NCBI GenBank assembly: GCA_012523405.1
Contig: JAAYIN010000065.1
Location: forward strand, 1-53,862
Direction of reading: 5' to 3'
Length of the DNA stretch: 53,862 nt
Source: Clostridiales bacterium
GTDB taxonomy: Bacteria > Bacillota > Clostridia > Christensenellales > Aristaeellaceae
In this document: one piece after another, positions 1 through 53,862 of the stretch
How positions within the stretch are numbered: the stretch's first letter is position 1
Layout of the letters: the number at the start of each line of letters is the position of its first letter
Program-made: the position numbers and the translations under genes
Notes under the pieces: generated by a model
What the model was told of the DNA's origin: nothing
Database searches by the model: none
The model's input: only the letters and a program-made list of their open reading frames with translations

Positions 1-155
1 ATCCCTTGTTCGCTAACGCTCGCGGTCAGGGATTTGCGTAGGGAACCCTTGCTACGCAAGGTCCTCAAAGCACCGCACATGTCGCTGCTTTCGGATTGTT
101 GATCAGAGGGGTGCGCCCCTCCGATACTACCTAGGGGTTTTTCGACAGTCTGAAA
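1..155. repeat. hairpin-rich intergenic DNA
   Basis: No gene is visible here. The stretch is a run of inverted repeats: ATCCCT at 1-6 with AGGGAT at 28-33, TTGCGTAG at 34-41 with CTACGCAA at 52-59, and GAGGGG-TGCG-CCCCTC at 106-121. The last unit resembles the AGGGGGCGCCGCCCCT palindrome in the intergenic repeats near 21768, so this is probably a decayed copy of an intergenic repeat element. Confidence 0.4.
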
Positions 156-190
156 GCACCCCCGCCAAAGCAAACGCTTGGCGGGGGTGC
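156..190 (-). terminator. probable ftsH terminator
   Basis: A 13-bp perfect stem (GCACCCCCGCCAA at 156-168 with its complement at 178-190) lies 20 bases past the ftsH stop codon. On the minus strand the stem is followed only by a short TTTC tract, so the U-run is weak. Position and stem strength still favour termination. Confidence 0.6.
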
Positions 191-210
191 TGCTTATATT
201 GATCTGAAGT

Positions 211-2073
211 TTATACTAAGGTTTCCTGTGGTGCTAAGAGCTTTTTAGCATCTTCGCGATTGAGGATTTCCATGAACTCGACGCCTGTAATGGTTTCTTT
301 ATCAAGCAGATATTCCGCGAGTACATCCATCAACGCCCGATCCTCCAGTAGACTCTCCCGCGCCTTGTCATGTGCGCCGTGGATCATGCTCTGCACTTCC
401 GCGTCCACTTTCGCAGCCATTTCCGCACTACACATCAGCGAGCTATCCGCGCTCAGGTAAGGATTGGTAACCGTCTCTAGCGCGATCATACCAAACTGCT
501 CGCTCATACCATAGCGGGTGATCATGGCACGTGCGGTTTTGGTTGCCTTTTCAATATCGTTGCTAGCGCCTGTTGTGATGGAGTTAAAGACAATCTCCTC
601 TGCTGCACGTCCGCCTGTGAGGGTGATGATCTGGCTAAGCATATCATCCTTGCTCATCAGCACGCGCTCTTCCTCGTCAATCTGCATGGTGTAGCCAAGC
701 GCACCTGACGTTCTTGGAATAATGGTGATCTTATGCACAGGTGAAGCATCCTTGAGCCTTGCTGATACCAAGGCATGTCCGATCTCATGATATGCGATGA
801 TACGCTTTTCGCGTTCGTTGATCATTGCGCCCTTGCGCTGATAGCCCGCGATAACGACCTCCACACTTTCCTCCAAATCCATCTGAGAGACGGATTGACG
901 TCCAAGGCGTACTGCACGGAGTGCCGCTTCATTGATGATATTTGCCAGCTCTGCGCCGCTTGCGCCGCTTGTCGCGCGTCCGATGGTATCAAAGTCAATA
1001 TCACTGTCCATCTTCACATCTACGGAATGCACCTTGAGCACAGCAATACGGCCGGCTAGGTCGGGCAGTTCCACGGGGATGCGGCGGTCAAAACGACCTG
1101 GGCGAAGCAGTGCCTTATCGAGGCTTTCAGGGCGGTTGGTTGCTGCTAAAATAACAACACCCTTTGTTCCATCAAATCCATCCATCTCCGACAGCAATTG
1201 GTTCAGCGTTTGTTCGCGCTCATCATTGCCGCCAATGCCCGAGCCGTTGTCACGTTTCTTACCAATGGTATCAATTTCATCAATAAAGACGATACAGGGG
1301 GCTTTTTCTGCTGCTTGTTTAAATAGGTCGCGCACCTTTGCTGCGCCCATACCTACGAACATTTCAACAAACTCACTGCCCGAGATCGAGAAGAACGGCA
1401 CTTTCGCCTCGCCTGCAACAGCCTTTGCCAGCAAGGTTTTACCTGTGCCTGGGGGACCCACAAGAAGGGCGCCTTTGGGCAGTGTTGCACCAATGCTTGC
1501 GTACTTTTTCGGATTATGCAGGAAGTCCACAATCTCCGTGAGCGCTTCCTTCGCCTCGTCCTGTCCTGCTACATCGGCAAATGTCTTGCCTGTCGTGCTT
1601 TCGATATACACCTTTGCGTTGGACTTACCAAACTGCATCGCATTTCCGCCCATGCGCTTGCTCATCATCTTGCCCATCAACTGACCGATCACTACAAAGA
1701 ATAGAATCGGGAATACCCAAGACATGAGGAAGGTAATAATCGGGGATTCCTGCGTAGGAATAGCTGATGCAAACTTTACGCCCGATGCATAGAGCCGATC
1801 CACCAGCCCATCATCGTCCATCTTGCCGGTTCGATATACCTGCGTATTGCCTTCCAAATCAATGGTGGTAAACGCGATTTGGTCGGTTTCAATTGCGACT
1901 TCATTGATCTGCTGATTGCCAACCATTGTCAAAAATTCATCGTAACTCACATCGGTTATCGGCGTGGATAGCAACGCTGGAAACACCAGTGCATTGAGCA
2001 GCATAAGCACTGCCATCGCTATCAAATAATAAAACACCAACGGTTTTTTAGGGGATTTTTTTTCTACCTTCAT
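211..2073 (-). CDS. ftsH: ATP-dependent zinc metalloprotease FtsH
   Basis: Membrane-anchored AAA+ protease that unfolds and degrades misfolded membrane proteins and some regulators as a hexamer. The 620-residue product has the family layout: membrane segment about 12-34, a short extracytoplasmic domain, a second segment about 112-133, then the AAA+ module with Walker A GPPGTGKT at 206-213 and Walker B VFIDEID at 262-268. The second region of homology follows ([14 protein letters not shown]). The peptidase zinc motif HEIGH is at 429-433, with Ile where Ala is usual; the zinc-binding His and catalytic Glu are kept. The third zinc ligand is expected in the SNDIEKAT segment. ATG is preceded by AAGGAGAA at 2081-2088. 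The gene is transcribed alone, behind the aro operon terminator. Length and motifs are complete. Confidence 0.97.
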
Positions 2074-2106
2074 TTATATATTCTCCTTACTTTGGTAAAA
2101 CAGAGC

Positions 2107-2128
2107 GTATTGACTCGTCTGACAATAC
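2107..2128. promoter_or_regulatory. imperfect palindrome upstream of ftsH
   Basis: GTATTG at 2107-2112 and CAATAC at 2123-2128 form an inverted repeat with one more matched pair inside (7 of 11 positions symmetric), 34 bases upstream of the ftsH start codon. It does not match the CtsR heptad repeat. It could be an operator for ftsH, but no regulator gene is adjacent and no strong sigma-A promoter is clear beside it. Confidence 0.3.
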
Positions 2129-2203
2129 TACACATTCTGCCTCTGCTCCCCCGCCACCTGCTCCAAAAGTGTTTATTCACAAAGAGTTCATCGCTTGTTC
2201 ATT

Positions 2204-2242
2204 AAAAAAAGAAGCGAGGGATTGATCATCCCAGCTTCTTCT
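2204..2242 (-). terminator. aro operon terminator
   Basis: On the minus strand AAGAAGC-TGGGAT pairs with ATCCC-TCGCTTCTT around a GATCA loop (stem arms 2209-2215 and 2234-2240, plus inner pairs). It is followed by a run of seven T (2204-2210). It begins just past the aroQ stop codon and closes the aromatic operon. Confidence 0.85.
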
Positions 2243-2248
2243 TTTGAT

Positions 2249-2692
2249 TCACTTCACGAGCGAAGGAATATATTCTTTTAAAAACAAAACGGCTTTTTCA
2301 TAGCCTTCAAACCCAAGGCCAGCGATCTGCTTCACACATGCCAGCGCAGGATAGCTAAACTGCCTGAAGCTCTCTCTAACCGAAATATCGCTCAGATGAA
2401 CTTCAACCGCAGGGAGAGCAACCGCCTTGAGTGCGTCCAGAATTGCAACGCTCGTATGCGTGTAGGCAGCAGGGTTGATGACAATGCCGTCCGCCTTGCC
2501 ATATGCACTTTGAATGATATCCACAATCTCGCCCTCATGATTGCTTTGAAAGCATTGCACTTCAATGCCTTCCCGCGTGCACACATCGCCAATCAGCTGC
2601 ATTAGGCTTTCATAGTTCTGTGCGCCATAAATCCCCGGTTCACGAATGCCCAGCATATTCAGATTAGGTCCGTTGATGACAAAGAGCTTCAT
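2249..2692 (-). CDS. aroQ: 3-dehydroquinate dehydratase, type II
   Basis: Catalyses the third shikimate-pathway step, 3-dehydroquinate to 3-dehydroshikimate. The 147-residue product is typical of the small dodecameric type II enzyme. The N-terminal INGPNLNMLG motif is followed by the EPGIYG loop that carries the catalytic Tyr22. NPAAYTHTS holds substrate-binding residues, and VEVHLSD carries the active-site His. It is the last gene of the aro operon and overlaps the 3' end of the aroE-aroK gene by 29 bases, which suggests coupled translation. A terminator follows directly. Confidence 0.96.
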   Translation of the reverse strand: MKLFVINGPNLNMLGIREPGIYGAQNYESLMQLIGDVCTREGIEVQCFQSNHEGEIVDIIQSAYGKADGIVINPAAYTHTSVAILDALKAVALPAVEVHLSDISVRESFRQFSYPALACVKQIAGLGFEGYEKAVLFLKEYIPSLVK

Positions 2693-3911
2693 GATAAGCC
2701 TCCTTAATCGCTTGTGCGCAGTGGTCGGGACGCCCGTTGTTTGAGATTACCGCGTCGGCGCATGCATGATACATCGGTGCACGCTCCACCCACATGATCC
2801 TTAGTGCATCCGCACTTGTTGACAGCGGTCTTCCGTCCATTGGCAGCAAATCCAATTCCCGCGTGATATGCACCACAAAGCCGTTGAGCGACAAATTCTC
2901 GCGGTTTTGCGGGCTCTTCACTGCGCCGCCGCCTGTCACAAGAATGCGTCCGCCTTCACGTCCATAGCGCTCAATCTGCGCCGCCTCTCTTGCCCTGAAG
3001 CCTGCTTCGCCTTCTTTTTGGAATATCTCAGGGATGGATATGCCAGCATCGTGCGCAATTTCTTGATCGATATCGATCAACTCCAATTCCAGCAGCCGAG
3101 CCAGTATATCGCCCATCGTGGTTTTGCCGCAGCCCGGCATGCCGACAATCACAAGGTTCATTGCGCTTTTCATCAGTTCCCGCTCTGCCCTGCGAATCCG
3201 CGCAGGGTCAACCGCTTCGCCTGTGAACAGCTCGCACGCACGCACCGCCTGATACACCAGCATGCAAAGCCCGCCAGCATATGCAATCCCAAGTTCCTCC
3301 GCCTGCTGAAGTAGGCGCGTTTTAAGCGGATTGTAGATCACATCCAAAACGCCCTGCAATCGGGGCAATTCGCGCAGGTCAACCGCCGCCGCATCAGTAT
3401 GAGGGTACATGCCCACAGGTGGGGTATTGACGAGAAAAAGCGCGTCTGTGTGCTTGCCAAGGTCTTCGTATCTGGTTTCCCCGCTGCGAGACACCACAAT
3501 CGCTTCCCCGCCCGCTTCCCTGATCACAGCGCAAGCCGTCAGGCTCGTCCCGCCGCTCCCAAGAACCAATGTTTTCCCCAGCGAGAAATCGATTCCAGCA
3601 CGCCTTGCCATCTCCATGAATCCATAGGCATCGGTGTTATCGCCATAAAGCGTTCCGTCTTCGCGCCCGACAACCGTGTTCACGCATCCAATCCGCTTTG
3701 CCGTTTCTCCCATTTCATCCAGAAACGGGATGACATCACGCTTATATGGAATGGTGACATTGATCCCCGCAAACTCCTTTGCCTGCATGAACTGCGCGAG
3801 CGAGGACTTTGGCATAGGCCAAAGGTCATAGGAGTAATCCGCCAGGAAAGAATGGAGCACCTTTGAATAGCTATGCCCCAGTTTTTCGCCTATCAATCCA
3901 TATTGCTTCAT
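2664..3911 (-). CDS. aroE-aroK: shikimate dehydrogenase / shikimate kinase fusion (AroE-AroK)
   Basis: A bifunctional enzyme of 415 residues. The N-terminal part (about 1-245) is shikimate dehydrogenase: substrate loop LGHSYS, catalytic Lys in NVTIPYKRD (about residue 57), GDNTDAYG with the catalytic Asp, and the NADP fold VLGSGGTS. The C-terminal part (about 250-415) is shikimate kinase: P-loop GMPGCGKT at about 257-264, IDIDQEI, the GGGAV shikimate-binding motif and the DGRPLS lid. The two act on successive steps, so the fusion channels 3-dehydroshikimate to shikimate 3-phosphate. I place the start at the ATG at 3911, five bases after GAGGG, rather than at the upstream TTG at 3923. This leaves 8 bases after the pheA stop. 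The kinase end overlaps aroQ. Confidence 0.95.
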   Translation of the reverse strand: MKQYGLIGEKLGHSYSKVLHSFLADYSYDLWPMPKSSLAQFMQAKEFAGINVTIPYKRDVIPFLDEMGETAKRIGCVNTVVGREDGTLYGDNTDAYGFMEMARRAGIDFSLGKTLVLGSGGTSLTACAVIREAGGEAIVVSRSGETRYEDLGKHTDALFLVNTPPVGMYPHTDAAAVDLRELPRLQGVLDVIYNPLKTRLLQQAEELGIAYAGGLCMLVYQAVRACELFTGEAVDPARIRRAERELMKSAMNLVIVGMPGCGKTTMGDILARLLELELIDIDQEIAHDAGISIPEIFQKEGEAGFRAREAAQIERYGREGGRILVTGGGAVKSPQNRENLSLNGFVVHITRELDLLPMDGRPLSTSADALRIMWVERAPMYHACADAVISNNGRPDHCAQAIKEAYHEALCHQRT

Positions 3912-3919
3912 GTTTTCCC

Positions 3920-5059
3920 TCAAATCTCAGAATAGCTGCCAAGATAGGTAAATACCTCAGGACCTGCATCCAGCTCGCTGAGCAGCTGCAACGCTGCATC
4001 ATCATATACAGACGCATCCAGATCAAAGTAGAACATGAATTCAAAATCCGTTCCCGCAATCGGGCGGCTTTCAAGCTTTGTGAGGTTGAGACCAAGGGCG
4101 GAGAACTTCGCGATCATGCTATAGAGCGCACCAGGCTTATGCTGCACGTTGAGCATGAGGCTCATTTTGTTTGCACCAGGGTAAATCTCGAGTTCTTTTG
4201 CGATGAGGATGAAGCGCGTGAAATTGCTATCGCTGTTGGAAACGGAGGCTTTAAGCACTGTAAGCCCATAGAGCTCTGCACAGGCGGGCGATGAAATCGC
4301 AGCCAAATCCGTGCGTGGGCTATCGCCGACCATCTTAGCCGCGGCAGCGGTATTTTCGCAAACCGTGACCTTAACATCCTTGAGTTGCTTGAGGAATTCG
4401 CTGCACTGCCCCAGACCTTGCTCATGGCTGACGATCTCCTTAATGTCCTCCAGCTTCGTGCCCGGCTTTGCCAGCAGGCGATGATTGATCTTGAGCCTTA
4501 GGCTGCGAACAATCGAGAAGCGATACTTGCGCATCAGGTCATAGACCTCCGTCACAGAACCATAGGAGCTGTTTTCAATGGGCAATATGCCGTAGCGGCA
4601 AAAGCCGCTTTCAATCGCCTGAAAAACGCCCTCAAAACGCTTGAAATACATAATGCTCGGCAATGCAAACATCTTATCACAAGCCTGTTGGCTATATGCA
4701 CCCTCCACGCCCTGACAAGCAACAATGGCCTGCTTGGGGAATACCTTGGGCGTGTTTTCAGTTGCGCGCGCAATATGATTGCTCAGCTCGGTCTTTTGCG
4801 TCATATAGTGCTGCTGATAGCTGCGGCTGATATCAAACACCGTGTTATAAAGCAGCTTCGCATACATCGTCATATCCTCTGGAACCATTGCCGACAAGCG
4901 GTTTAGCACCTCACGCTCACGAGCAGGGTCCACAACGGGCAGATCATTTTCCTTCTTATACTTAGCAATCTCAAGCGCCACGCGCATGCGCGCATCAAAT
5001 GCGCCTACGAGCTGCTCATCAATCTGGTTGATCTGTTCTCTTAAATCCTGAATATCCAT
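3920..5059 (-). CDS. pheA: chorismate mutase / prephenate dehydratase (P-protein)
   Basis: Converts chorismate to prephenate and then phenylpyruvate, the committed Phe branch. The 379 residues split into three parts. An AroQ-type chorismate mutase helix bundle covers about 1-90 (DLREQINQIDEQLV, VALEIAKYK). Prephenate dehydratase covers about 110-290, with GVEGAYS, LPIENSSYGSV at about 159-169 and the catalytic NFTRF. A C-terminal ACT domain (about 300-370) carries KPGAL and the ESRP motif typical of Phe feedback inhibition. The gene sits between aroB and aroE-aroK in the operon. Feedback by Phe through the ACT domain would add to the transcriptional attenuation inferred upstream. Confidence 0.96.
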   Translation of the reverse strand: MDIQDLREQINQIDEQLVGAFDARMRVALEIAKYKKENDLPVVDPAREREVLNRLSAMVPEDMTMYAKLLYNTVFDISRSYQQHYMTQKTELSNHIARATENTPKVFPKQAIVACQGVEGAYSQQACDKMFALPSIMYFKRFEGVFQAIESGFCRYGILPIENSSYGSVTEVYDLMRKYRFSIVRSLRLKINHRLLAKPGTKLEDIKEIVSHEQGLGQCSEFLKQLKDVKVTVCENTAAAAKMVGDSPRTDLAAISSPACAELYGLTVLKASVSNSDSNFTRFILIAKELEIYPGANKMSLMLNVQHKPGALYSMIAKFSALGLNLTKLESRPIAGTDFEFMFYFDLDASVYDDAALQLLSELDAGPEVFTYLGSYSEI

Positions 5060-5101
5060 GGACTTAACCTTCTTTCAGTTGTATGTTACCGCGCCATTTC
5101 A

Positions 5102-6163
5102 CTACGCGCCAACAGCGATTTGTACCAGTTCGGGTAAATCAGCAATGTCCACACGATGCAGTTCGCATTCGCCAATTCGATGCGGCAGCACAAAGGTCAA
5201 TTGATCCCCTGCGCGTTTCTTATCAGACTGAGCAACTGTGCACAGCATGTCTGGAGTGAACGGTGCTGATGTGGGTAAGTGATTGCGCTTGGTCATATCG
5301 ATGATCTCATCCAGCACATGCGGCGGGCAAATGCCCATACTGACCGCAAGCCTTGTTGCATAGACCATCCCAATAGCGACCGCATGTCCATGAGAAATCT
5401 GATAATTGCTGCATCGCTCAACCGCATGACCCAGCGTATGTCCAAGGTTTAGGTACTGGCGGCTGCCCGTATCCAGTTCATCCTCCTCCACCAGCCTTGC
5501 CTTAGCGCTTACGCAGCTCTCAATCACATGCTCCGTCTGGTCCATCCAATCCGCCGTCGCAAGCAGGTCAAACAGCGGTTTGTTGCCAAGCACGCCGTAC
5601 TTAATGCTCTCTCCTACGCCATCCGCCAAAACATCCGCATCAAGCGACCTCAATGCATCAGGATCGCAAAGGACGAGCTTTGGCTGGCAGAATGCACCCA
5701 CAAGATTCTTTCCTGCCGGCAGGTTCACGCCTGTCTTGCCGCCAACGCTGCTATCCACCATCGCGAGAAGTGTGGTTGGCATCTGCACAAAGGAAATGCC
5801 GCGCAGATAGCTCGCTGCTGCAAACCCTGCCATGTCTCCCACCACGCCGCCGCCAAGCGCAACGATCAAATCAGTTCTGGTCACGCGCTGCTCCGCCATG
5901 TAGTCAAGCATGGTCTGCCATATTTGAAGGTTCTTGTTCTCCTCGCCATGAGGGATCGCAAAGCGGCAAGTGCCAAAGCCCGCATTTTCAAGCGACTGCT
6001 GCACGGTATCGCCATAGAGCGCATCCACGTTATCATCCGTTAGGATCACAGCCGTGCAAGTCTTGCCGAGCACATCTTTGATATACGCTCCGCACTGCGC
6101 CATCAGCCCGCGCTCAATGAGCACATCGTAGCTTTTGCCCACATTCACATGTACTTTTCTCAC
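5102..6163 (-). CDS. aroB: 3-dehydroquinate synthase
   Basis: NAD- and metal-dependent cyclisation of DAHP to 3-dehydroquinate, the second shikimate step. The 353-residue product carries the nucleotide-binding GGGVVGD at 104-110, the MVDSSVGGKTG segment at 135-145, and downstream metal-binding His segments (NLGHTLGHA, SHGHAVAIG). The start is a GTG that shares the overlap GTGA with the tyrA stop, with AAAGGACG about 10 bases upstream. This overlap implies translational coupling to tyrA. Confidence 0.96.
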   Translation of the reverse strand: MRKVHVNVGKSYDVLIERGLMAQCGAYIKDVLGKTCTAVILTDDNVDALYGDTVQQSLENAGFGTCRFAIPHGEENKNLQIWQTMLDYMAEQRVTRTDLIVALGGGVVGDMAGFAAASYLRGISFVQMPTTLLAMVDSSVGGKTGVNLPAGKNLVGAFCQPKLVLCDPDALRSLDADVLADGVGESIKYGVLGNKPLFDLLATADWMDQTEHVIESCVSAKARLVEEDELDTGSRQYLNLGHTLGHAVERCSNYQISHGHAVAIGMVYATRLAVSMGICPPHVLDEIIDMTKRNHLPTSAPFTPDMLCTVAQSDKKRAGDQLTFVLPHRIGECELHRVDIADLPELVQIAVGA

Positions 6164-7008
6164 GGCTCATCGTCCTTTCGGTTTGCTTCTTCCTTATGCT
6201 CCCGGCCCGTGCGAAGCAGCACACGCATCGCCTCTTCGTCGCTTGCCGCGAGTGCATCGCGGTACTTTTGCAGATTTTCCATGAATATGTCCAGCTCGCT
6301 CAGCAGCGGCTCACGGTTGCAAAAGAACAGCTCCGTCCACATATCCTCATTGAGCTTAGCCACTCGCGTCATGTCCTTGAAGCTACCGGCTGAAAAGCCA
6401 TGATGCTCCATTGCCGAAGGGCTGAGCACATATGCGCTTGACACCACATGTGCAAGCTGGGACGTATATGCGATCACCTGATCATGATTCTCGGGGGTCG
6501 TGATCACAACCCTGCCAAAGCCCAGTTCACGCCAGAAATGCTTGAGGAAATCCAATGTTTGGATATCCGTACCCTTGGGCGGCGTAAGGATCATGGAAGC
6601 ATTTTGAAACAGCGTTGCGAGCGCGTGATCAAAGCCCGAATATTCAATACCTGCCATAGGATGACCGCCCACAAAGAGAAAGCCATTCTCATCCGCAATC
6701 TTCCACAGCGGTTCGCAAATCGCTGTCTTCACGCCGCAAACATCAATTACAATCGCGCCTTTTTTGATCAGTGCTGCGTTTTGCTCAACATAGCTGACCG
6801 CCGTCTTTGGCCATGTCGCCACAATCACCATATCGCAAATCGCCAAGCGCTCAGCCGTCAGCTCCAAATCAATCGCGTCCAGCAGCCTTGCCTTATACAT
6901 CACCTGTTCACTAACATCCATGCCTAGCACAGTATGGGGCGTGAGCTTTTTGATGCATTTTGCAATTGAACCGCCAATCAGCCCCAGCCCGACAACTGCG
7001 ATATTCAT
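6160..7008 (-). CDS. tyrA: prephenate dehydrogenase
   Basis: Oxidises prephenate to 4-hydroxyphenylpyruvate, the committed Tyr branch. The product has 282 residues from the ATG at 7008, chosen because GGAGG lies 7 bases upstream and the protein then begins directly with the dinucleotide-binding strand. GLGLIGGS is at 7-14, and the GGHPMAG segment with the catalytic His is near 116. There is no chorismate mutase or ACT domain. The start overlaps the aroF stop by ATGA, and the stop overlaps the aroB start by GTGA, so aroF, tyrA and aroB are coupled. Confidence 0.95.
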   Translation of the reverse strand: MNIAVVGLGLIGGSIAKCIKKLTPHTVLGMDVSEQVMYKARLLDAIDLELTAERLAICDMVIVATWPKTAVSYVEQNAALIKKGAIVIDVCGVKTAICEPLWKIADENGFLFVGGHPMAGIEYSGFDHALATLFQNASMILTPPKGTDIQTLDFLKHFWRELGFGRVVITTPENHDQVIAYTSQLAHVVSSAYVLSPSAMEHHGFSAGSFKDMTRVAKLNEDMWTELFFCNREPLLSELDIFMENLQKYRDALAASDEEAMRVLLRTGREHKEEANRKDDEP

Positions 7009-8030
7009 TGTTTTTCCTCCTTGGACATCTGATATGCGTAGGGAAGAATCGCACGAACGCCATTCATCACGTCTTGGAATGCAGTGGGCGTAAGCGACTG
7101 TGCACCATCGCACAATGCACGCTTGGGATCGTTATGCACTTCGATCATCAGTCCATCCGCGCCAGCAGCTGTTGCCGCAAGCGACATGGGCTTGACAAGT
7201 GCAGAAATGCCTGTCGCATGACTCGGATCAACAATGATCGGAAGATGCGTCATACGCTTGAGCAGCGGAATCGCCGCTAGATCCAGCGTATTTCTCGCAG
7301 CGGTTTCAAACGTACGAATGCCGCGCTCACAGAGGATCACCTGATTGTTACCGCCTGCCATGATATACTCAGCGCTCATCAGCAGCTCCTGCAATGTGTT
7401 CGCCAGTCCGCGCTTGAGGAGAATGGGCTTATTGGTATGTCCAAGCTCCTTGAGCAGTTCAAAGTTTTGCATGTTGCGCGCGCCCACTTGGATCACATCC
7501 ACATCATCAAAGAGATGAAGCTGCGAGAGATCCATGATCTCAGTCACAACGGGCAGCCCTGTCAGCTTCTTTGCAATCAGCAACAGCTCCAGTCCGTGTC
7601 CGCGAAGTCCTTGGAATGCATAAGGGGAAGTGCGCGGTTTGAACGCACCGCCGCGCAGCATCGTTGCGCCCGCAGCCTTCACCGCCGTAGCCACAAGCGA
7701 AATCTGTTCTTCGCTTTCAATGCTGCATGGGCCTGCGATTACGCTGAACACGCCGCCGCCAATCTGCGTATTTCCAACGGGAACCACCGTATCTTCTTCG
7801 TGGAATTTACGGTTTGCATTCTTATAGGGTTCCTGAACGCGCTTTACATCCACAACGATGTCAAGTGCGCGTAACAGATCGATATCCACCATGGTTGTGT
7901 CGCCCACCAAACCAAGGATTGTGTGAATGTCACCCGCCGATTCATGAATGGAGATATTTAAGCTCTTGAGCCACGCCATAAGATTATTGAGTTGCTTCTC
8001 GTCCGGGTTCTTTTTCAGTACAACGATCAT
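7005..8030 (-). CDS. aroF: 3-deoxy-7-phosphoheptulonate (DAHP) synthase
   Basis: First enzyme of the shikimate pathway, condensing phosphoenolpyruvate and erythrose 4-phosphate. The 341-residue product has an N-terminal ferredoxin-like regulatory domain (about 1-66), as in the Thermotoga type I-beta enzymes. This domain is a known site of Tyr/Phe feedback in that group. The barrel follows, with AGPCSIES at 99-106, [12 protein letters not shown], and VDPSHATG near the C terminus. AAGGAGG lies 7 bases before the ATG. It is the first structural gene of the aro operon and sits directly behind the attenuator hairpin. Confidence 0.97.
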
Positions 8031-8057
8031 GTGATTTCCTCCTTCAATTTCAAGAAA

Positions 8058-8088
8058 AAACCCTCACGGCCTTGAGCCGTGAGGGTTT
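8058..8088 (-). terminator. attenuator (leader terminator) of the aro operon
   Basis: On the minus strand AAACCCTCACGGC (8088-8076) pairs perfectly with GCCGTGAGGGTTT (8070-8058) around a TCAAG loop. The T-run at 8060-8055 follows at once. The 13-bp hairpin lies between the leader peptide and aroF, 28 bases before the aroF start. A competing fold is possible: AGG (8107-8105) and GTTTGT (8102-8097) can pair with ACAAAC (8090-8085) and CCT (8084-8082). That fold would remove the 5' arm of the terminator. The leader-peptide stop codon lies within this competing arm. Confidence 0.85.
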
Positions 8089-8105
8089 GTGTTACTACAA
8101 ACAGC

Positions 8106-8201
8106 CTATTCACAAGCACAACGCAAAACAGCCCTACGTGTAAACGTAAAGCTAAAGTAAAAATAATAGGAAGAGCCATTGCATTGATGTAAATTATTCA
8201 C
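8106..8201 (-). CDS. Phe/Tyr-rich leader peptide of the aro operon
   Basis: A 31-codon ORF too short for ordinary gene calling. The GTG start at 8201 follows GGGAGG (8215-8210) at 8 bases. Its centre reads SSYYFYFSFTF, so seven of nine consecutive codons (8168-8142) are Tyr or Phe, and there is no Trp. The TAG stop at 8108-8106 sits inside the strand that could form the antiterminator. This is the layout of a classical leader peptide: stalling at Tyr/Phe codons would leave the antiterminator free, while a ribosome reaching the stop would cover it and allow termination. The regulated operon contains both pheA and tyrA, which matches the codon choice. No T-box motif is present in this leader. 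Confidence 0.85.
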   Translation of the reverse strand: MNNLHQCNGSSYYFYFSFTFTRRAVLRCACE

Positions 8202-8235
8202 AGGCCCGCCCTCCCTTTCGTTATGCTTGTTTGCG

Positions 8236-8264
8236 ATGATAGCACCATCAATGGGGTTTGTCAA
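8236..8264 (-). promoter_or_regulatory. aro operon promoter
   Basis: A sigma-A promoter on the minus strand: -35 TTGACA at 8264-8259, a 17-base spacer, and -10 TATCAT at 8241-8236. The start of transcription would be near 8229, giving a leader of about 200 bases that contains the leader peptide and attenuator. Confidence 0.85.
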
Positions 8265-8370
8265 CCGAATATGTTAAATTTCTGGCAAAGTACAGTGAAA
8301 GGACAATTGGAGGGGGGACGGGGAGAACGGGAGGGGGCGTTGGGAACGCAAGCGGCTGCCGCCCCTTGAA

Positions 8371-8412
8371 CCCTGCTCAGGAGAGCTTCGCTCAGTGCAA
8401 AGCCCTGAACCC
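8371..8412 (+). repeat. dispersed intergenic repeat, copy A
   Basis: The core CCCTGCTCAGGAGAGC, then TTCGCTCA and AGCCCTGAACCC, matches intergenic copies near 10416-10466 (reverse strand) and at 21684-21749 and 21797-21864. The surrounding 8265-8490 contains G-rich DNA and no gene. Confidence 0.6.
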
Positions 8413-8490
8413 GTTATCTTTATGTAAGCCTATTCACTATATAAAGCGCAATTAATTGGATCAAGCGTCCTTATCTCTGCTGATTTCAAT

Positions 8491-9357
8491 TTACACTTCC
8501 CAGTCGTCCAGCATGTCTTGCACCTTGAGCTTTGCTTGGTACACTGCGTTTTTGCGCTCGCCGCTTTGGATCAGTGTCTCCATACTTTCGCGCAGGCTAT
8601 AGCCCCTGATTAAGCCGTCAAAGAGCTGTGCTTCCAGCGAAAAGTCAGCTTTCTGCTCTTTAGGCGCGGGAATATCCTCCGCATCCCATTGGAACACCAC
8701 ACAGTATTCGCCTTTGTTGGCCTTTGGATTGTTCTCAAGGTTCGATAAGACCTCAGTCACCGTCCCGCGAACCGTATATTCGTACTTCTTTGTCAGGTCG
8801 CAGCTGGCGCTCACAAGCGTATTTGGCAGTACATCTTTAAGCACCGTGAGCAGCGTAATGATTCTATGGGGGGACTCATGCACGACGGCGATTTTGGAAT
8901 GCTGCGCCATGTCCAAAAGCTTCTCTTTGAGTTCGCTTTTTTGGCGAGGCAGGAAGCCATAGAATGTGAATTCGCTAATTTCCATGCCACTAACAGATAG
9001 CGCGGATGCCATTGCGGTTGGTCCGGGGATAGCGATTACTTCAATCCCTGCGCTAACTGCATGCGCAACAAGCAGGCTGCCAGGATCGCTGATGCATGGC
9101 GTGCCTGCATCGGTAGTCACCGCAACATCGATATCCTCCGCCAGCATGCGCTCCACGATTTGCGCGCCTTTGCTGCGCTCGTTATGCTCATGGCAGCTCG
9201 TGAGCGGTGTCTGAATATCAAACGCATTGAGCAGCTTAATGGTTACGCGCGTGTCCTCCGCAGCAATCAGCGCCACGTTTCTCAGCGTATCAATCGCGCG
9301 AGGAGTCATATCGCCAAGGTTGCCAATGGGCGTTGCTACAACGTATAAAGTGGGCAT
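8491..9357 (-). CDS. rsmI: 16S rRNA (cytidine-1402 2'-O)-methyltransferase RsmI
   Basis: SAM-dependent 2'-O-ribose methylation of C1402 in the 30S decoding centre. The 288-residue product begins with VVATPIGNLGDMT (about 6-18) and continues with AAEDTR, SCHEHNE, TTDAGTPCISDPG and PGPTA, the hallmarks of this tetrapyrrole-methylase-fold family. GGAGG is 7 bases before the ATG. It lies 17 bases behind rsmH in the same direction. The two enzymes modify the same nucleotide to give m4Cm1402, so this is a functionally matched pair. Confidence 0.96.
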   Translation of the reverse strand: MPTLYVVATPIGNLGDMTPRAIDTLRNVALIAAEDTRVTIKLLNAFDIQTPLTSCHEHNERSKGAQIVERMLAEDIDVAVTTDAGTPCISDPGSLLVAHAVSAGIEVIAIPGPTAMASALSVSGMEISEFTFYGFLPRQKSELKEKLLDMAQHSKIAVVHESPHRIITLLTVLKDVLPNTLVSASCDLTKKYEYTVRGTVTEVLSNLENNPKANKGEYCVVFQWDAEDIPAPKEQKADFSLEAQLFDGLIRGYSLRESMETLIQSGERKNAVYQAKLKVQDMLDDWEV

Positions 9358-9374
9358 TGTTTTCCTCCTTGCGC

Positions 9375-10319
9375 TTATGCTTTTTGGAATACGCGAAGCT
9401 TAGCGCTGCGTGCGCGTACATTGCTGGTGGTTTCATCGCTGGATGGCTTCACCGCGCCGCGCGCCAGTGCCTTGCCTTGCGTCACTTTACCGCAGGTACA
9501 GATCGGCGCTTTAGGCGGGCAAATACAGGGGGTTTGCAGGCGCTGGAATGTCTTTTTTACAATTCGATCCTCAAGCGAATGAAATGTGATCACAAGCAGC
9601 CGTCCATCCGGTGCAAGCAGGTCAACAAAGTCGCAAAGAGCCTTTTCAAGGGGTGCGAGCTCGTCATTGATCGCGATGCGAACCGCTTGGAACGTACGCC
9701 TTGCAGGATGCCCTTCATCCTTGCGGCGAACCGCTTTTGGAATCGCTGCATCCACAACCGCCACCAAATCAGCTGTCGTTAAGATGGGCTTTTGGCGCCT
9801 GTGCTCGTCCATGATCTGCGCAATTCTGGCCGCCCATTTTTCCTCGCCAAAGTCAGTTAGAATACGTCTGAACTCCTGCACGGATACATTCGCGATGTAC
9901 TCCGCTGCCGTCTCGCCTTGGGATTTATCCATGCGCATATCAAGCGGTGCATCCTCATGGTAGCTAAAGCCGCGCTCGCCCGTATCTAGCTGATGGCTGC
10001 TCACCCCAAGGTCAAGCAATGCACCGCTTAGCAGCGGCACGCCAGCCTCCTCAAGCAACTTCTTTGCATCATGGAAATTCCCATGAATGGCGTGAAAGTT
10101 CGGGTATTGCGCAAGCCTTGCGGATGCGGCAGCGATGGCTTCTAGGTCTCGGTCGATCCCATAGAGGGCAGCGTTGCCGCCAGACAGGCGCAAAATCCCC
10201 TCACTATGCCCGCCGCCGCCAAGCGTGCCATCCGCATAAATGCCATTCTCTTTGATTTGCATCCATTCCATCACCTCGTCAAAAAGAACAGGGAGATGGT
10301 GAAACGTTGTTGTTGTCAT
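9375..10319 (-). CDS. rsmH: 16S rRNA (cytosine-1402 N4)-methyltransferase RsmH
   Basis: SAM-dependent N4-methylation of C1402 in 16S rRNA. The 314-residue product has the HHLPVLFDEVM start, the SAM-binding DGTLGGGGHSE segment, LDLGVSSHQLD, the QAVRIAINDEL segment, and the LVITFHSLEDRIVK motif. The C-terminal CPPKAPICTCG and PSSDE segments complete the family. ATG follows GGAG at 6 bases. The gene is usually found as mraW in the division and cell-wall cluster after mraZ; here neither mraZ nor ftsL is near, and it is paired with rsmI instead. Confidence 0.96.
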   Translation of the reverse strand: MTTTTFHHLPVLFDEVMEWMQIKENGIYADGTLGGGGHSEGILRLSGGNAALYGIDRDLEAIAAASARLAQYPNFHAIHGNFHDAKKLLEEAGVPLLSGALLDLGVSSHQLDTGERGFSYHEDAPLDMRMDKSQGETAAEYIANVSVQEFRRILTDFGEEKWAARIAQIMDEHRRQKPILTTADLVAVVDAAIPKAVRRKDEGHPARRTFQAVRIAINDELAPLEKALCDFVDLLAPDGRLLVITFHSLEDRIVKKTFQRLQTPCICPPKAPICTCGKVTQGKALARGAVKPSSDETTSNVRARSAKLRVFQKA

Positions 10320-10415
10320 TTATTTCTCCAATACTTGTACGTTAAAAAGCTCTCGTTGATTTTGTTCCCAATGAGTACTTAGTGCGAGTTAACGCCCTAA
10401 AACCCAACCAAATAA

Positions 10416-10466
10416 TGGGTTCAGGGCTATGGAATGAGCGAACTCCCCTGATCGGGGTGCAGGGGC
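10416..10466 (-). repeat. dispersed intergenic repeat, copy B
   Basis: Read on the minus strand this matches the repeats at 8371 and 21684: CCCCTG...CAGGGGAGTTCGCTCA, then CCCTGAACCCA. It lies between valS and rsmH, where 10320-10492 holds no gene. The CCCCTG/CAGGGG arms form a 6-bp hairpin without a T-run. Confidence 0.6.
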
Positions 10467-10492
10467 TGAAAGCCCTTGCCGACCACCAAAAA

Positions 10493-13138
10493 TTACAGAT
10501 TCTCCTTCAGCTCAGCGATTCTCGCTTGAAGGGACGTGAGCATGGTTTCATTGGTCTTGAGCTTCTCGCGCTCCTGCTCGATGAGTGCAGCGGGTGCTTT
10601 GCCGATAAAACCTTGGTTGCTTAGCTTGCCATTGGCTCTTGCGATTTCGTTTTGGAGGTTCTTATCCTCTTTTTCCAGACGAGCCACTTCCTTGGCAAAA
10701 TCGACCAGATCACCAAGCGGAATGCGGATTTCGCCAGCCGCGCAAACAGCGCTCACGACCTTCTCGCCAGCAAGCGCATCCTTGCCGCCAACAGCAGCAT
10801 CACTTGCGCCTGCAAGGCGCTGGAGGTACGGCTCTGCAAGCGCAAAGGTTTCCTCCCAGCCAGCTTCCGGAATCAATGTGATATGGGTGCGCTTGTTGGC
10901 TTGCACGTTCATTTCCGCACGAAGATTTCGGATGGTACGGATCACTTCCATGAGGCCTTCCATCTGGCTCTCTTCCTTGGCAAAGTCGTACTCTGCCTTC
11001 ACTTCAGGCCATGCAGCTAAAATTAGCATGCCTTCATGCTCGGGCAAGTAGCCAAATACCTCTTCCGTGAGGAAGGGCATGAAGGGATGGAGAAGCTTAA
11101 GCAAGTCTTCAAGCACAAAGTAGAGCACGCCCCGTACATTCTGCTTCTGCTCTTCGTCCTCGCCCATCAGGCGACCCTTAGCGAGCTCGATGTACCAGTC
11201 GCAGAATTCATTCCATGCAAAATCATAGATTTTCTGGGCAGCCATGCCGAAGTCGCCGCTGTCCATATGAGTATCGACTTCTGTGATCGCCTTGTTGAGG
11301 CGGCTCAGAATCCACTGGTCGGGCAAAAGAAGCTTTGCAGGATCAATGGTTTCACGGGTCTGGGTATTCATGAGCACAAAGCGGGATGCATTCCACACCT
11401 TGTTGGCAAAGTTGCGTGCGCTTTCCACCTTTTCAATGGAGAAGCGGGTGTCATTGCCTGGGCTCACGCCCATTGCCAGTGAGAAGCGAAGGGCATCTGC
11501 GCCGTATTGATCAATCACTTCAAGGGGATCAACGCCGTTGCCAAGGCTCTTTGACATCTTGCGTCCTTTGTCATCGCGCACAAGGCCGTGAATGAGCACG
11601 GTATCAAAGGGTGTTTCGCCCATCTGCTCAATACCGCTGAAAATCATACGTGCAACCCAGAAAAAGATGATATCATAGCCGGTTACAAGCATGCTTGTAG
11701 GATAAAAGTACTTCACATCCTCTGTCTGCTCAGGCCAGCCTAGTGTGCTAAAGGGCCATAGACCTGACGAGAACCATGTGTCCAGCACATCCTCGTCTTG
11801 ATGTAAATGATCCTTGCCGCATTTGGGGCAAGTGGTAGGCGCTTCTTTTTGCACGATGATTTCGTTGCAATCGTCGCAATACCACGCGGGGATGCGGTGT
11901 CCCCACCAGAGCTGACGGCTGATACACCAGTCACGGATATTTTCCATCCAGTTGTAATAGGTCTTTGAGAAACGCTCGGGAACGAACTTCGTTTTGCCAG
12001 AGCGAACCGCCTCAATTGCGGGCTTTGCCAAAGGCTCCATATGCACAAACCACTGTGTGCTTGTCACAGGATCAACCGTCTGGTGACAGCGATAGCATGT
12101 GCCAACGTTGTGGGTGTAGTCCTCGATTTTGACCAAGTAGCCTTCCGCTTGGAGCTGCTCGACCACTGCCTTGCGGCATTCCAGTGTTGTCATGCCCTCA
12201 AAGCGTCCTGCATTTGCATTCATCGTGCCATCATCGTTTGTGACACGGATGCTGTCAAGGTTGTGGCGCTTACCCACTTCAAAGTCGTTGGGGTCATGTG
12301 CAGGGGTCATCTTTACAGCGCCCGTACCGAATTTCATGTCTACATAATCATCGGCAACCACAGGAATTTCCTTGTTCAGGATGGGCAAAATTACATTCTT
12401 GCCAACAAGGGCGGTATATCGTGCATCCTCTGGGTTTACCGCAACGCCTGTATCGCCAAGCATGGTTTCAGGACGTGTGGTTGCAACCACTACGCCCTCG
12501 CTGCCATCAGCTGCGGGGTAGCGGATATGCCAAAGATGGCTCGCTTGCTCTTCGTACTCTACCTCTGCGTCAGACAGCGCAGTCTTGCACACGGGGCACC
12601 AGTTGATGATGCGGTCGCCGCGGTAGATCAGCCCCTTGTTATACAGGTTGACAAATACCTCACGCACAGCGGCGTTACAGCCTTCGTCCATTGTGAAGCG
12701 CTCGCGGCTCCAGTCGCAGCTTGCGCCAAGGCGTCTTTGTTGGCGATTGATCCGTCCGCCGTATTCCGCTTTCCACTCCCAAGCACGCTTGAGGAAGCCT
12801 TCACGCCCGATATCTTCCTTTGTGATCCCTTCCTTATGCATCTGCTCAACGATTTTCACTTCCGTTGCGATGGATGCGTGGTCAGTGCCTGGAAGCCACA
12901 GCGTGGGATCACCCTTCATGCGGTGATAACGAGTAGGCGCGTCTTGAAGCAGACAGTCCATCGCATGCCCCATATGCAGCTGACCTGTGATATTGGGAGG
13001 CGGCATCACGATCGTAAAGGGCTTCTTGCCCTCAACCCGATGTGCCTTGAATGCATCGTTATCCTCCCACATCTGATAGAGTTTGCCCTCTATGTCCTGC
13101 GGGCTATATACCTTATCCATTTCAAATTCAGTGGACAT
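10493..13138 (-). CDS. valS: valyl-tRNA synthetase
   Basis: Class I synthetase charging tRNA-Val. The product has 881 residues from the ATG at 13138, chosen because GGAGG lies 8 bases upstream; an in-frame ATG at 13165 lacks such a site. The HIGH-type motif HMGH is at about 55-58, and the KMSKS loop appears as GRKMSKSLGNG. The long CP1 editing domain and the WCISRQLWWGHRIP segment are present. The C-terminal 70 residues form the charged coiled-coil arm typical of ValRS (VARLEKEDKNLQNEI, then the EKLKTNE region). Transcription is under the valine T-box upstream, through the small membrane-protein gene. Confidence 0.97.
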   Translation of the reverse strand: MSTEFEMDKVYSPQDIEGKLYQMWEDNDAFKAHRVEGKKPFTIVMPPPNITGQLHMGHAMDCLLQDAPTRYHRMKGDPTLWLPGTDHASIATEVKIVEQMHKEGITKEDIGREGFLKRAWEWKAEYGGRINRQQRRLGASCDWSRERFTMDEGCNAAVREVFVNLYNKGLIYRGDRIINWCPVCKTALSDAEVEYEEQASHLWHIRYPAADGSEGVVVATTRPETMLGDTGVAVNPEDARYTALVGKNVILPILNKEIPVVADDYVDMKFGTGAVKMTPAHDPNDFEVGKRHNLDSIRVTNDDGTMNANAGRFEGMTTLECRKAVVEQLQAEGYLVKIEDYTHNVGTCYRCHQTVDPVTSTQWFVHMEPLAKPAIEAVRSGKTKFVPERFSKTYYNWMENIRDWCISRQLWWGHRIPAWYCDDCNEIIVQKEAPTTCPKCGKDHLHQDEDVLDTWFSSGLWPFSTLGWPEQTEDVKYFYPTSMLVTGYDIIFFWVARMIFSGIEQMGETPFDTVLIHGLVRDDKGRKMSKSLGNGVDPLEVIDQYGADALRFSLAMGVSPGNDTRFSIEKVESARNFANKVWNASRFVLMNTQTRETIDPAKLLLPDQWILSRLNKAITEVDTHMDSGDFGMAAQKIYDFAWNEFCDWYIELAKGRLMGEDEEQKQNVRGVLYFVLEDLLKLLHPFMPFLTEEVFGYLPEHEGMLILAAWPEVKAEYDFAKEESQMEGLMEVIRTIRNLRAEMNVQANKRTHITLIPEAGWEETFALAEPYLQRLAGASDAAVGGKDALAGEKVVSAVCAAGEIRIPLGDLVDFAKEVARLEKEDKNLQNEIARANGKLSNQGFIGKAPAALIEQEREKLKTNETMLTSLQARIAELKENL

Positions 13139-13189
13139 GTTGCTTTCCTCCGTTATTTCAATCATTTGATTATTATCATCTATACGCCA

Positions 13190-13399
13190 TTATAAGCCCG
13201 GAATAAAGTCGAGCAATATCGCTGTACCAACCAGCGCGATGATCAGTCCAATCACTCGCATCGGCATGATTGCCCGCTCTCCCTTTTCCTTAAAAACCAA
13301 ACGGCAGAGCTTGACTGCCTGAACGCACATCATTCCGCCCAGCACCAGCAATGTAATCCCGGGGACACTGAGCCGAGACCAAATCAATTCCCAGTTCAT
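13190..13399 (-). CDS. small two-span membrane protein in the valS operon
   Basis: A 69-residue protein with two hydrophobic helices (about 13-32 and 47-66) separated by a basic loop (RLVFKEKGER). I start it at the ATG at 13399, preceded by AGGTG at 5 bases; a longer reading would run back into the T-box terminator. It sits between the T-box and valS, with 51 bases before valS. No family is recognised. Its place means it should be induced with valS on valine starvation, but nothing in the sequence ties it to tRNA charging. Confidence 0.7.
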   Translation of the reverse strand: MNWELIWSRLSVPGITLLVLGGMMCVQAVKLCRLVFKEKGERAIMPMRVIGLIIALVGTAILLDFIPGL

Positions 13400-13445
13400 A
13401 TTAGCACCTGCCTTTCGTATCGGAAGCCCAAAGCTCCTAAGGGTA

Positions 13446-13680
13446 AATAAAAAGCCGCTCACGTCCAAAAAGGACGGAGCAGCTCCGTGGTACCACCTTT
13501 ATTCATAGTGCAATTGCACTACCTCAAAACGCTTTAACGCTCGCTATGCGGCGAAGCTATGGCCCTGCCATTCACCCCGCGCCCTCCTCGGCGACCTTCC
13601 GCAACTTATCCATCCAAACGACCTCTCAGCCAATGAGTCGTTCTCTCTTGGGCGGCAAAAATGCGTACTCCTCCGATTCT
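13446..13680 (-). promoter_or_regulatory. T-box leader (valine) of the valS operon
   Basis: The T-box sequence AAAGGTGGTACCACGG is at 13500-13485 on the minus strand. Its terminator follows: AGCTGCTC-CGTCC (13484-13472) pairs with GGACGTGAGCGGCT (13466-13453), then TTTTTATTT. In stem I the distal helix AACGAC/GTCGTT carries the expected purine-rich bulge, and GGAGTACG gives the AGTA element. A GTC triplet (Val) at 13595-13593 follows GAAG, as expected for a specifier, but I placed it by eye. The downstream valS gene supports valine specificity. Confidence 0.9.
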
Positions 13681-13697
13681 CCGGGCAAATAACGTAA

Positions 13698-13720
13698 GGC
13701 TGCTTGCATCACAAGCAGCC
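13698..13720 (-). terminator. hairpin after rpmF
   Basis: GGCTGCTTG and CAAGCAGCC pair perfectly (9 bp, 5-base loop) 20 bases past the rpmF stop. The minus-strand tail TTACGTTATTT is a poor U-run, so termination is likely but may be leaky. Confidence 0.6.
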
Positions 13721-13739
13721 ACACGAATGAGAGGAGAAC

Positions 13740-13934
13740 TTAGGCGTTCTCCTTCTTTTCAGTCATATCGATGACCTGTACACCATTGTAATAACCGCAA
13801 TGTTTGCACACACGGTGGGATAGCTTCTTTTCGTGGCACTGTGGGCACTCTACGATGCCTGGCAGGCTGAGCTTCCAATGAGCACGACGGCTACGGCCGC
13901 GAGCCTTGGATATTTTTCCCTTTGGTAAAGCCAT
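13740..13934 (-). CDS. rpmF: 50S ribosomal protein L32
   Basis: A 64-residue ribosomal protein beginning [20 protein letters not shown], the L32 signature. It has a zinc-ribbon pair CPQC and CKHC, so this is the zinc-binding (C+) form. The gene follows yceD with only two bases between, an arrangement conserved in many bacteria. A ribosome site (GGAGGTG) precedes the ATG. Confidence 0.97.
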
Positions 13935-13936
13935 GG

Positions 13937-14446
13937 TTACACCTCCTCATCCTTCTTAAGCAAGCTCTGCAATGCTTCAAAAGGACGCTGTGTCGGCGAT
14001 CCATCTACGCACGAGCTCATAGTATCTTCGTTCATTTGCAAATGATACTTTGTAATGCTTTTGCATTCCCCTTCGCACTCAAAGCGCATAGGGAGATTTA
14101 GCATGACAAGTGTCAATGCCATATGGTCAAGAGGCACAGATTTGCCTGTGTAGCAGAAGATTTCCGCTTCTGTTTCATCGACATTCTGCTCGAAGTTCTC
14201 AGCGAAGTTCACTTCAACAGTTGCATCTGCCTGTTCAAGACACACCGCGCATGCGCCATGTGCTACAGTTCGAAGAATCCCTTTTAGATGAATTTCATCA
14301 TCCAACACCAAAAACGTACCGCTGATCGAAACCGTATCAAATGATACCATTTCGCCGTTGACGTCTTGTGGCTCAAGGGTTACATCGGCCTCAAAGGGAA
14401 ACTGCGTCGCAGGCGTTAGAAATCCTTTCGAAACATCAAGCTTCAT
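13937..14446 (-). CDS. yceD: YceD/DUF177 family protein (23S rRNA accumulation)
   Basis: A 169-residue DUF177 protein. Family members are linked to 23S rRNA accumulation and are encoded next to rpmF. The middle carries CAVCLEQ and the C-terminal part CEGEC, which together give a likely metal-binding Cys set. The C-terminal region [13 protein letters not shown] fits the conserved end of the family. AAGGAGG precedes the ATG, and a consensus promoter lies 30 bases further upstream. The molecular function is not settled in the family. Confidence 0.9.
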
Positions 14447-14476
14447 GGTTTCCTCCTTGTTGCGTGACCAATTTGT

Positions 14477-14505
14477 ATTATACGATCACGTCGGTGATTT
14501 GTCAA
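14477..14505 (-). promoter_or_regulatory. yceD-rpmF promoter with palindromic spacer
   Basis: A fully consensus sigma-A promoter on the minus strand: TTGACA at 14505-14500, a 17-base spacer, and TATAAT at 14482-14477. The spacer contains the palindrome ATCAC-CGAC-GTGAT (14498-14485), a possible operator. A small hairpin CAAGGAA-AAA-TTCCTTG overlaps the -35 box. Confidence 0.85.
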
Positions 14506-14524
14506 GGAATTTTTCCTTGTGATT

Positions 14525-15733
14525 TTATTCGCATTCCTTGCCAGTAATGATTGCCAAGGTGTCGCGAGCAATAACGATTTCCTCGTCTGTGGGAATAATG
14601 ACAACCTTCACCTTGCTATCATCGGTGGAGATGATGGCTTCTTTGCGGTTGAACTTTAGGTTCTTCTCTTGGTCAAGCTTTGCGCCAAGATACTCGAAGC
14701 CTTCCATGATGCGGGGGCGAAGGGTCTCGTTGTTCTCGCCAATGCCTGCGGTAAAGACGATTACGTCCACGCCGCCCATGACAGCTGCATAAGAACCGAT
14801 ATACTTGCGGATACCAGCTACAAGGATGTCGCGGGTAACAATCGCGCGCTCGTTGCCGCTATCTGCTGCTTCGTCGATATCGCGCATGTCGCTGCTGATG
14901 CCGCTCAGACCCATCAGACCGCTCTTTTTGTTGAGCATGTCAAGAACCTGATCCACGGTCATGTTGTCATTGTTTGCAATGAACTGCACAACAGCGGGGT
15001 CAAGGTTACCGGAGCGTGTGCCCATGATAACGCCTTCCAGAGGCGTTAGACCCATGCTGGTATCAACGCATTTGCCGCCATCAACAGCTGCCATGCTGGA
15101 ACCATTGCCAAGGTGGCAGGTGATCACTTTAGTCTTTGAACGGTCAAGTCCAAGGAATTCACAAGCGCGCTTGCTGACATAGCGATGGCTGGTGCCGTGG
15201 AAGCCATAGCGGCGAAGCTTGAGGCGATCATAGTATTCCATGGGAACGCCGTATAGATACGCCTTTGGAGGCATGGTCTGGTGGAAAGCGGTGTCAAACA
15301 CTGCAACGTTGGGAGTACTTGGCATGACTTTTTCGCAGGCTTCAATGCCCATCAGGTTAGCGGGATTATGAAGGGGGCCAAGCGGAATGTTCGCGCGAAT
15401 GGCATCCTTTACTTCTTCGTTGATGAGAACGCTGGCGGTAAAAGCCTCGCCGCCATGGAGTACACGGTGACCAACAGCGTTGATATCGTCCATGTTCTTC
15501 AGTGCGCCCTTGTCGCCGTCCAGCAATGCTTCGAGCATCAGCTCAATGCCCTCTGTGTGGGACTTCATGAACTGCTCTTTCACATAGGTCTTGTCGCCTA
15601 CGCGCTGGGTGATCTTGCCACCCTCAATGCCGATGCGCTCGCACAAGCCTTTTGCAAGCAATTGTTCTCCGTCCATGTTGATCAACTGGTACTTGAGTGA
15701 GGATGACCCTGCGTTTAGAATCAGAATATTCAT
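14525..15733 (-). CDS. ackA: acetate kinase
   Basis: Converts acetyl phosphate and ADP to acetate and ATP, the energy-yielding end of acetate fermentation. The 402-residue product begins MNILILNAGSSSLKYQL, the nucleotide-binding family signature. It also contains AFHQTMP, RYGFHGTSHRYV (with catalytic-site His), HLGNGSS, TRSGNLDP and FTAGIGENN. AAGGAG lies 8 bases before the ATG. It is 32 bases behind pta, in one operon. Confidence 0.98.
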   Translation of the reverse strand: MNILILNAGSSSLKYQLINMDGEQLLAKGLCERIGIEGGKITQRVGDKTYVKEQFMKSHTEGIELMLEALLDGDKGALKNMDDINAVGHRVLHGGEAFTASVLINEEVKDAIRANIPLGPLHNPANLMGIEACEKVMPSTPNVAVFDTAFHQTMPPKAYLYGVPMEYYDRLKLRRYGFHGTSHRYVSKRACEFLGLDRSKTKVITCHLGNGSSMAAVDGGKCVDTSMGLTPLEGVIMGTRSGNLDPAVVQFIANNDNMTVDQVLDMLNKKSGLMGLSGISSDMRDIDEAADSGNERAIVTRDILVAGIRKYIGSYAAVMGGVDVIVFTAGIGENNETLRPRIMEGFEYLGAKLDQEKNLKFNRKEAIISTDDSKVKVVIIPTDEEIVIARDTLAIITGKECE

Positions 15734-15765
15734 TCGTCGCTCTCCTTATTATTCCTTGTTAATGA

Positions 15766-16761
15766 TCACTGTGCCTTTACGGCAGTAATTGCTACAACAC
15801 TTACAACATCGTCAACAGAGCAGCCGCGGCTCAAATCGCTGACGGGCTTTGCAAGTCCCTGAATGATCGGACCAACCGCCTCTGCACCAGCCAAACGCTG
15901 CACCAGCTTATAGCCGATGTTGCCGGACTGGAGATCGGGGAAGACCAATACGTTTGCCTGACCAGCAACGGTGCTGCCAGGGCTCTTAAGCTGACCAACG
16001 CTTGCTACAAGCGCTGCATCTGCCTGAAGTTCTCCGTCCAGCTTGAGATCAGGAGCGGACTCGTGCGCGATCTTGGTGGCTTCCTGTACCTTGGTGACAA
16101 AGTCATGTTTTGCGCTTCCCTTGGTGGAGAAGGACAGCATGGCAACGCGGGGGTCCATGTCCACAAGCTGCTTGCCTGTTGCTGCGCTCGCGATAGCAAT
16201 GGCTGCAAGCTCTTCTGCACTTGGGTTAGGAATAACAGCGCAGTCGCCAAAGATCATCACGCCGTCATCGCCCCATTGCTTGTCCTCAAGCTCCATGATG
16301 AAGCAGCTGCTGACCACTTTGATGCCAGGTGCGGTTTTGATAATCTGCAAAGCGGGGCGAAGTACATCGCCGGTGGAGTTGATCGCGCCAGCAACCATAC
16401 CATCTGCATCGCCGTTTTTGAGCATAAGAGCACCATAATAAAGTGTGTTCTTAGTTGCAAGCTCAGTTGCCTGCTCGGTTGTCATGCCCTTTGCCTTGCG
16501 CAGTTCAAACAGCAATGCAGCATAATCTGCACTCTTGTCAGAATGAGCAGGGTCTACTATTAAAACGCCTTTTAGATCGGTAGAAGTCTCGGCTGCTACC
16601 TTTGCGATCTCCTCGGAATTACCCAGAAGTGTAACGTTTGCAATGCCTTGCGCCACGATCTGCGCTGCTGCCTGCACCGTACGGGGTTCTGATCCCTCGG
16701 GTAAGACGATATGCTTGATGTTTAGTTTAGCCTTGGCTTTGATTTTTTCAATTGCTGACAT
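15766..16761 (-). CDS. pta: phosphate acetyltransferase
   Basis: Interconverts acetyl-CoA and acetyl phosphate, feeding acetate kinase. The product has 331 residues from the third of three clustered ATGs (16761). GGAGG is 8 bases before it but only 2 bases before the ATG at 16767. The short single-domain form is typical of Firmicutes. Motifs include IVLPEGSEPRT, GDADGMVAGA, and the C-terminal DLSRGCSVDDVV. A promoter with TTGAAA and TATATT lies just upstream. Confidence 0.96.
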   Translation of the reverse strand: MSAIEKIKAKAKLNIKHIVLPEGSEPRTVQAAAQIVAQGIANVTLLGNSEEIAKVAAETSTDLKGVLIVDPAHSDKSADYAALLFELRKAKGMTTEQATELATKNTLYYGALMLKNGDADGMVAGAINSTGDVLRPALQIIKTAPGIKVVSSCFIMELEDKQWGDDGVMIFGDCAVIPNPSAEELAAIAIASAATGKQLVDMDPRVAMLSFSTKGSAKHDFVTKVQEATKIAHESAPDLKLDGELQADAALVASVGQLKSPGSTVAGQANVLVFPDLQSGNIGYKLVQRLAGAEAVGPIIQGLAKPVSDLSRGCSVDDVVSVVAITAVKAQ

Positions 16762-16786
16762 AGTCATTTCCTCCCTCATGTGCTAC

Positions 16787-16814
16787 AATATACAACGTGT
16801 ATATCTGCTTTCAA
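16787..16814 (-). promoter_or_regulatory. pta-ackA promoter
   Basis: TTGAAA at 16814-16809, a 16-base spacer and TATATT at 16792-16787 on the minus strand, about 25 bases before the pta start codon. The region up to 16864 also serves the divergent tmcAL side, for which no clear promoter is seen. Confidence 0.65.
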
Positions 16815-16864
16815 CCTTAATAGTATACACTCTTTTTACCTTAAATGGAAGGGGTGAACCCAAA

Positions 16865-16936
16865 ATGGTCAATCGAAAAAAGCGCATACAACATAATGAT
16901 GTAAGAGCTATCACGATCATTTTGGCTAAGCGATGA
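16865..16936 (+). CDS. 23-residue upstream ORF coupled to tmcAL
   Basis: A basic mini-ORF beginning MVNRKKRIQH and ending ILAKR, with AAGGGG about 10 bases before its ATG. Its TGA overlaps the tmcAL ATG as ATGA. tmcAL itself has no convincing ribosome site, so translation of this ORF may deliver ribosomes to tmcAL. Alternatively it is a chance ORF. Only the sequence layout supports it. Confidence 0.45.
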   Translation: MVNRKKRIQHNDVRAITIILAKR

Positions 16937-18093
16937 ATACCGTTGTCGGGATTATTTGTGAATACGATCCGTTTCACCTTGGACACAAGCATCAATTTAA
17001 GCTAATTCGAGCGAGATTCCCCAACGCAAAAATCGTATGCCTCATGAGCGGTTGCTTTACCCAGCGGGGTATGCTGTCCCTGCACACCCCTGCCGCAAGA
17101 GCCCATGCTGCGCTGCATGGCGGTGCGGATTTAGTGCTGGAGCTTCCTGCCGCCTTCGCCCTTCGCGATGCGGAGAACTTTGCGCTTGGCGGCGTTCATA
17201 TCCTCAGTCAATTGGGCTTTATCACCCATCTTTGCTTTGGCGCGGAGGATGACACTGATCAGCTACTCCCTGCTGCTAGGTTGCTGGAAGAACCGACTAG
17301 CGAGTTCGCCTCCCTTTTGAAGTCAGAGCTTGCGACGGGTATTTCATTTGCCGCAGCGCAGGGCAATGCTCTTGCAGCCTGCCTACCCCAGTGCGCCTCG
17401 CTTCTAAACAGACCCAACAACACGCTTGCGCTCTGCTATCTGCGCGCACTGATTCGCTTAAAAAGCACTATTGTGCCGTTCCCTGTGAAACGCGTTGGCG
17501 GATACCATGACCCATCGCTGATGCTTGATACATTTCCCTCTGCAACAGCAGTGCGCCACGCATTTTTAGATGGGGATACGGCATCTGTCAGCAGTGCTTG
17601 TGGGTACAAGCTCCCTGCCTCCCCTATTTGCAAACCAGATGCATTGGACCCCGTGCTGCTATACCGCTTGCGCAGCATGACGCCAGAGGAACTTTCAAAG
17701 CTTCCCCTATGCACCGAAGGGCTTGAAAACAGGCTGTTTTCCTGCGCAAGAGATGCCGCCACGCGGGAAGGGCTCATTGCAGCCATCAAAACGAAGCGAT
17801 ATACGCATGCTCGCCTAAGCCGCTTATGCTGCCATGCCATGCTGAGTATTACATCCGATTTTTTAGCAGACCACCCTTTGCCTGAATATGTCAGATTGCT
17901 CGGATTCAAAAAAGAGAGCGCAGACCTGCTTTCATTATTCAACGAAAGCAGCATTCCTGTCATATCCAAAGCAGCCAATGCAGATACTACCAGCAGCCTC
18001 TTTGTGCTGGACACCCACGCATATGACTTATGGGCGCTTGGCGCAAGTCTCCCCGCTGGGCTGATATTCACTCAAAGCGTCGTCATTGTTTGA
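16933..18093 (+). CDS. tmcAL: tRNA(Met) cytidine acetate ligase TmcAL
   Basis: Uses ATP and acetate to form N4-acetylcytidine at the wobble position 34 of elongator tRNA-Met (formerly YlbM, DUF795). The 386-residue product begins with GIICEYDPFHLGHKHQF, where HLGH at 15-18 is the nucleotidyltransferase HxGH motif. MSGCFTQRG and GGADLVLELPAAFA follow, as in the family. The ylbM-yceD-rpmF association is known from Bacillus; here the acetate-producing pta-ackA pair is inserted between. No strong ribosome site precedes the ATG, which overlaps the stop of a short upstream ORF. Confidence 0.93.
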   Translation: MNTVVGIICEYDPFHLGHKHQFKLIRARFPNAKIVCLMSGCFTQRGMLSLHTPAARAHAALHGGADLVLELPAAFALRDAENFALGGVHILSQLGFITHLCFGAEDDTDQLLPAARLLEEPTSEFASLLKSELATGISFAAAQGNALAACLPQCASLLNRPNNTLALCYLRALIRLKSTIVPFPVKRVGGYHDPSLMLDTFPSATAVRHAFLDGDTASVSSACGYKLPASPICKPDALDPVLLYRLRSMTPEELSKLPLCTEGLENRLFSCARDAATREGLIAAIKTKRYTHARLSRLCCHAMLSITSDFLADHPLPEYVRLLGFKKESADLLSLFNESSIPVISKAANADTTSSLFVLDTHAYDLWALGASLPAGLIFTQSVVIV

Positions 18094-18139
18094 TTAGGCT
18101 GAAGCTATCCACTTTCATTTAGAAGGAGCATACCCGATC

Positions 18140-19867
18140 ATGAAGACTCTCTTTCCCTTTTTAAAACCCTATCGCAAGGAATGCATCATCAGCCCATTAT
18201 TTAAGCTGCTGGAAGCATTGCTTGAGCTTTTTGTCCCGCTGATCATGGCTGCGATTATTGATCATGGGATTGCAGCAAGCGATAAGGGCTACGTCATTCG
18301 CCTTGGTTTTGCACTGCTTGGGCTGGGACTGCTTGGCTTTGGTGCTTCTATCACGGCTCAGTATTTCGCAGCCAAGGCTGCTGTTGGCTTTGGCGCCCAT
18401 CTAAAGTCGGCTCTTTTTGCACATATCCAGCGTTTTTCCTATACAGAGCTTGACCGAATCGGCTCCTCCACCCTCATCAACCGATTGACATCCGACCTCA
18501 ACCAAGTACAGACAGGCGTTAACATGACGCTTCGGCTGCTGCTTCGTTCGCCCTTCATCGTCTTTGGCGCCATGATTATGGCATTTACCGTCGATAGCAA
18601 AATCGCATTGATATTCGTTGGATTGATTCCGCTGCTTGCTGCTGTCGTGATTGGGATCATGCGGCTCACACTCCCTCGTCACAAAGAGGTGCAGGGACAG
18701 CTTGACCGCGTGCTGCTTGGGACACGCGAAACCCTCACAGGCGTTCGCGTGCTTCGTGCGTTTAACAAAGAAGAGGATGAAATCAAGCAATTCAGCGAGG
18801 ATAACACCCGCCTTGCTGATATGCAGCAGCGCGTCGGTCGTCTTTCCGCCCTCATGAACCCCCTCACATTTGTGCTGGTCAACGGTGCTCTGGTGGTGCT
18901 GCTTTGGAACGGCGCATGGCAGGTGGAGCTTGGCATTTTATCGCAGGGCGCGGTGGTTGCGTTGGTGAATTATCTATCGCAGATTCTGGTTGAGCTCATT
19001 AAGCTTGCCAACCTGATCGTCACCATCACCAAAGCGATTGCCTGCGCAAACCGCATCGAAACCGTACTTTTGCAAGAACCCTCCATGGCGGAAACGCCCT
19101 CCGCGCGCGCTGTTCCTGTGAATGCAAGCGAAAGCGTATGCTTTGATCATGTCTCCACGCGCTACCAAAATGCTTCCGATGATTCGCTCACCGATGTCAG
19201 CTTCCGCGCACTTCGCGGGCAGACGATCGGTGTCATCGGCGGAACAGGTTCAGGCAAAAGCACGCTGGTCAATCTGATTCCGCGCTTTTATGATGCCAGT
19301 TTCGGCACAGTGGCAGTTGGCGGCGTGGATGTGAAAGAGCAATCCACCGAAGCGCTCAGAGAGCAAATCGCCATCGTCCCTCAAAAGGCAGTCCTCTTTA
19401 AAGGCACCATCCGCGAGAACCTTCAGTGGGGTAAACAAGGCGCTGCGGATGCCGAGCTTTGGGAAGCACTGGAAACAGCGCAGGCCGCTGATGTTGTCAA
19501 AGGCAAAAGCAGCGGGCTTGATGAATTCATCGAGCAAAACGGCCGCAACCTATCGGGCGGTCAGCGTCAACGCCTGACCATTGCACGCGCATTGGTCAAG
19601 AAACCATCGATTCTCATATTGGACGACAGCGCATCCGCGCTTGACTATGCAACCGATGCCGCCCTTCGAAAAGCCCTGCGCGAGATGCAAAGCCCCGCGA
19701 CCGTGTTCATCGTGTCACAGCGTGCTAGCTCCATTCGCTTTGCAGACCTCATATTGGTGCTGGATGACGGCGAGCTTGTCGGGAGCGGCACTCATGATCA
19801 GCTTCTGCAAAGCTGCGATGTCTATCAAGACATTTACTATTCGCAGTATCCAAAGGAGGCGATTTGA
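18140..19867 (+). CDS. ABC exporter half-transporter, subunit with degenerate ATPase site
   Basis: A 575-residue half-transporter with a six-helix exporter domain (about 15-310) and an ATPase domain. Walker A GGTGSGKST is at 367-375, Q-loop IVPQKAVLF near 412-420, signature LSGGQ at 471-475, and Walker B ILILD at 491-495. The residue after Walker B, normally catalytic Glu, is Asp496, and the switch His is replaced by Gln in IVSQRAS. This is the pattern of the TM287/BmrC-type partner in heterodimeric multidrug or lipid exporters, with one inactive nucleotide site. AAGGAG precedes the ATG. The next gene encodes the other half. The substrate cannot be read from the sequence. Confidence 0.92.
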   Translation: MKTLFPFLKPYRKECIISPLFKLLEALLELFVPLIMAAIIDHGIAASDKGYVIRLGFALLGLGLLGFGASITAQYFAAKAAVGFGAHLKSALFAHIQRFSYTELDRIGSSTLINRLTSDLNQVQTGVNMTLRLLLRSPFIVFGAMIMAFTVDSKIALIFVGLIPLLAAVVIGIMRLTLPRHKEVQGQLDRVLLGTRETLTGVRVLRAFNKEEDEIKQFSEDNTRLADMQQRVGRLSALMNPLTFVLVNGALVVLLWNGAWQVELGILSQGAVVALVNYLSQILVELIKLANLIVTITKAIACANRIETVLLQEPSMAETPSARAVPVNASESVCFDHVSTRYQNASDDSLTDVSFRALRGQTIGVIGGTGSGKSTLVNLIPRFYDASFGTVAVGGVDVKEQSTEALREQIAIVPQKAVLFKGTIRENLQWGKQGAADAELWEALETAQAADVVKGKSSGLDEFIEQNGRNLSGGQRQRLTIARALVKKPSILILDDSASALDYATDAALRKALREMQSPATVFIVSQRASSIRFADLILVLDDGELVGSGTHDQLLQSCDVYQDIYYSQYPKEAI

Positions 19868-21615
19868 TGAAAAATAAAGCACGCAAAAAAACGCTTACCA
19901 AGATATTGCTATACATCGGGCGTTATCGTTTTCATCTGATTGCATCGCTCATCCTTTGCATCATCACCGTGGCTTCTACGCTCTATGTGCCGATTTTGAC
20001 AGGTAGGATCATCGATCTGATCGTCGGCGCAGGCAACGTTGACTTCTCCCTGATCCTTCCCATTCTCCTTCAAATCGCCGTATTTGTTGGCATCACAGCA
20101 GTTACGCAATGGCTCATGGGGCTTTGCAACAACCACATGACCTACCTGACCGTTCGCGACATCAGGGCAGATGCCTTCTCCCGCATTCAGCATCTGCCGC
20201 TTTCCTATCTCGATCAAAGTCCGACAGGCGATCTGGTCAGCCGCGTGATTGCGGATGTCGACCAATTTGCAGATGGTCTGCTCATGGGCTTCACCCAGCT
20301 CTTCACAGGAATCCTCACAATCCTTGGAACGCTGTATTTCATGTTTTCAGTCAATGCCATCATCGCCATCGCGGTTGTTGTCATCACGCCCCTATCGCTC
20401 GTCGTGTCAGCGGTGATTGCCAAGAGCACCTACAAGATGTTCCTGCTGCAAACCAAAACACGCGGCGAACAAACTGCGCTGATCGATGAAATGATCACAA
20501 ACCAGAAGGTAGTACGAGCATTCTCTATGGAGGACGAGGTACAAGAGCGTTTTGATGAGGTGAATGAGCGCTTGGAGGGTTTCAGCCTTCGCGCTATTTT
20601 CTATTCGTCCATCACCAATCCTGCGACCCGATTCATCAATGCACTGGTCTATGCTTGCGTAGGCGTTGTGGGCGCGATTATCGCCATCACATCAGGCGGC
20701 ATCAGCATAGGTCAGCTCTCTGCAATCCTCAGCTATGCTAACCAGTACACCAAACCCTTCAATGAAATATCAGGCGTGGTCACAGAGCTGCAAGGCGCTC
20801 TTGCCTGCGCAGACCGCGTATTTGAGCTAATTGATCAGCCCATCGAATTTCCTGACAAATCGCCAGCGCAATCGCTCGATCATGTTGATGGCTCCGCAAG
20901 CCTCACAGATGTCAGCTTCTCCTACGTCCCCGAGCAAAGGCTGATCGAGCACTTCAACCTCAGCGTGAAGCCCGGACAGCGCGTTGCCATCGTCGGCCCC
21001 ACAGGCTGCGGCAAAACCACGCTAATCAACCTGCTCATGCGCTTTTACGATGTAAACGCGGGCGAGATCACGGTGAGCGGACAATGCATCATGGATGTGA
21101 CGCGCCACAGCTTGCGCGCAAACTTCGGCATGGTGCTGCAAGAAACATGGCTGAGGAGCGGCACGATACGCGACAATATCAAGATGGCGCGAATGGATGC
21201 CACGGACGAGGAAATCATCACAGCATCCAAAGCAACCCATGCGCACAGCTTTATCAAGCGATTGCCAAACGGCTATGATACTGTCATTTCAGAGGACGGC
21301 GGCAACCTGAGTCAAGGACAAAAGCAGCTTTTATGCATCACTCGCGTGATGCTCGCGCTCCCCCCCATGCTCATCCTTGACGAAGCAACCTCCTCCATCG
21401 ATACGCGTACTGAGCAGCGCATCCAGCGCGCTTTTGAAAAGCTGATGACAGGCAGAACAAGCTTCATCGTTGCGCATCGATTGTCCACCATCCAAAACGC
21501 CGATATCATCCTAGTGATGAATCAAGGCAATGTCATCGAGCAGGGTACACATGAAGAGCTGCTAGCAGCAAACGGCTTCTACGCCAAACTCTATCAAAGT
21601 CAGTTCGCAGCATAA
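19867..21615 (+). CDS. ABC exporter half-transporter, catalytic partner
   Basis: A 582-residue partner of the preceding half-transporter. It starts at the ATG at 19867 with GGAGG 7 bases upstream, sharing one base with the previous stop (TGATG). The six-helix domain is followed by Walker A GPTGCGKTT, the Q-loop MVLQETWL, and signature LSQGQ, which deviates from LSGGQ. Walker B LILDE keeps the catalytic Glu, and the switch His is present in IVAHRLST. Together with subunit one this gives one competent and one degenerate ATP site, as in TM287/288. Confidence 0.93.
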   Translation: MKNKARKKTLTKILLYIGRYRFHLIASLILCIITVASTLYVPILTGRIIDLIVGAGNVDFSLILPILLQIAVFVGITAVTQWLMGLCNNHMTYLTVRDIRADAFSRIQHLPLSYLDQSPTGDLVSRVIADVDQFADGLLMGFTQLFTGILTILGTLYFMFSVNAIIAIAVVVITPLSLVVSAVIAKSTYKMFLLQTKTRGEQTALIDEMITNQKVVRAFSMEDEVQERFDEVNERLEGFSLRAIFYSSITNPATRFINALVYACVGVVGAIIAITSGGISIGQLSAILSYANQYTKPFNEISGVVTELQGALACADRVFELIDQPIEFPDKSPAQSLDHVDGSASLTDVSFSYVPEQRLIEHFNLSVKPGQRVAIVGPTGCGKTTLINLLMRFYDVNAGEITVSGQCIMDVTRHSLRANFGMVLQETWLRSGTIRDNIKMARMDATDEEIITASKATHAHSFIKRLPNGYDTVISEDGGNLSQGQKQLLCITRVMLALPPMLILDEATSSIDTRTEQRIQRAFEKLMTGRTSFIVAHRLSTIQNADIILVMNQGNVIEQGTHEELLAANGFYAKLYQSQFAA

Positions 21616-21621
21616 AGCAAA

Positions 21622-21655
21622 CAAAAGCCGCCCGTTCATCAACTGGCGGCTTTTG
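21622..21655 (+). terminator. ABC operon terminator
   Basis: CAAAAGCCGCC (21622-21632) pairs with GGCGGCTTTTG (21645-21655), an 11-bp stem with a 12-base loop just past the stop codon. It is followed on the plus strand by a short T tract contained in the stem end. Confidence 0.75.
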
Positions 21656-21683
21656 TGTACGGAGGGGAGACGGGGGTACGGTA

Positions 21684-21864
21684 GGGGAGCTTCGCTCATT
21701 TCATAACCCTGAACCCATTTCTCGGGGGTATCAGTCACCTATGCTACACGGCAATAGGTTTTTCAGTAGGGGGCGCCGCCCCTACAGCCCTGCTCAGGGG
21801 AGCTTCGCTCAATTTCATAACCCTGAACCCATTTCTCGGGGGGTATCAGTCACCTATGCTACAC
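21684..21864 (+). repeat. dispersed intergenic repeat, tandem copies C1 and C2
   Basis: Two direct copies of about 66 bases (21684-21749 and 21797-21864) begin GGGGAGCTTCGCTCA, contain ACCCTGAACCCATTTCTCGG, and end TATCAGTCACCTATGCTACAC, with a 113-base period. Between them lies the palindrome AGGGGGCGCCGCCCCT. The core matches the copies at 8371 and 10416. A second palindrome AGCTTTTTTCAAAAAAGCT lies at 21893-21911. The region 21656-21942 holds no gene. Confidence 0.75.
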
Positions 21865-21942
21865 AATCCGTTTTTCGGGTGGGTTTGGGAGGAGCTTTTT
21901 TCAAAAAAGCTGCCTTCCAACGTTCTCCCCAACGCCCCCCCG

Positions 21943-23139
21943 TTACTTGCGTTCCTGCACCCAGCCCTCCGTAACGCGCACCTCCGAAGCTTCGTGGAAA
22001 AGCTTCAGCACCGCAAGCTCTGCCATCAACTGCTTTTGGAAGGCAGGGGTTATGCGGAAATCCTTTTCAGGCCAGAAGCGATGAAGATGCAGCACCTTGG
22101 TCTTTCGGTCGTTGTCCAGCTCAATGCGCCCAGCAAAGCGCTCACCATAGAGCACGGGAAGCACGTATTTGGCATACTTGCGCTGGACCTCGGGGGTGTA
22201 GATTTCCCATTTGTATGAGAAGCCAAAGAGCGCTTCGATTAACTTTCGATCCCAGAGCATGCAGTCAAGCGGCGGCAGAAGACGAACGCGGCGTGTCCTC
22301 GCAGAAGGCTTTGCGCATGCTTCAAGCAGCGCAACATCCTCCGCCTTCACATATAGTTCCTTTTTCAAGTCATCTACTTGCACAGGCACAATGCGCCCGT
22401 TGGCTAGCAAATCCGCAAATGCCTTTGCACGCTCCGGTGCCTTCATGCCGTTTATCCCAAGCCATGCATCGCTTGCACCATTGGCTAGCATGCCCACCGC
22501 GCCAATGCGGCGCTCTACCTGCCATGTGTATCGCTCCTGCTCAGTCGCAAAGGGCTCTTTGGCTTGAGTGATGCTGCTTGGCAGACAATCACTCGTCAGC
22601 GCATAGCTCTTGATTGTGCCTTTTTTATGATGAATAACTAAATCTCCGCGATAATACAATGTTTCCAGGGCTGCGCGGCTTAGGGAGGTTTCAGACCAGT
22701 ACCAGTCCACGCGCTCCTTCATCTCCAGCTCTTGTGATGTTGCATGCCCGCGCTCATGAATGGTTTGCAAAAGCTGAGGGATGATGGCATCAATCGCTTC
22801 CTTGCTTCTGCCGTGATGCCCATAATAACGCCTGACATACGCCAGGCACGGCCAATCCTCCAACTGCGTAATGCACATGTTCTTATCATAAAAATCGATC
22901 AGCTTACGATCCTTATATAGTAACTCAAAAAGCATGGCGCGGGTAAACTTCGGAACACGCGCAACAAAAGCAAGCTCATGGCTTTTCCCGCAGACATCCA
23001 CGGGATCATACTGCACGCTGCCCACTTGCTTCACATATTCCAGGATACCGTCCTTCCCCGCAAACCTGCGACAGCCAATTAGCCCGTGCTTGCTCAGCAT
23101 AAAGCGCTTTGCCTGCTCCTTGGGTATCTGCATCATCAT
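21943..23139 (-). CDS. YcaQ/AlkX-like winged-helix DNA glycosylase
   Basis: A 398-residue protein of the HTH_42 (DUF1006) family, which in E. coli includes YcaQ/AlkX, a glycosylase that unhooks DNA interstrand crosslinks. The SVQYDPV segment holds Gln43-Tyr44-Asp45, matching the catalytic Q-x-D motif reported for the YcaQ branch (AlkZ has Q-x-Q). Also visible are DKNMCITQLEDWP, YYGHHGRS and LLPPLDCMLWDR, conserved family segments. GAGGA lies 9 bases before the ATG. It is a single-gene unit with a near-consensus promoter. Activity on crosslinked or alkylated DNA is inferred from the family. Confidence 0.85.
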   Translation of the reverse strand: MMMQIPKEQAKRFMLSKHGLIGCRRFAGKDGILEYVKQVGSVQYDPVDVCGKSHELAFVARVPKFTRAMLFELLYKDRKLIDFYDKNMCITQLEDWPCLAYVRRYYGHHGRSKEAIDAIIPQLLQTIHERGHATSQELEMKERVDWYWSETSLSRAALETLYYRGDLVIHHKKGTIKSYALTSDCLPSSITQAKEPFATEQERYTWQVERRIGAVGMLANGASDAWLGINGMKAPERAKAFADLLANGRIVPVQVDDLKKELYVKAEDVALLEACAKPSARTRRVRLLPPLDCMLWDRKLIEALFGFSYKWEIYTPEVQRKYAKYVLPVLYGERFAGRIELDNDRKTKVLHLHRFWPEKDFRITPAFQKQLMAELAVLKLFHEASEVRVTEGWVQERK

Positions 23140-23186
23140 ACTTTGTCATCCTCTAAATCATCTGATATTTTGAACTAATTTGACAT

Positions 23187-23215
23187 ATTATATCATAAGA
23201 ACAAACGTTCGTCAA
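23187..23215 (-). promoter_or_regulatory. promoter with TetR-type palindrome, ycaQ-like gene
   Basis: TTGACG at 23215-23210, a 17-base spacer, and TATAAT at 23192-23187 on the minus strand. A palindrome ACAAACGTTCGT (23201-23212, 10 of 12 positions symmetric) overlaps the -35 box and spacer. Its AACGTT centre resembles operators of TetR-family repressors. No regulator gene is encoded nearby. Confidence 0.8.
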
Positions 23216-23233
23216 TCGTACTATATCCAATGA

Positions 23234-23262
23234 TTGCAAAACCCTGCGCGGTGAGTTATACT
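23234..23262 (+). promoter_or_regulatory. promoter of the glycosyltransferase-feoA unit
   Basis: TTGCAA at 23234-23239, a 17-base spacer, and TATACT at 23257-23262. The predicted transcript starts near 23269, which rules out the upstream in-frame ATG at 23230 and supports the GTG start at 23305. Confidence 0.75.
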
Positions 23263-23304
23263 ATTCAAGCACAGACATTTAATTGCGAAGGAGGCGTTTG
23301 TCCA

Positions 23305-24615
23305 GTGCGAATTACCATGATTTGCATAGGCTCAACAGGTGATGTTATGCCTTATATTGTACTTGGGCGCGAGCTGAAAGCAAGAGGCCATGAAATTACC
23401 ATCTGCGCCTTTTCAGATTTTGCCTCAACGGTAGCTGCTGAAGGAATGATTTTCAGCCCTATTTCAGGCGATGTTAAAGTATTTATGACCAACATCATGA
23501 AACCGGGCGTAAACGGTGTGGGTTTTCTAAAGCAGGTTCGCGACACCCTCGCATCCATTATCAGACCATTTTTGGCTGATCTTGAAGCTGCCTGCGTGAA
23601 TGCAGAGGCGATCATTGCCACTTTTTTTGGGCAGATCATTCAGTCTATTGCGGAAGTAAATCACGTACCCTTTATTCAAACCCATTACTTCCCCATGGAT
23701 AATAACAAAGCAACCCCCATTTCATCAGCTCCCGGGCAGAACGCAGGAAAGGCGTGGAATATTACTTCCTATCAGCTTGGTTACACCTTAATCAGCACGA
23801 TGGAGAAGTACTATCTCTCCGAGTGGCGCGAGGAACGCGGCATGGCCCCACGCAAGATGGAGCACAGACCCAACTACGAAATCAACGGTCATATCGTCCC
23901 CGTGATCTACGCATTCAGCCCCTTGATCATGCCGCGTCCAACGGACTGGGGCGAGAACATACACCTATCAGGCTATTGGTCTGAGGATAAACCCATAGAT
24001 TTTCAGCCTGATCCATCCCTTGTGCAGTTCCTGCAAGAGGGCGAAAGACCCATTTATATTGGCTTTGGCTCGATGACGGGTAATGACATGGGCGAGACGC
24101 TTGGTATTGTGCTGGAAGCCCTCCAGCAGACCGGTATCCGCGCGATTCTTGCCACTGGCTGGGGCGGAGTTGATGTGCCCAATCATCCAAATTTGTACAT
24201 CGGAGGATTTATCCCCCACGACTGGCTCTTCAGGCAGGTTCGCGCAGTGGTTCACCACGGAGGCGCGGGCACAACGGCAGCCGGCATTCTAGCGGGCAGA
24301 CCAACGCTGGTAATCCCCTTTGGCGGCGATCAGCCGTTCTGGGGCAATCGGATGCATCAGCTCGGCATTGGTCCAAAGCCCATACCACGCGAAAGGCTCA
24401 CTGTTTCCAAGCTTTCAAAGGCACTCACATTGCTCATCACCACCAAGAGCTATTCCGTTGCCGCCAAAGAGCTCGGCATCAGGCTTCGAATGGAAGAAGG
24501 CCCTGTGATCGCTGCAAATATCATTGAAAAAGAGCTGCGAAAATGGCGCCGTATCGAAGGCTTGTCCGAGGATATCGTGCCTGCTCCGACGCCCGAACAA
24601 CAGGAGATAGTATAA
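23305..24615 (+). CDS. GT1-family glycosyltransferase (sterol/macrolide-type)
   Basis: A 436-residue GT-B enzyme of family GT1. It starts at the GTG at 23305, with AAGGAGG about 10 bases upstream. The N-terminal half has IGSTGDVMPYIVLGRELKARGH, the acceptor-side signature of UGT80/MGT-like enzymes; I quote it in part as GDVMPYIVLG. The C-terminal half has YIGFGSM and the donor-binding HHGGAGTTAAG with PFGGDQPFWG. The probable donor is UDP-glucose or a similar sugar nucleotide. The acceptor may be a lipid or small hydrophobic compound. The stop overlaps the feoA start (TAATG), an unexplained operon partner. Confidence 0.88.
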   Translation: MRITMICIGSTGDVMPYIVLGRELKARGHEITICAFSDFASTVAAEGMIFSPISGDVKVFMTNIMKPGVNGVGFLKQVRDTLASIIRPFLADLEAACVNAEAIIATFFGQIIQSIAEVNHVPFIQTHYFPMDNNKATPISSAPGQNAGKAWNITSYQLGYTLISTMEKYYLSEWREERGMAPRKMEHRPNYEINGHIVPVIYAFSPLIMPRPTDWGENIHLSGYWSEDKPIDFQPDPSLVQFLQEGERPIYIGFGSMTGNDMGETLGIVLEALQQTGIRAILATGWGGVDVPNHPNLYIGGFIPHDWLFRQVRAVVHHGGAGTTAAGILAGRPTLVIPFGGDQPFWGNRMHQLGIGPKPIPRERLTVSKLSKALTLLITTKSYSVAAKELGIRLRMEEGPVIAANIIEKELRKWRRIEGLSEDIVPAPTPEQQEIV

Positions 24616-24851
24616 TGACGCCAGATGCCGCACATACATTAGCAGACCTAAGGCCCGGTGAAAGCGGGATTGTTCAAAGCGTTGGAGGTGAAGACGCGCT
24701 CCACCGACATTTGCTTGATATGGGCATCACACCGGGTGTAAAGATTTTGCTTCAAAAGACCGCGCCAATGGGCGACCCGATTGAAATCCATTTACGCGGC
24801 TATGCACTTACCCTTCGTTTAGATGACGCACGAAAGATTATTTTAAGGTAA
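24615..24851 (+). CDS. feoA: ferrous iron transport protein FeoA
   Basis: A 78-residue cytoplasmic SH3-like protein that assists FeoB in Fe(II) uptake. The ATG at 24615 shares a base with the stop of the upstream glycosyltransferase and follows GGAG at 8 bases. The segments LADLRPGESGIV, HLLDMGITPG, GDPIEIHLRGYALTLR match the family. A terminator separates it from feoB. Confidence 0.93.
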   Translation: MTPDAAHTLADLRPGESGIVQSVGGEDALHRHLLDMGITPGVKILLQKTAPMGDPIEIHLRGYALTLRLDDARKIILR

Positions 24852-24951
24852 TTATATTTTCGGGAAATGGCGCTTTGCACCTGCGATCCATCAAAATAAC
24901 CGCGCTCATTTAGTCGATCGCATCACGCACTTCATTATGATCATTGCTCCT

Positions 24952-24983
24952 ATCCCGCACCATTGTTCGTGCGGGATATTTTT
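24952..24983 (+). terminator. terminator between feoA and feoB
   Basis: ATCCCGCAC (24952-24960) pairs with GTGCGGGAT (24969-24977), followed by ATTTTTAT. The stem is perfect over 9 bp. It would reduce or end read-through from the glycosyltransferase-feoA unit. The rest of 24852-24951 shows no gene. Confidence 0.75.
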
Positions 24984-25015
24984 ATCTGATTAAATCATAA
25001 AAGAGAGATGTTATC

Positions 25016-27118
25016 ATGCATTATACCTTTGCCTTAGCAGGCAATCAAAACAGCGGCAAAACCACATTGTTCAATCAACTTACAGGCAGCAATCAACATG
25101 TAGGCAATTGGCCAGGTGTTACGGTAGAGCAAAAGACAGGCACTATGCTGCATCACCATCATGGTTCCCAGACCCATATCGGTCTTCCCTGGCGCGTACG
25201 CAGAAACAAAAGCAATGATATCATTCCCCCAAAATACAGCGATGTCACCATCGTAGACCTTCCGGGCATCTACTCATTAAGCCCTTATTCACTCGAAGAG
25301 ATCGTCAGCCGCAATTACATCGTGAAGGATAAGCCCGATGTCGTGATCAATATCATCGACGCTACCAGTCTGGAACGAAACCTGTATCTATCCCTTCAGC
25401 TCTTGCAGCTCAGCCGCCCTGTTGTCATCGCTCTTAACATGATGGATGAGGTGGAGACACGCGGCGATGCGATTGATATTGTTGGTTTGGAAAAAATCCT
25501 CGGTGTCCCGGTTGTCCCTATCTGCGCACGCAAAGGCGAAGGACTTGACGAGCTGGTACGGCGTACCATGGAGGTCGCAAAAAGCAAGCAGCTGCCCGCG
25601 AAGATCGACATATGCCAAGGCGCTGCGCACAAGGCATTGCACGCCATCTCCCATCTGATTGAGAATTCTGCCGCGGCGCATGACATGATGCCCCTGTATG
25701 CTGCAACCAAGCTGTTTGAAGGGGATCAGCCTCTGGCAGATGAGCTTGGATTATCAAGCGCAACCATGCATATAATCGAAGAAATCCTAACCGCAATGGA
25801 AAAAGAAGTAGGCATGGAGCGCGCTGCCGTCATGGCTGATACGCGCTACCGCTACATCGAAAGGCTTCTTAAGACCACCTACACGCGCGGCATTACAGAG
25901 GGTGACTCAACCACCGACCGCATCGATAAGATACTGACTCACCGTGCCCTTTCGATTCCGGTTTTTCTGCTCATGATGCTGCTCGTATTCTACATCACCT
26001 TTGGTCCAATCGGCATTTGGGTTGCTGATGGCTTTGCCGCACTTGTTGACCGCGGCATTGACCTCATTGCGACCGCTCTTGCGAACTGGCAGGTGGCAGC
26101 GTGGGTACAAGACCTCGTGGTGAGCGGCGCATTAATGGGCGTTGGAAGCGTGCTATCCTTCATGCCCACCATTCTCATTCTCTTCCTGCTGCTGTCGGTG
26201 CTGGAGGATAGCGGGTATATGGCTCGTGCTGCTTTCCTGATGGATAACCCCCTTCGCAAGATCGGACTGAACGGCCGCGCCTTCATCCCCATGATGATGG
26301 GCTTTGGCTGCACTGTCCCCGCTGTGATGAGCGCCAGAAGCATGAACACGCAGCGTGATCGCCGCTTTACCATCATGCTCACACCCTTCATGAGCTGCGG
26401 CGCAAAAGTACCGATCTACGCACTATTCACCAGCGCTTTTTTTCCGGGCAATCAGGTGCTTGTGATGAGCGGGCTTTACCTCCTTGGCATTTTGGTATCC
26501 ATTGCTGCAGGCTTGCTGCTCAAACGCTTTGTGTTCCATGGCGACGCTGCGCCCTTCATCATGGAGCTGCCCACATACCGCTTGCCCACCATCGCCAATG
26601 TTGCGCGCCAGATGTGGGACAAAGCAAAGGATTTTATCAGGCGCGCCTTTACCGTCATTTTTATTGCCACGATGATGGTCTGGTTCTTGCAAAGCTTCAC
26701 GTTCACCTTTGCTCCCGCCGCTACAATGGAGGAGAGCATGCTTGGCATTATCGCGGGATTCATCGCACCGATCTTCGCGCCCGCTGGTTTTGGCTCAGTG
26801 GAAGCTTCAACTGCGGTCATAACGGGTATACTAGCTAAGGAGAGCGTTGTCAGTACACTCGCCGTGCTCAGCGGCGTTGATGCTGAGAGCTCACAAATGC
26901 TGGTCACCCTGCACAGCATCTTTCCCTCTACCCTATCTGCCGTTTCCTTTTTGATCTTCATTCTGCTTTACATGCCCTGTGTTGCCGCCTACGCTGCTAT
27001 GCGCAGGGAAATGGAAAGTACGCGCTGGGCATTTTCAACCGTCGCATTGCAAACAGGGCTGGCATGGGTGATTTCAACCCTTGTATTCCAGCTTGGCACA
27101 CTGCTTGGACTTGGCTGA
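25016..27118 (+). CDS. feoB: ferrous iron transporter FeoB
   Basis: Membrane Fe(II) transporter with an N-terminal G-protein domain. The 700 residues contain G1 GNQNSGKT at 9-16, G3 DLPGIYSL at 81-88, G4 NMMD and a G5-like SAR region (ICARKGEG). A helical spacer follows, then the membrane domain with two Gate motifs (GFGCTVPAVM and the second half). The segment between residues about 45 and 74 is an insert with HHHH and a basic stretch (RVRRNKS), longer than the usual switch region. Next come a Cys-rich FeoB-associated protein and nrdG. Confidence 0.97.
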   Translation: MHYTFALAGNQNSGKTTLFNQLTGSNQHVGNWPGVTVEQKTGTMLHHHHGSQTHIGLPWRVRRNKSNDIIPPKYSDVTIVDLPGIYSLSPYSLEEIVSRNYIVKDKPDVVINIIDATSLERNLYLSLQLLQLSRPVVIALNMMDEVETRGDAIDIVGLEKILGVPVVPICARKGEGLDELVRRTMEVAKSKQLPAKIDICQGAAHKALHAISHLIENSAAAHDMMPLYAATKLFEGDQPLADELGLSSATMHIIEEILTAMEKEVGMERAAVMADTRYRYIERLLKTTYTRGITEGDSTTDRIDKILTHRALSIPVFLLMMLLVFYITFGPIGIWVADGFAALVDRGIDLIATALANWQVAAWVQDLVVSGALMGVGSVLSFMPTILILFLLLSVLEDSGYMARAAFLMDNPLRKIGLNGRAFIPMMMGFGCTVPAVMSARSMNTQRDRRFTIMLTPFMSCGAKVPIYALFTSAFFPGNQVLVMSGLYLLGILVSIAAGLLLKRFVFHGDAAPFIMELPTYRLPTIANVARQMWDKAKDFIRRAFTVIFIATMMVWFLQSFTFTFAPAATMEESMLGIIAGFIAPIFAPAGFGSVEASTAVITGILAKESVVSTLAVLSGVDAESSQMLVTLHSIFPSTLSAVSFLIFILLYMPCVAAYAAMRREMESTRWAFSTVALQTGLAWVISTLVFQLGTLLGLG

Positions 27119-27144
27119 CAAGCCTTGATAAAGGAGCGCTAGAC

Positions 27145-27342
27145 ATGACCATATCCACCATACTGAACCTATTGATCCCAGCTGCAATCCTCCTTTATGT
27201 CGCTTTTCTTTTGCGCCACATGATCAAAACCAGAAAGAACGGTCCCGCCTGCGGCGGATGCGCTGGATGCCCCATGTCAGGTAACTGCACTAAAGATCAA
27301 CTCAACGAACATTTACAAGAGGAGTCGCCAAAGAATGAATAA
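27145..27342 (+). CDS. FeoB-associated Cys-rich membrane protein
   Basis: A 65-residue protein with one N-terminal membrane helix (about 5-24), a basic stop-transfer segment, and a Cys-rich tail CGGCAGCPMSGNC. This is the typical small partner found after feoB in Firmicutes, possibly serving the role of FeoC. AAAGGAG lies 8 bases before the ATG. The tail overlaps the nrdG start by 8 bases. The Cys cluster could bind iron or an Fe-S cluster; this is inference. Confidence 0.88.
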   Translation: MTISTILNLLIPAAILLYVAFLLRHMIKTRKNGPACGGCAGCPMSGNCTKDQLNEHLQEESPKNE

Positions 27343-27865
27343 TCAATCAATCACCACCATGCGCCTTTATGGTGTGGTCACCGATTCGATCGTGGATGGA
27401 CCTGGATTCCGCACTGCCATCTTTACTCAAGGCTGTATGCATCACTGCGAGGGCTGCCATAATCCTGACAGTCATGACCCAAGCGGCGGCAAGGAATGGA
27501 CGCTTGATGACATCGAAGTAAAGTTCACCAACAATCCATTGCTTGACGGCATTACGCTCTCAGGCGGTGATCCCTTTATGCAGCCCGCAGGCTGCGCAGA
27601 ACTAGCCCGCAGAGCGCATGCAAAGGGTCTCAATGTATGGACCTTTTCGGGCTATACCTATGAGCATTTGCTGGAGATGGCGAAGACCAACGCTGACTTT
27701 GCTGATCTCCTCAACGAAACCGATGTGCTGGTGGATGGACCCTTCGTCCTAGCACTTCGCTCCCTTGATCTTCTGTTTGCGGGTAGCAAAAATCAGCGCC
27801 TGATCGACTTACAAAAGACACGCGAAACAGGCACTATCACATTGTATCAGCCTCCTCAGTGGTGA
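27335..27865 (+). CDS. nrdG: anaerobic ribonucleotide reductase activating protein NrdG
   Basis: A 176-residue radical-SAM activase that installs the glycyl radical on class III ribonucleotide reductase. The 4Fe-4S motif is CMHHCEGC (CxxxCxxC), preceded by VDGPGFRTAIFTQG. TLSGGDPF and GKLNVWTFSGYTYE-like segments (here GLNVWTFSGYTYE) follow. It starts inside the end of the previous gene, with GGAG about 10 bases upstream. The partner nrdD is not in the window. Confidence 0.94.
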   Translation: MNNQSITTMRLYGVVTDSIVDGPGFRTAIFTQGCMHHCEGCHNPDSHDPSGGKEWTLDDIEVKFTNNPLLDGITLSGGDPFMQPAGCAELARRAHAKGLNVWTFSGYTYEHLLEMAKTNADFADLLNETDVLVDGPFVLALRSLDLLFAGSKNQRLIDLQKTRETGTITLYQPPQW

Positions 27866-28875
27866 TGCCTATGACAAAGAAATTGATGCTTTTGGCAACA
27901 GGCGGAACGATTGCATGCACGCCCAGCGAGAAAGGGCTTATCCCGACTCTGAAGGCCTCCGATTTGCTCCAAGAGCTCGGCGGCCTGCTTCCCTGCGAGG
28001 TCATTGCTCGGGATGTATTCCTCATTGATTCCAGCAATATGCAGCCAGAGGAATGGTCTGCACTCGCCACCGCCGTAAGCGAAGCCCTTAGCGAGTGCGA
28101 TGGCGTTGTCATCACCCACGGCACGGATACCATGGCATATACAGCAGCAGCGCTCAGCTTCATGCTCGCAGGCGCAGGAAAGCCCATCATCCTCACAGGC
28201 TCGCAGCTCCCGCTCTTTCATCCGCTGACAGATGCGCGCCAAAACCTCATGCGCGCGTTGACCGCTGCAATGGAGGATATTGCTGGTGTCTATGTTTGCT
28301 TTGACAGCAAGCTGATTTCAGGCGTTCATTGCGTCAAAACGCACACCACCTCCATGGATGCCTTTTCCACGGTCAACGCACCGCTTGCTGGCCACTTCGA
28401 TGTGGATGGCGTGCATTTTACCTGCCCTCAGCCCTATTTTCCCTTGGATGCAGCCTTACCCTATCAGCCGCATGCCAATATCGACCCGCGCGTCTTTCTG
28501 CTCAAACTCGTGCCGGGCACATCACCCGATGTGCTGCGCTTTGTGAAGAATGCCGGATACCGCGGGCTAGTGATTGAGGCCTTCGGGCTTGGCGGACTGC
28601 ACTATATCCGCCGAAACCTTGTGGAGGCACTCGCGCAGCTCAGCGAGAGCGGCATTTTCGTGCTGGTGATCAGCCAATGCCTATACGAAAGAGCTGATCT
28701 AAGCGTGTATGAGGTCGGTCGAGGAGTGATGCGAGAGTACGTGTTCAGCGGTCACGACATGACTACCGAAAGTGCTGTATGCAAAATGATGTGGGCACTC
28801 GGTCAGGAAAACCCTGCACAGTGGCTCACCCACTCTTTGGTAGGCGAATTCAGCAGCATCGAGCCCTTGTCCTAA
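27865..28875 (+). CDS. ansA: L-asparaginase, type I (cytoplasmic)
   Basis: Hydrolyses asparagine to aspartate and ammonia. The product has about 336 residues. The first catalytic Thr lies in LLATGGTIA, and the second motif is VITHGTDTMAYTA. There is no signal peptide, so it is the cytoplasmic type. The ATG at 27865 is formed in a TGATG overlap with the nrdG stop; an ATG two codons later (27871) is an equally possible start. It is the last gene of the unit and is followed by a strong terminator. Confidence 0.93.
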   Translation: MPMTKKLMLLATGGTIACTPSEKGLIPTLKASDLLQELGGLLPCEVIARDVFLIDSSNMQPEEWSALATAVSEALSECDGVVITHGTDTMAYTAAALSFMLAGAGKPIILTGSQLPLFHPLTDARQNLMRALTAAMEDIAGVYVCFDSKLISGVHCVKTHTTSMDAFSTVNAPLAGHFDVDGVHFTCPQPYFPLDAALPYQPHANIDPRVFLLKLVPGTSPDVLRFVKNAGYRGLVIEAFGLGGLHYIRRNLVEALAQLSESGIFVLVISQCLYERADLSVYEVGRGVMREYVFSGHDMTTESAVCKMMWALGQENPAQWLTHSLVGEFSSIEPLS

Positions 28876-28886
28876 AGCTATATATC

Positions 28887-28928
28887 AAAAAGGTACGCCA
28901 TGCTCATCAAAGCATAGCGTACCTTTTT
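28887..28928. terminator. bidirectional terminator
   Basis: AAAAAGGTACGC (28887-28898) pairs with GCGTACCTTTTT (28917-28928), extended inside by ATGCT/AGCAT. With T-runs on both strands it serves ansA on the plus strand and the acetyltransferase gene on the minus strand. Confidence 0.85.
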
Positions 28929-28945
28929 GAATATCAGCCGACAGT

Positions 28946-29419
28946 TCACATCGTTGGTTTGAGCTGTCTTTCAAATACCATCAGCTCATCCTCTACTCCC
29001 AAAAAATCGAATCCATATTTCTTGGCAATATGCTTCGTCGCTTCCTGCCTTGCATCGCATTCCATCACAACGCTTCTCAGTCCGAGTTGCTCGCCGCGGC
29101 GAATCATCGCTTCGGTCACTTCACTGGCGATTCCCTGATGCCAGTATGCGCTGCCAATGATCCAACCGAGCTCAAAGCAGTGCTCATCCCGATAGGGATG
29201 AAAAATCACATGCCCGATCACCTTACCGTTTTTTTGTTGCAGCGCAAAGACACTTGGCCCATCGCCTATCCCTACAGCTGCTATGAATTCCCTTGTTTGC
29301 TGCATTGTGAAGGGCGGTTCAATGAACTTCATGACCTGCGCGTCCGACAAAACTTCATACAAGTCCTCTGCATCTTCCAGTCTAAACTTTCGAATACAGA
29401 ATCGTTCCGTTTGGATCAT
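28946..29419 (-). CDS. GNAT N-acetyltransferase, RimJ/RimL type
   Basis: A 157-residue acetyltransferase of the GNAT fold. The N terminus MIQTERFCIRKFRLEDAEDL is typical of RimJ/RimL-like members. The acetyl-CoA loop is near YWHQGIASEV, and the motif B region is CDARQEATKHIAKKYGF. The substrate is unknown; such proteins modify ribosomal-protein N termini, small molecules or antibiotics. It is a single gene between two terminators. The region 29420-29458 upstream has no clear promoter. Confidence 0.85.
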   Translation of the reverse strand: MIQTERFCIRKFRLEDAEDLYEVLSDAQVMKFIEPPFTMQQTREFIAAVGIGDGPSVFALQQKNGKVIGHVIFHPYRDEHCFELGWIIGSAYWHQGIASEVTEAMIRRGEQLGLRSVVMECDARQEATKHIAKKYGFDFLGVEDELMVFERQLKPTM

Positions 29420-29462
29420 TGGAAAACCCTCATTTCAATACTTGTAATTGTCTTTGATGAAA

Positions 29463-29502
29463 ATTCACCCCCGACACAGCTCACGCAATGTCAGGGGTGA
29501 AT
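29463..29502 (-). terminator. rpoBC terminator
   Basis: On the minus strand ATTCACCCCTGACA (29502-29489) pairs with TGTCGGGGGTGAAT (29476-29463), 14 pairs including one G-T, then TTTTC. It lies about 30 bases past the rpoC stop. Confidence 0.85.
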
Positions 29503-29531
29503 CAATGCTTTTCGTTAAGCTATATTGCTTC

Positions 29532-32500
29532 TTAGAAGTTTTCTACCAAGGTGATATCCTTGTAGCGCTTCATGCCTGTTCCGGCAGGAATCAGCTTACC
29601 GATAATGACGTTCTCCTTGAGGCCAAGCAGCGGATCGACCTTGCCCTTGATAGCGGCATCGGTCAGTACGCGGGTGGTTTCCTGGAAAGAAGCGGCAGAG
29701 AGGAAGCTCTCTGTTGCAAGACTTGCCTTGGTAATACCAAGCAGCACACGCTTTGCAATGGCAGGACGGCCATCCTGCTCAATGGTTGCATGGTTCGCTT
29801 CTTCAAAACGATAAATATCAACAAGTGCACCTGGCAGCAGCGCAGTGTCACCGCTATCCTCCACACGAACCTTACGCAGCATCTGCTTCACGATAATTTC
29901 GATATGCTTATCGCTAATGTTAACGCCTTGCTGACGGTATACGCTGAGAACTTCGCGCAGCAGATAGTCCTGAACGGACTTCACGCCTAGGATACGAAGC
30001 AGGTCATGGGGGTTGATGGAGCCTTCGATCAGCTCATCACCAGCCTCAACATGCTGACCTTCCATTACCTTGATACGGCTGCCGTAGTTGATCTGATAGA
30101 CCTTCTGCTCGGAATTATCTTCCTCGCTTGTAACCGTAACTTCGCGCTTTTTCTTGTTTTCGCCCATGGAGACTTTACCGCTGATTTCACTCAGCGTTGC
30201 GTCACGCTTAGGCTTACGAGCTTCAAACAGCTCCTCAACGCGGGGAAGACCCTGCGTGATATCGTCGCCGCTTGCAATACCGCCTGTATGGAATGTACGC
30301 ATTGTCAGCTGTGTTCCGGGCTCACCGATAGCTTGTGCAGCGATGATACCAACAGCCTCACCAACGTCCACAGCGCCGCCTGTTGCAAGGTTAGCACCGT
30401 AGCAACGAGCACAAACGCCCGTTTCGTTGCGGCATGTGAGGACGCTTCTTACATAAGCCTTCTTGATGCCTGATTCCACGATTTGCTTTGCCTTTTTATG
30501 GTTGATGCTTTCATTGAGCGTCGCGAGGATTTCTCCTGTTTCGGGATGCACAATATCAGCAGCAGCCACGCGGCCGTTCAGGCGATCTTCCAAGCTTTCA
30601 ATGACTTGGTTGCCGATGGTGATTTCCTGTACGAAGATACCACGTACATTTTCCCCACGCACAGCAAAACAGTCAACCTCGCGAACGATAACTTCCTGAG
30701 AAACGTCGACTAGACGGCGGGTTAGGTAACCTGAGTCAGCTGTACGAAGTGCGGTATCAGCCAATGATTTACGGCTACCATGCGAAGACAGGAAGAATTC
30801 CAAAACCTTCAGGCCCTCACGGAAGTTTGCACGGATCGGAAGCTCTAGGGTACGTCCTGAAGGCGAAGCCATCAGTCCACGCATACCGGCAAGCTGCGAA
30901 ACCTGCGCGGCGCTACCACGAGCACCAGAATCTGTCATCATACGGATGGGGTTGAACTTATCAAGTCCGGGCAGGATCTTAGCGCGCAAGGTTGCGGTTG
31001 CATTGTTCCAAACCTCAACAACTGCTGCATAACGCTCATCCTCAGCGATGAGACCCATGTGGTAGTTATTGTTGATTTCAGCAACAGCAGCATCAGCAGC
31101 TTCGAGTACCTCGGGCTTATCCGGAGGAACGATGATATCGCTAACGGATACCGTAATCGCGCCGCGGGTCGAATACTTAAAGCCTAGTGATTTGACATCA
31201 TCAAGCACCTGAGCGGTCTTGTGAATGCCATGCTTTTGATATACCTCGTCGATGATCTTGCCAACTTCTTTTTTGCCAACCAATGTATCAACTTCAAGAG
31301 CATACATCTCATCAAGGCAAGTGCGGGGCTTACGTCCGATGTCCTGAGGAATTACCTCGTTAAACAGGAGCAGACCCAACGTACAGTCGATGATCTTTTT
31401 GCCCTTTTGGCCTTCAAACTCGCGCTCCATACGCACCTTGATCGGTGACTGAAGGCTGAGCTGGTTGGTTTGATATGCCATCATCGCTTCGTTAGGACAG
31501 GTATAGATGCTTCCTGCACCCAGTCCGTCCTCGCGATCGATTGTCAGGTAGTAGCAGCCGATAACCATATCCTGCGAGGGAGACATGACGGGCTTACCAT
31601 CCTGAGGCTTTAGAATGTTATTATGAGCAAGCATGAGGAAACGTGCCTCTGCTTGTGCTTCCATTGACAGGGGAACGTGAACAGCCATCTGGTCACCGTC
31701 AAAGTCCGCATTGTATGCAGTACATACCAGCGGGTGAAGCTTGAGTGCTTTACCTTCAACAAGCACAGGCTCAAATGCCTGAATGCCCAAGCGGTGAAGT
31801 GTAGGTGCGCGGTTTAGAAGCACAGGATGCTCCTTGATAACGCTCTCTAGGATATCCCAAACTTCGGGACGTCCCTTCTCCACCATGCGCTTTGCATTCT
31901 TGCCATGATGTGCTTTCTTTAGGGTAACTAGGCGCTCAATGACAAAGGGCTTGAACAGCTCAAGTGCCATTTCCTTTGGCAGACCGCATTGGTAGAGCTT
32001 GAGCTCAGGACCAACAACGATAACCGAGCGGCCTGAGTAGTCAACACGCTTGCCAAGCAAGTTCTGACGGAAACGTCCCTGCTTACCGCGAAGAAGATCA
32101 GAAAGCGACTTCAAAGCACGGTTGCCGGGGCCTGTAACTGCGCGGCCACGACGGCCATTGTCAATCAGAGCGTCAACTGCTTCTTGCAGCATACGCTTCT
32201 CATTGCGAACAATGATGTCAGGTGCACCCAGCTCAAGCAAACGCTTGAGGCGGTTGTTACGGTTGATGACGCGGCGATAGAGGTCATTGAGGTCACTGGT
32301 TGCGAAACGGCCACCGTCCAGCTGCACCATGGGGCGCAGATCCGGAGGAATGACAGGTACAACATCCAGGATCATCCACTCAGGCTTGTTATTGCTCTGG
32401 CGGAATGCCTCGATAACTTCCAAACGCTTCACAGCACGCGCACGCTTTTGACCTTCTGTATCGCGGTCGCGTTCTTTTTCAATCAGCTCTGCAATTTCCT

Positions 32501-33095
32501 TCTTGAGCTTTTCGCTAATCGCGTCAAGGTCAAGATCCATCAGCATTTGCTTGACGGCTTCTGCGCCCATTCCGGCTTTGAAGCTGCCCTTACCACATTT
32601 TGCCTCAACCTCGCGGTACTTGGCATCTGTGATTAGCTCATACCTTTTCAGACCCGTCAGCGCGGTATCGCCCGGATCCAAAACGATGAAGTTGGCAAAG
32701 TAGAGCACTTTTTCAAGTGAACGCGGGCTTACATCCAGCAGCATACCCATGCGGCTAGGAATCCCCTTAAAGTACCAAATGTGACTGACAGGTGCTGCGA
32801 GCTGGATATGACCCATGCGCTCGCGGCGAACCTTCGCACGTGTAACCTGAACACCGCACTTGTCGCAGACCTTGTTCTTGTCCTTGAACTTGATGCGTTT
32901 GTATTTTCCGCAATTGCATTCCCAGTCCTTTTGTGGTCCGAAAATGCGTTCACAGAACAAACCGTCACGTTCAGGTTTCAAGGTACGATAGTTAATGGTT
33001 TCTGGTTTTGAAACCTCGCCATAGCTCCAGTTCAAGATCTGCTCAGGCGAAGCCATACCGATCTGGATGGAATCGAGGTTAGTAAGTTCAAACAA
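29532..33095 (-). CDS. rpoC: DNA-directed RNA polymerase beta' subunit
   Basis: Catalytic subunit of RNA polymerase, 1187 residues. The N-terminal zinc site is [21 protein letters not shown], quoted in part as CNCGKY and VCDKCG. The active-site magnesium loop is [12 protein letters not shown]. The trigger-loop region [13 protein letters not shown] and the second zinc cluster [13 protein letters not shown] follow. The start is TTG at 33095, with AGGGAG about 10 bases upstream; no ATG occurs before residue 14, and the N terminus [12 protein letters not shown] aligns with the family. It is 37 bases behind rpoB. Confidence 0.97.
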
Positions 33096-33132
33096 AACGC
33101 GGCACTCCCTTTCGGTCTATGGGCTAGATCGC

Positions 33133-36100
33133 TTATTCTTCGTTCTCGGGTTTTGCATCCTGCTCATCATCTAAGTCGATTGTGAGCATATCATCACCCA
33201 AGTCCATATCAAACTCATCAAGATCATCATCAAGTGTGAAATCAACATCCACGTCTTCGTCCACAACGATATCATCCGTTGTGTCCACATCGACCTGTTC
33301 TGCTTCTGCCTCAACCTCTGCGTACTGAGCTGAAGCTGCTGCCTCGGCCTCGATCTCATCGTCTTCCAGTTCGCGTAGAATGATCTGATTCTTATTGGTA
33401 TCCAGCACGCGCACGTCTAGTGCAAGGGATTGCAGTTCCTTAATGAGCACCTTAAAGCTCTCGGGAACGCCCGGCGCGGGGATATTGGTACCCTTCACGA
33501 TTGCCTCGTAGGTCTTTACGCGGCCGACAATATCGTCCGACTTGACCGTGAGGATTTCTTGCAGGGTATTTGCTGCACCGTAAGCTTCCAGTGCCCAAAC
33601 TTCCATCTCACCAAAACGCTGTCCGCCAAACTGTGCCTTACCACCCAAGGGCTGCTGGGTAACCAGCGAATAAGGACCAACGGAGCGAGCATGCATCTTA
33701 TCATCAACCAAGTGATGAAGCTTGAGGAAGTACATATAGCCAACGGTTACGGGGTTTTCGAATTCGTCGCCTGTACGGCCATCGCGAAGCGTGGTTTTAC
33801 CATTGGTATCCATGCCTGCAAGCCTGAGGGTATCTTCGATATCCTCCTCGGTCGCGCCATCAAAGACGGGGGTTGCTACATGCCAGCCAAGTGCCTTTGC
33901 AGCCATACCAAGGTGAACCTCAAGAACCTGTCCGATGTTCATACGAGACGGAACGCCCAGAGGATTCAGCACGATTTCAAGCGGCGTACCATCAGGCATC
34001 AGAGGCATATCTTCCTCGCGCATAATGCGGGAAACAACACCCTTGTTACCATGGCGGCCTGCCATCTTATCGCCAACACTGATCTTACGCTTTTGAGCGA
34101 TATATACGCGAACCATCTGGTTGACACCAGGGGAAAGTTCGTCTTTGTTCTCGCGCGTGAATACCTTCACGTCAACAACAATGCCGCCCTCACCATGGGG
34201 TACGCGCAGGGATGTGTCACGAACTTCGCGGGCTTTTTCGCCGAAGATTGCACGGAGCAAACGTTCCTCTGCGGTCAGGTCCGTTTCGCCCTTAGGCGTT
34301 ACTTTGCCAACGAGGATGTCGCCGCTGCGAACCTCAGCACCAATGCGGATAACGCCTTCTTCGTCAAGATCCTTGACGGCATCATCGCCGATGTTGGGGA
34401 TATCGCGAGTGATTTCTTCAGGTCCAAGCTTTGTTTCGCGGGCTTCGGACTCAAACTCAGAAATATGGATGGAGGTATATATATCCTCCTTGACAAGCTT
34501 TTCACTGATGAGAACAGCATCCTCATAGTTATAGCCTTCCCAAGTCATGAAACCAATCAGTACGTTGCGGCCGAGTCCGATTTCGCCCATCTCAGTGGAA
34601 GGACCATCGGCAAGCAGATCGCCTTTTTCAACAATCTGTCCTTGAATGACGCGGGGATGCTGATTGATGCATGTGCCTTGGTTGCTGCGGGCAAACTTGC
34701 TGAGGCGGTAGTCGTGCATTTGTCCAAGTTTGTCGCGGACGATGATCTCATCACCGGAAACCTTGGAAATCACGCCATCCTGCTTTGCAAGAAGCACAAC
34801 GCCGCTATCCTGTGCTGCCTTGTACTCCATGCCTGTACCGATGATCGGCGCTTCAGGAATGAGGAGCGGAACTGCCTGACGCTGCATGTTGGAACCCATG
34901 AGTGCACGGGTTGCGTCATCGTTCTCAAGGAAGGGGATCATAGCGGTTGCAACCGACACAACCTGACGAGGGCTTACATCGATGTAGTCCACTTGATCGC
35001 TGCGTACCTGAAGGATTTCATCCTTATCACGAACCGGGATGCGCTCATTGAGGAAGTTACCCTCAGGGCTCATCGGCTCATCAGCCTGTGCGATCTTGTA
35101 GAAGTCTTCCTCATCCGCAGTCATGTAGACAATATCGTTTGTCACTCTATTGGTCTTTTTGTCAACGCGGCGATAAGGCGCTTCAATGAAGCCATATTCG
35201 TTGATGCGTGCATAGGTTGCCAATGAGCCGATCAGACCGATGTTTGGTCCTTCAGGGGTCTCAATGGGGCAAATACGCGCATAGTGTGAGTAGTGAACGT
35301 CACGCACTTCAAAGGAAGCACGGTCACGGTTTAGACCGCCGGGTCCAAGAGCCGACAGACGGCGCTTATGCGTCAGCTCTGCAAGCGGGTTGGGCTGATC
35401 CATGAACTGCGAGAGCTGAGACGAACCAAAGAATTCCTTGATTGCCGCACTCACAGGACGGATGTTGATTAATTCGCCTGGGCGAACTTCATCTGCATCC
35501 TGAATCGCCATACGCTCACGAACCACACGCTCCAAACGGTTCAGACCGATACGGATCTGATTTTGAAGCAGCTCGCCAACGCTGCGCAGGCGGCGGTTAC
35601 CCAGATGGTCGATATCATCTGTATAGCCAACGCCATAGGGCAAGCCAAGCAAATAGTTGACGGAGGACGCAATGTCAGCTGGGATGATGTGCTTTGGCAC
35701 AAGCTCATGAATACGAGCGTGCGCATGCTGACGGAGCAGCTCTTCATCGTCCCCGCAAGCCTCGATGATTTCCATCAAGACAGGATAGAAGACATTCTCG
35801 TTGATCCCCGCTTCTTTAGGAGCAAAAGGCAGGTAACCCGCAGCATCCACAAAGTGGTTGCCTACAACGCGGTGTACATGGTTTTCAACCTGTATATCAA
35901 CGCTGTTAATGCCTGCATTTTGAATCTGGCGCGCAACATCCTTTTCAATCATATCGCCCTTTTTGACAAAGATCTCGCCTGTTGACGGATCGACAATGTC
36001 CTCAGCGGCTACGTGATCCTGAATGCGCGTCGCAACAGAAAGCTTCTTGTTGAACTTATAGCGGCCAACGCGCATAAGATCATAACGCTTGGGATCAAAG

Positions 36101-36876
36101 AATAGGGAGTTGAAGAGATTTTGAGCACTTTCACGCGTAGGCGGTTCGCCCGGCTTTTGGCGCTTGTAAATCTCAATGAGACCCTCATCGCGGCTCTTTG
36201 CGTTATCGCCCTTCTGGATGGTCGCCATCAGGCGTTCGTCCTCGCCCATCAGGTTAATGATCTCAGCGTCTGTGCCATAGCCCAAAGCGCGCAAAATCAA
36301 CGTGATTGGGAGCTTTCTTGCGCGATCAATGCGCACCCATAGCACGTCGTTAGAGTCTGTTTCATATTCCAGCCACGCGCCGCGATTCGGGATAACAGTG
36401 GTGGAAAATAGATGTTTACCAGTTTTATCGATCTGACGCCCGTAGTATACACCCGGGGAACGAACAAGCTGGCTAACGATGACGCGTTCTGCGCCATTGA
36501 TAATAAAGGTACCGTGTTCGGTCATGAGGGGAAAGTCACCCATGAAAACGTCGGATTCCTTGATTTCGCCCGTCTCGCGGTTCTTCAGGCGGACAAACAC
36601 CTTCAGTGGAGCTGCATAGACCATGTCGCGTTCTTTGCAACGTTCTACGCTGTTCTTAGGCTCGTCCAAGGAATAATCGACAAATTCCAGAGACAAGTTC
36701 TCGGTATAGTCAACGATCGGTGATACGTCGTCAAGCACCTCTCGCAGGTCGACTTCCAGAAAACGTTTATACGAATTCTTCTGCACTTCGATAAGATCGG
36801 GCATATCCACAACTTCATCAATGCGCGCGAAGCTCATACGCTTCCTCAGTTTCCCCATTTCTACCTCATGCACCAT
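33133..36876 (-). CDS. rpoB: DNA-directed RNA polymerase beta subunit
   Basis: RNA polymerase beta subunit, 1247 residues from the ATG at 36876. This gives [16 protein letters not shown], matching the usual MVHPV start, with AAGGGGTG 9 bases upstream. The rifampicin region reads [25 protein letters not shown] in the family form; I cite [10 protein letters not shown] and [13 protein letters not shown]. The C terminus has an unusual acidic tail of about 75 residues rich in Asp/Glu. No rplJ or rplL precedes it; the gene has its own consensus promoter and leader. Confidence 0.97.
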
Positions 36877-36934
36877 AAATGCCATCACCCCTTATGTTCT
36901 CGCAGCGTACCTAGAAACGAATACTACTCCCGTG

Positions 36935-36998
36935 AAAAAACAACATAATTTTCTTGTTGCTTTTTTCCCGTCATACATGTACAATACCAATCAACGGG
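36935..36998 (-). promoter_or_regulatory. rpoB leader with two hairpins
   Basis: The transcript from the promoter at 37041 has a leader of about 155 bases. It can form ACCCGT/ACGGG-type pairing across 36998-36967, enclosing the palindrome TACATGTA. It can also form AAAAAAGCAACA (36966-36955) paired with TGTTGTTTTTT (36945-36935), an A/T-rich stem ending in six T. The second resembles a weak intrinsic terminator, so rpoBC may be attenuated here. Confidence 0.4.
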
Positions 36999-37040
36999 TA
37001 GGCGCAGCTTCGCATAGTAACGATACTGATGCAAGTTAAT

Positions 37041-37069
37041 ATTATAGCGTCTAAATGCCTACGTGTCAA
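37041..37069 (-). promoter_or_regulatory. rpoBC promoter
   Basis: Perfect sigma-A consensus on the minus strand: TTGACA at 37069-37064, a 17-base spacer, TATAAT at 37046-37041. Confidence 0.9.
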
Positions 37070-37127
37070 TACACATAGGCAAATTCGTTATCTTTTCAAA
37101 TACATTTTGTAATACAGGAGAAAATCA

Positions 37128-37571
37128 ATGACAAAATTCGGTCAAGTAAATGCTTATAACGACTCTACCGGACTTGCCACAATCCATTACGTCAGACCAG
37201 ATGCGTGCGATAAATGCGGTGCATGCGGCATGGGGAGCAAGACCGGATCAATCGATTTGATCGCGGAGTGCAAAGAAGGCGATTGGGTACGCGTTGAACT
37301 TCCTGATGAACGATTCATCACAGCCAGCGCTCTTGCATACGGACTCCCCTTGCTCGGATTCTTGCTTGGATTGTTCCTTGGCTACTTTCTGTCCGACAGC
37401 AATGAGCTATGGGCGATCTTCGGCAGCATTTTTGGTCTTGGTCTATGCATGCTCGCGCTCAAGATCAACGAGAAGCGCATCGCAGGCAAGCCCGAATGGT
37501 CACCCCATGTTGTAGCAGTCTATCAAACCAAACCCGACCTAGCAGAAATCGGGTGCAGCGGACCCATGTAA
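37128..37571 (+). CDS. rseC: RseC/MucC-family membrane protein
   Basis: A 147-residue protein of the SoxR-reducing-system RseC family. The N-terminal domain has a Cys cluster CDKCGACGMG (about 27-36) and a small beta fold. Two membrane helices follow (about 70-88 and 93-110). CAGGAG lies about 7 bases before the ATG. In other bacteria RseC relates to Rnf-type electron transport or sigma-E control; in clostridia the role is not settled. It is divergent from rpoB and has its own terminator. Confidence 0.85.
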   Translation: MTKFGQVNAYNDSTGLATIHYVRPDACDKCGACGMGSKTGSIDLIAECKEGDWVRVELPDERFITASALAYGLPLLGFLLGLFLGYFLSDSNELWAIFGSIFGLGLCMLALKINEKRIAGKPEWSPHVVAVYQTKPDLAEIGCSGPM

Positions 37572-37586
37572 TTCCATGTTGTTACC

Positions 37587-37632
37587 AAGTGCCCCAAGGT
37601 CATCATCACGATGAATCTTCGGGCACTTTTTT
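37587..37632 (+). terminator. rseC terminator
   Basis: AAGTGCCC (37587-37594) pairs with GGGCACTT (37621-37628), with inner CAAG/CTTC-like and TCATC/GATGA pairing, then a run of T. Confidence 0.8.
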
Positions 37633-37766
37633 CATCCTGTCACATTTTGACCGTTGTTGACCAAAACAAACAACCATCAAGGTTTTGTCCCGCAACATGC
37701 CCAAAACCCCAAGAGAAACTCTGTGAAGAAATCAAAGCACTTTTGCTGTTCAAATACCGAAAAATG

Positions 37767-37775
37767 TGGTATACT
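37767..37775 (+). promoter_or_regulatory. probable rnj promoter (extended -10)
   Basis: TGGTATACT gives a TG-extended -10 box (TATACT at 37770-37775). The -35 is weak (TTCAAA at a 15-base spacing). It would give a leader of about 205 bases to the ATG at 37986, in which I see no clear riboswitch or leader peptide. Confidence 0.5.
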
Positions 37776-37985
37776 ACTAGTGCTATATGGGATCGTAAGC
37801 AATGAGATTGGAAAAACACATTCCTTTGTTTCGGATGACGTGCAGCGGCTGCGTTGCGCGAGACTTTTTCTATATCTATTTACGACAAAAACCTCAGCAA
37901 ATGGGATCGGATACGGCGTAATGCGTACCGTCCTCTTGATAATGAATGTAAGAAAGCGCGCCTCAAGCGCAAGAAGGAGGCCAAA

Positions 37986-39650
37986 ATGGCAGAAAGTGAA
38001 CAGAAGCTTCGCATTATACCCCTTGGTGGCGTCGACGAGTTCGGCAAGAACATCACTGTAGTCGAATATGGCGAAGATATGCTCGTCGTGGACTGTGGCT
38101 CAATTTTCCCAAAAGAAGACATGCTCGGCGTTGACCTTGTCATCCCAGATGTAACGTACCTGATCAAAAACAGAGAGCGCATTCGCGGCATGTTGATCAC
38201 CCATGGTCATGAAGATCATATCGGTGCAACACCTTATGTATTGCGCCAAGTTCCTATGCCCCTGTACGGAACCAAGCTCACCTTGGCTCTCATTGATCTA
38301 AAGCTCAAGGAGCACCGCGTGAACGGCGTCTCCCTGAATGTCATCAAGCCCCGCGATGAAATCCAGCTTGGCTGCTTTAAGATTAAGTTCATTCACGTGA
38401 ATCACTCCATCGCAGGCGCTGTAGCCATTGCGATCACATCGCCTGCAGGCACCATTATCTTTAGCGGCGACTTTAAGATCGACTTTACGCCAATTGATAA
38501 TCAGGTGACTGACCTAGCCAGCTTTGCAGCACTCGGCAGCGAAGGCGTGCTTGCATTTCTTTGCGAGTCAACCAACGTAGAGCGCAAGGGCTATACCATC
38601 AGCGAAACGAAGATCGGTCAGACCTTCATTGATATGTTCCAGCAAGCAAAGGGACGCGTTATCGTCGCGATGTTTGCCAGCAACGTGCACCGTGTTCAGA
38701 TGGTTGTTGATTCAGCCGCTATGTTTGGACGCAAGGTCTGCTTTATCGGACGAAGCATGGTCAATGTAACCCGCGTTTCCATGTCCATCGGCGAGCTGAA
38801 AATCCCCGCCGAGAACCTCATCGACATCGATGATATCGACTCCTATCCTGACGAGGAAATCCTCGTTGTGACCACAGGTAGTCAGGGCGAAGCGATGGCA
38901 GGACTGACGCGTATGGCATACAGCGAACATCGCAAGCTGCAGATCAGACCTTCGGACATGGTCATTCTCTCCGCATCCCCCATCCCCGGCAACGAAAAGC
39001 CTGTATCCCGCGTGATCAACCAGCTGTACCGTTGCGGCGCAAACGTCATTTACGGTCAGCTAGGCGAAGTCCACGTTTCAGGTCATGCTTGTCAGGAAGA
39101 GATTAAACTGCTGCACTCGCTGATCAAGGCGCAGTACTTCATCCCGATTCATGGCGACTATTCCAAGCTGTGGCAGCATGCCGAGCTTGCCGAAAGCCTT
39201 GGCACACCTTCTCAAAACATCATCATCCCCGAAATCGGGCAGGTGATTGAGATGAACAAGGAAAGCCTCGCGATTGTTGGCGAAGTGCCCACTGGCGGCA
39301 TTTTGGTTGATGGTCTTGGCATCGGCGACGTTGGCAATGTCGTGCTGCGTGACCGCAAGCACTTAAGCCAAGATGGTTTGATCATCGTTGTGATGGCGAT
39401 TGACCGCGATAACGGCACATTGGTTTCAGGACCTGATATTATCAGCCGCGGCTTTGTCTACGTGCGTGAAAATGAGGACATCATCGATCGCAGCCGTGAC
39501 CTTGCCAGAACCATTGTCCTTAGCTACGGCACCATCAGCGGCAGCGAGTGGCAAGCACTCAAGAACCGCATCAAAGATGAACTTCACCGCTATATCTACG
39601 ACAAGATCAAGCGCAATCCTATGATCCTTCCGATCATTATGGAGATTTGA
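37986..39650 (+). CDS. rnj: ribonuclease J
   Basis: A metallo-beta-lactamase/beta-CASP ribonuclease with 5'-to-3' exonuclease and endonuclease activity, central to mRNA decay in Firmicutes. The product has 554 residues from the ATG at 37986, with AAGGAGG 5 bases upstream; the reading frame is open further upstream but lacks a start site. The zinc motif is HGHEDH at 73-78. The beta-CASP region has ESTNVERKG, IGRSMVN, TTGSQGEAMAGL and the C-terminal HGDYSKLWQHAELA. Only one RNase J gene is seen in the window. Confidence 0.96.
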   Translation: MAESEQKLRIIPLGGVDEFGKNITVVEYGEDMLVVDCGSIFPKEDMLGVDLVIPDVTYLIKNRERIRGMLITHGHEDHIGATPYVLRQVPMPLYGTKLTLALIDLKLKEHRVNGVSLNVIKPRDEIQLGCFKIKFIHVNHSIAGAVAIAITSPAGTIIFSGDFKIDFTPIDNQVTDLASFAALGSEGVLAFLCESTNVERKGYTISETKIGQTFIDMFQQAKGRVIVAMFASNVHRVQMVVDSAAMFGRKVCFIGRSMVNVTRVSMSIGELKIPAENLIDIDDIDSYPDEEILVVTTGSQGEAMAGLTRMAYSEHRKLQIRPSDMVILSASPIPGNEKPVSRVINQLYRCGANVIYGQLGEVHVSGHACQEEIKLLHSLIKAQYFIPIHGDYSKLWQHAELAESLGTPSQNIIIPEIGQVIEMNKESLAIVGEVPTGGILVDGLGIGDVGNVVLRDRKHLSQDGLIIVVMAIDRDNGTLVSGPDIISRGFVYVRENEDIIDRSRDLARTIVLSYGTISGSEWQALKNRIKDELHRYIYDKIKRNPMILPIIMEI

Positions 39651-39665
39651 TCATTGCCGATTGAC

Positions 39666-39700
39666 AAAACCGAACGCTCTCAAATGCGTTCGGTTTTTTT
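39666..39700 (+). terminator. rnj terminator
   Basis: AAAACCGAACGC (39666-39677) pairs with GCGTTCGGTTTT (39686-39697), an 8-base loop, then TTT. A strong intrinsic terminator. Confidence 0.9.
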
Positions 39701-39790
39701 GATACATAGCAGTAGCATCTGTAAATCTTAGCCAAATTAGGATGCGCTGTGCAAGAGCAGACGTTATACTATTTGTAAGGAGGGTTCATA

Positions 39791-40393
39791 ATGAAAAAAA
39801 TACTGTCATTGGTTTTAGTCACTGCGCTGCTGGTTAGCATCATGGGTCTGGCACTTGCTACGGATACACCGATTCGAGTCATTCAAGGCGAGGAGCGAAT
39901 GATGCTTGAGGGGAAGGACATCTTCACCTATACATCGGGTGAACTCTGCATCCTCTGGGAAGCAACCGAACTGCCCGATGAGCTCTTGATCAAACAAATA
40001 GATTCCGCAGATGAGGATGAAGCCAGCCAGATTCCAGGGCTCTATATTCCGTTTGAGGAATTTCAGGTATTAACCTTTTCAGCAGATGAGGATGCCGCTG
40101 AGAATCGCGAAATGCTGCATGCCCTCCCATTGACGGAAACACAGTATCCCGTCACCTGTGTCACGCTGAAGGATTCCGGCGCAATTGGTCCTTTCGGCAT
40201 TGAAGTTGGTATGACTGTAGAAACGCTTCAAAGCCTGCTGCCGGAATCATCGGAAGAGACGCTGAATGCCGGTGCTACAGGCTATGACGCATCGTATACC
40301 ATGCGTTATCAGGACGTGCAAGGCAATATATTCGTCATCGAGGTTCTCACTTTGCTTGATATGGTTTCCCATTGCACCATCACGCGCGAGTAA
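39791..40393 (+). CDS. secreted protein of unknown function
   Basis: A 200-residue protein with a signal peptide (KK at the N terminus, hydrophobic 4-22, ALA-T cleavage near 24) and no membrane anchor. The mature part is acidic. Near residue 137 it has GPFGIEVGMTVETLQSLLP, a module that resembles PRGILLGSASEILL and GPRGIRIGDSTDSVL in the secreted protein encoded at 50732-51961. AAGGAGGG precedes the ATG. It is flanked by terminators, so it is a single-gene unit. Not recognised as a named family. Confidence 0.75.
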   Translation: MKKILSLVLVTALLVSIMGLALATDTPIRVIQGEERMMLEGKDIFTYTSGELCILWEATELPDELLIKQIDSADEDEASQIPGLYIPFEEFQVLTFSADEDAAENREMLHALPLTETQYPVTCVTLKDSGAIGPFGIEVGMTVETLQSLLPESSEETLNAGATGYDASYTMRYQDVQGNIFVIEVLTLLDMVSHCTITRE

Positions 40394-40443
40394 TATTTCC
40401 ACTCTCTTGACACTATAACAAACAGTTATTAATATCAGCGCAA

Positions 40444-40491
40444 ACAAAAGGACTTGCAATCGCCGCGAACGCGGGCTGCAAGTCCTTTTGT
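40444..40491. terminator. bidirectional terminator
   Basis: ACAAAAGGACTTGCA (40444-40458) pairs with TGCAAGTCCTTTTGT (40477-40491), a 15-bp perfect stem, between the convergent secreted-protein gene and htrA. Confidence 0.85.
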
Positions 40492-40522
40492 TACATTTTA
40501 GTTAGTGATTGTGATGAATTGC

Positions 40523-41821
40523 TTACTGCTGCACAGCATCAAGGATGGCCAAACCAACTGTCAAGTCAACATACTCACCGATTGGAATGGTGGCGTTTTC
40601 ATCAGCATTGTTTAGTCCGCCCTCAACACGATAGACTTTCATCTCAACCGTATCGTTTGCTTGCTTTGCTTGTAGCATGCTCTTCATCTGCGTAACGCTA
40701 GTGATCACTGTGCCGTCGACATCAACAATGATATCTCCAGCCTGTACACCACCCATTTCAGCAGGCGAACCGCTTTCTACTTCGCTTACATATGCGCCCG
40801 TAGGCAGCAAGCCGCTCGATACAGCAGCCGAGAACTTGGTTGCTCCCACATCGCCGACCGTTACGCCAACTCGAGGCTTAACGGTAGCCGCTTCAGCGCT
40901 TTCTGCGGTAGTAGGTGTCTCTTCTTCTTCAGCTACAACCTGCACATTGCCATTGCCGCTGAGTACATCGTTGATCAAGGATTTTGCTTCATTGATCGGG
41001 ATCGCCATGCCGATGCCTTCCACAGAAGAACCGGAGAAAGCAGACCCTGTGTACTTGATGCTGGGGATGCCGACAAGCTCGCCAGCAACATTGAACATAC
41101 CGCCGCCGCTATTGCCGCTATTGATCGCAGCATCTGTCTGAATCATCGTGTTGGTGGAGCGTTTTCCGTACGCATCCGCAGATGAACTCGCGATTTCGCG
41201 GTTCAGTGCCGATATAACACCAACCGTGGTCGTTGCCGAGAAATCAAGCGGGTTGCCAATGCAGATCGCCCAGTCGCCAACGTTTAGCACATCGCTGTCA
41301 CCAAGCACGACAGGAGAAAGAGTCAGCCCATCTACCTTAAGCACTGCAATGTCCTTATTGGCGTCAATGCCCATCAGCTGTGCCTCAAAAACCTGATCGC
41401 CAACTGACACTTCAAGTGTTGTTGCGTCCTCCACTACGTGGTAGTTGGTCAGCACATAGCCATCTGCTACGACAACACCGCTGCCTGAGCCCTGGAGCAC
41501 TTGGCGAGTGGTATCCTCTTCCGGTTGCTGCTGGCCGCCGTCATTGCCAAAACCGTAGCCATAACCATAATAATAGTTATAGCTATTTTTGTTGCTGCGA
41601 TAGGTGGTGTAGTTATTAACACCCACAACGCTTGAACGCACTTTTGCAACTGCCTCCGTAAAGGGGCTGGTTACAACCGTTGCATTTTCAGCTATCGTCA
41701 CAGCCTCTGCACCTGCGGTCGCATTCATCTGGAAAAGTGATACTGATGTGGTTACAACCATTGCCAATGCTACTACAATGGCAACATACCCGAGAAAGTT
41801 TTTGTTAGAATTGTTTTTCAT
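40523..41821 (-). CDS. htrA: HtrA/DegP-like membrane-anchored serine protease
   Basis: A quality-control protease of the cell surface, 432 residues. One N-terminal membrane helix (about 10-32) anchors it outside the cell. A low-complexity Asn/Tyr/Gly/Gln linker (about 75-105) leads to the trypsin-like domain. The catalytic triad is His128 (LTNYHVV), Asp157 (KDIAVL) and Ser238 (NSGNSGG). A single PDZ domain occupies about 310-415 (GSPAEMGGVQAGDII). AGGAGGG precedes the ATG. It is a single-gene unit, with an operator-like palindrome in the promoter region. Confidence 0.95.
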   Translation of the reverse strand: MKNNSNKNFLGYVAIVVALAMVVTTSVSLFQMNATAGAEAVTIAENATVVTSPFTEAVAKVRSSVVGVNNYTTYRSNKNSYNYYYGYGYGFGNDGGQQQPEEDTTRQVLQGSGSGVVVADGYVLTNYHVVEDATTLEVSVGDQVFEAQLMGIDANKDIAVLKVDGLTLSPVVLGDSDVLNVGDWAICIGNPLDFSATTTVGVISALNREIASSSADAYGKRSTNTMIQTDAAINSGNSGGGMFNVAGELVGIPSIKYTGSAFSGSSVEGIGMAIPINEAKSLINDVLSGNGNVQVVAEEEETPTTAESAEAATVKPRVGVTVGDVGATKFSAAVSSGLLPTGAYVSEVESGSPAEMGGVQAGDIIVDVDGTVITSVTQMKSMLQAKQANDTVEMKVYRVEGGLNNADENATIPIGEYVDLTVGLAILDAVQQ

Positions 41822-41843
41822 GTAGCGTCCCTCCTTACTACAC

Positions 41844-41856
41844 TGTTATCATAACA
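41844..41856. promoter_or_regulatory. palindrome at the htrA promoter
   Basis: TGTTATCATAACA is a perfect 13-base palindrome about 22 bases before the htrA start codon. On the minus strand it includes TATGAT with a TG extension, a possible -10 box; no good -35 is seen. A repressor bound here would block transcription. Confidence 0.4.
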
Positions 41857-41954
41857 CTCAATTTTGACCTTACCGTGAACGAGGCATGAATATTATTTGT
41901 AGTTTTCACATAATCAAGCTGGTTTTGTTCACAATCGGCTTGGGACGCTTTGAT

Positions 41955-43307
41955 TTACGCTTGTTCCTGCTCTATTGCGCAGATAGCAAGAGCGCATTCC
42001 AAACGCTTTTGTTCCAGCTTGCATTCCATTTCATAGGGCTTTGTGATGTCCCCGTTGAATGCATGTGCATTGGCCTGACAGCCGCCGCTGCAATAAAAGC
42101 GCGCCCAGCATTTCGAACATTTTTCCTTGCTCAGCACATGGTTTCGCTGAAACACCTTTTGAAGATCGGTGTCAAAGGTGTCATCAACGACCGAACCCAT
42201 GCGCATGCCGTCTCTGCCGACAAACTGATGGCAGGGATAAATATCTCCCTCAGGTGTGACCGCAACGTATTCATTGCCTGCGCCGCAGCCCGTGAGGCGT
42301 TTTTTCAGGCAAGGACCGCCCGTGAGATCCACCATGAAGTGGAAAAAGTTAAACCATTTGCCGTTTTGGCGGTACTCAAGATATTTCTTGCCAAGTCGCT
42401 CGTATTCGTCAAATACCCGAGGCAAATCCGATTCCTTGATCGCATACTCGCAGCTTTCGTCCGTTACCACAGGCTCAATGGAGAGCTGTTCAAAGCCTTC
42501 GTTTGCCAGATGCAGCACATCCTCAGCAAAGTCCAGATTATAGCCCGTGAATGTGCCGCGCAGATAGTATTCCTTATCTCCGCGCTTTTGCACGAACCGC
42601 TTCGCCTTCTTGATGATCAGGTCGTAGCTCCCCTTGCCATTGGGTGTGGGGCGCATGCGGTCATGAACTTCAGGACGTCCGTCAATCGATATGACGACAT
42701 TGCTCATTTCCTTGTTTAAAAAGTCAATCACTTCGTCATCCATTGCAACTGCATTGGTGGTTGTGGTGAACTTGAAAACCTTATCATGCTCCTTTTCAAG
42801 TCCTCTGCCGTATGCGACGACTTCCTTGATGACAGGGAAATTCATCAGCGGCTCACCGCCAAAGAAATCCACTTCAAGATTTCGGCGCTTGCCGCTATGT
42901 GCAATCAGCCAATCGAGAGCTTTCATGCCCGTTGCCACAGAAAGCAGCGAACGGCTCTGCATATGGAATTCGCCTGTATCCGCAAAGCAGTATTTGCAGC
43001 GAAGATTGCAGTCATGCGCGGCATGCAGGCACATTGCCTTGACCACGCCTGCATCTGCGGGCTCGATGTCGCTATAATCATCAGGCGTATCAAGGTATCC
43101 TAGGCGAATGAGCTCGCGTAGTTCTGCCACGACTTCCTCAGCTTCGTCCCTTGAGTATTTTTCCTCCAATTGTCCGGTGATATCCGCGTCCGCATCCTCC
43201 AAAATAAGGGAAAGCGCATCAAATGCGATATCGTCCAGCGCATGTACTGCACCGCTGCCCACATCAAGCGCCATTGGTTTGTCAAGCGCCTTAAAAAGAT
43301 GGATCAT
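41955..43307 (-). CDS. scfB: SCIFF peptide radical-SAM maturase ScfB
   Basis: A radical-SAM/SPASM enzyme of 450 residues that forms thioether cross-links in the SCIFF precursor encoded just upstream. An N-terminal peptide-recognition domain (about 1-80) precedes the radical-SAM site CNLRCKYC, with Cys100, 104 and 107. FFGGEPLMNF follows. The SPASM region has CGAGNEYVAVTPEG, PCHQF, and the C-terminal CSKCWARFYCSGGC. The ATG at 43307 follows GGAGG at 6 bases. A terminator-like hairpin lies between scfA and this gene, so the enzyme is probably made in smaller amounts than its substrate. Confidence 0.95.
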   Translation of the reverse strand: MIHLFKALDKPMALDVGSGAVHALDDIAFDALSLILEDADADITGQLEEKYSRDEAEEVVAELRELIRLGYLDTPDDYSDIEPADAGVVKAMCLHAAHDCNLRCKYCFADTGEFHMQSRSLLSVATGMKALDWLIAHSGKRRNLEVDFFGGEPLMNFPVIKEVVAYGRGLEKEHDKVFKFTTTTNAVAMDDEVIDFLNKEMSNVVISIDGRPEVHDRMRPTPNGKGSYDLIIKKAKRFVQKRGDKEYYLRGTFTGYNLDFAEDVLHLANEGFEQLSIEPVVTDESCEYAIKESDLPRVFDEYERLGKKYLEYRQNGKWFNFFHFMVDLTGGPCLKKRLTGCGAGNEYVAVTPEGDIYPCHQFVGRDGMRMGSVVDDTFDTDLQKVFQRNHVLSKEKCSKCWARFYCSGGCQANAHAFNGDITKPYEMECKLEQKRLECALAICAIEQEQA

Positions 43308-43331
43308 TCTGTTCCTCCAATCAGTTTTCAC

Positions 43332-43366
43332 AAAAAAGCACCGCATTGCCTAACTGGCGAATGCGG
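43332..43366 (-). terminator. attenuator hairpin between scfA and scfB
   Basis: On the minus strand CCGCATT (43366-43360) with inner GCC pairs with GGC and AATGCGG (43347-43341), then TGC and six T (43337-43332). It lies between the peptide gene and the maturase gene and would allow only partial read-through. Confidence 0.75.
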
Positions 43367-43387
43367 CTAGAAAGTTTCTGTTTTGGC

Positions 43388-43582
43388 TTATTTGCCGAAT
43401 GCGCGGTTGAGCTTGCCATCACGGCCGGCTACAATGGCATTATCCTTGTTTGCGCAGCTCTGGTTTGCAACGGTGCAGCTGGTCTTGCATGCGCTCTGGC
43501 AAGAGCTCTGGCATTCGCCGCATCCGCCATGTACCAACGACTGACGCAGGCAGGGCTCGGATACAATTTTGATATGTTTCAT
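43388..43582 (-). CDS. scfA: SCIFF (six cysteines in forty-five) precursor peptide ScfA
   Basis: A 64-residue ranthipeptide precursor. It starts MKHIKI and has the conserved core CGECQSSCQSACKTSC with TVANQSC. Cysteines are at 21, 24, 28, 32, 36 and 43, plus one extra at 11. The Cys32 and Thr37 positions match those reported to be linked in the Thermoanaerobacter peptide. Typical SCIFF peptides end shortly after the last Cys; here 21 residues follow it (from ANKDNAIVAG to NRAFGK). GGAGG is about 10 bases before the ATG, and a strong promoter lies upstream. The biological role of SCIFF is not established. Confidence 0.92.
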   Translation of the reverse strand: MKHIKIVSEPCLRQSLVHGGCGECQSSCQSACKTSCTVANQSCANKDNAIVAGRDGKLNRAFGK

Positions 43583-43616
43583 TAGAATTATCCCTCCATC
43601 AAGCTTTTACTATTTT

Positions 43617-43645
43617 ATTATACATCAACGTTCATTGGTTTTCAA
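43617..43645 (-). promoter_or_regulatory. scfA promoter
   Basis: TTGAAA at 43645-43640, 17-base spacer, TATAAT at 43622-43617 on the minus strand, about 35 bases before the scfA start. Confidence 0.85.
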
Positions 43646-43684
43646 GAGAATCTTGAGATAGAGGCGGTATCACGACCCACGTCA

Positions 43685-44131
43685 TCACACTCTATCCTTC
43701 ACCATTTGGTAATAGGCGAGCTCCTGATAGCCAAGACGCTCATAGAGCTTGATTGCGCGCGTGTTGTCACGCTCCACTTCCAGACGGATTCTCGCCCAGC
43801 TGGGGTAGTATTGCTCCATGAATTCAAAAACCTTTGAACCCACGCCATGCCCCTGAAAAGCGGGCAATACGCTCATTTCCTCAAACCAGATTGCAAGCCC
43901 GCCGCATTCCTGCGAGAAGGTCTTGCTCATCAAGGCATAGCCCATTGGCTCGTCTTCATCCGTTGAGATAAGAAAGCCATCCACATAGAGATCGGAGCGA
44001 ATCATTTCATCAAATGTGCGCTCCATATACTGGGCAGGAATTGGATGAAGCACCGCAGGCGAATGGTAGAACGCCTCTGCAAGCTCCAAATACAATGCTC
44101 TGTCCTGTTCTTCAAATCTGCGAATTTTCAA
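43685..44131 (-). CDS. GNAT N-acetyltransferase
   Basis: A 148-residue GNAT enzyme. The acetyl-CoA loop is in SVLPAFQGHGVGSKVFEF (Q-G-H-G-V-G), and the C-terminal DNTRAIKLYERLGYQE is the usual motif B. It is 15 bases behind rfbB and probably cotranscribed. The substrate is unknown; a role in modifying a nucleotide sugar made by RfbB is possible but has no sequence support beyond position. Confidence 0.85.
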   Translation of the reverse strand: MKIRRFEEQDRALYLELAEAFYHSPAVLHPIPAQYMERTFDEMIRSDLYVDGFLISTDEDEPMGYALMSKTFSQECGGLAIWFEEMSVLPAFQGHGVGSKVFEFMEQYYPSWARIRLEVERDNTRAIKLYERLGYQELAYYQMVKDRV

Positions 44132-44146
44132 AATACCGCCCCTTAC

Positions 44147-45166
44147 TTATCGATTAGCATACATTGTTTCATAGTAGTTTTGATAGTCGCCCTCAAGAAT
44201 ATTCACCCACCAGAAGCGATTTTCCAGATACCATTGCACCGTTAGCTTAATGCCGTCTTGGAATTTGGTCGATGGCAACCAACCCAGCTCGCTGTGGATT
44301 TTCGCAGGATCAATGGCATAGCGCATATCATGCCCGGGTCTGTCGGTTACATAGGTGATGAGGCTTTCAGGCTTTTTCAGCTCACGTAGTATCGTCCGCA
44401 CCACTTCGATATTGGTATATTCGTTGTGTCCGCCTACGTTGTACACCTCACCAGCGCGTCCAAGGCGCATAACCAGATCGATTGCCGAGCAGTGATCCTC
44501 CACATATAGCCAGTCGCGGATATTTTCGCCCTTCCCATAAACAGGCAACGACTGATCCGCAAGCGCGCGGGAGATCATCAGCGGAATCAGCTTCTCTGGG
44601 AAGTGATATGGGCCGTAGTTGTTAGAGCAGCGCGTGATCGACACGGGCAGCCCAAAGGTGCGCGAGTAGGCAAGCACCAGCAAATCAGCGGAAGCCTTGC
44701 TTGCGGAGTAGGGCGAGGATGTGTGAATAGGCGTATCCTCGGTAAAAAACAGTTCGGGCTGGTCAAGCGGCAAATCGCCATAGACCTCATCCGTGCTCAC
44801 CTGATGGAAGCGCGTGATGCCGTACTTTCGGCAAGCATCCATCAGCACCTGCGTGCCCATAATATTCGTACGAAGGAAAACACCAGGATCAACAATGGAG
44901 CGATCCACATGGCTTTCCGCTGCAAAGTTCACGATAATATCGGGTTTTACCTCTTCAAAGAGCTTTTCCACTATGTCTCTATCTGCAATATCGCCTCGAA
45001 TGAAGCGGAATTGATCGTTTTTCATCGCCTCTTCCAGCGTTGCAAGATTGCCCGCATAGGTAAGGGCATCCAAGCAAATGACATGATCCTCCGGATGATG
45101 TTTCAGCAAATAATAAATAAAATTCGAGCCAATAAAGCCCGCACCGCCAGTTACTACTATGTTCAC
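44147..45166 (-). CDS. rfbB: dTDP-glucose 4,6-dehydratase
   Basis: Converts dTDP-glucose to dTDP-4-keto-6-deoxyglucose, the entry to rhamnose and other deoxysugars. The 339-residue SDR protein has GGAGFIGS near the N terminus, STDEVYGD with the catalytic Asp-Glu, and YSASKA with the catalytic Tyr and Lys. I start it at the GTG at 45166, with AAGGAGGT 6 bases upstream. An in-frame ATG at 45214, preceded by GGAG at 6 bases, would add 16 residues. rfbA, rfbC and rfbD are not in the window. Confidence 0.95.
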   Translation of the reverse strand: MNIVVTGGAGFIGSNFIYYLLKHHPEDHVICLDALTYAGNLATLEEAMKNDQFRFIRGDIADRDIVEKLFEEVKPDIIVNFAAESHVDRSIVDPGVFLRTNIMGTQVLMDACRKYGITRFHQVSTDEVYGDLPLDQPELFFTEDTPIHTSSPYSASKASADLLVLAYSRTFGLPVSITRCSNNYGPYHFPEKLIPLMISRALADQSLPVYGKGENIRDWLYVEDHCSAIDLVMRLGRAGEVYNVGGHNEYTNIEVVRTILRELKKPESLITYVTDRPGHDMRYAIDPAKIHSELGWLPSTKFQDGIKLTVQWYLENRFWWVNILEGDYQNYYETMYANR

Positions 45167-45249
45167 TTTTGTACCTCCTTGTTCTGGCGCACCAATGCAA
45201 GGAATCCCAAGCATGGTGCACTCCGTGGGTTTGCACTTTTGTATTCAGA

Positions 45250-45325
45250 TGTTTGTTGTCATCCTCATATGAAACGAATTGTCATCTCCGTTTCTTCCAT
45301 TATTCCGCCATGACAATTCTTTTCC
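45250..45325. promoter_or_regulatory. inverted repeat in the rfbB leader
   Basis: GAATTGTCAT and ATGACAATTC form a perfect 10-bp inverted repeat with a 24-base loop in the 160-base leader of rfbB. GGCGGAA occurs twice nearby. No ligand or T-box motif is recognised. Confidence 0.45.
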
Positions 45326-45334
45326 GCCTATGCT

Positions 45335-45364
45335 ATTATACACTGAATCCGTGATTGGTGTAAA
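45335..45364 (-). promoter_or_regulatory. rfbB promoter
   Basis: TTTACA at 45364-45359, an 18-base spacer and TATAAT at 45340-45335 on the minus strand. The remainder of 45167-45420 carries the leader and no gene. Confidence 0.75.
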
Positions 45365-45421
45365 GCATCAAAGGATCATACGCACCAAATCAGATGTAAC
45401 ACTTGGATTTCATGCAAAGCA

Positions 45422-45454
45422 AAACCCCATCCAAAGCGTTGTTGGATGGGGTTT
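45422..45454 (-). terminator. aminopeptidase operon terminator
   Basis: On the minus strand AAACCCCATCCAA (45454-45442) pairs with TTGGATGGGGTTT (45434-45422), followed by TGCTTTG. A 13-bp stem just past the aminopeptidase stop. Confidence 0.8.
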
Positions 45455-45466
45455 GCTATGATATAT

Positions 45467-46582
45467 TTACTTTAAATTTTCAGGGTTGAGGGGCTTGAGT
45501 TCATCGACTACAAACAAGCCGTCTTTGCGCACAAGCACGTCATCAAAGTACATCTCGCCGCCGCCATATTCAGGCGTCTGGATGCAGACCAAATCCCAGT
45601 GAATGGCGCTCTTGTTGCCATTGGGACATTCGTCATAGCAGTTGCCGGGCGTGAAGTGGAAGCTTCCCGCGATCTTCTCATCAAAGAGCGTATCCTTGAT
45701 TGCCTTGGTGATGTAGGGATTCACGCCGATCGCAAATTCGCCGACGTAGCGTGCGCCTTCATCGGTATCAAAAATCTTGTTGATCAGCTCGGTGTTGTTG
45801 CACTCCGCCTTGATGATCTTACCGTTTTCAAAGGTCAAGCAGATATTGGTGAAGACATTGCCTTGATAGAGGCTGGGCGCATTGTACTGCACTGTGCCGT
45901 TCACGCTGTCCTTAATAGGCGCGGAGAATACCTCACCATCGGGGATATTGAGCTTGCCATCACATTTAATAGCAGGCTGACCCTTAATGGAGAATCTCAG
46001 GTCCGTTCCAGGACCAACGATATGCACCTTGTCAGTTGCTTCCATGCGCGTAACCAATGCATCCATCGCGGCGCTCATCTTGCTGTAGTCAAGGCAGCAT
46101 ACTTCAAAATAATGATCTTCGAATGCTTCCGTGCTGGTTTCTGCAAGCTGCGCCATGCTGGGGGTCGGGAAGCGAAGAACTGCCCATTTGGTCTTTGGAA
46201 CGCGGATCTGGGAATGCACAGGAGTGCTGTAATGCTGCATGAACAGCTTAGTTTTTTCTTGGGGAACATCGGAGGTTTCGTAGCTGTTGTTGCCGCCGCG
46301 AATGCCGATATACGCATCCACATCGCTCATGCGCTGTGCATCAAGCTTTGCTTCCTCATCCCATTTTTCTGCCGTACCGCCCATCATCAGCGCACGCTGA
46401 ATGGCGTTGTCACGGAGCACAACGATTGGCTCTGCGCCTACTTCGTACGCTTCGCGGATCAATGCGGTCACGAATTCTGTTTCAATACCAAAGTTTTCAA
46501 TGAGTACGCGCTCACCCTTTTTCAGACTGCAGGAGTACCGAATGAGCTGGCGGCTCAATTTGTCCAGACGAGGATCTCTCAT
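45467..46582 (-). CDS. M29-family metallo-aminopeptidase
   Basis: A 371-residue exopeptidase of the thermophilic aminopeptidase family (AmpS/PepS). The first metal ligand region is IPDGEVFSAP, and the C-terminal CPNGNKSAIHWDLVC carries the conserved His and Asp; a second Glu lies in YVGEFAIG. The ATG at 46582 follows GGAGG at 11 bases. The start lies 71 bases inside the end of the upstream acyltransferase gene, an unusually large overlap for this operon. Confidence 0.92.
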   Translation of the reverse strand: MRDPRLDKLSRQLIRYSCSLKKGERVLIENFGIETEFVTALIREAYEVGAEPIVVLRDNAIQRALMMGGTAEKWDEEAKLDAQRMSDVDAYIGIRGGNNSYETSDVPQEKTKLFMQHYSTPVHSQIRVPKTKWAVLRFPTPSMAQLAETSTEAFEDHYFEVCCLDYSKMSAAMDALVTRMEATDKVHIVGPGTDLRFSIKGQPAIKCDGKLNIPDGEVFSAPIKDSVNGTVQYNAPSLYQGNVFTNICLTFENGKIIKAECNNTELINKIFDTDEGARYVGEFAIGVNPYITKAIKDTLFDEKIAGSFHFTPGNCYDECPNGNKSAIHWDLVCIQTPEYGGGEMYFDDVLVRKDGLFVVDELKPLNPENLK

Positions 46583-47783
46583 GTTTGTTCCTACCTCCAT
46601 ATTTTGTAATCATATTATTTATGAATTTCGCCATCGGCTTTTCAACGCCATAGGTGGCAGCCATTGCGACGACAAGGGATAGACTGAAGCACAGCACCGT
46701 ATACGCAAGCTGCAAATTGAAATCGTAGTGAAGGGTATTGGGAAACCAGCCCTTGGCAATTTCAACCGCAAGAAATTGGTGCCATACATACAGGTTAAAG
46801 GATATGCCCGCTAGAAAGCGCATCAAGCGATTGCTCAGCAGCCACTGAAGTGCGCGGGGCATATACGCGGCCGAAAGCATGCTGACAAGCAGCGTTAATG
46901 CCAACGGTAAGCGCATGCGCAGCTGTGAGAGCCTTAGCTCCTCATGCCCGTCCATGCTGGCCGTTGACTGCGCTTTTAGCAGCATCAGCACCACAATGAT
47001 GCTTGCTGCAAAGAGCAATAGTGAAATCACATGGTATAAACGGCACTGCTTCCTATCTATTTCTTGCAGCTGTTCCCGAATAAAGCAATAGATCATCGCG
47101 CCCAGCATGCCCAGCGCATAGACATCCAAGAATGCAGGCATTTGGTTGATAAATATCGAAGTATCAGGCACCGCATAATAAACAATCCCGCGATATATCC
47201 AGCCCGCCGCTGCCATCAGCAGCAGCGTTATCGCTGGCTTTTTCTGCGCCGCTCGCGCAATCCACGGAAAAATCAGATAGAATTGCAGCTCAATGGCTAC
47301 CGTCCATAGCGCAGTATTGAGCAGCGTATTTAGATAGGTCTGGTGAAAGAAAGTAAAGGTAAATGTGAAGTGGGTAATCAAATCAAAACCCAACGACTGT
47401 GCTGAATACTGCCTGGATTGAGGCAGTACAAAGCAAAACAAAATCACTAAAATACAAAGTAAGTAGGATGGCACAATACGAACAAGGCGATTGAGATAGA
47501 ATCTCCGCACACTTGGAATCTGAATGTTCTCTCTCTTTTGCCTTGCATAGGGCAAGAAGAGCAGAAAGCCCGACAGCAGCATCATGCCATCCACAAATAG
47601 ATAGCTAGAACGCGTAAAAAAATCCAGATTAATATTCATGTCAAACAAGGCGAAACGTTGCGGCAACCATCCTTGCTGCCATAGATGGTAGTTGACAACA
47701 AAGAGCACCATCAACGCACGAAAACCGTATAATACACCAATTTCCAAGCGTTCATTTGCTTTTTTGTTAGCTTCCGCTTTCAT
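46512..47783 (-). CDS. acyltransferase-3 family membrane protein
   Basis: A 423-residue multi-span membrane O-acyltransferase (OatA/OafA type). The N-terminal LYGFRALMVLFVVNYHLW carries the conserved R...H pair expected in the active site. FFTRSSYLFVDGMMLLSGF and FLNRLVRI-like YLNRLVRIVPSY follow, with about ten membrane segments. The start is the ATG at 47783, preceded by GGAGG at 6 bases, overlapping the upstream gene by 17 bases. There is no SGNH domain. The acceptor (peptidoglycan, teichoic acid or polysaccharide) cannot be told. Confidence 0.88.
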   Translation of the reverse strand: MKAEANKKANERLEIGVLYGFRALMVLFVVNYHLWQQGWLPQRFALFDMNINLDFFTRSSYLFVDGMMLLSGFLLFLPYARQKRENIQIPSVRRFYLNRLVRIVPSYLLCILVILFCFVLPQSRQYSAQSLGFDLITHFTFTFTFFHQTYLNTLLNTALWTVAIELQFYLIFPWIARAAQKKPAITLLLMAAAGWIYRGIVYYAVPDTSIFINQMPAFLDVYALGMLGAMIYCFIREQLQEIDRKQCRLYHVISLLLFAASIIVVLMLLKAQSTASMDGHEELRLSQLRMRLPLALTLLVSMLSAAYMPRALQWLLSNRLMRFLAGISFNLYVWHQFLAVEIAKGWFPNTLHYDFNLQLAYTVLCFSLSLVVAMAATYGVEKPMAKFINNMITKYGGRNKHERSSSGQIEPPAHSVLLQSEKG

Positions 47784-50706
47784 CCTCGCCCTCCGATACA
47801 AGCATGTCCTCCGCATTTGCCGGCTCAGCAGGGGTTTGAATTTCGGGCTGTGCCGCTTGGGTGATCACCAGCTCGGGCAAACCCGATTCGCCAACGCGTT
47901 CGAATTTGTACACGACATCCTGACCATTGCGGATATCCCTTAAGCTCAGGGATTTTGCGTCTACATTGCTAACCTTATGGGTGAGCGTCATTTCTTCAAG
48001 GGTTGTCCCTGTGTACAAGCTAAAGTTGTTGACCTTGAAATACAGCGTCTCGCCCATCAAATCGCAAGTGCTGTCGGTTTTAAACTCCGCTGTTTTATCC
48101 GTTGTGGATTTCCAGCTGCCAAGAATCAAATATGCACGCCTGCCAAGCTTCTTATCGGCTACATCCTTGTAGTCGGTGATGCGTTGATAATACGGGAGTG
48201 CTTCATATGGTTTGTCCTCACTATAGAGCTGCTCTGCATATTCGTAGCATGCCAGCTGATACATTTCAAGTAAATCCTTGTAGCTCTGGGGGGCATCTGT
48301 CAGGTCAAATCCATCCAGCGTTTGGATGACGGTGAGATAATCTTTGCCATCCATTGCGCTGCGCGCAGGATCTGCCACAACGCCATAGTATGCGCTATAG
48401 CATTCCTCCGCAAGCGTGCTCGCATCTTCGTAGCCAGCAATGGCCTCAAACATATCGCCCGCTGCTACCCAGTCCCCCGCTTCCTTCAGCTGGTTTGCAA
48501 TCGCATACTGGCACGCGTTGTAGCGCTCTACCGCCTCAGGTATATCGGACATCTCCTGATAAAGTGCGCTTGCGCTTGCGTAATCGCCCGCTTCTTCAAG
48601 TGCTTTGGCATCACTGAGCGCAAGGTCGCTTAGCTCTTTAGCTGCTTCCTCGTTTGTCACAATACTCTTGAGCAGGTCAATAGCGGTATCGGTATCGCCC
48701 GTTTCCTTGCTTTGAAGTGCCAGCTGGTAGGTTGCTTCCTCCAGCAAGGTTTGGCTATCCTCATAGTTGCCCAGAAGTGTCAATTGCTCAACTGCACCAG
48801 CATAGTCCTTGTTTTCAAGAAGGGCTGCCGCCAACTGATATCTGCATTTCTTGAGCTTGGTTACGCTATCCTGATAGCTTCCCAGCTCCTCATAGCGGGT
48901 GAGCGCCTCTGCATAGTTGCCTTCTGCCAGCAGCTTTTCAGCCAGCTGATAATGTACGGTTTGCAGCTGCTTTTCGCTATCACTGAATCCCTCCGCACTT
49001 TTAAGCAACTGCTCAGCCGATGCATAGTCGCCCGTTTCAATTGCATCCATAGCCAGCTGATAATTGACCTCACTGAGCTGCTCGTAGGCATCATCATAGT
49101 TGGTCACAGTATCAAACAAAGCTGCTGCGCCCGCGAAATCGCCTGATTCCTTCTTGGCTACAGCTTGTGCATAAATACAGGTTTGGGCTTGTCCCTCACT
49201 ATCCAAATACCCTAGGATTTTTTGGAATAGCGCAGTTGCTTTCTCATAATCACCGGCACGCTTGGTTTCCGTTGCCAGCTGATAGATGCAGTCATTTGCT
49301 TTGGCTGTAGAATCCGAATAGCCATTAGATTTGAGGTACAAATCCCCCGCTACTTCGTATTCGCCGGCAGCAAGCTTGAGCTCTGCGAGCTCATAGTTCG
49401 CTTGGTTGCACAGCTGAGCTGAGTCCTCATATTCGTCAAGGGTTGACAGGAGCGCGAGTGCTTCTTCATATTCAGCGGCTTCAAAATGCGCACGTCCTAC
49501 TTGATAAGCACATTCCTGCACCTTTACATTCGCATCCTTGTAATCGGCAATGCCTCTGAACAGCAATTGCGCAACGAGGTAATTTTCCGCCTGCAGCATG
49601 ACGTCCGCTTGCTGATAGGTGGTCTCTCTATACTTGTCTTCGCTGTCCTCATAGTCCTCTAGCGACTGGAACATTTCAGCTGCCATGTCATACTTGCCTG
49701 CCTGGAGATATTCATCGCCAAGCTCGTATACGGCCTGCTGCCACATATCGTGACTGTCCGAAAAATCGCCAAGTGCTTTAAACCCAGCTACGGCTTTTTC
49801 AAGCTCTTCTAGCCCGCCTGCTTGCAGGCTTGTCTTTGCCTCTTCATAGTCGCAGCTTAACAGTTGATTTTCAGCATCCAAATAGCCGCCCATATCAGCA
49901 AATGCTGTACGTGCCTGAGTATAATCGCCGCTTTGCAGCTGCTTAATCGCAGCGTTGTACTTCACTGTCGGTACGCCCCACAGCACTGCTGCACCTGCCA
50001 CAACCGCAAGGATGATCACTGCGACCATTGCCTTTGAGAGCTGCTTGCGGCGGCGGGTCTTTGCGATTTGCTGCGTCTCCTGAGTCTGGGAAATTTCGCT
50101 GTTCTCTTCCCTTGCACGGCGTGCAGCCTCTGCGAGCTTTTGCTCGTGCACGGAGATCACCTGCTGTACATTCTCAGGATTAAAGCTGGCAAAAACAGAT
50201 TCGCGCTTGCGTTCACAGCGGCAGCAACGATTGCTGTCAATCGCATTGGCGCGTCCGCAAACACAGAGCCATAGCTGCTCTTGCACCTGAGGATAACCAA
50301 CTGCATCGCCGCCCGCTACAAAGCGAAGCTGATCCAGCCAGCGGCCACTAGGGAGATTGTTAGGCTGATAATTGGTGATCTGTGCATTTCCGCGGCGCCA
50401 AATCGTTGCGTCGTCAAACCAAACCTTCTCAATCACCAGATCAATGCCCGTTGTTGTGCCCCATTGCGTAGGCAAGATCACGATGCTGAAGCGTTCGCCG
50501 ACACCAGCCTTCAGCCCTTGAATGCGCTCCATTTGCTTGAAGAGCTGATTGTTTTGTTGGTCAAAGCACATCAATGTCACCTGTACAGATGTAACCACCT
50601 TATCGCTCAAGTTGTTAAGCACAAACGTACATTCCAAAGCGTCTTCTGTGGGCAGTGCATATTGCCACAGCTCCACAGGACAAGTCAAATCAATTTTCAC
50701 GTGCAA
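47767..50706 (-). CDS. zinc-ribbon / single-span / TPR-repeat surface protein
   Basis: A 979-residue protein without a signal peptide. An N-terminal beta-rich domain (1-140) is followed by a zinc ribbon, C148-V-C150-G and C161-C-R-C164. A charged segment leads to one membrane helix at about 226-244; the RRRKQ before it predicts N-in, C-out. Outside are about 13 repeats of exactly 37 residues (for example YQLAEKLLAEGNYAEALTRY, then a GSYQDS turn), each TPR/SEL1-like. A C-terminal beta domain (about 880-955) and an acidic tail end it. It overlaps the acyltransferase gene and follows a secreted-protein gene. Function unknown. Confidence 0.85.
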   Translation of the reverse strand: MHVKIDLTCPVELWQYALPTEDALECTFVLNNLSDKVVTSVQVTLMCFDQQNNQLFKQMERIQGLKAGVGERFSIVILPTQWGTTTGIDLVIEKVWFDDATIWRRGNAQITNYQPNNLPSGRWLDQLRFVAGGDAVGYPQVQEQLWLCVCGRANAIDSNRCCRCERKRESVFASFNPENVQQVISVHEQKLAEAARRAREENSEISQTQETQQIAKTRRRKQLSKAMVAVIILAVVAGAAVLWGVPTVKYNAAIKQLQSGDYTQARTAFADMGGYLDAENQLLSCDYEEAKTSLQAGGLEELEKAVAGFKALGDFSDSHDMWQQAVYELGDEYLQAGKYDMAAEMFQSLEDYEDSEDKYRETTYQQADVMLQAENYLVAQLLFRGIADYKDANVKVQECAYQVGRAHFEAAEYEEALALLSTLDEYEDSAQLCNQANYELAELKLAAGEYEVAGDLYLKSNGYSDSTAKANDCIYQLATETKRAGDYEKATALFQKILGYLDSEGQAQTCIYAQAVAKKESGDFAGAAALFDTVTNYDDAYEQLSEVNYQLAMDAIETGDYASAEQLLKSAEGFSDSEKQLQTVHYQLAEKLLAEGNYAEALTRYEELGSYQDSVTKLKKCRYQLAAALLENKDYAGAVEQLTLLGNYEDSQTLLEEATYQLALQSKETGDTDTAIDLLKSIVTNEEAAKELSDLALSDAKALEEAGDYASASALYQEMSDIPEAVERYNACQYAIANQLKEAGDWVAAGDMFEAIAGYEDASTLAEECYSAYYGVVADPARSAMDGKDYLTVIQTLDGFDLTDAPQSYKDLLEMYQLACYEYAEQLYSEDKPYEALPYYQRITDYKDVADKKLGRRAYLILGSWKSTTDKTAEFKTDSTCDLMGETLYFKVNNFSLYTGTTLEEMTLTHKVSNVDAKSLSLRDIRNGQDVVYKFERVGESGLPELVITQAAQPEIQTPAEPANAEDMLVSEGEDESGS

Positions 50707-50731
50707 ACCTCCCTGTTTCCCATTTTTTTGT

Positions 50732-51961
50732 TTACCACGAGTAAATCATAAGCTCAGAGAGCTTTTCATCCACAAAGATCATATGCAGCGTCACCGTTAC
50801 AGTCTCACCGTCACGCTCCACAGTGGTCACATAGCTAATGTCCTTTGTGCGTGCATCCAATTTTTCCAGCACACCCATGGGAGAGTTAATTCCGTCGCCG
50901 TATAAAATCGACGTATTGCCCAGAACGCGCCCCTGACCATCGCTTTGAAACGCTGCCAAGACGCTGTCGGTTGAGTCGCCTATGCGAATGCCGCGCGGTC
51001 CGGCCAAGGTGTCCTTGGTCACACTAAAGGATTCGAGTTTGCTTCTTGAGCCGTCACCGCTGATGGTGTAGCTAAACATCAGCCCATCGCGCTGGGTGAT
51101 CAAAAGCATTTCGCCCGTATCATCCTGCACGCTTTGTTGATCCAGCACTGCACCAAAAAGCGTAATTGCATCGTTCTCATTAAAGGACAGATAATTGATA
51201 TTGCTAAAGATCAAATCCGCCGATGAAAAGCCAGCCTTTTCACTTCTGATAAAATAGCCGTCTGCAACGCTTTGAGGCTGCGGCGCTGCTGTTTGGGGAA
51301 GCTCGTCCCCGCTGCCTGCCGCCTCCACGCTCATTACCGAGTTCAGGTTCTTTTCTACATCTGCGAGCGCAACAAACGAACTCAGTCCATATACGTTGAT
51401 ACCCGTTACCTCGCCGTTATGAACCGTGTATACGATTCCAGCATCCGTATATCGATCCTCGCCTGCCATCACATGGATAGCGCAGCGCACTGACTGAATT
51501 TTTCCGCCATCATGCTGCGCCCAGCACCAGTATGCCGCGCGCGGAAGGCTATTAAGGCGATAGAAGGAAGCGAAAGAACCGTCGCCCATCAGATCAGGAT
51601 TCTGCCAGCCATAGCTTTCAAGCAGTATCTCAGAAGCACTCCCAAGCAATATGCCCCTGGGGGATGCATATGCCTCATCGGTAACAGCAATCGCCCTGAT
51701 CACACTGTTTGCATCCAGCACAGGCTTGTCGTAGTAGATGGTTGCAAAACTATAGATAAACGCATAGCCGTCCTCTGTCTTTGATTCCTCGCCAATGGGT
51801 GCGTTGAGTGGCTGCTCCCCGATACTGTCACGCATCACCTGCGAAATCCAAGTATTCAGTTCTGTTTCGGATAGCACGCCTGCATCATCCGCCAACGCTG
51901 GTATCATGATCATGCAAAGTAAAAATGTCGCAATCAATCCCCAGCAAGAATAATGCTTCAA
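50732..51961 (-). CDS. secreted protein with duplicated domain, unknown function
   Basis: A 409-residue protein with a signal peptide (hydrophobic 7-22, ALA-DD near 24). The start is TTG at 51961 with AGGAG 9 bases upstream. Two similar halves are visible: SPRGILLGSASEILLESYGW near residue 100 and GPRGIRIGDSTDSVLAAFQS near 325. This is an internal duplication, and the same module occurs once in the protein at 39791-40393. A Pro/Gln/Ala linker joins the halves. It leads the operon with the TPR membrane protein, 25 bases downstream. No known family is recognised. Confidence 0.8.
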   Translation of the reverse strand: MKHYSCWGLIATFLLCMIMIPALADDAGVLSETELNTWISQVMRDSIGEQPLNAPIGEESKTEDGYAFIYSFATIYYDKPVLDANSVIRAIAVTDEAYASPRGILLGSASEILLESYGWQNPDLMGDGSFASFYRLNSLPRAAYWCWAQHDGGKIQSVRCAIHVMAGEDRYTDAGIVYTVHNGEVTGINVYGLSSFVALADVEKNLNSVMSVEAAGSGDELPQTAAPQPQSVADGYFIRSEKAGFSSADLIFSNINYLSFNENDAITLFGAVLDQQSVQDDTGEMLLITQRDGLMFSYTISGDGSRSKLESFSVTKDTLAGPRGIRIGDSTDSVLAAFQSDGQGRVLGNTSILYGDGINSPMGVLEKLDARTKDISYVTTVERDGETVTVTLHMIFVDEKLSELMIYSW

Positions 51962-51978
51962 TCAGACCGACTCCTTTC

Positions 51979-52017
51979 AAAAAGAGCGGAGAACGCTCAT
52001 ATAACACAATTATACCA
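51979..52017 (-). promoter_or_regulatory. promoter and mini-hairpin of the envelope operon
   Basis: TATAAT at 52014-52009 has a TG extension (TGG before it); the -35 is weak. The leader then forms GAGCG-TTCTC-CGCTC (51998-51984) followed by five T, a short stem that may act as a weak attenuator before the TTG start. Confidence 0.55.
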
Positions 52018-52126
52018 CGTTATATTGTACATGAAAGCATAGAAATTGTATAGTCTATTGGTAAATAAAGTGTCCACGTACGTACAAATTTTACAAATGC
52101 CCCTAGGCAATCAGACATCATTCCAC

Positions 52127-52156
52127 AAAAAAAGCACACCTTGCGGCACGCTTTTT
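52127..52156 (-). terminator. ppa terminator
   Basis: On the minus strand AAAAAGCGTGCC pairs with GGTGTGCTTTTT around a GCAA tetraloop, with a run of seven T. About 30 bases past the ppa stop. Confidence 0.85.
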
Positions 52157-52184
52157 GCAGTATTGTCTATTGGCTGATGGTTTT

Positions 52185-52718
52185 TCAACGGCAGAACTTT
52201 TCAATATAGGCATCCAAGCACTTTTGGATGACATCCTTTGCAACGTCTGCTCCATTGAGTTCATCCACAACGGTTTCTTTGTCTTCAAGGTTCTTGTAGA
52301 CGCTGAAGAAGTGGGACATTTCAGAGAAAATATGGGTCTGAAGCTCGCTCACATCGTGATAGGTGTTGTAGTTGGGGTCTTGGTATGGGATCGCAATGAT
52401 CTTCTCATCCAGTCTGCCCTGATCAAGCATCGTGATGACGCCGATTGGATAGCAGCGGACAAGGCTCAAAGGCTGGATGACTTCACTGCAAAGCACCAGC
52501 ACATCCAGAGGATCGTTATCGTCTGCCCATGTTCTTGGGATAAAACCATAGTTTGCCGGATAGTGAGTGGATGTATATAGAATGCGGTCTAAAACCAAAT
52601 GACCCGTTTCCTTATCCAACTCATATTTTTTCTTGCTGCCTTTTTCAATTTCAATTACTGCGATAAAATCGTCCTTCGTAATGCGCGAAGGCGAGATATC
52701 ATGCCAAATATTACTCAT
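52185..52718 (-). CDS. ppa: inorganic pyrophosphatase, family I
   Basis: Hydrolyses pyrophosphate from biosynthetic reactions. The 177-residue soluble enzyme has IEIEKGSKKKYELDK, YPANYGFIPRTW and the metal-binding WADDNDPLDVLV signature. GAGG lies about 10 bases before the ATG. A single-gene unit with its own promoter and terminator. The family I soluble form is used here, not the manganese family II type common in some Firmicutes. Confidence 0.96.
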   Translation of the reverse strand: MSNIWHDISPSRITKDDFIAVIEIEKGSKKKYELDKETGHLVLDRILYTSTHYPANYGFIPRTWADDNDPLDVLVLCSEVIQPLSLVRCYPIGVITMLDQGRLDEKIIAIPYQDPNYNTYHDVSELQTHIFSEMSHFFSVYKNLEDKETVVDELNGADVAKDVIQKCLDAYIEKFCR

Positions 52719-52761
52719 GGCTCATCTTCCTCACTCTCATCATTCTTTCTTTAACAAAGCT

Positions 52762-52790
52762 ATTGTAGCAAGCATGACGGTTTTTGTAAA
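52762..52790 (-). promoter_or_regulatory. ppa promoter
   Basis: TTTACA at 52790-52785, 17-base spacer, TACAAT at 52767-52762 on the minus strand. Confidence 0.8.
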
Positions 52791-52808
52791 GCTATTCCGT
52801 TACATATA

Positions 52809-52817
52809 TGGTACAAT
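52809..52817 (+). promoter_or_regulatory. probable lipoprotein promoter
   Basis: TGGTACAAT gives an extended -10 (TACAAT at 52812-52817); the -35 is not clear. It is back-to-back with the ppa promoter. Confidence 0.4.
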
Positions 52818-52854
52818 ACAACGAATCCGTATTTAACAAGGAGGGTCACAAACG

Positions 52855-53076
52855 ATGAACAAGCGTATAGCTTATCTTTTATTACTCTGTCTGGCGGCAC
52901 TTATGCTGCTTACCGGCTGCTATAGCGATGCAGATCCTGTAACCGACAACCCCTCGCAGCCATCAGCCATCACCGCTCCTGCTGATGATAGCGTTCAGGA
53001 CATGACGCAGACAAACCAATCGCCTGAAAACACCAAAGAGCCCGGCGGAAGCAGCGACCCCGGGATCAATGGATAA
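52855..53076 (+). CDS. small lipoprotein
   Basis: A 73-residue protein with a lipoprotein signal (KR, hydrophobic core, lipobox LTGC with Cys22). The mature part is about 50 residues, rich in Pro, Ser, Thr, Asp and Asn, with no recognisable fold. AAGGAGGG precedes the ATG. It would be a short lipid-anchored surface peptide of unknown role. It could also be the remnant of a longer gene, but no continuation is visible downstream. Confidence 0.7.
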   Translation: MNKRIAYLLLLCLAALMLLTGCYSDADPVTDNPSQPSAITAPADDSVQDMTQTNQSPENTKEPGGSSDPGING

Positions 53077-53174
53077 TCCAAATATGCGGTGCTCCTGTAC
53101 CGCTTTTTGACTCCTCTAAAGTGTAGTTTATCTACACTTATTTTTTTACTTTCATATTGGATGCAACATCCACC

Positions 53175-53648
53175 CTACTCAGCCACAATCTTCTCGTAAA
53201 AGATGATATCCATTCCTTCTTGAATCGTTTCTTCCTTCCCAGTTGCCGCATATCCCATTTTTTCGTATAAATGGCATAAGCTTCTTTCTTGCTTTATCGT
53301 ATCCAGTTTCCATATGGCAGTATCAGGATACAGAGCTTCCACCTTACGAAGCGCTTGCTGTGCGTACCCTTTCACTTGAAATTCTGGCAAGATATACATA
53401 GGTGAAATTCTTGATTGGTTGCCTTGCAAACTTACTACACCGATCGCTCCAATACGGCAGCCATTGAGCGTTATCAAGTAATAGGTTGTCGATTCTTGCT
53501 CCATACGCGCAGCGACATGTTCAGCTGTCTCTGCCGCAGGGTTTGTTTTTACATCCTGATATTTATCCAACAGATCTCTAAAAGCGGCTACTTGCATGCT
53601 ATGTATTTCACAGCAGTCACTCATATTAGCCATCGTAAGCGAAATCAT
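53175..53648 (-). CDS. GNAT-like acetyltransferase
   Basis: A 157-residue GNAT-fold protein. IGAIGVVSLQG and MYILPEFQVKGYAQQALRKVE (the acetyl-CoA loop Q-V-K-G-Y-A) are followed by CHLYEKMGYAATG. The start is the ATG at 53648, with GGAG 8 bases upstream. A longer reading to 53699 would run into the tuf terminator. It is a single gene between tuf and the lipoprotein gene; the substrate is unknown. Confidence 0.8.
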   Translation of the reverse strand: MISLTMANMSDCCEIHSMQVAAFRDLLDKYQDVKTNPAAETAEHVAARMEQESTTYYLITLNGCRIGAIGVVSLQGNQSRISPMYILPEFQVKGYAQQALRKVEALYPDTAIWKLDTIKQERSLCHLYEKMGYAATGKEETIQEGMDIIFYEKIVAE

Positions 53649-53684
53649 TTGTGCTACTCCAATCATCAGCTTAATGATGTTACA

Positions 53685-53718
53685 AAAACACTCTACCACA
53701 AAAGCAGTAGAGTGTTTT
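53685..53718 (-). terminator. tuf terminator
   Basis: On the minus strand AAAACACTCTAC (53718-53707) pairs with GTAGAGTGTTTT (53696-53685), a 12-bp stem, with five T following. It lies 18 bases past the tuf stop. Confidence 0.85.
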
Positions 53719-53735
53719 CATATCAAAGTTTTACC

Positions 53736-53862
53736 TTACTTAATAACAGTTGCAACAACGCCAGAACCAACTGTGCGGCCACCCTCACGGATAGCGAAGC
53801 GCAGGCCGGGCTCAATAGCGATAGGGGTGATCAAAGTGATCTCCATGTCGATGTTATCGCCA
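53736..53862 (-). CDS. tuf: elongation factor Tu, C-terminal end (partial)
   Basis: The last 42 codons of EF-Tu on the minus strand, running off the window. They read [18 protein letters not shown], then [17 protein letters not shown] and ATVIK-stop, the invariant C terminus of domain III. The stop is TAA. The 5' part is outside the window. Confidence 0.95.

Follow-up and report, generated by a model that had tools for sequence, protein, structure and literature searches.

The aroF leader and its operon

The window, by which we mean the whole 53,862-nucleotide stretch of DNA that was analysed, carries on its minus strand an aromatic amino acid operon headed by aroF and preceded by a short leader region (Table 1). 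The names tyrA, pheA and aroE-aroK fusion were taken from significant NCBIfam matches that lie under the curated cut-offs. The consensus promoter, the GTG-started peptide with its ribosome site and the hairpin with six T ahead of aroF, all described in a first, sequence-only reading of this DNA, are present. The peptide encoded by the leader ORF is MNNLHQCNGSSYYFYFSFTFTRRAVLRCACE and it contains the stretch SSYYFYFSFTF, of which YYFYFSFTF corresponds to leader codons 12-20 (8168-8142) and includes seven Phe/Tyr codons. The stem of the terminator is composed of 13 bp, 8088-8076 with 8070-8058 (14 pairs in the scan), three of the six T of the T run (8060-8055) lie within this stem, and the aroF ATG at 8030 is found 27 nt past it. 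The 199-nt leader folded with z = -6.3 with the terminator included, and none of 200 shuffles was equally stable. In the fold of the free RNA, the leader ribosome site (8208-8216) is paired with 8168-8176, i.e., leader codons 9-12, and in this model such pairing may limit the translation of the leader itself.

Table 1 Positions of the leader elements and of the genes that follow them
Feature	Coordinates	Strand	Details and basis
Promoter, sigma-70-type	8264-8236	minus	TTGACA 8264-8259, 17-nt spacer with TG before the -10, TATCAT 8241-8236; consensus scan, 11/12 matches
Segment 1, 5' end of RNA	8219..8229	minus	11 bp with 8113-8123; fold and swap test
Ribosome site of leader ORF	8215-8210	minus	GGGAGG, 8 nt upstream of GTG 8201-8199; from sequence
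Leader ORF	8201-8106	minus	GTG start, 31 aa, TAG stop 8108-8106; sequence, run kept in relatives
Hairpin P2 within ORF	8130..8153	minus	AGCUUUACG 8153-8145 paired with CGUAGGGCU 8138-8130; covariation
Segment 2, 3' strand of 1:2 pairing, last ORF codons	8113..8123	minus	fold, swap test, competing-helix test
Post-stop helix (inner antiterminator)	8082..8107	minus	8107-8105/8084-8082 and 8102-8097/8090-8085; sequence and swap test
Intrinsic terminator (segments 3 and 4) with T run	8055..8088	minus	consensus scan; covariation
aroF, DAHP synthase	7005..8030	minus	NCBIfam, above curated cut-off
tyrA, prephenate dehydrogenase	6160..7011	minus	NCBIfam 1.5e-50, under curated cut-off
aroB, 3-dehydroquinate synthase	5102..6163	minus	NCBIfam, above cut-off
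pheA, chorismate mutase/prephenate dehydratase	3920..5059	minus	NCBIfam 3.8e-64, under cut-off
aroE-aroK fusion, shikimate dehydrogenase and shikimate kinase	2664..3914	minus	NCBIfam 4.6e-45 and 4.6e-30, under cut-offs
aroQ, type II 3-dehydroquinate dehydratase	2249..2692	minus	NCBIfam, above cut-off

The rival pairing proposed earlier, GTTTGT with ACAAAC and AGG with CCT, could also be found. This post-stop helix takes in the AG of the ORF stop codon and reaches into the 5' part of the terminator arm. It forms just the inner portion of the switch: the 5' end of the RNA additionally pairs over 11 bp with the final codons of the ORF, which itself contains a hairpin (P2).

Conservation of the Phe/Tyr run before aroF

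The sequence-only reading had asked for a comparison of leaders and had named a Tyr/Phe run unconserved in relatives as evidence against itself; the codon run is in fact kept, at 68 of 107 and 37 of 59 loci in two sets, while the flanking sequence drifts. The strict rule called for a ribosome site with at least 4 matching bases, an ORF of 12-60 codons and at least 6 F/Y in 12 codons. The first set comprised 110 homologous aroF loci, and the 107 with enough upstream sequence were scored. The 68 loci with a strict F/Y-run ORF compare with 9 hits among 5350 dinucleotide shuffles; with the threshold raised to 7 F/Y in 12 codons, such an ORF with a ribosome site was present in 3 of 5350 shuffled aroF upstream regions. 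Among 190 amino-acid pairs, F+Y was the commonest (68 loci), followed by A+F (42) and F+S (40). The antisense strand gave no strict F/Y ORF at the same 107 loci, and within the window 36 regions preceding frames of 200 aa or more were scored, of which one reached 6 F/Y; it was taken to be that of aroF itself. The class-wide set (the class of the source genome as drawn by the search tool) consisted of 60 loci, one per genome, hand-picked from the better-scoring matches listed (282 of 391 genomes with a match). Under the strict rule 37/59 loci scored, against 1/59 on the antisense strand and 2/590 shuffles, and under the loose rule 42/59, 6/59 and 26/590, respectively; the two sets are not independent, sharing at least two identical peptides (L179 = L049, L185 = L106). 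Among more distant aroF, clear leaders were present at 4 of 30 loci (28 genomes) and a loose score of 6 at 7 of 30; for the matches L266, L270, L285 and L286, which began within the gene, the upstream end was an estimate. With clear leaders at so few distant loci, the leader appears to be tied to one large aroF lineage and not to all aroF of the class. The nearest named records carrying aroF are mostly labelled Clostridia, and it is on these labels that the earlier assignment to a clostridial genome rests. The relatives with the leader include the cultured Yanshouia hominis (L032). The F/Y-run ORF was also observed before aroF in records labelled Thermoguttaceae, Lentisphaerae, Victivallales, Planctomycetia and Treponema (L047, L055, L059, L066, L098, L101), with a terminator at two of these six loci; transfer, convergence or wrong binning may account for them.

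In the genus of the source genome, aroF was present in 16 of the 17 genomes examined, 15 of them with readable upstream sequence, and 13 of these 15 loci have at least 6 F/Y in 12 codons, with 5 at L003. At L014 of the same genus (about 2580-2700, minus strand) the F/Y run and the terminator are kept and no ATG, GTG or TTG opens the frame; the leader may have decayed, initiation may use an unusual codon, or the sequence may contain an error. A TTGACA-led promoter was reported at 14 of 16 relatives; L010 also has one, and none was reported for L019.

Loose scoring covered 164 of 170 loci, since L018, L021, L076 and L216 had short upstream sequence and no ORF was scored at L033 and L091, and 128 of the 164 reached 6 F/Y. 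The 128 leader peptides consist of 18% Phe and 14% Tyr; both residues are present in every one, with at least two of each in 122, and Trp is present in 17. A sub-group of leaders upstream of aroF (L259, L260, L262, L264, L217 and L228, of FSWG..SAG and FYWG..SAG types) carries Trp within the F/Y run, and judging from these codons their sensing might extend to all three aromatic amino acids. A terminator lies 3' of the ORF at 102 of the 128 run-bearing loci versus 5 of 25 loci scoring below 5. As for the genes downstream, 78 leader-bearing loci extend for 900 nt or more in that direction; in the stretch examined, tyrA was found at 62 of them and aroB at 66. Each was found as well at 16 of 24 loci scoring below 6 or unscored, so operon content alone is no predictor of the leader.

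Among the 128 leaders, the stop follows the last residue of the run at a distance of 3 to 31 codons, and the flanks of the run differ between families; this variable distance and drift match codon counting and not a fixed functional peptide. They also bear on the alternative in which the nascent peptide itself arrests the ribosome in response to free Phe or Tyr. Arrest peptides usually require fixed residues, and the residues KALLRCA behind the run are indeed conserved in the genus, but they are encoded in base-paired, covarying RNA segments, and neither the spacing nor the flanks are constant over the 128 leaders. We therefore regard an arrest like that of TnaC, a peptide which reportedly stalls the ribosome in response to Trp, as very unlikely, and prefer the reading in which the codons of the run are counted by the ribosome.

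RNA structure, covariation and specificity

The alignment for covariation contained 13 leaders, 12 of the genus and L015 of a sister genus, with L011 (its terminator was missed by the finder), L014 and L019 left out. In P2 and the terminator, 97.5% of the cells are paired, and 9 of the 22 pairs are changed on both sides (3 of 9 in P2 and 6 of 13 in the terminator), which was reached by none of 500 shuffles, slid controls giving 0 to 2. Swap tests on the same 13 leaders showed that native partners beat swapped ones in the 1:2 pairing (327 of 20000 permutations as good) and in the post-stop halves (1 of 20000); for the outer helix, formed with the terminator arm, no significant advantage was seen (1790 of 20000). 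In the three tests, the native partner ranked first in only 2, 3 and 3 of the 13 leaders.

Folds of 24 leaders from other groups often have the codons before the run paired with codons at the ORF end, enclosing a hairpin around the run, and the helix sequences differ from family to family. Over 102 leaders, the 1:2 pairing exceeds that of shuffles (Wilcoxon 3e-10; 23/102 at p 0.05). The competing-helix test, which was devised after these 24 folds had been viewed and is thus partly post hoc, gave mutually exclusive 1:2 and 2:3 helices above shuffles over the 102 leaders (Wilcoxon 5e-5; 17/102 at p 0.05). The window leader beat each of 40 shuffles in this test, and several leaders of the genus did not reach p 0.05 (L006 0.90, L012 0.68, L008 0.54). 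For the same 102 leaders, neither the antiterminator energy gain with a stalled ribosome (median -2.7 vs -3.1, p 0.22) nor the duplex energy with the terminator arm showed any excess over shuffles. We read this as a real antiterminator built of small helices which differ between lineages, through which a switching step would operate. The antiterminator is the weak point of the model: it is supported in the genus, and class-wide one test shows a modest excess and two show none.

Structure within the ORF might also act alone, an aromatic metabolite being bound directly by the RNA and the F/Y codons being a by-product of its folding. The ORFs of 86 loci are on average more structured than codon-resampled versions (mean z -1.09) and P2 covaries, both in favour of this reading; the ORF of the window, taken alone, is not more structured than its resampled versions (z -0.2), and its 1:2 pairing begins outside the ORF. 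The run is, however, a coding feature with start, ribosome site, frame and stop, F+Y exceeds all other amino-acid pairs, the helix sequences vary between families, and no riboswitch or T-box of Rfam matched the leader. For these reasons an RNA-only sensor is highly improbable in our judgement. Short ORFs are common, but a chance ORF ahead of an ordinary terminator devoid of regulatory meaning is a negligible prospect, already contradicted by conservation in relatives, by the enrichment of F/Y ORFs over shuffles, the antisense strand and other gene starts, and by the link of ORF and terminator (102/128 vs 5/25).

In the genus, strong model matches were confined to the region before aroF. When the 17 genomes were searched with a covariance model of the hairpin, spacer and terminator, 15 gave a single strong match, always ahead of aroF; 12 of these 15 are sequences used to build the model, and those in G006, G008 and G010 are not among them. 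There was no model match in G009, where aroF sits at a contig end, and a weak terminator-like match only in G007, the genome without an aroF match. The extra matches L246, L248 and L250 are true aroF leaders; L247, L249, L251 and L257 resemble the terminator only and have no F/Y ORF, and other weak matches exist, many of them in G048. The pattern (TWY)5 occurs at 46 places in the source genome and its reverse at 92, in a survey which passed over places inside frames of more than 75 codons. Among the 46 places, a short ORF, ribosome site and terminator came together in the aroF leader only; at L132 a ribosome site was flagged, but no terminator was seen.

A proposed Phe/Tyr attenuator and its relation to known systems

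As in attenuators, the short leader ORF has its own ribosome site and carries consecutive codons for the products of the operon, and a terminator is placed between this ORF and the first gene. The best reading, in agreement with the sequence-only one, is very probably a ribosome-mediated transcription attenuator before the aromatic operon, predicted from its sequence to sense charged tRNA-Phe and tRNA-Tyr. We infer that the leader is translated, that ribosomes stall on it and that the stall works the switch. When both charged tRNAs are plentiful, the ribosome would run on to the stop codon, where it would mask segment 2 together with the 5' strand of the post-stop helix; the terminator would then form and transcription would stop ahead of aroF. 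When Phe- or Tyr-tRNA is short, the ribosome would stall within codons 12-20 and cover neither segment 2 nor the post-stop helix, so that both could pair towards the 5' arm of the terminator; with this arm engaged, RNA polymerase would continue through aroF-tyrA-aroB-pheA-aroEK-aroQ. If the leader is untranslated, segment 1 would pair with segment 2 and termination would be favoured. Because Phe and Tyr codons stand in one run, shortage of either amino acid should open an operon which encodes the last steps to both.

In Proteobacteria, the pheA/pheST leaders combine a peptide containing the product amino acid with competing hairpins and a terminator, and a proteobacterial survey was reportedly made by Vitreschak and co-workers (2004). 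The aromatic genes of Firmicutes are, in the usual account, controlled by T-box or TRAP. The window leader is like the pheA/pheST leader (RF01859) in its plan of peptide, hairpins and terminator, but that leader relies on Phe alone and precedes other genes, and its model scored 18 bits against the window leader (E 1.2), below the gathering score of 55. The sequence-only reading had fitted the device to the classical pheA/trp-type model, and we also judge the mechanism to be classical; what is new here is the double Phe/Tyr specificity and the breadth of distribution.

The closest published relative that we found is the uORFC-13-1 motif before aroF of Acholeplasma, for which PMC8632094 lists 24 representatives, from Acholeplasma and unknown environmental sequences only, and proposes attenuation via the speed of Phe incorporation. 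Compared by description, the two share the position before aroF, a promoter, a ribosome site, a short Phe-coding ORF and a terminator, but at least one Phe is named for uORFC-13-1 and no Tyr run, unlike in the window. Rfam searches of the window and the leader returned no match named uORFC-13-1. The Leu/phe leader RF01743, which in PMC2864571 is listed as a leader in Lactococcus lactis, a Firmicute, has Phe in common with the window leader but is of Leu/Phe type; neither at the gathering score nor on the permissive list did the window give a match to RF01743. Leader-peptide attenuation in Firmicutes also includes that of His in bacilli (PMC2965389), of the his operons of Peptostreptococcaceae and others (PMC9413887) and of S. 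aureus ilv-leu with a Leu-rich leader (PMC5794164), which work in the same ribosome-mediated mode in place of T-boxes, but for other amino acids and operons. The earlier description of the leader as unusual in Firmicutes has to be qualified: among the closer loci sampled, most have an F/Y leader before aroF, and leader-peptide attenuators of Firmicutes have been published for His and Leu. A full-text literature search, with most subscription papers outside its coverage, found no report of a Phe/Tyr leader in Clostridia.

The T-box (RF00230) likewise senses tRNA charging and acts via a terminator, but unlike the window leader it binds the tRNA directly. The source genome has 15 T-box matches, eight of them over the Rfam cut-off, and none of the 15 precedes the aro operon. 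The only Rfam match of the window at gathering score is a T-box leader of 98.8 bits before valS (13467-13690, minus strand). Behind ten of the matches, profiles identified two TrpX-like transporter proteins (below cut-off), trpD, a TrpB-like enzyme, pheS, aspS, metG and three less certain genes; ileS, serS, proS and thrS behind T-box matches were named by eye. The matches L141, L145, L147, L150 and L151 precede trpD, pheS, the TrpB-like gene and the two TrpX-like transporter genes. The leader has no Trp codons, as was observed at the outset, and this would be explained by the Trp genes of the genome following T-box matches; Trp would then be left to T-boxes.

The wider proposition, on which we are evenly divided, is that of a widespread and perhaps ancestral Clostridia attenuator before one large aroF lineage, which would sense Phe and Tyr in a single stall window (and all three aromatic amino acids in the sub-lineages with Trp in the run), with T-boxes taking Trp and the synthetases, and with leader and aroF co-evolving. 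If true, two systems of RNA sensing would divide the labour within one pathway. A leader family is named here that Rfam 15 does not report in the window, and over a hundred natural variants of one attenuator may serve as material for studying the evolution of such switches. A ribosome sensor of Phe and Tyr before most of the closer aroF loci would alter the T-box and TRAP picture of aromatic gene control in a large group of bacteria from gut and rumen.
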